This document shows positions 1 through 23,135 of a stretch of 23,135 nucleotides of DNA, piece after piece. This DNA is from a virus: IMG/VR virus record IMGVR_UViG_3300029268_000139, positions 1 through 23,135 of that record. One strand, 5' to 3'. Below the pieces are notes generated by a model, which saw only the letters and a program-made list of their open reading frames with translations, did not search any database and was not told the origin of the DNA. Position numbers and translations under genes: made by a program. Positions within the stretch are counted from its first letter, which is position 1; every line of letters starts with the position of its first letter.

Positions 1-1
1 T

Positions 2-250
2 AACCTAAATCTCAAGACAGATATATTCTTTAATCTTAGAAAGCTGTTCGAGGAATCCAGGATTATCATACCTAACGATTCATTATTAATAAGACAACTT
101 ATCCCGCACAAGTATGAAGTTACGTCTAATGGTAAGCTCAAGATTGATAGGAACCAAGACAAGTCACCGGACTTTGCAGATAGCCTGGCCTATGCTTGCT
201 ACCTTCCTAGTTCGAATGTTACAATTGATTTTTTGGAGTTGAAGAGGTAA
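2..250 (+). CDS. Terminase large subunit, C-terminal end (partial)
   Basis: The reading frame is open from the window edge to a TAA at 248-250, giving 82 residues of a C terminus. It contains DKSPDFADSLAYACY (codons at about 161-205). This matches the last conserved acidic motif of the RNase H-like nuclease domain of phage large terminases, in which an Asp follows a Pro and a second Asp sits in an ADSLA-type helix. In the family this domain cuts concatemeric DNA at the start and end of packaging, while an ATPase domain (here outside the window) drives translocation at the portal. The next gene starts at the base after the stop, so the two are translationally coupled. The start lies upstream and is not visible. 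The short length is the only limit on the call. Confidence 0.85.
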   Translation, partial: NLNLKTDIFFNLRKLFEESRIIIPNDSLLIRQLIPHKYEVTSNGKLKIDRNQDKSPDFADSLAYACYLPSSNVTIDFLELKR

Positions 251-988
251 ATGAAAGTAGTAAACTATAAATGTAATGTGAATAAGTTATTTATTGTTCC
301 GTTTGGTGATTTACATTATGGGTCTAAGGAATGCAATATCAAGCGTGCCTTGGAAACCATTAAATGGGTGAAAGACAATCCAGACGCGAGAGTAATACTT
401 ATGGGGGATTATATGGACTGTTCTACAAGAACTAGTGTTGGTGCTGGGCCGTTTGATGAAAGTACCCACGGGGATGTACAGTACGAATATGTATTAAATA
501 TGTTTAACCCCATTAGAAAGAAAATACTCGCGGCAGTTACTGGCAACCACGAAGAGAGAATACGCCAAGCAACAGGATATGATATTACTAAATTATTATG
601 CAAAGAACTACAAATACCATACCTTCAATACGGCGGGTTTGTTAAAGTAAGAGTAAAAGGACACAGTTATGTAATTTACATGACCCACGGAGCAAGCGGA
701 GCTAGTTTACCGTATACCAAGATTCGCGGAGTTTTAGATATTGGTAATTTCATAGACGCAGATATTATATGTTACGGGCACGTACATTCATTACAAGTGC
801 ACGCCCAGGAAGTTAAGAAGATAAAAGGCAATCATGTAGAGAGAGATAAGAAGTATTATATACTTACTGGGCATTATCTTAATTATGAAGGTTCGTATGC
901 AGAAATGAAAGGCTACCGACCAGAGAAACAGGGTTCACCAACCATCGAGCTTGGTGGGAAGAAGAAAGAAATAAGAGTGGTATTATGA
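251..988 (+). CDS. Calcineurin-like metallophosphoesterase
   Basis: This 245-residue protein carries the full metal-ligand set of calcineurin-like phosphoesterases in order: GDLH (Asp20, His22), GDYMD (Asp53), GNHE (Asn99, His100), THG (His146) and GHVH (His177, His179). Such enzymes hydrolyse phosphomonoesters or phosphodiesters with two metal ions. Many viral and Mre11-like members act on nucleic acid, but the substrate cannot be read from the sequence. There is no signal peptide or membrane segment, so it should act in the cytoplasm. ATG directly follows the terminase stop, and the gene overlaps the next by ATGA. The position beside the terminase suggests a role in DNA processing or packaging, which is inference. 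The length is typical for a single-domain member. Confidence 0.88.
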   Translation: MKVVNYKCNVNKLFIVPFGDLHYGSKECNIKRALETIKWVKDNPDARVILMGDYMDCSTRTSVGAGPFDESTHGDVQYEYVLNMFNPIRKKILAAVTGNHEERIRQATGYDITKLLCKELQIPYLQYGGFVKVRVKGHSYVIYMTHGASGASLPYTKIRGVLDIGNFIDADIICYGHVHSLQVHAQEVKKIKGNHVERDKKYYILTGHYLNYEGSYAEMKGYRPEKQGSPTIELGGKKKEIRVVL

Positions 989-1221
989 TAACATTTGACA
1001 AGAAAAAGAAGCCAACAGGCGTTCAGACAGGAGCTTGTGCTCCAATAACATTATTACGTTGCCAAGACTGTGCACAGCGTTTTGGGTCAAGCAGACGGGT
1101 AGGCAGGTATAAACTATATCACAGATACAAAGACGGAAAGAGCAATTTATTATTTATTTGTTCTAGCTGTAAGGCGCAATACCAAGTAGACATCACCGAA
1201 AGGATGATAGAAAAAATATAA
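985..1221 (+). CDS. Small basic zinc-ribbon protein
   Basis: This 78-residue protein begins with a lysine-rich stretch and contains two CxxC pairs, Cys26/Cys29 and Cys59/Cys62, separated by a basic linker rich in Arg, Lys and Tyr. Two such knuckles about 30 residues apart are typical of a zinc ribbon binding one Zn ion, and the basic linker fits nucleic acid binding. It overlaps the phosphoesterase by four bases (ATGA), so the two are coupled and may work on the same DNA or RNA. It is the last gene of the terminase unit, and promoter copy A begins just after its stop. No specific family is recognised. A role as a DNA-binding helper in packaging or as a late regulator is speculation. Confidence 0.75.
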   Translation: MITFDKKKKPTGVQTGACAPITLLRCQDCAQRFGSSRRVGRYKLYHRYKDGKSNLLFICSSCKAQYQVDITERMIEKI

Positions 1222-1222
1222 A

Positions 1223-1268
1223 ATTAATATCTATTTATAAATAACCTAACCCCACTAATATATATTTC
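1223..1268 (+). promoter_or_regulatory. Late promoter copy A (TATA-like element)
   Basis: A 23-base block at 1223-1245 ending TTTATAAATAAC is identical to the block at 10270-10292 and close to the one at 15610-15630. The core at 1232-1243 is a perfect palindrome (TATTTATAAATA). A second AT-rich patch (AATATATATTT) lies around 1257-1267, about 20-25 bases downstream of the core, where an archaeal TATA box would place the start site. It heads the fibre/lysis cassette. Confidence 0.65.
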
Positions 1269-1276
1269 TATTTATC

Positions 1277-1293
1277 GACATATTAATTATGTC
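1277..1293 (+). other. Leader hairpin upstream of 1319 gene
   Basis: GACATA-TTAAT-TATGTC forms a perfect 6-bp stem with a 5-base loop in the leader between promoter copy A and the start codon at 1319. It ends 25 bases before the ATG, leaving the ribosome binding site (TTAGGGGGA) free. It may protect the 5' end of the mRNA or bind a regulator; neither can be shown from sequence. Confidence 0.4.
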
Positions 1294-1318
1294 TAAAATA
1301 TATTAGGGGGAAAAACAA

Positions 1319-1792
1319 ATGTCAACAAATTTTATAAACTCCTGGGGTAATGGAGTAACGAGAACAAGCTCAGGAGCAGATGGTGGTGCACCTTGGAATG
1401 CAACTACAGTAACTAAAACATTCAGTTCAGGAGCAGGCACTGGTAATGTAGGTACTGTTGCATTATTCACTGTTACTGGCTGTATAAGAGGCAAGCTAAT
1501 TGCAAGATGTACAACTAATATGGCAGGTGCAACAGCAACTATTGAAGTTGGGGTAACTGGTAGCACTGCTGGTTTAATTGCACAGACGACTGCAACAAAC
1601 TTAATTGCACCAGAACTTTGGAACGATACAAGTCCCGATAAAGCAATCGAGTTAATGACTACTGCACCAGAGTACATTATCAACGGAAATATATTCGTAA
1701 CTGTTGGAACCGCAAATTTAACTGGTGGGGTTATTGAGTTCACATTATTATGGTCTCCAGTTAGTACAAACGGAGCAGTTGTTTCAGCATAA
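1319..1792 (+). CDS. Small beta-rich virion structural protein
   Basis: This 157-residue protein is rich in Thr, Ala, Gly and Val, with little charge, as expected for an all-beta virion component. The middle (about residues 46-90) reads as alternating strands, including FTVTGCIRGKLIARC followed by GATATIEVGVTGSTAGLIAQ. Small proteins of this style are common beside fibre or head genes in tailed viruses. No enzyme motif or membrane segment is visible. The ATG has a strong G-rich ribosome binding site (AGGGGGA, 1305-1311). It is the first gene after promoter copy A and precedes two large fibre genes, so a fibre-attachment or decoration role is plausible. I do not recognise a named family with certainty. 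Confidence 0.6.
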   Translation: MSTNFINSWGNGVTRTSSGADGGAPWNATTVTKTFSSGAGTGNVGTVALFTVTGCIRGKLIARCTTNMAGATATIEVGVTGSTAGLIAQTTATNLIAPELWNDTSPDKAIELMTTAPEYIINGNIFVTVGTANLTGGVIEFTLLWSPVSTNGAVVSA

Positions 1793-1810
1793 ATGTAAAA
1801 TGGCATAAAA

Positions 1811-3961
1811 ATGGTATTCACTGCAACCTATGAAGCACCGACTACGGCATTACCTGCTATTGGGCGTATGTATCGCACAACCAGTGGTGGGACAGTTTTT
1901 TCTGAAATTCTTTATAACGCTACTGCTTTTGATTATTTTGCTAATGATGCGGTCGTTAATGATGCCTTGTATATTTCTACCGGGGCTTATGGCAATTTAC
2001 CAGCAGGGTTAAGATTTACAGTAGGAACTGCCTTTGCAGCAGATTCATATACTTTAGTTTGGGAATATTACAAGCGAACAGTAGGGTGGGTTGCAATCGA
2101 AGACATTGTAGATAACACTGTTGGCTTTTCTGTAACAGGAACTAATGATGTCAAGTTTCCTCAGCAATGGCAACCAAATATTGTGACTATTCAGGGTTTA
2201 TCAACTGCTCTTTGGGTTAGATGTAGGATTACTGCTGTTAACCATATTACTGAGGGTGGGGCGAATATTACTAATACAGTAAAGTATAGTAAAGGAACTT
2301 TGACTATTAGTGGTACGAGTGATGAAACACCTGGTACTTTCACGCAGATTTATGATTGGCTTGTAGCTAATCAACCGCACATTTCAGTATATAAAAGACA
2401 CGATTCTATTTTTGATTTCACAAGGGTTGGGCTGGTTTTTAATCAATCTAGAGTTTATACAACTAACGAAGTTATAGAAATAGGCCAAGATTGCCTTAGT
2501 AATTGTTCAGCAAGCGGTAATAATTTTAGTTATCTTACTAGCGGGATTAAGAAGAATGATACTACTGGCTATGGTGGGTCAACATTCATAGTCCACGGTG
2601 TTTCTAATAGTGGTATAATAACTACCGGCGCACAAACTAAAATGTATGGCACAACTATGCGTACTGGTAAGAATAATTCAGATGGTTATGGTTATGCTGG
2701 GTACGTGTCTATGACTGGTGAGTGGATTGATTGTAATATTGAGTTATCAACTCAGATTCCACCAGTTGGTAGCACAGTATCTAATGTTAGATTTGTTGGG
2801 AATCTATTAATTGCAGGGTCTGCTATAGGCACATATTCGGGGGTTAGTTATTTATTTACGGGGACTAATTGGTTGTACTGTTATCGTGTAGGTTTTACTT
2901 TGCCAGATTTGACTTATGTGTTTAAAGGAGCTAGTGGTGCGGTTATTTATATTTATCAAGCTAGTGCTAATGAAGCCGCCTATACCTGGAAACTGACAAA
3001 TCCATCTGTACCATTAACAACCTTAGCTGATGCTATTAAACCTCTAGCTATTGGGACTAATTCAATTGCTAATCTTTCTAAAGTATGGTATTATGATGCT
3101 TCCGCAGGCACTTATACAGATTATACTAGCCAAGCAAGTGATGTTACAGCCAACGATGTACCACTTAGTGGCGATGTTGGGGATATGTATTACTTTGGGA
3201 TGTCAACAGTTGCAAGCGCTAGTGTAGGAATGTCTATATATATTACTAAACCGACTGTTCCTAATGATTATGTTTACACTTGGGAATATTATTATAACGG
3301 TGCTTGGCAACCAGTCCCAACTACACAATGGGATGAAACCAATAACTTGAGTAATACTGGTGGGTATTACTTTGGTATACTTGTTGCTACTAATATAAGT
3401 ATTAATAGTGTATCACTTAATTATCTTCGTGCAACAATTACGAGCGTTGGAACTGGAACCCCGACAGCATCAACTATTAAACAAAAGAACTGCTCGGCAG
3501 TTAATAATTGGAATCTTAAAGAGGCCTATACTTTTGATTTAACAGTTTATGATGAAGACGGAAATGTAATATCTGGTGCAGATGTAACTGCAACCGACGA
3601 AAACGGTGCAGAAATATTTAAAGTAACTACTGGTGGAGATGGTAAGATTGCCCAGCAAGAAATACTTGCTAAATGGTGGTACTTCGACCCAATTAATAAT
3701 CCTGTTAGTTTGGTTTCTGAGAACATATATACTAAGTTTGACCTTTTAATTGAAGCAGACACTTATATGGATTATGTTATGGAAGGACTAAGCGTTGTAG
3801 GTAAAAAGGATTTAAGTGTTAGTTTAACCTATCCTATATATTATGAGAAAGCGCTAACTGGTGCAGTTACTGGTACTTCAGTTTCTGGTGGGATAAGTTC
3901 TTCAAGCATCGAAGGTGCAGTTACAATTAATTCAATTACAGGGGTGGTTGATAGTGACTAG
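1811..3961 (+). CDS. Large tail fibre/spike-like protein with duplicated module
   Basis: This 716-residue protein is rich in Thr, Ser, Gly, Tyr and Asn, like receptor-binding virion proteins. A module of roughly 130 residues occurs twice (about 15-150 and 420-560). Each copy ends in a W-E-Y-Y...G-W motif followed by a strand with YLRATIT or WVRCRIT. Between the copies is a Gly/Ser/Thr-rich stretch of short strands (about 215-400) resembling a beta-solenoid. Near residues 575-620, VYDEDGNVISGADVTATDENG looks like an immunoglobulin-like or carboxypeptidase-regulatory-like fold. The C terminus has short repeats around GAVT. The ATG lacks a clear Shine-Dalgarno, so coupling to the upstream gene is likely. 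It overlaps the next fibre gene by eight bases. Its probable role is adsorption to the host surface; the receptor is unknown. Confidence 0.72.
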   Translation: MVFTATYEAPTTALPAIGRMYRTTSGGTVFSEILYNATAFDYFANDAVVNDALYISTGAYGNLPAGLRFTVGTAFAADSYTLVWEYYKRTVGWVAIEDIVDNTVGFSVTGTNDVKFPQQWQPNIVTIQGLSTALWVRCRITAVNHITEGGANITNTVKYSKGTLTISGTSDETPGTFTQIYDWLVANQPHISVYKRHDSIFDFTRVGLVFNQSRVYTTNEVIEIGQDCLSNCSASGNNFSYLTSGIKKNDTTGYGGSTFIVHGVSNSGIITTGAQTKMYGTTMRTGKNNSDGYGYAGYVSMTGEWIDCNIELSTQIPPVGSTVSNVRFVGNLLIAGSAIGTYSGVSYLFTGTNWLYCYRVGFTLPDLTYVFKGASGAVIYIYQASANEAAYTWKLTNPSVPLTTLADAIKPLAIGTNSIANLSKVWYYDASAGTYTDYTSQASDVTANDVPLSGDVGDMYYFGMSTVASASVGMSIYITKPTVPNDYVYTWEYYYNGAWQPVPTTQWDETNNLSNTGGYYFGILVATNISINSVSLNYLRATITSVGTGTPTASTIKQKNCSAVNNWNLKEAYTFDLTVYDEDGNVISGADVTATDENGAEIFKVTTGGDGKIAQQEILAKWWYFDPINNPVSLVSENIYTKFDLLIEADTYMDYVMEGLSVVGKKDLSVSLTYPIYYEKALTGAVTGTSVSGGISSSSIEGAVTINSITGVVDSD

Positions 3962-6656
3962 TGTTGGTGGGACAGTTACAACAACTAATATTTATGGTAC
4001 ACTAGGGATACCATCATTGATAGGCGTATATGTTCCGTATGTTGGTTGTCTTTTAGATATTGACTTAGGTGCATTTGACTTAACTACCACAGGAGATATA
4101 ACTGCGGGCAATTTAGAAATAACTGATTGGAATACCGCATATTCACATTCACAATTAATAGCAGGGAACCCACATCAAGTAAATAAAACAGATGTTGGTT
4201 TATCTAATGTTGATAATGTTCAACAGATGCCTTTAAGTTATTTAAGTACTAATGTTAATTTAGGCACTAGCGATGTTTTGGTTCCTAGCCAGAACGCGGT
4301 TAAAACTTATGTAGATACACAGGTTGGTGCAGAGAATCTTTGGGACAGGGCTGGTGGGGAGTTATACCCTCACACTTCAACTGACCAGTTAGGTATGAGT
4401 GCAAACATTACTACAACAGAAACAATTAAAGCCGCTTCTGGAGTATTTGTAGGAAGTTCTTATGTAGGGGAATTAACTGATGATGTGGCAAATGTAGTAT
4501 TATACACGACAGCAACTAATGGAAGGTTTTTTGCATATGATGGTACAGACTATTATGACTTTGCTCTTGGGTCATCAAAAAACACTACTTATGGTACTAA
4601 TTTTGGAATGCAGTTTAAAGCTGATACTGGTTATGTTGGGATTAATGATAACACACCAAGCTATCAACTAGATGTTGCAGGGGATGTAAGAGCACAAGGT
4701 AATTTAATAACACCAACAATACTATTTACTGCTACAGATGTATATTCAACACCACCAAGCGCAACAGTAAATACTTTATTCAAGTATAATGCGGCAGGAG
4801 CAACTACGAATTTTGGGAAAATTGTTATTGGAAAAACAAGTGGAGCAGACGAAACCACTCAAGGTTATATGTCTTTCTTTGGCAAGAAAGCAGCAACAGC
4901 AGTATCAGAAGCAATGCGTTTAGAAGGAATGAATTTAGGAATTGGAGTGGCAGATCCAGATTCAAGAGTAGAAATTAAAGGTGAAGGTGCAACAAGTGCG
5001 ACAAATGCATTAAGCATTAAAGATAGTACAGACACAGAAATATTTAGAGTCAGAAATGACGGGTTAGTTACTGTAGGGAATGATTTAACAGTAACAGATG
5101 ATTTAAATGTTTTAGATGTATTTGCGACTAACACAAGCTCAAGTACATTAACAGTAGACACTACAACATTAGTAGTAAATAAAGCAGGGTATACAGATAA
5201 GGTAGGGATAGGCACTGCAACACCAGCAAATGATTTACACTGTACAGGCGGTATTCAAGGTGCTACATTAGTTATTGATGGAGCAAGTGGGTCAACACCA
5301 AATTCTGGACAGTATATGCGTTTATATTATTACCCAACTGCCGAAGCTGGTAGAATGTATACTTATGACCAGACAGCTGGCACATATAAAAGAATGTGTT
5401 TTGGTGACTGGAATGCAGGAAGCCCACCATTAACTCTTGATGTTGGTGGGAAGATGGGCGTTAGTGTTCCGTACGGGTCAGTCACACATTATCTGACAGT
5501 TGGTGGTGATGCGGATTTCGCTGGTGACTTATCAGTGGGTGTGACAGATAAATTAACTATTAATCATAATGAAACTAATGCTACATTCGCAACTACTGAT
5601 GGTGGTTTTTATTTCACAAGCACAGAAGCATCGACTGATACAGATTTAATTATCAGAGCTCAATCTGGCGAAGAAGCTAATCTTAATATGATGCTTAATA
5701 CAACAGACCTAAATGTAATTAATCTTAATGCTACAAATCTAAGTTTTGAACCTAAGGGTACTACCCCATTACATTTATTTGATGGGTCAGCAGATGGGAT
5801 TACCCAAACATTTTCTATTTATGGTTTCGTGGCTCACGATGTTTTAAGGAGCTTAACGATTGGTTTAGATGCCACTACTGCTAATCAAGCTTTGTTCAGT
5901 GGTTTAACAGATTATAAGTTTGATGGAGAAATACTAAGTACGGCTGGTGCAACAATCACTGGCGCCGGTAGTTTCACGACCGGATTAATAGTAAATGAAA
6001 GTGGAGATGCTAGTGGAGATTTTAGAGTAGAGAGCGATCGTAAAACAGAAGCCCTATTTTTAGATGCGAGTGCAGAAACATTATCTATCGCCGTTGCAAC
6101 ATCTTTTGGTAGCACTGCAAGGTCAACAACTGCTAACTTTAGAAGGTATAATCATATAGATTTATTTTCTGTGAATCCTGCGGCTTCGGGTGCAACATTC
6201 ATAACTCCAAGTTCAGATAGTAGTGGTGGTTGGAGGTTAGATGCAGATACTGAATATTTGTATTTTAATGTGCCAATAAATGCGGATTGGGACGGTGCAT
6301 CTAATATAATAGTAGATGTAACTTTTGAAGTTAATATTGATAATAGTGGTGGTGTGTCTACTGATTCAGTAGATTTGAAATTACAGTGTTTCTATAAAGG
6401 CGATGGGGAAACAGCTTGTAAAACCCAAATTGCAGAGTTAAGCAAGAAAGTTAGTACAAGTCCAAGATATAAACAATGGACATCTTCATTAACAATAGAC
6501 TGGGACGCCTCAGGAAATGTTGTGCAAGTTGGGGATGTAATTGGGATAATACTTGACCTTGAAACCGATACTTCTGAAGTGGACGATATAATAATTACAG
6601 ATATTTCTGTTTATTACAACACTACCCACATTGGTATTGAGAGTACAGATGTTTAA
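3954..6656 (+). CDS. Long tail fibre protein
   Basis: I place the start at GTG 3954, inside the end of the previous gene (GTGACTAG), because GGGGTGG at 3941-3947 gives a well-spaced ribosome binding site. This yields 900 residues. Near residues 72-90, NPHQVNKTDVGLSNVDN is the hallmark of phage tail-fibre repeats (Phage_fiber_2 type). Three copies of a motif G(I)G..x.P...L.V.G lie at about 227, 329 and 417, as in triple-stranded fibre shafts. The last ~180 residues read as a jelly-roll-like head domain (SGGWRLDADTEYLYF onward), a likely receptor-binding tip. The intramolecular chaperone (peptidase S74) that often ends such fibres is not seen. Its role is host attachment as a trimer, inferred from the family. 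Confidence 0.82.
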   Translation: MTSVGGTVTTTNIYGTLGIPSLIGVYVPYVGCLLDIDLGAFDLTTTGDITAGNLEITDWNTAYSHSQLIAGNPHQVNKTDVGLSNVDNVQQMPLSYLSTNVNLGTSDVLVPSQNAVKTYVDTQVGAENLWDRAGGELYPHTSTDQLGMSANITTTETIKAASGVFVGSSYVGELTDDVANVVLYTTATNGRFFAYDGTDYYDFALGSSKNTTYGTNFGMQFKADTGYVGINDNTPSYQLDVAGDVRAQGNLITPTILFTATDVYSTPPSATVNTLFKYNAAGATTNFGKIVIGKTSGADETTQGYMSFFGKKAATAVSEAMRLEGMNLGIGVADPDSRVEIKGEGATSATNALSIKDSTDTEIFRVRNDGLVTVGNDLTVTDDLNVLDVFATNTSSSTLTVDTTTLVVNKAGYTDKVGIGTATPANDLHCTGGIQGATLVIDGASGSTPNSGQYMRLYYYPTAEAGRMYTYDQTAGTYKRMCFGDWNAGSPPLTLDVGGKMGVSVPYGSVTHYLTVGGDADFAGDLSVGVTDKLTINHNETNATFATTDGGFYFTSTEASTDTDLIIRAQSGEEANLNMMLNTTDLNVINLNATNLSFEPKGTTPLHLFDGSADGITQTFSIYGFVAHDVLRSLTIGLDATTANQALFSGLTDYKFDGEILSTAGATITGAGSFTTGLIVNESGDASGDFRVESDRKTEALFLDASAETLSIAVATSFGSTARSTTANFRRYNHIDLFSVNPAASGATFITPSSDSSGGWRLDADTEYLYFNVPINADWDGASNIIVDVTFEVNIDNSGGVSTDSVDLKLQCFYKGDGETACKTQIAELSKKVSTSPRYKQWTSSLTIDWDASGNVVQVGDVIGIILDLETDTSEVDDIIITDISVYYNTTHIGIESTDV

Positions 6657-6678
6657 ATAAGTAAATGGAGATGGGAAT

Positions 6679-6909
6679 ATGCAAGAAGAATATATTTTAA
6701 AAGACGGAGTAATAACTAAAGAGTTCGAGCTTAATAGTGATGAATTGATTAGAGAACTTCGAGAAGCAACAAATACAAAAACTGGTATGGAAAACAAGAT
6801 AATACAATTTCAAGAAAAGATTATCGAGCTTAATAACAAGATAACTGCAATACAGAATATTCTAACAGAAGCAGGAATTGCTGTACCAGAACAGGAGATA
6901 ATAATATGA
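6679..6909 (+). CDS. Small coiled-coil protein
   Basis: This 76-residue protein has a long amphipathic helix from about residue 36 to 65 (NKIIQFQEKIIELNNKITAI) with Ile/Leu heptad spacing. That predicts a coiled coil, followed by a short hydrophobic, acidic tail. GGAGATGGG just upstream (6666-6674) serves as ribosome binding site. The gene lies between the long fibre and a BppU-like protein and overlaps the latter by ATGA. Small proteins with this shape are often found beside fibre genes and may trimerise or act as assembly chaperones. That is inference from position, and no family is recognised. Confidence 0.65.
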   Translation: MQEEYILKDGVITKEFELNSDELIRELREATNTKTGMENKIIQFQEKIIELNNKITAIQNILTEAGIAVPEQEIII

Positions 6910-7250
6910 CTAATGAAATAACAATACCCAGAGGGGATACTAGAACAATAACAATAACTGTTACAGACGATAGTACAGGATTGGTTTATAATTTAACAGG
7001 TTATACAATGAGATTTACTGTTAAAGAGAATGCTAGCGACCCAGACACCCTTGCAAAGATTGGTCCAGTAACTTGTACCATCACAACCCCAGCAACTGGC
7101 ATAGGCACGGTATCTCTAACTAAAGTCCAAACCGCACTGCCGTCAAGGACGTATGTGTATGATGTGCAGATTACAAGTGCAAGCGATAACTTTACAGTTA
7201 TAACACCAACAAGTTTTATAATAACAGACGATGTTACAAAAGTGAGTTAA
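6906..7250 (+). CDS. BppU N-terminal-like baseplate/fibre adaptor protein
   Basis: This 114-residue protein starts with EITIPRGDTRTITITVTDD, then NLTGYTMRFTVKE, a P..GIGTVSL segment and a RTYVYDVQIT strand near the end. The order RGDT, LTG, ftvk, P.tG, Y.YDVq is that of the N-terminal domain of BppU-type baseplate proteins, which anchors receptor-binding modules to the virion in lactococcal phages. Here it stands alone rather than as the first domain of a longer protein. It may join the fibres encoded upstream to the tail or capsid. It starts within the stop of the coiled-coil gene and ends two bases before the holin-like gene. Confidence 0.65.
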   Translation: MTNEITIPRGDTRTITITVTDDSTGLVYNLTGYTMRFTVKENASDPDTLAKIGPVTCTITTPATGIGTVSLTKVQTALPSRTYVYDVQITSASDNFTVITPTSFIITDDVTKVS

Positions 7251-7252
7251 TT

Positions 7253-7474
7253 ATGAATACTGAAAACAGTAGAATGAACCAAATGGAGTGCGATATGACA
7301 GAAGTCAAAACAGACATAAAATACATAAAAGACAATATCGATGAAATAAAAGAATTTATCAAGAACGCAGATAATAGATATGCTTCTAAAAGAATAGAAC
7401 TTTGGATTTACGGTCTTGCAGGAATAATTATTGTTGCAGTATTTTCTGCACTATTAAGTTTAGTTTTAAAATAA
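7253..7474 (+). CDS. XhlA-like membrane protein (putative holin component)
   Basis: This 73-residue protein has a charged helical N-terminal half (about residues 10-45, EVKTDIKYIKDNIDEIKEF) predicted as coiled coil. A single hydrophobic segment (about 49-71, WIYGLAGIIIVAVFSALLSLV) follows, ending in Lys. Coiled coil, then an Arg-x-E-x-W junction, then one C-terminal membrane helix is the layout of the haemolysin XhlA family, which works with a holin in host lysis in several phages of Gram-positive bacteria. A second small membrane protein follows at once, fitting a holin pair. Later in-frame ATGs (7274, 7283) are possible starts, but 7253 keeps tight spacing to the upstream stop. Confidence 0.68.
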   Translation: MNTENSRMNQMECDMTEVKTDIKYIKDNIDEIKEFIKNADNRYASKRIELWIYGLAGIIIVAVFSALLSLVLK

Positions 7475-7488
7475 GGAGATGATATATA

Positions 7489-7719
7489 ATGAAAAAAGAA
7501 ACATCAGAAAATTTTAGTTTTAAAGGTTGGAGTATCAAAGAATGGTTAAACCTTAATAAAATTGAAATTATAAAATTAGCCACATCAATAGTGGGGGTTA
7601 TTTCAGCAATAATTGCAAATTGGAATCCAATATTAGTGGCATTATTAGGTTTAATTTTAAAGTTTGGACTTGACTCATTACATTATTTTTTAAATAGTCA
7701 AGAAGTAATAGTTAAATAA
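7489..7719 (+). CDS. Small membrane protein, holin-like
   Basis: This 76-residue protein has an acidic/basic N terminus (about 1-25). Two hydrophobic stretches follow, at about 26-43 (IIKLATSIVGVISAIIAN) and 47-63 (ILVALLGLILKFGLDSL), joined by a short turn with Asn-Trp-Asn-Pro. Size and topology fit a class II type holin. It has one of the strongest ribosome binding sites in the window (AAGGAGATGA, 7473-7482), suggesting that a high yield is needed. Together with the XhlA-like neighbour it forms a probable membrane-lysis pair. No endolysin gene accompanies it here. The function is inferred from topology and neighbourhood only. Confidence 0.6.
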   Translation: MKKETSENFSFKGWSIKEWLNLNKIEIIKLATSIVGVISAIIANWNPILVALLGLILKFGLDSLHYFLNSQEVIVK

Positions 7720-7731
7720 ATGTGATACAAA

Positions 7732-9684
7732 ATGATTCTATCAAATGATGACGAAATAAGACAGTACCAACTGTTATCAACAAAAGGTAAAGAGGTTAAT
7801 GAGAACTATACCAAGAACCCAATAGACTATACTTCGGATAGTAGAGCCTCTGAGGAAATAAAAGGGTATGTTCCGTACTTTATATACCGCCCGCCTTTTG
7901 GATACCCAAGAACCGATACAGATTTAGTGCTTGTAAGAAAGCTATCTAACTCGCCATATGTGCTTGGGGTGGTTAATACCATCTGTGATAGAATCAATGG
8001 TATCGACTGGGACATCAAACCCAAAGCAGGAATAGAATTAGATGATAGAATAAAGAAAAAGATAAGCACAATAAAGACCTTCTTTAATAACCCTAATAAT
8101 AACTTTGAAAGTTTCAGAGACATACAAAGAGCGTTAGTAAGAGATGTTTTAGAACTAGATTCAGGGGTTATAGAAAAGGTATTTGATAAGCACGAAAAGA
8201 AACAACTTAAACAACTTATTGCAAGAGACGGTGCAACAGTTTTAAAGAACCCTAATGTGCATGGGTATATTGGCGACAGAGACGAGTTCATTGATATGTT
8301 TCCACAGTTCAATGATAAAATATTTAATCAAAACGAGAATAGGTTAGATAGCACCAACTATGCACAAAAAATATATACACAATTATATACCGATAAAGCG
8401 GCATACTTCCAATACGGATGGACGCCTGGCAGTCTTCCTGTACCATTTGGTAAGAGAGAACTTATATATGTACAAATGAACCATAGGTCAGATAGTATAT
8501 ATGGTAGAAGCAATATACAGTTACTTGCAGAAATTATTTTAACTCTTATATATGGCGGGAGATACCATTTAGATTTCTACATTAACAACAATGTTCCACA
8601 AGGAATTATCAGTATTGTTAATGCTAACCAAAAACAAATAGACACATTCAGAAGCAGAATGTCCGACAGGATTTTTGAGACAGATGAGTTTGATAAATAT
8701 CGAAAGAAGAACTTTTCAATACCGATAGTTGGCGGGGAAGCAAAGTTCACTCCTTGGATTATCCCAAGTTCGGATATGCAAATATTAGAACAACAAAGAT
8801 GGTTCCAAAGAATAGTGTGGCAGGTATTTGGTATAGGCCCAGATGAAATGGGCGATACCGAAAACTCAAATAGAGCAACATCTAACGAGTCTTCAAGAAT
8901 ATTAAAGAAGAAGGCAATAAAGCCTTACTTAATCAAACTACAATATGTTTGGAATAACGAGATTATCCCAGAGCTTGACCCAGATAACGAGGTTGAGTTT
9001 GTATATGATAACTATGATATAGAAGAAGATTACAGACAAGCAGAGCTTCTAACTTTGAAACTTAATTATTTAACAGTAAACGAAGTAAGAGAATGCGAAG
9101 GCAGAGACCCAATCGCTGATGGGGATATGTTATCTAGTCAAATGGGCCAGAACGGATTACCAGGATTGAGTAATGATTATACTTCCCCTGAGAAGAAGAT
9201 TGCGGTAGGAGACAAGATAAAGAAACTGCCAAAGTCGGATATGCAATCTACTACTGACAAGGTGAACCAAGACCAGAATAATGACAAGTCCTTTGACACA
9301 AACAATCCAAGAGATGCAAAGTTCCATAAGGTCAGGACTTCAAAGACGCCAAATATGAAAGCCATTTCTGAAGAAGAACTAGAAAAATTAGCTGAAGACA
9401 TGCACTTTACTGGCGACTTAGAACAGTTCAAAATGGGAATGAAAGTAGAGTTGGAACATACAAACCTAACACACGGCGACAAGAAAGAAACGGCAATGAT
9501 AGCAATCGCGCACTTGGAAGAAATACCTGACTATTATACTCGTTTATCCAAAATGGAACAGGCTGCCCCTAAAACCAAGTCAGAAGTATCACCAGTGGAA
9601 GTCAGTAATGAATATGAAACACTTATAACAGATTATTTTGAAAACCTAAAAGAAGAGTTGTTAAGTGGGAAATATGAACAATAG
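7732..9684 (+). CDS. Portal protein with C-terminal DUF5661-like domain
   Basis: This 650-residue protein reads as a portal: a pre-clip region with VLGVVNTICDRINGIDWDI (about 82-100), VRDVLELDSGVIEKV (about 138-152), a helical stem near YGGRYHLDFYINNNVPQG and an ATSNESSRILKKKAIKPYL wing/crown helix. Portals form the dodecameric channel through which terminase pumps DNA and to which the neck binds. The C-terminal part (about 545-612) has a different character: EEELEKLAEDMHFT, EQFKMGMKVELEH, then IAHLEEIPDYYTRLSKME. This is the pattern of the small DUF5661 domain found in many phage genomes. The gene overlaps the MuF-like gene. The start codon has only a weak ribosome binding site. Confidence 0.85.
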   Translation: MILSNDDEIRQYQLLSTKGKEVNENYTKNPIDYTSDSRASEEIKGYVPYFIYRPPFGYPRTDTDLVLVRKLSNSPYVLGVVNTICDRINGIDWDIKPKAGIELDDRIKKKISTIKTFFNNPNNNFESFRDIQRALVRDVLELDSGVIEKVFDKHEKKQLKQLIARDGATVLKNPNVHGYIGDRDEFIDMFPQFNDKIFNQNENRLDSTNYAQKIYTQLYTDKAAYFQYGWTPGSLPVPFGKRELIYVQMNHRSDSIYGRSNIQLLAEIILTLIYGGRYHLDFYINNNVPQGIISIVNANQKQIDTFRSRMSDRIFETDEFDKYRKKNFSIPIVGGEAKFTPWIIPSSDMQILEQQRWFQRIVWQVFGIGPDEMGDTENSNRATSNESSRILKKKAIKPYLIKLQYVWNNEIIPELDPDNEVEFVYDNYDIEEDYRQAELLTLKLNYLTVNEVRECEGRDPIADGDMLSSQMGQNGLPGLSNDYTSPEKKIAVGDKIKKLPKSDMQSTTDKVNQDQNNDKSFDTNNPRDAKFHKVRTSKTPNMKAISEEELEKLAEDMHFTGDLEQFKMGMKVELEHTNLTHGDKKETAMIAIAHLEEIPDYYTRLSKMEQAAPKTKSEVSPVEVSNEYETLITDYFENLKEELLSGKYEQ

Positions 9685-10270
9685 AGATGCAGAGTATACT
9701 GAGTTCTTAATAAAGAACATTATAATACCCAAGTATGTAATAGAGGGCATAATGCGGGATATTTCCTTTAACTATGACCTTGGGGTACAATCTGTAGAAA
9801 AGATTGCTGATACTAATATCATTGGATTACCAACAAATACTATCGATGAGCTCAAGCGATTTTCCTTAGAGTGCATCAGAGATATGACAAACGACCTTGC
9901 AGAAGATATTAGAAAGACAGTCAAGCTCCATAATTTTTCAGGGTCTAGTACAGAAGACTTAAACAAAGAACTAACCAAAGTATTAGATAAATCAATACAA
10001 AGGTCACGAACAATTGCAGTTACAGAAACGACTAGAGCTTATAATATTGGAGCAATGACTGCCGCAATTGCTAGCGGGTTAGTAGTTAAGAAGTATTGGT
10101 TGTCTATTATAGATGACAGAACAACCGGCTATTGCTTATATATGAGCTCAAAGTATGGACCAAACAATGCAATACCAATTACTGAACCATTCATTGACAG
10201 TGCTGGACAGAAAATACAGAGCCCACCAGGGCATTATAATTGTAGAAGTGTTGTGGCATTTACAATGTGA
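9674..10270 (+). CDS. MuF-like head morphogenesis protein
   Basis: From ATG 9674 the protein has 198 residues; GTG 9665 would add three. The start lies inside the portal gene. The C-terminal half has the MuF/SPP1 gp7 signature in order: SIQRSRTIAVTETTRAYNIG, then W..IIDDRTTGYC, then PPGHYNCRSVVAF. Proteins of this family are minor capsid components bound near the portal. They are packaged in few copies and in some phages are ejected with DNA. The N-terminal half is helical and less conserved. Its place directly after the portal is the usual one. The family's C-terminal toxin extensions are absent: the protein ends right after the NCRS motif. Confidence 0.85.
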   Translation: MNNRDAEYTEFLIKNIIIPKYVIEGIMRDISFNYDLGVQSVEKIADTNIIGLPTNTIDELKRFSLECIRDMTNDLAEDIRKTVKLHNFSGSSTEDLNKELTKVLDKSIQRSRTIAVTETTRAYNIGAMTAAIASGLVVKKYWLSIIDDRTTGYCLYMSSKYGPNNAIPITEPFIDSAGQKIQSPPGHYNCRSVVAFTM

Positions 10271-10315
10271 TTAATATCTATTTATAAATAACATAAGGAC
10301 AACAATATATATTTT
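10270..10315 (+). promoter_or_regulatory. Late promoter copy B (TATA-like element)
   Basis: The 23 bases at 10270-10292 are identical to promoter copy A and begin on the last base of the MuF-like stop codon. The palindromic core TATTTATAAATA lies at 10279-10290. An AT-rich patch (AATATATATTTT) follows at about 10303-10315, the same relative place as in copy A. It precedes the protease-capsid unit, leaving only a short leader before ATG 10328. Confidence 0.68.
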
Positions 10316-10327
10316 AATAGTGACAGT

Positions 10328-11239
10328 ATGAACGATAAAGAATATTTTTATATTTCAGAGTTTGAACCTATAGGGATAATTACCAAAGGGGAAAAGAAGT
10401 ATATAATTGAAGGTTATATATCTACAACCTCTCAAGACTTATCTAATGATGTAGTAACCAAGTCTGCACAAGAGGATATGTTACAACAGATAATTAATAG
10501 AGAAGTACCAATTACCTTTGATTTAGAACACGAAGTTTTCTATGAAGATGGAAAACAACGAAGAAAACCAGCATCGACTATCCCGGTTGCTAAAGTAATA
10601 GACGCTTGGATGGACGAAAAAGGGGTTAAAGTAAAGGCAGAACTTAATTCTGACTCACCAAGATTCAATAATGTTTGGGGGTCAATATTAAAAGGGTTCT
10701 TACATTCATTTAGTGTGGCATTTTATCCTGTAGAATCAATAACCCAGAGAGTAAACGGATTAATGACTTCATACATAAACAAGTTAAAATTAGTAAACAT
10801 TACACTTACTGGTTCACCAGTAAACCCAGAAGCAAATTTCGTACCAGTGATGAAATCTGTTCTGGCAGATATTACTTCAGTAACTGAGGTAATAGAAAAT
10901 ATAGAGGGTGAAATAATGGAAAAAACAAATAATATTCAAACTGAATCTCCTATTGCAGATGTTGAAACACCAGTGGTAAAAGCAGAAACAGTAGTTGAAC
11001 AAGATACTAAAATAGATGTAAAAGCATTCCTTTCAGAAATAACAGAGAAGAATGACGGTCTATTAAAAGAGAATGTTGAACTTAAGGCAAAGCAAGAATC
11101 AATGGATGCTAAAATGAAAGCATTAGAAGAGAAGATTGAAAAATTAGAATCTAAGCCAGTTATAAAAGGCATATCAACAGAAATGCCAGAAATGACTGAT
11201 ATAAAAGAAATAAAAGGAGCTATAAGCTTAATAAAATAA
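10328..11239 (+). CDS. HK97-type prohead protease fused to scaffold-like C-terminal domain
   Basis: In this 303-residue protein, the first ~185 residues match the caudovirus prohead protease (peptidase U35) layout. A likely catalytic His68 sits in FDLEHE, and a likely catalytic Ser129 in HSFSVAF, with the strand KLKLVNITLTGSPVNPEA after it. The protease cleaves scaffold and capsid delta domains during head maturation. From about residue 197 the character changes to an acidic, Lys/Glu-rich region with a coiled coil (about 228-272, KNDGLLKENVELKAKQESMD onward), as expected for an internal scaffold. The downstream capsid protein lacks an obvious long N-terminal delta domain, fitting scaffold supplied from here. 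It lies directly behind promoter copy B. The ribosome binding site is weak (AGTGAC). Confidence 0.85.
   Translation: MNDKEYFYISEFEPIGIITKGEKKYIIEGYISTTSQDLSNDVVTKSAQEDMLQQIINREVPITFDLEHEVFYEDGKQRRKPASTIPVAKVIDAWMDEKGVKVKAELNSDSPRFNNVWGSILKGFLHSFSVAFYPVESITQRVNGLMTSYINKLKLVNITLTGSPVNPEANFVPVMKSVLADITSVTEVIENIEGEIMEKTNNIQTESPIADVETPVVKAETVVEQDTKIDVKAFLSEITEKNDGLLKENVELKAKQESMDAKMKALEEKIEKLESKPVIKGISTEMPEMTDIKEIKGAISLIK
10916..11239 (+). CDS. Nested scaffold protein from internal start (predicted)
   Basis: An in-frame ATG at 10916 (residue 197 of the protease) is preceded by GAGGGTGA at 10904-10911, a better ribosome binding site than that of the protease itself, with five bases before the ATG. 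It would give a 107-residue protein containing only the acidic, coiled-coil scaffold-like part. Lambda (C/Nu3) is the established precedent for a scaffold made from an internal start within a protease gene. It also solves the dosage problem, since scaffold is needed in many more copies than protease. That both are made here is inference; the start signal itself is visible. Confidence 0.6.
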   Translation: MEKTNNIQTESPIADVETPVVKAETVVEQDTKIDVKAFLSEITEKNDGLLKENVELKAKQESMDAKMKALEEKIEKLESKPVIKGISTEMPEMTDIKEIKGAISLIK

Positions 11240-11252
11240 AAGGTGAATAAAT

Positions 11253-12395
11253 ATGGCATATTGTGGAAACGCAAGTAACGTAGATGCAGAAGCATCATAC
11301 AGACTATCATTTGGTAACTTACCAAACAACTTCACTTATTACGACCCAATGGGATTAAAAGGTAATAAAATAGACGCAGAATTATCCGGTAAAGGAGTAA
11401 CAGAATCTAATCCTATGTTAAAAGCATTAAGCACAACATCAGGTGGGGCAGGTACTGCTGGTTACGCATTAATACCAGTGTTTGTAGACCCAAGAATAGT
11501 TGATAGAACAAGAAAGCAAACACCATTAGTAACAATATTACCAAGAGTTACAAATAACGGTATGTATGCTGACTTCAATGTTATTACAGCAAAGGGTGGA
11601 GCATATACTGCTTTCGAAGACGCGGCTTTACCAGAAACAAACACGACATACGACAGAATGTCAACAGCAATTAAATTTTTATATAGTGTAGGTAGAATTA
11701 CAGGACCTTCATTTGCAGCAACACCAGGCTATACATTAGATGGTATAACTCAAACAGGACCAGGTACAGCTGGGGTTAACCCATTCGGTTCAGCAGCAGC
11801 ACCAAACTCTATGCAATTAGAAGTTTTAGTAAAAACAAGAGAATTAAAAGAACTTGAAGAGAACCTTTTAATCAACGGTAATGCAACAACATCCGGTGTT
11901 ACAGGTGACCCTAATACCACAGAATTTGATGGTATAATCGCATTAATGAGCACAACTAATACAGTAGCTAAAGGAACAACATATATTGACCTTTCAGATA
12001 TTGACTTAGCTGCATCATACGCATTTGATGACGGTGGATTCCCAACAATCGCAATATGTGATACTTCAACATATAACGATGTTCTTAAGTTAGTAAACGA
12101 AAGAATCGGTTATTTAGCAACACAAGTTGAGACAGAATACGGTTTCACTGCATTAAAGTTCAATACAATGGCTGGACAATTAATGTTAATACCAAGCAGA
12201 TTCTTAAGTACAACAACAGGTTCAAAGGCAATGTATTTACTTGACCCTACAGTTTGGGAAGTTAGAGTATTACAAGATATGACTTATGAAGAATTAGCAA
12301 AGACTAACGATTCAAGAAAGTTTATGTTAAAGGAATACGAAACCTTAATCTGTAGAGCAACAGCATTCAATGCTTCAATTACAGCATGTAAGTAG
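11253..12395 (+). CDS. Major capsid protein, HK97 fold
   Basis: This 380-residue protein follows the protease after 13 bases with an AGGTGA ribosome binding site. Features fitting the HK97 fold are: a Gly/Ala-rich lead-in (LSTTSGGAGTAGYALIPVFV, about 68-87) followed by the typical strand where the mature chain enters the fold; a long spine-helix region (MQLEVLVKTRELKELEENLL, about 187-206) followed by LING; a DGIIALM stretch; and a C-terminal RKFMLKEYETLICRATAFN strand pair. Its position and a codon set favouring frequent codons fit a highly made protein. It forms the icosahedral shell. No named subfamily is assigned. Two hairpins follow its stop and probably set mRNA stability or partial termination. 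Confidence 0.82.
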   Translation: MAYCGNASNVDAEASYRLSFGNLPNNFTYYDPMGLKGNKIDAELSGKGVTESNPMLKALSTTSGGAGTAGYALIPVFVDPRIVDRTRKQTPLVTILPRVTNNGMYADFNVITAKGGAYTAFEDAALPETNTTYDRMSTAIKFLYSVGRITGPSFAATPGYTLDGITQTGPGTAGVNPFGSAAAPNSMQLEVLVKTRELKELEENLLINGNATTSGVTGDPNTTEFDGIIALMSTTNTVAKGTTYIDLSDIDLAASYAFDDGGFPTIAICDTSTYNDVLKLVNERIGYLATQVETEYGFTALKFNTMAGQLMLIPSRFLSTTTGSKAMYLLDPTVWEVRVLQDMTYEELAKTNDSRKFMLKEYETLICRATAFNASITACK

Positions 12396-12403
12396 ATTTA
12401 ATT

Positions 12404-12437
12404 AGAGGGACTTAGTCTCTCTAAACCTACGGGTTTA
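12404..12437 (+). terminator. Tandem hairpins after the capsid gene
   Basis: Hairpin 1 (12404-12422) pairs AGAGGGAC with GTCTCTCT around a TTA loop, 8 bp with one G-U pair. Hairpin 2 (12422-12437) pairs TAAACC with GGTTTA around TACG, a loop of the very stable UNCG class. They share one base, so they would stack or alternate. There is no T-run directly after, so a classical intrinsic terminator is unlikely. A partial terminator or 3' end protecting the capsid mRNA from decay fits better. The next gene's ribosome binding site (GGAGTG) follows after seven bases. Confidence 0.55.
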
Positions 12438-12456
12438 ATTAAACGGAGTGATAATA

Positions 12457-12723
12457 ATGACAACAACAAGTTACGCAATATCAAGACTTTGCCCAATTGG
12501 GGGAGTTAATAGTGCGGGAAAGAAAATAGGATATATCGAAGCAGGCGCAAAGGCTGCACAGAACGATACATGGACATGCACAAACGCAAAAACAATATCT
12601 ACAGCAACTAAGATTACAGTAGATGCAACGGGTGCAGCAGAACCATATACAATTTCAGGAAACGTAATTACACTAACATCTGCAACAGCAACAGCATGTA
12701 GTGGACTTATAGTTTACACATAG
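12457..12723 (+). CDS. Small virion protein, divergent first member of four-gene array
   Basis: The start is ATG 12457, preceded by GGAGTG at 12445-12450; an upstream in-frame GTG (12448) overlaps that site and is less likely. The protein has 88 residues, rich in Thr and Ala, with no membrane segment. Its C-terminal part (NVITLTSATATACSGLIVYT) lines up with the C termini of the next three genes (NVLTLSNGATG then SGIVWGY), so it is probably a divergent member of the same family. The position right after the major capsid protein suggests a capsid decoration or cementing protein, which is inference. It has four Cys residues when counting both halves, unlike the others. Confidence 0.6.
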   Translation: MTTTSYAISRLCPIGGVNSAGKKIGYIEAGAKAAQNDTWTCTNAKTISTATKITVDATGAAEPYTISGNVITLTSATATACSGLIVYT

Positions 12724-12735
12724 GGGGGATAAATT

Positions 12736-12993
12736 ATGACATCAGCAGAAGCGACATCAGAAACATTTAAACAACTTACCCCTAATTGTGGGTATAAAAT
12801 GATATATGTATCATGTACACCAGTTAATGATACAGACTATATAACAGTTAATGACCTAACTACCATAAAAGGATATTATTTGCAGATGACCGATGGTTCA
12901 GCATTAGCTACAGGAACATTTGCAACAAAGGTATTAACCCTTGCAGCAGGTAGTACAGTAACACCAATAACTGGTATAATTTGGGGGGTATAA
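12736..12993 (+). CDS. Small virion protein, tandem paralogue 1 (putative capsid decoration)
   Basis: This 85-residue protein begins MTSAEATSETFK and ends TGIIWGV. It has a strong G-run ribosome binding site (GGGGGGA). It shares its first 12 residues, and nearly the same DNA, with the gene at 13259. Predicted strands alternate with turns at NDTDYITV and in the Gly/Thr-rich second half, an all-beta plan. Small beta proteins made beside the capsid gene commonly coat or cement the shell; that role is inferred here. It could instead be a head-fibre base. No enzymatic motif is present. Confidence 0.65.
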   Translation: MTSAEATSETFKQLTPNCGYKMIYVSCTPVNDTDYITVNDLTTIKGYYLQMTDGSALATGTFATKVLTLAAGSTVTPITGIIWGV

Positions 12994-12995
12994 AT

Positions 12996-13256
12996 ATGAC
13001 AACAGTAGAATGTACATTAGAAACATTTAAACAATTATTACCTAATTCAGGTAAAAAGTTTATTTTTGTTAATTTTACAACAACAAACGCAACAGATTAT
13101 GTTACAGTAACTCCACTAAATTATATAGAAGGTTTTAGAATTACAAGCACTACAAATGCAACAGTATTAGCTGGGACATTTGCAACAAATGTATTAACTC
13201 TTTCCAATGGTGCAACAGGCACTAAGATTTGGTCAGGTATTGTTTGGGGGTATTAA
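12996..13256 (+). CDS. Small virion protein, tandem paralogue 2 (putative capsid decoration)
   Basis: ATG 12996 is used because it lines up with the MT(S/T)xE start of the sister genes and has a GGGGGG run at 12983-12988 as ribosome binding site. It encodes 86 residues. ETFKQLLPNSGKKFIFVNFTT and TNATDYVTVTPL match the neighbours, and the end GATGTKIWSGIVWGY is nearly the same as in the next gene. The family layout is an N-terminal ETFK motif, a DYITV strand and a terminal W-G-(V/Y). The likely role is as for its neighbours, one of several shell-binding proteins. It is the least Cys-rich of the group, with one Cys. Confidence 0.65.
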   Translation: MTTVECTLETFKQLLPNSGKKFIFVNFTTTNATDYVTVTPLNYIEGFRITSTTNATVLAGTFATNVLTLSNGATGTKIWSGIVWGY

Positions 13257-13258
13257 AC

Positions 13259-13522
13259 ATGACATCAGCAGAAGCAACATCAGAGACATTTAAGGAATGG
13301 TTGCCAAACCACGGAGAAAAAATGGTATTTATCGAAGCAACTACAACAAATGCAACAGACTATATCACAGTAACTGACTTAACAATTGTTCAGGGTTTTT
13401 GGTTAATGTCAACTGGCGGGACAGTATTAACTGGCACTTGTTCAACAAGTACAAATGTTATAACTGCATCCAACGGTGCAACAGGAACTAAAATTTGGTC
13501 AGGATTTTGTTGGGGCGTTTAA
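13259..13522 (+). CDS. Small virion protein, tandem paralogue 3 (putative capsid decoration)
   Basis: ATG 13259 follows the previous stop by two bases, with TTGGGGG as ribosome binding site. It encodes 87 residues. The N terminus MTSAEATSETFK equals that of the gene at 12736, while the C-terminal NGATGTKIWSG equals that of the gene at 12996. The gene therefore looks like a mosaic of its two neighbours. The middle carries NATDYITVTDL, shared by the family. The ending SGFCWGV keeps the terminal Trp-Gly pair, whose codons provide the G-run before the next start. It is presumably a virion surface component; the exact role is unknown. Confidence 0.65.
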   Translation: MTSAEATSETFKEWLPNHGEKMVFIEATTTNATDYITVTDLTIVQGFWLMSTGGTVLTGTCSTSTNVITASNGATGTKIWSGFCWGV

Positions 13523-13801
13523 ATGGGTGAGTGTGCAAAGTGTGGCAGGTGTTGTAAATACCTAGTATTTATAGTTCCCCACCAGATTTACACACAAAGC
13601 GACATGGATTATTTCAATGATAGAGGTGTAGTGTTCGAAAGAATAAACCGACAAACCGACAGAGAAATAGTGCCTTGTAGGTGCCAACATCTTGGCGAAG
13701 ACAATTTATGTAAGATTTGGGAAACCAGACCAGACATGTGCCGTAAAGACAAGCGACACTTAAATATATGGAAACCCGAGGGGTGTACCGGAGAAGATTA
13801 A
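13523..13801 (+). CDS. YkgJ-type cysteine cluster protein
   Basis: This 92-residue protein starts with ECAKCGRCCKYLVF, giving Cys4, Cys7, Cys10 and Cys11. Further on it has Cys52, Cys54, HLGEDNLCKIWETRPDMCR (His56, Cys63, Cys73) and Cys88. A CxxCxxCC lead and a later C.IWE.RP..C block are the pattern of the YkgJ family (zinc- or iron-chelate-binding cluster proteins), whose biochemical role is poorly defined. The start codon directly follows the stop of the decoration-like gene. It sits in the middle of the head genes, where metal-cluster proteins are not standard. It may modify or mature a virion protein, or be a passenger gene. Confidence 0.78.
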   Translation: MGECAKCGRCCKYLVFIVPHQIYTQSDMDYFNDRGVVFERINRQTDREIVPCRCQHLGEDNLCKIWETRPDMCRKDKRHLNIWKPEGCTGED

Positions 13802-13824
13802 AAGAAAAATAGAGGTAATAAAAT

Positions 13825-13977
13825 ATGCAAGCAGAAGAAAAGATGGTTATTATAGGCAGAGATTCGTTACAGAGACCAATGTGGGCTCCTGAATCACAAG
13901 CAAAGAAGATGGCAGAAGCAAAGGCCGAAGCAATCGAGAAAGAAGAAAAGATAGAAGATAAAAAATTTAAGAAGTAA
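13825..13977 (+). CDS. Small charged protein, 50 residues
   Basis: This short gene has a good ribosome binding site (AGAGGTAA, 13811-13818) and starts MQAEEKMVIIGRDSLQRPMW. A Lys/Glu/Ala-rich helix (QAKKMAEAKAEAIEKEEK) follows, ending in KKFKK. It fills the only gap between the YkgJ-type gene and the connector gene, which supports it being real. The second half should be one long charged helix. Small proteins of this kind occur between capsid and connector genes in many tailed viruses, with no known role. No family is recognised. Confidence 0.65.
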   Translation: MQAEEKMVIIGRDSLQRPMWAPESQAKKMAEAKAEAIEKEEKIEDKKFKK

Positions 13978-13985
13978 GATTAGAT

Positions 13986-14828
13986 ATGTATGTTACAGCT
14001 AGCGATGTTTATCGTGCAGCAGGAATTTCTAGCGCGGCAATATCTAGTACAGATGTTACTGAAAACATCAAAGACGCGGAACAAGAAGTAGACAGAATTA
14101 CAAATACTACTTTTTATTCAGTAGATGCTACAGGCACGGCAACATCTGGTGCAGCATCGTCTATCACAAACACCGCTGGAGCATTCGTAATAGACAATCT
14201 TATTGGCAGTTGTGTATATATCTATGCAGGAACAGGCATAGGGCAAGCACGAGAGATTACAGATAACACGGATACAGTTATAACAGTATCCCCAGCTTGG
14301 GCTACAAACCCAGACAATACGTCTAAGTATATAATTACATACCTTAATAAGGTTACAGAAACATACGATGGGGACGACAAATCATATTTATATTTAAAGA
14401 ACTTTCCAGTAGTACATATTGAAAGCATAACAGTAGACGGCACAGCACTAGCAACTACAGACTATTATTTATATCAAACAGAAGGCATAATTAAGCTATC
14501 CGTTGGTGGTACACAAAGCTATTTTACTGCAACCGAACCACAGAACATAGACATAGTGTATCATTACGGTGTACTGCCAGAAAAGAAACACGCTACATTT
14601 GATATACCTAGGGAAGTTAAAAGATTAACAGCAAATATTGCAGCACTGAAATCATTAGTACAGCAAATGGGTGGAACTTATGACCAATTAAGTTCTTTTA
14701 CAGTTCCTAACTTTACAGGTACTGTTGGTCAACAGTATATTAATATAGAAGGCACAATTGCAAGATTATATTTAGATACAGACAAGCTACAACAAAAATG
14801 TGTTGGAAGATATGTATACTTTGGGTGA
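13986..14828 (+). CDS. Head-tail connector (adaptor) protein with inserted beta domain
   Basis: This 280-residue protein starts YVTASDVYRAAGI and contains KDAEQEVDRITNTTFY (about 28-43), the N-terminal helices typical of gp6/gp15-type adaptor proteins that sit under the portal. The family core resumes at YLYLKNFPVVHIESITVDG (about 133-151) and DIVYHYG, then a helix PREVKRLTANIAALKSL. Between them (about 45-120) lies an extra Gly/Thr-rich domain with GTGIGQAREITDNTDTVITV and PDNTSKYIITY, a pattern common in phage fibre and hub proteins but not part of a minimal adaptor. Its role is to form the ring joining portal and stopper. The ribosome binding site is weak. Confidence 0.72.
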   Translation: MYVTASDVYRAAGISSAAISSTDVTENIKDAEQEVDRITNTTFYSVDATGTATSGAASSITNTAGAFVIDNLIGSCVYIYAGTGIGQAREITDNTDTVITVSPAWATNPDNTSKYIITYLNKVTETYDGDDKSYLYLKNFPVVHIESITVDGTALATTDYYLYQTEGIIKLSVGGTQSYFTATEPQNIDIVYHYGVLPEKKHATFDIPREVKRLTANIAALKSLVQQMGGTYDQLSSFTVPNFTGTVGQQYINIEGTIARLYLDTDKLQQKCVGRYVYFG

Positions 14829-14833
14829 TAGAT

Positions 14834-15202
14834 ATGCCTTATAGTACACAAATAATTAACACAGTTAATAACTTTGCAACAAGCATTAATTATATAGGCA
14901 CAACCGTTGTAAGAACGCCAGTTACAAAAACTACTTCTAATAGCTATGGCGACGAGACCCTAACAGAAGGCACAGCAGAAAGCATTAATGTATATTTCAC
15001 AGTATATTCTGATGACTGGATTTATGATAAAGAAGGTAATATCAGAGGCGGTAATGCTTATATTATGTGCAAGTCAACCCAGACTATTAATTTAGATGAC
15101 AAGATAACCTATCAAAGTATTGACTATAGAGTTAAGAATGTTATCAAAAGATATGTTGGGGGGGTTTGTGTATTTCAAGATGCCAACCTATTTAGATTAT
15201 GA
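14834..15202 (+). CDS. Head closure / stopper-like neck protein
   Basis: ATG 14834 has GGGTGATAG just upstream, inside the end of the connector gene; an earlier in-frame ATG (14798) lacks a site. The 122-residue protein reads as a small beta barrel: VVRTPVTKTTSNSYGDETLT, then ESINVYFTVYS, then GNAYIMCKSTQTINLDDKITY and a closing YRVKNVIKRYVGGVCVFQDANLFRL. Short beta proteins with a KVGDxItY-like strand at this place act as head-closure (gp16-like) or stopper proteins that seal the packaged head. The assignment rests on size, fold impression and gene order. It overlaps the next gene by four bases (ATGA-type). Confidence 0.65.
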   Translation: MPYSTQIINTVNNFATSINYIGTTVVRTPVTKTTSNSYGDETLTEGTAESINVYFTVYSDDWIYDKEGNIRGGNAYIMCKSTQTINLDDKITYQSIDYRVKNVIKRYVGGVCVFQDANLFRL

Positions 15203-15612
15203 ATTTTAAAATTGATATTGACTATGCCTTGTTATTCAAACACATGCAACACGACCTAGTCAGAGAGATTGCCAGAAGGGCACCACAGTATGATATGGAT
15301 TTAATAGCCTCGCTTGCGCCACAGATAACATCTGAAGGCACACCTGTTTTAGAAATACTTGGCGAGCATTATGCTATTTACCTAGAGCGCGGGAACATAC
15401 CATTTGTGAGTGATGATACCGACAAGCTTAAGAGATGGTGCAAAGACAAACTTGGTAATGAGAATGCCTGGTATATGGTATTTCAACATATCAAGAAACA
15501 GGGTGTAAGACCACAAAAGTTTATGACGCAAACACTTAACGAAGAAATAACTCTAATTATAGCAAAAGCCCTACAACAGCCAGGGGTTGTTAAGATGTAC
15601 ATTAAAGAATAA
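15199..15612 (+). CDS. HK97 gp10-like neck/tail completion protein
   Basis: This 137-residue protein has helical ends around a short central sheet: LVREIARRAPQYDMDLIASLAP, then EILGEHYAIYLERG, and a C-terminal GVRPQKFMTQTLNEEITLIIAKAL. The R(P)QkF(m)..tl.E...ii.kAl ending is typical of the HK97 gp10 group, which follows the stopper gene and helps finish the head-tail joint. It starts inside the stop codon of the previous gene. It is the last gene of the head unit: the stop TAA coincides with the beginning of promoter copy C. Alternative: a tail terminator, but that role fits the next gene better. Confidence 0.72.
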   Translation: MNFKIDIDYALLFKHMQHDLVREIARRAPQYDMDLIASLAPQITSEGTPVLEILGEHYAIYLERGNIPFVSDDTDKLKRWCKDKLGNENAWYMVFQHIKKQGVRPQKFMTQTLNEEITLIIAKALQQPGVVKMYIKE

Positions 15613-15650
15613 TGTCTGTTTATAAATAACATAATACCCACTTATATTAT
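15610..15650 (+). promoter_or_regulatory. Late promoter copy C (TATA-like element)
   Basis: From the stop codon of the gp10-like gene onward, AATGTCTGTTTATAAATAAC (15611-15630) matches copies A and B at 18 of 20 positions. The two G-for-A changes lie before the TTTATAAATAAC core, which is unchanged. As in the other copies, a short C/A-containing spacer leads to an AT-rich patch (TTATATTATA, about 15642-15651). It precedes the tail unit and the structured leader. Confidence 0.62.
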
Positions 15651-15777
15651 ACTCCTTCCTTGTCTTACCTCTGCGGGATTCTGAAGGGTAGTCGAGAAAT
15701 CGATAGAACCCCGCATTTACTTCCAAGAGGGGGGAAAACGGAGCAAGGGAACGTGGTTATGCCAAGAGGCGAATAAT
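15650..15777 (+). ncRNA. Structured GC-richer leader RNA of the tail operon
   Basis: The stretch has about 49% G+C against clearly AT-rich surroundings, and contains no gene. The main hairpin at 15672-15715 has three stacked stems: TGCGGG/CCCGCA, a single A-C mismatch, then TTCT/AGAA, an 8-base one-sided bulge GAAGGGTA, and GTCGA/TCGAT closed by a GAAA tetraloop. It is flanked by CTCCTTCC (15652-15659), which can pair with GGAA (15733-15736) plus GGAG (15740-15743), enclosing the hairpin in a long-range stem. Near the start codon, GCC-AAGA-GGC (15761-15770) can hide the ribosome binding site, and TGG...CCA (15755-15764 region) competes for the same bases. It resembles a cis-regulatory leader or a stable small RNA. 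No known riboswitch class is recognised. Confidence 0.6.
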
Positions 15778-16464
15778 ATGGCTTATTTAAGCATAGTAAA
15801 CATAGAAAACGAGTTTTTAAACTTCCTTAGAAGTAGTGATATTTATACCATTACTGAGAGAGGTGTAACCACAGCAACTGATACTACAGTTATAACTGCC
15901 TTACCGCAGACTATAACCTTAAGCACTTCTTTGAAAAACATTAGAAGTGTTACTAATTCCAGCACAGCTTTAGTTCTTAAGCTAGGTACAAATTATACAA
16001 TGGACTTAGACGCAGGGACTATAACTATAACCTCTGGAGCAGTAGGCACTAATTCTATTGCTACTATTTATGATTCAGGAACAACAGACCATATATTCCC
16101 TGATTACCCTAGACCAAACCTGACAATTAGCTCGTTTCCGAGATGTGGGTTTGAAGTATATACCTGGTCAACAGACACTGGTGGGTTTGGCAATGTTAAT
16201 GTAACCGATTTTGGTATTGATGTAAGCTTATATGAATACGCAGATGATAGTGGCTCAGCACCACACGGTAGAAAGAAAGTTAAGCAGAGAATGGACGCTC
16301 TGAGACAGGCAATCATTACAGCACAGACAAACTTATACTATTGTAGTTATATAAAACCGCAGAATATGAGGGCTGTGGAATTATTAGATACTGATAAAGG
16401 CAAAGGAAAGATATATAAAATAAGTATAGATGTTTCAAGTAGAAACAATTATGAAATAAACTAA
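15778..16464 (+). CDS. Tail terminator-like protein with inserted beta domain
   Basis: This 228-residue protein has an N-terminal helix (VNIENEFLNFLRSSDIYT) and a C-terminal part with FPRCGFEVYTWSTDTGGFG, VNVTDFGIDVSLYEYAD, a helix with QRMDALRQAIITAQ and a last strand KIYKISIDVSSRN. Helix, sheet, long helix, strand is the plan of tail terminator proteins, which cap the tail tube and join it to the neck. About residues 28-100 form an extra Thr/Ser-rich beta segment (VLKLGTNYTMDLDAGTITI) lacking in minimal terminators. It is the first gene after the structured leader. The ribosome binding site GAGGCG (15766-15771) lies within a possible hairpin. The call is from layout and order. Confidence 0.62.
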   Translation: MAYLSIVNIENEFLNFLRSSDIYTITERGVTTATDTTVITALPQTITLSTSLKNIRSVTNSSTALVLKLGTNYTMDLDAGTITITSGAVGTNSIATIYDSGTTDHIFPDYPRPNLTISSFPRCGFEVYTWSTDTGGFGNVNVTDFGIDVSLYEYADDSGSAPHGRKKVKQRMDALRQAIITAQTNLYYCSYIKPQNMRAVELLDTDKGKGKIYKISIDVSSRNNYEIN

Positions 16465-16480
16465 AGGAGATAGATAAACC

Positions 16481-17416
16481 GTGACAGCAAATTCAACCCC
16501 GATAACTGCGGGGGTGCATTCATATTTAATATATGGAGCAGAAACAACATTTAAAACAGCAGGAACACTAGACAAGAACTTTGGGATAGTTAACAACTTC
16601 TCAGCGGATGTGAAGAATAGTCTTAACGAGCGTAGAGGCTTTGCTAATACTTCTGCAAGCGGTAGAAGGATTAGAGCATTCGCTCCAGGAGAGAGGAGTT
16701 ATGATTTATCAATAGACTGGGATGTAACGGATTTTGCATTTATGGAACATGTACTAGGTGCAGTTTCAGGGACAACAACAAAAACATATGTTGATGATGA
16801 TGCAGTTGATTCAATATCAATCGGTAACGAACTTGACAATGTCAATGTTGACAGAGAGAACTGGTTTACAGGATGCTGTTACGATTCGGTAACCTTGAAA
16901 GCAGCAATAAACGAACCACTTAATTGTTCAGCAAAGCTGACTGCAGCACATGGCAGTTTTGATGCAACATTAACTTCAAAAATTGCAGCTTCGGCAGTTG
17001 GCCCATACACGTTTGTAGGTGCGGTATTCGAGTTACCAAACGCCACAGCAATTGTTAATATTGTAGAAAGCTTTGATATTTCTATTAATAATAACTATAC
17101 CTACTTAAGAGGTAGTGCTAGAGAAATTGCCGCTGCAACCAAGGGGGCATTGGATATTACAATGAAATTTTCAACGGCGTATGTTGATGATTCGTTCTAT
17201 ACCAAAACGCTAGGTAGCGATGGTGTTAGTTCAGTAACCGCACCAACAGAGAATGCAACTGTAGAAATCACACTTACAAGAGGGTCAAGCAATGTAATAA
17301 TACTAGGAACACTTGCACCAATCGAGTCATACAACTTAGCACAACAATTGAATAGCCCAGTTAAGGAAGATATAACACTTAAGCTACAATGGATTTCAGT
17401 AGCTGAAACAGTATAA
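16481..17416 (+). CDS. Major tail tube protein
   Basis: The start is GTG 16481, with a strong AAAGGAGATAG site (16463-16473); no ATG competes. The 311-residue protein is mostly strands: GVHSYLIYGAETTFKTAG (typical lead of tail tube proteins), RSYDLSIDWDVTDFAFMEHVLGAVSG, CYDSVTLKAAINEPLNCSAKLTA, then NIVESFDISINNNYTYLRGSA and a terminal EDITLKLQWISVAE. The pair of long antiparallel strands around SFDISINNN is characteristic of tube subunits, which stack as hexamers around the tape measure. The position between terminator and chaperone is the standard one. It is likely the most abundant tail protein, in keeping with its strong ribosome binding site. Confidence 0.8.
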   Translation: MTANSTPITAGVHSYLIYGAETTFKTAGTLDKNFGIVNNFSADVKNSLNERRGFANTSASGRRIRAFAPGERSYDLSIDWDVTDFAFMEHVLGAVSGTTTKTYVDDDAVDSISIGNELDNVNVDRENWFTGCCYDSVTLKAAINEPLNCSAKLTAAHGSFDATLTSKIAASAVGPYTFVGAVFELPNATAIVNIVESFDISINNNYTYLRGSAREIAAATKGALDITMKFSTAYVDDSFYTKTLGSDGVSSVTAPTENATVEITLTRGSSNVIILGTLAPIESYNLAQQLNSPVKEDITLKLQWISVAETV

Positions 17417-17436
17417 ATATAAAAGGAGAGTAAGAC

Positions 17437-17805
17437 ATGAAAAGTATAACATTAGAAGACAAGGACAATAAACAAACCGAGGTATTCATTAGAGAATACA
17501 ACAATGAAGACCGTGAGATTATCACTAACGAGTGTGTTGAAATAGAATACTCTGCACAGGGCGGGGAGTCAAAGAAGATTAAGGGTGGAACTTTAAAGAA
17601 GTACACATTTATTTTAGGTGTGGCAAAGGCACCGTTCTTTACACAGGATATCTTAGATACACTAGGGGTTACTGATAGAATCTTAAAATCGAGAGTAGAA
17701 GAATATAAGATGGTAGACCCAAAGATTATCGATACCTTACTACCTGCAATCGCAGAGATAAACCAGATAGATGTTGAAGGCTTAGAGATTTTAAAAAAAA
17801 ACTAA
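17437..17805 (+). CDS. Tail assembly chaperone, short form (gpG-like)
   Basis: This 122-residue protein has a strong AAAGGAGAG ribosome binding site. It starts KSITLEDKDNKQTEVFIRE and ends in a helix (DTLLPAIAEINQIDVEGLEI) followed by a lysine run and stop at 17803. Size, position between tail tube and tape measure, and a slippery A-run at its very end match the gpG side of the G/GT chaperone pair that coats the tape measure during tail assembly (lambda is the model). The long form is listed separately. Sequence similarity to lambda gpG is not expected to be visible, since the family is defined more by context than by motifs. Confidence 0.75.
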   Translation: MKSITLEDKDNKQTEVFIREYNNEDREIITNECVEIEYSAQGGESKKIKGGTLKKYTFILGVAKAPFFTQDILDTLGVTDRILKSRVEEYKMVDPKIIDTLLPAIAEINQIDVEGLEILKKN

Positions 17806-17981
17806 AACACCATTTTATTGACGGTTTACCAGTAAAGGACACACTGGGTTTAGCGAGTAAAATAGACACAGCAAGGATATGTAATGTATATCATTTAACC
17901 ACAGAACAGGTTAAGTGGTTACCATACAAGAAATATTTAGAATATGCAGAGATTGCAAAATACATAGGCAAGGTTTTCTAA
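17437..17981 (+). CDS. Tail assembly chaperone, long form by -1 frameshift (gpGT-like)
   Basis: A -1 slip in the run of nine A bases (17793-17801) before AAC TAA would leave the short frame before its stop. Translation would continue at CTA 17802 through 59 codons to TAA 17979-17981, giving about 181 residues. The extension reads HHFIDGLPVKDTLGLAS and KWLPYKKYLEYAEIAKYIG, a helical domain ending in an aromatic/basic helix as in gpT-like domains. It has no good start codon or ribosome binding site of its own, yet is open right up to one base before the tape measure ATG. Long forms bind the tape measure and recruit tube subunits in lambda. The frameshift itself is inferred from sequence. Confidence 0.72.
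17791..17802 (+). promoter_or_regulatory. Programmed -1 frameshift slippery site
   Basis: TTA AAA AAA AAC in the zero frame contains the classical heptamer A AAA AAC (17796-17802), one codon before the stop TAA. P-site and A-site tRNAs can both re-pair after a one-base backward slip. T TTA AAA (17790-17796) overlaps as a second possible site. No clear downstream pseudoknot or hairpin was found by eye. Confidence 0.72.
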
Positions 17982-17982
17982 C

Positions 17983-19200
17983 ATGACAGACCAGACAGTA
18001 ATACTTAAAATCATACCAATCCTCTCAGCCGATGGATTAGGTGGCAACTTAGATAGAGGTAGTTCTGGTGGGAAGGGTGGGAGAACAACCGAAACATCTA
18101 ATCCAACTAGCAAGTCTAATAAAGGTGCTGGCGGGTCTAGTGTATTTGGTAAGTTTATGGCTGGCGTTAATTTCGCTCCAGCGGCAGCAGGTATTGCAGC
18201 AGCAGTAACTATCATTATGCAGATTATGAAAGACCTGTCCTGGGCGTTCAAGCCAGTAATGTCTGCAATAAGTGCAATATCAAAGATGTTGGGTATAATA
18301 TTTGTGCCGGTTATGCAAGCAATGATGTTTTTATTAGTGCCTATTTTACAAATATTAAGGCCTATAATGGCCATGATTAGGGTAATGATGAAACCATTTG
18401 AAGACGTTATTAGACGAGCACAAAGAACAATGGGACAAGCAGCAGTTGCTGAAGACTTTACAAGTATGGCATTAGCCGCAGGAATTGGATTAAATGCTAT
18501 GCTTTCAGGGTTAACTTCTTTTCTTACGGAGGCAATTTTGCGTAGTATGGTTGCCACTGCAAATGTAGTATTTCAATCATTAGGTGGTTTTTTTGTAGAC
18601 TTAGGTGCGGTTTTGCCAGATTGGTTAGGCGGTATATTTACCACAATAGGAAACACTATAAAAGCGACAGGCAATTTAGTTACTGATGATGCGAATTCAC
18701 TTATTACAGAAGCACTTGCGGAAATTAATGGGTATACTCTTACTGGGATGAATAATGCCTTGACTAAAATAGAAGGAACATTAAATAAAGATACGTTGGC
18801 ATTAGATACTACGAAGATTGAACAGATAGGCACAGATACTGTAAGTTCAGTAATGAGCTTAATAGGAAAGGTTGGTAGTACATTTATTGATGAAAAAACC
18901 GGGTTGCCTAGTCTAGCATCAGGAATATCCACTGGTTTTAAAGACGGTATAATATCGCCAGTAGAAGGTTTTATAAAAAAGTTAACTGAAGCAGCAAATA
19001 CAATTAACAGTATAAAAGTAGAGGTAAATAGCGGCACCAAAAATAGAGCACCAAGCAATTGGGCAGAAGAAACCGCAGCAACAGCGTATGTAGGATATCA
19101 ACGGTTATTTGGAAATAATAATGTAGAAGTAATAGGCAACACAAATACCAGTGGTGGTACTGGGTCAGGGGCTGGTGCAAGATGGCATTTGAAGATATAG
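17983..19200 (+). CDS. Tape measure protein
   Basis: This 405-residue protein starts one base after the stop of the chaperone long form. A Gly/Ser/Lys-rich N-terminal stretch (about 18-55) is followed by a hydrophobic region (about 64-135) with membrane-like segments (IAAAVTIIMQIM, LGIIFVPVMQAMMFLLVPIL, PIMAMIRVMM). After it come helical segments rich in Ala, Gly and Thr, and a Gly-rich end. This matches tape measure proteins, which set tail length and help DNA cross the envelope. At roughly 1.5 angstrom per residue the tail would be near 60 nm, short for a siphovirus (inference). There are no muralytic domain motifs. It overlaps the next gene by 19 bases. Confidence 0.8.
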   Translation: MTDQTVILKIIPILSADGLGGNLDRGSSGGKGGRTTETSNPTSKSNKGAGGSSVFGKFMAGVNFAPAAAGIAAAVTIIMQIMKDLSWAFKPVMSAISAISKMLGIIFVPVMQAMMFLLVPILQILRPIMAMIRVMMKPFEDVIRRAQRTMGQAAVAEDFTSMALAAGIGLNAMLSGLTSFLTEAILRSMVATANVVFQSLGGFFVDLGAVLPDWLGGIFTTIGNTIKATGNLVTDDANSLITEALAEINGYTLTGMNNALTKIEGTLNKDTLALDTTKIEQIGTDTVSSVMSLIGKVGSTFIDEKTGLPSLASGISTGFKDGIISPVEGFIKKLTEAANTINSIKVEVNSGTKNRAPSNWAEETAATAYVGYQRLFGNNNVEVIGNTNTSGGTGSGAGARWHLKI

Positions 19201-19667
19201 ACAGTGATGTTAATTTAATAGTAAACGGAATCACATTTACATTCCTCGCAGGAGAGGTACAGTCAGTAGAATCCGTGGTTACTCAAAACCCAGACAAGAT
19301 ACCAATATATGGTTCTGGCCCAATGGGAGGATATGTATTTAATTTTGATGGGGCAGTAAAGACGATAACAGTAACAGGGGTATTAGGTCTGGCACCAAGC
19401 ACTAGAACTAGCTCAGGAACCATAACTACAATTAAACAACAGAAGCAATGGCTTGAATCCTTGTGTGCAGGCAATGCAGATTCTATAACATTTAATAGTG
19501 AATACGAATCAGAAACCTGTGATGTTCTAACCGGGGCAACAAGCCCGTATCAATCACACTTTATACAAACAAAAGGGGTAGTTGCTACACTAAGGACTAT
19601 AAGAGAAGAAGGCAAGGTTGATTATCTTCCTTATACTTTACAACTGGTAATAGGTGATGTAATCTGA
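19182..19667 (+). CDS. Distal tail-like protein
   Basis: This 161-residue protein starts inside the tape measure gene. It is mainly beta: VNLIVNGITFTFLAGEVQSV, then GPMGGYVFNFDGAVKTITVTGVL, a helix KQQKQWLESLCAG, and LPYTLQLVIGDVI at the end. The order N-terminal strands, 'fdGa.k.I.v.G', a helix with W-x-x-x-L, and a final YTLQLV strand fits a distal tail protein or small baseplate ring subunit that caps the tube and carries the hub. Position directly after the tape measure agrees. Two Cys (about 94 and 111) are present. A LysM-bearing gp53-like protein was considered but no LysM motif is visible. Confidence 0.6.
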   Translation: MAFEDIDSDVNLIVNGITFTFLAGEVQSVESVVTQNPDKIPIYGSGPMGGYVFNFDGAVKTITVTGVLGLAPSTRTSSGTITTIKQQKQWLESLCAGNADSITFNSEYESETCDVLTGATSPYQSHFIQTKGVVATLRTIREEGKVDYLPYTLQLVIGDVI

Positions 19668-19675
19668 CTCTAGGT

Positions 19676-21652
19676 TTGCCGACGCTGACAAAAGTCACAA
19701 TTAATAGTATAGATGTAACTAGCTGTTTGAATAGCTGGGCAATCGATGTTGCAGAGTCTAATGATAAAATAAAGATAATGGACGTTATACTTTCCAGGTC
19801 GGTTCAAACATTACTTAATATTTATGATGATAGTCTTACATATTTACCAATAGAAATCACAAGAGGCATACTAACCTCGACAGAAGATATTGTTTTTAAA
19901 GGGTATATTAAAACCTTTTCTCTAGTTTATGGAAAATTAAATTTAGTGTGTGCTGACAAGCTCTATGAAACAACCAAGCGAACGGTTACTTATTCTTATG
20001 ATAAAGATATCGACCCAAGCGCGGGCAAGGTTTCAGAAATATTTATTGACCTTATTAATTCATACACTACACTAACTGCAGACTCTACAAGCGTGACAGA
20101 CTCGGGAACAGAATATATAATTGAAAAACTAATATGTAAAGCTGACACAGTTTATGATAAATGTAAATTTCTTTCAGAGCTTTTAGGCTGGATGTTCTAT
20201 TACGATGCTGATGATGACAAGGTACACTTCCATCCAATCGGAGAGAATGTAAACTCAACAACAATCATTGACAACGAGAACATCGCAGTCACTCCTGTTT
20301 GGAACACAGACGAGTCTAATATTTATAACACAATTTTACTAGAAGGTGCAATCCAAGAAGTACAGACTTTCGAGAACGGAAGAATAGGCACTGCGTCTGG
20401 ATACACGACAAGCTCAATACAACTTAACTATGAACCCATCAGTGTCAGAGTCTTATGTGATGCATCTGACCCACCAACAACCGAACGGACAATCGGTGTA
20501 CAAAACAGCACACTTACTTATGAAGCATACATTGACAAAACCAAGAAACAAGTTATTTGGAATACAACAACATACACTCCTGGTGCTAGCGATTATGTAA
20601 TTGTACAGTACACTTATATGCGACCAACACCGGTACTTGTAAGTGACGATGCAAGCATTGCATTATACGGGGTAAAGGACTGTAAGCTCACAAAAGACGA
20701 AATTAAGAACGTTGCAGATGCAGAAGTATATGCTAACCAATATTTACAAGACCACAAAGACCCAATACAAACTTGTACACTAAAAGTAGTTAATGTTTCA
20801 GACCTTAATATCAACCAAGGAATTAACATAGTAGACAGACCTAATAATAAAACAGGGCTTTATAAAATTACAAGAGTCAAGAAAGCTTTCCCATATAACT
20901 TCGACGAGATAAGCGTTACAACCGACATACTCCAAGAAAGCGATTATATGTATAATGTTGTCAAGAGAATCAGACAGCTCGAGAACGAAGGGAAGGACGA
21001 TTTCAGTTCGTTAATTACAATCAAACAATACTCAGACAATTTGATATACGAAAACAGATACATTAAAACAGACCACACTTATCTCACAGGCGATACTTTG
21101 ATATTTGACCACCCAACAATGGGGGTGTTAGACACTGGAACTTTCTACGATTCAAGTAGCACGCCATTCATATTGGGGCACCCAGTATATGGTGTTTTAG
21201 GCACTTCTACTCTAGGCGGTGGAGCGATGTACACGGATACAGAATACTTAGACACAGAATTAAACTATGTCGAATTATTCTATGATGACGAGTTCAAAGA
21301 TGCAAGCACTACCGCAGATTGGAACACTACTACTATGAGTTTAGAAGTAGCAAGCGGAGAAATTGCGGTATCTAAATCAATATTAGTAGATGTTTTTGGT
21401 GCAGATAACTCATTTAAAACTGTGCAGTTCGTAATCGAAGGCACGGCAATAGATGGGCTGGTTTATCAAATTGGTGAATATAATAACTCAGCAATAACTT
21501 ATACTACTATTCCAACTACTGGTACAACAACTTCCCAAACAAGTTCGGCAGTTTCAATAACTGGCACGAACAAGTATGGAATCAACTGGAAGATAACAAA
21601 TTCAGGAGCAACAGGGACTATTACAAAATTAATAATCAGGTATACCAAATGA
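19676..21652 (+). CDS. Baseplate hub / tail-associated (Tal-like) protein
   Basis: This 658-residue protein (from TTG) opens with a split beta domain: VTINSIDVTSCLNSWAID, then VFKGYIKTFSLVYGKLNLVCADKLYE, and FLSELLGWMFYYDADDDKVHFHP. The middle has IYNTILLEGA and a domain with CDASDPPTTERTIG, followed by ADAEVYANQYLQDHKDPIQTCTLKV and INIVDRPNNKTGLYKITRVKK. This sequence of elements is that of gp27/Tal-type hub proteins at the tail tip. The C-terminal third carries a doubled motif (HPTMGVLDTGTF and HPVYGVLGTSTL) and a beta-sandwich end, probably for surface binding. The start is uncertain: TTG 19676 is far from AGGTGATG (19652-19659), while CTG 19664 is ideally spaced but unusual. Confidence 0.72.
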   Translation: MPTLTKVTINSIDVTSCLNSWAIDVAESNDKIKIMDVILSRSVQTLLNIYDDSLTYLPIEITRGILTSTEDIVFKGYIKTFSLVYGKLNLVCADKLYETTKRTVTYSYDKDIDPSAGKVSEIFIDLINSYTTLTADSTSVTDSGTEYIIEKLICKADTVYDKCKFLSELLGWMFYYDADDDKVHFHPIGENVNSTTIIDNENIAVTPVWNTDESNIYNTILLEGAIQEVQTFENGRIGTASGYTTSSIQLNYEPISVRVLCDASDPPTTERTIGVQNSTLTYEAYIDKTKKQVIWNTTTYTPGASDYVIVQYTYMRPTPVLVSDDASIALYGVKDCKLTKDEIKNVADAEVYANQYLQDHKDPIQTCTLKVVNVSDLNINQGINIVDRPNNKTGLYKITRVKKAFPYNFDEISVTTDILQESDYMYNVVKRIRQLENEGKDDFSSLITIKQYSDNLIYENRYIKTDHTYLTGDTLIFDHPTMGVLDTGTFYDSSSTPFILGHPVYGVLGTSTLGGGAMYTDTEYLDTELNYVELFYDDEFKDASTTADWNTTTMSLEVASGEIAVSKSILVDVFGADNSFKTVQFVIEGTAIDGLVYQIGEYNNSAITYTTIPTTGTTTSQTSSAVSITGTNKYGINWKITNSGATGTITKLIIRYTK

Positions 21653-21795
21653 GTGAATATTGTATAATGTGTAAAGAAGACACATATCATAAAGTTATAA
21701 AAGAATTTAAAACCCTCAAAGGCAAGAAGGTATGGGTGGCTTGCGAGAAATGTAATAATATTAAACTAAGAGTGATAGAAAATGATAGTAGATAA
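21649..21795 (+). CDS. Small zinc-ribbon protein, 48 residues
   Basis: The ATG at 21649 overlaps the hub gene's stop (ATGA), and the gene's end overlaps the next start by 14 bases, so it bridges two virion genes with no slack. The protein MSEYCIMCKEDTYHKVIKEF continues through KGKKVWVACEKCNNIKLRVI and has two CxxC knuckles (Cys5/Cys8 and Cys32/Cys35) with a basic stretch between. It should bind one zinc ion. A nucleic acid or protein contact is possible. It is unusual inside the tail-tip cluster. The function is unknown. It resembles the zinc-ribbon gene at 985-1221 in layout but not clearly in sequence. Confidence 0.7.
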   Translation: MSEYCIMCKEDTYHKVIKEFKTLKGKKVWVACEKCNNIKLRVIENDSR

Positions 21796-22663
21796 CGGAA
21801 TTAAGATTGCACTTAACAGAACAGCTGGGATTTCTCCTGCATATACTGCCTCAAGCAGGTTTCAGGTTGGAATAAACCAAGCAACCGTGGCAGTAGCAGA
21901 TAATGCAATTACCTTTCCAATACCCATCAATTCCACAGAAACTGTAGATGCTTGCGAAGCAACAACTGGTTGGACAGCCGGCACTGATGGAGCAATTACT
22001 ACTAACTCAACAACCTATAAACAAGGAAGCTACTCACTTAACTTAACTAAAAATGCAGCAACAGCTGATAATGTAATTTGGTATAAAGAAACCGAGCCAA
22101 GCCTGGATTTTACAAGCAAGACAATATATGGTTGGGTTTATATAATTGACGCAGCAGCACTTGCAAAGCTAGCAACAAGCTCGGCATTGGAAGTTAGATA
22201 CGGTAACGATTATAATACAAATTATTATAAGTTTGTTTATGACAACGCAGACTTAGCAGTTGGTTGGAACCTTATATACTTTACAACCACAACAGGCACA
22301 CAAGTAGGGACTGTAACCTTGAATGCTTGCGATTCTCTAGGAGTTAAACTCACATTTACGGCAACAAGCGATACTACAAGTGCTGGCGATATTGTGATTG
22401 ACGATTTTAAACTATCAAGCTCTGGAGACTATTATAAAAACTATGAGAGTGGTTATCCAAGCGTTGACGAAACCAAGTTTGAAATTACCGAGAAGTGTTA
22501 TTTGAATAGCACAGACGCTAATGGGTTTAATATTACTGGGATAGGCACATTCAACACCGATGCAACAGCAAAGGCAGAGAGTATATTTAAAATAACAAGT
22601 ATGAGTAAATCTGATACAGACGAGTTCTCGTACATTGTAAAGAAAAGATTGACAAGGAGATAG
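21782..22663 (+). CDS. Receptor-binding tail protein with sugar-binding-like domain
   Basis: This 293-residue protein has an N-terminal part (about 1-50, VDNGIKIALNRTAGISPAYT and a VGINQATVAV strand) likely to dock on the hub. About residues 55-215 form a beta-sandwich with features of carbohydrate-binding modules: DACEATTGWTAGTDGAITTN, YKQGSYSLNLTKNA, SKTIYGWVYI, VGWNLIYFT and a closing GDIVIDDFKL. These are typical of CBM4/galactose-binding-like folds. The C terminus has GYPSVDETKFEITEKCYLNS and a basic end. It probably binds host surface glycans. The start has GTGATAG (21772-21778) upstream, inside the zinc-ribbon gene. Confidence 0.68.
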   Translation: MIVDNGIKIALNRTAGISPAYTASSRFQVGINQATVAVADNAITFPIPINSTETVDACEATTGWTAGTDGAITTNSTTYKQGSYSLNLTKNAATADNVIWYKETEPSLDFTSKTIYGWVYIIDAAALAKLATSSALEVRYGNDYNTNYYKFVYDNADLAVGWNLIYFTTTTGTQVGTVTLNACDSLGVKLTFTATSDTTSAGDIVIDDFKLSSSGDYYKNYESGYPSVDETKFEITEKCYLNSTDANGFNITGIGTFNTDATAKAESIFKITSMSKSDTDEFSYIVKKRLTRR

Positions 22664-22666
22664 AGT

Positions 22667-22873
22667 ATGTTAACAAAAGAAGAAGCAACAATAATATTAA
22701 ATAAGATGGAAGTAAACTACTCCCAGCAATTCCTAGAGTTTGCCTTGAGGTTCAATGATGCAAACCTATTAAAGGAGTTTTGTATATACTGGAAATCCAA
22801 GCCAGCAGGCGGTGGGGATTTGAGTAAATTTCTAACAGAACATTATACTAAAAGACTAGGTGATAAAGAATGA
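22667..22873 (+). CDS. Small helical protein of unknown function
   Basis: This 68-residue protein has a strong AAGGAGA ribosome binding site (22654-22660) lying in the end of the previous gene. It is predicted mostly helical (KEEATIILNKMEVNYSQQFL, then EFALRFNDANLLKEFCIYW), with a Pro-Ala-Gly-Gly-Gly turn and a basic/acidic end. There is no membrane segment or metal site. It lies between two probable tail-tip or fibre genes and overlaps the next by four bases (ATGA). Assembly chaperone for the adjacent receptor-binding proteins is one possibility, from position only. Confidence 0.6.
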   Translation: MLTKEEATIILNKMEVNYSQQFLEFALRFNDANLLKEFCIYWKSKPAGGGDLSKFLTEHYTKRLGDKE

Positions 22874-23135
22874 CAATTATATCCGTATTCGCCCCCGGCG
22901 ATATTGCAGAGAGTGCAAAGTTCAACTATAACTGGAACGATGCAGTAAAACTACACAACGAGAAAGCCATCAATGATGTTAGTGCTACAAATTCAGGAGT
23001 TCTTGCAGGAAGCTCACAGAAGCTTATTGATAAGTTTTTGGACTCAACAGGGCAGAATAATACGGTTGATACTGGAACAACTACCGGAATATTTGATACT
23101 TCTTATTATAAGTGTAATCAATATATAGTTCCTAA
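22870..23135 (+). CDS. Fibre or baseplate protein, N-terminal part (cut by window end)
   Basis: Starting at ATG 22870, within the stop of the preceding gene, the frame stays open for 88 codons to the window edge. It reads MTIISVFAPGDIAESAKFNY, then NWNDAVKLHNEKAINDVSAT, a Ser/Gly region, and a Thr/Gly-rich part with TTTGIFDTSYYKC. A short N-terminal docking region followed by a helix and then Thr/Gly-rich strands is common at the start of tail fibre proteins. The position after the hub and a sugar-binding-like protein agrees. The rest of the protein is outside the window, so the family cannot be fixed. Confidence 0.6.
   Translation, partial: MTIISVFAPGDIAESAKFNYNWNDAVKLHNEKAINDVSATNSGVLAGSSQKLIDKFLDSTGQNNTVDTGTTTGIFDTSYYKCNQYIVP

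Follow-up and report, generated by a model that had tools for sequence, protein, structure and literature searches.

A small AAGN-loop hairpin as a candidate RNA operator ahead of the tail terminator gene in a group of probably archaeal tailed viruses

The locus described here raises the question of what a G+C-rich leader of 128 bases does directly ahead of a single tail gene of a virus. In the window (the whole stretch of DNA that was analysed, 23,135 nucleotides), genes for a portal, a MuF-like protein, a prohead protease, an SU10-like major capsid protein (MCP) and a connector are followed by two small genes and then by gene 15778, on the 3′ side of which lie a Phage_tube_2 tail tube, a chaperone-like gene and a tape measure. 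Judged by its modelled structure, the product of gene 15778 is the tail terminator (tail-capping protein); its best Foldseek matches were the HFTV1 tail, P74-26 neck, R4C stopper-terminator, T5 p142 and lambda gpU. Terminator proteins are needed in few copies, about six per virion. The features of the locus are as follows.

15199..15612, + strand: gene directly upstream of the terminator gene; its homologue overlaps the terminator gene in relatives without the hairpin there
15619..15628, + strand: TATA-like promoter box TTTATAAATA, third copy, an exact repeat of the copies at 1234 and 10281
15648..15650, + strand: predicted transcription start, placed by archaeal promoter geometry about 30 bases past the first base of the TATA box
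15650..15777, + strand: G+C-rich leader of the tail terminator gene, 128 bases, 49.2% G+C
15672..15715, + strand: large hairpin with an 8-base bulge and a GAAA loop, lineage-specific as far as visible
15721..15732, + strand: distal small hairpin TTCC-AAGA-GGGG, weak, with two G-U pairs; equivalents in 22-23 relatives
15760..15771, + strand: proximal conserved hairpin TGCC-AAGA-GGCG, with Shine-Dalgarno-like GAGG inside it and its end 6 bases before the ATG
15778..16464, + strand: tail terminator protein gene, 228 aa, AlphaFold pLDDT 92.3, assigned with Foldseek
16481..17416, + strand: tail tube protein gene (Phage_tube_2), without the small hairpin in front

The leader thus sits between the promoter box at 15619 and the ATG at 15778. 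Each of the three copies of TTTATAAATA stands ahead of a gene, and boxes of the kind ACAA-NN-TTTAAATA were found in many relatives, with a TATA-like box present in 36 of the 47 whose gap measures 30-300 bases. Archaeal promoters consist of a BRE and a TATA box, which these boxes fit, and the best named match of the window portal is Halorubrum tailed virus 28 (28% identity). The metagenome-assembled genomes that contain relatives include two archaeal ones but also bacterial bins, so an archaeal host is probable and not proven; homologues of the terminator and the MCP were also sought in the phyla to which the two archaeal bins belong, with few matches and no firm host as the outcome. The preliminary description held that the other two promoter copies lack such a leader, which stands as far as a G+C-rich structure is concerned but not otherwise, as the predicted leader of the copy at 10281 is about 15 bases long, while that of the copy at 1234 measures about 55 bases and has an AT-rich hairpin of its own (at 1265-1319, GACATA-UUAAU-UAUGUC, then AGGGGG, then the ATG at 1319).

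The leader and its large hairpin

The G+C content of the leader is clearly unusual, at 49.2% against 36.9% for the whole window, and only 0.33% of all 128-base windows reach this level, which bears out the composition first reported for it. Its folding is another matter, given that the 128 bases taken whole are no more stable than dinucleotide shuffles (z -0.15), so that the term "structured leader" is unsupported by stability. A pyrimidine-rich stretch, CTCCTTCC, is able to pair as had been claimed. The leader had also been said to belong to no recognised RNA class, and this agrees with a search of the window and 20 relatives against Rfam 15, in which no family reached the curated gathering threshold and the matches seen at permissive thresholds were at chance level. 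Neither a direct comparison of the leader with a phage DNA collection nor an exact-pattern scan of viral contigs gave a match, and GAASGGTAG-like letters common by eye to the window leader and that of one relative (L057) were judged to be due to chance.

The preliminary description placed its emphasis on the large hairpin. This lies exactly at 15672-15715 (TGCGGG-A-TTCT-[GAAGGGTA]-GTCGA-GAAA-TCGAT-AGAA-C-CCCGCA) and folds with the bulge and loop described for it. Its stability ranks third among 1776 sampled 52-base windows on the + strand, 4 of 200 shuffles were equally good (z -2.44), and its pairing probability is 0.79. Such local stability would favour the reading that the large hairpin is the functional element, either riboswitch-like or a protein platform, with the small hairpins as accessories. 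Further support for this possibility comes from the long-leader relatives, which carry other structured inserts between the promoter and the tandem hairpins. For instance, the inserts of L105, L140, L127 and L171 have in common a CCAG-UGAU...RUCG-CUGG stem (L105:1166, L127:2431, L140:1312, L171:429) with compensatory changes, such as CCUG/CAGG and CUGG/CCAG, and after it AUGAUU or a near match; the L140 insert is markedly stable (z -4.7). By eye only, the same type of stem was recognised in L190 and L200, upstream of matches of the pattern scan described below, while the structured inserts of L112, L121, L057 and L073 are unrelated to it.

Against this reading, a covariance model (R2) made from the large hairpin by itself and run over 0.94 Mb of related viral DNA matched only that hairpin, most relatives have no room for such a structure, and the leader as a whole is, as stated, no more stable than its shuffles. 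No homologue of 15672-15715, and so none of the conservation and covariation that would define the ligand-binding core of a riboswitch, was seen in that 0.94 Mb. We therefore consider a functional role for the large hairpin as the main element to be quite improbable. It looks like a lineage-specific insert, placed where structured inserts of other kinds are found in several relatives, and it may be another such leader domain. The conserved part of the leader consists of the small hairpins.

A small hairpin conserved as a base-paired shape

Single-sequence protein scans with the terminator, MCP and portal gave no match, and no close relatives of the virus were found in the collections searched. 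Relatives were instead reached through alignments, of which the portal alignment with HRTV-28 yielded five loci, the one built on the MCP 80, with five more in genomes, and the terminator alignment 80, with contigs partly shared among them; of the full-length terminators that could be used, the nearest has about 45-48% identity to that of the window. Ahead of the terminator genes of these relatives, short hairpins such as ACC-AAGA-GGT, TCC-AAGA-GGA and CTC-AAGA-GAG were found repeatedly. The 60 bases preceding the start contain, over all relatives, 144 hairpins in which a stem of 4 bp or more closes a 4-base loop; this loop is AAGA in 47 of them, the runner-up being AAAA with 8. An enrichment of AGAA-loop hairpins was dropped, its source being in-frame GCAGAAG codons within genes.

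The pairing of the stem was assessed in several ways. In a formal count, 97.3% of the cells were paired, against 69.9% when shuffled and 29-54% in slid controls, with 48 double (compensatory) changes against 16.9, and the tandem alignment is likewise paired and covarying. The alignment used for this count had been pre-selected for stems of at least 3 pairs, and for this reason the unbiased test is the one in which 47 distinct sequences were selected by the letters CAAGNG only, at most 35 bases from the start of the terminator gene. In these, stem pairs 2, 3 and 4 are formed in 46, 46 and 41 of the 47, respectively, with pairs 5 and 6 at chance, and all three pairs occur together in 87% before terminators compared with 9.5% of the CAAGNG occurrences elsewhere in the same genomes (n=1881). 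On a maximum-likelihood tree of 90 terminators, the 5′ letter, the 3′ letter and the pair type changed 12, 12 and 12 times for pair 2, 11, 11 and 12 times for pair 3, and 14, 17 and 20 times for pair 4. Of the main independent contrasts for pairs 2-4, 15 went in the same direction, none in the opposite one, and two showed no difference. The small hairpin of this virus group has thus been shown to persist as a base-paired shape; it is sense-oriented and stands where the translation unit of the terminator begins.

In the window, the element is represented by the proximal hairpin, whose pairing probability is 0.8. A covariance model built from 22 relatives with the window left out (R1) has a single match in the window, at 15756-15805 (E 0.0043); when 0.9 Mb is searched, the E value of this match is 0.17, and all 34 matches listed are on the sense strand. 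Tandem hairpins are found in 22-23 relatives, often as GCC-AAGN-GGC followed by UUCC-AAGA-GGAA, and the hairpin at 15721-15732 is probably the distal copy of the conserved element, with a spacing of about 27 bases in the window compared with a few in relatives and two G-U pairs in its stem. Two small hairpins had indeed been noted here, but as competing folds; both exist, and they are compatible with each other. The tandem form also precedes divergent terminators in the two archaeal bins. No such hairpin stands at the terminator of the haloarchaeal HFTV1 or at those gene starts of HRTV-28 that we inspected.

Gene specificity, position and relocation

The hairpin stands ahead of 54 of 97 terminator genes, and none was detected at the other 43. 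In every other gene family tested, the rate is 0-9%, with 0-1 cases each for portal (44), MuF (55), protease (77), MCP (78), g12448 (90), tube (79) and TMP (30), and 3 of 80 for the connector, 4 of 102 for up137, 7 of 93 for the stopper-like up134 and 3 of 34 for the chaperone. This supports the earlier idea that the leader position is specific to a tail gene. In some relatives, similar hairpins precede the chaperone-like gene that comes after the tail tube (L096:4124, L098:4750, L014:9945, L130:4407); the corresponding stretch of the window, 17416-17437, has none.

A blind pattern, GCCAAGNGGC-N3-12-TCCAAGAGGA, scanned over 2.9 million viral contigs gave 29 matches, 22 of which lie directly ahead of a terminator gene as identified by profile search, including four whose terminators are only remotely similar (E 1.8e-11, 8e-16 twice and 4.7e-22). 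Of the remaining seven, one precedes an inserted HNH endonuclease gene that lies before the terminator, one a gene that is connector-like by eye in its first residues, and five look like chance, which is about the number expected from a rough estimate. HNH endonuclease genes lying between the neighbour gene and the terminator were seen to start right after the hairpin in L116:1789-1827, L167:1797-1830 and L190:2848, as if they had taken over the start site of the element.

The position of the hairpin differs with the arrangement of the genes. It is found at the terminator in 42 of 52 genomes where this gene is separate, but in only 1 of 25 where it overlaps or abuts the upstream gene (Fisher p 5e-11); conversely, it occurs before up134 or up137, sometimes in tandem, in 4 of the 52 and in 12 of the 25 (Fisher p 1e-4), no relocated copy having been found in the remaining 12 of these 25 overlapping-gene genomes. 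Examples of a tandem pair before the stopper-like gene instead of the terminator are L023:5085-5110, L024:7023-7048 and L039:5377-5431 (ACTCGC-ANGA-GCGAGT plus ACC-AGGA-GGT). This relocation with gene overlap is the strongest hint that translation is the controlled step.

In 20 relatives, the first conserved hairpin starts 27-31 bases past the TATA-like box and would thus form the very 5′ end of the mRNA, if the start site is where promoter geometry predicts it. The same distance could be taken to favour a DNA operator, in which the short inverted repeats bind a transcription regulator at the promoter instead of folding as RNA. Nevertheless, in longer leaders the hairpins hold to the ATG and not to the promoter, many copies occupy promoterless gaps of 15-30 bases, the asymmetric loop is nearly always in sense orientation (121 C-AAGA-G hairpins against 10 antisense), and relocation tracks gene overlap, all of which make a DNA operator very improbable. 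The suggestion that the leader is an independent stable RNA is likewise unsupported, since the hairpins of relatives stay beside the start codon when leader length changes. That it holds a virus-encoded cis-regulator fares better, given that there is a cis-element in it, but selection can be demonstrated for the small C-AAGN-G hairpin and not for the large one.

A possible mode of action and its meaning

We regard it as fairly probable that these hairpins are RNA operators, in which a 4-bp C-AAGN-G hairpin placed on the ribosome binding site of the terminator gene, often in tandem, limits terminator synthesis and is probably bound by a protein. Under this proposal, 15650-15777 would be the 5′ leader of the terminator mRNA, with the operator at 15760-15771 as its core, and the hairpin would cover the Shine-Dalgarno sequence or the start codon and in this way control the initiation of translation. 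A putative protein would bind it and repress a gene whose product is required in so few copies. Protein binding is likely because the isolated stems are weak, from -3.5 kcal/mol for the window proximal hairpin through about -2 for a typical one to +0.2 for UUC-AAGA-GAA types, and because the AAG loop is kept where the Shine-Dalgarno letters have been lost.

It could also be imagined that the hairpin acts without any binder, as an intrinsic tuner or a thermometer that partly masks the Shine-Dalgarno sequence and lowers the translation of a low-copy protein. The frequent presence of GAGG or AGGAGG in the 3′ arm, the established need for few terminators and the ease with which such weak hairpins melt all agree with this. 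Simple masking, however, needs no tandem copies, nor does it account for the dominance of the AAGA loop, for the retention of AAG and stem in the UUC-AAGA-GAA types, or for their retention where a separate AGGA stands outside the hairpin, and we consider it unlikely. As for the binder of the proposed operator, a dimeric protein would suit tandem copies, and the terminator itself is one candidate. A more specific version is offered tentatively, as somewhat doubtful: across a large group of archaeal tailed viruses, the tandem AAGN hairpins of the terminator mRNA would be bound by the terminator itself, or by some other assembly protein, and terminator synthesis would be shut off once enough has been made.

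Several known systems offer partial parallels. The coat-protein operators of RNA phages (MS2/R17) are also small hairpins at or over a ribosome binding site, with a weak stem, specific loop letters and a bound protein (presumed here), but the present element belongs to a DNA virus with archaeal-type promoters, occurs in tandem before a tail terminator gene, and has an uninterrupted 4-bp stem and an AAGN loop in place of the bulged adenine and ANYA loop that coat protein binds. The pan motif likewise consists of simple hairpins, mostly in tandem, an arrangement read by its authors as suggesting a dimeric protein-binding motif (Weinberg et al. 2010, PMC2864571); it differs in its association with bacterial pantothenate operons and in the bulged A residues of its stem, compared with uninterrupted 4-bp stems at the start codon. 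Hairpins that mask Shine-Dalgarno sequences, including RNA thermometers, resemble the element in the Shine-Dalgarno-like letters often found in the 3′ arm, whereas here loop letters and stem are conserved even without such letters. No earlier description of the C-AAGN-G element was found in the literature searched, which covered few subscription papers, and literature searches for RNA-level regulation in archaeal viruses also found nothing. The hairpin looks like a previously undescribed switch for the amount of terminator.

Little is understood of how tailed viruses set the low copy numbers of their connector and terminator proteins, and there is little documentation of regulation at the RNA level in viruses of archaea. 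Here, a compact and strongly covarying RNA element marks one gene and follows its translation unit through genome rearrangement. It is short enough for direct reporter testing, and it serves as a sequence tag, in that a DNA pattern alone finds the terminator genes of very divergent viruses. If the proposed shut-off by the terminator or another assembly protein is true, it would amount to a stoichiometry-sensing control of tail assembly, which would be new for tailed DNA viruses of archaea.
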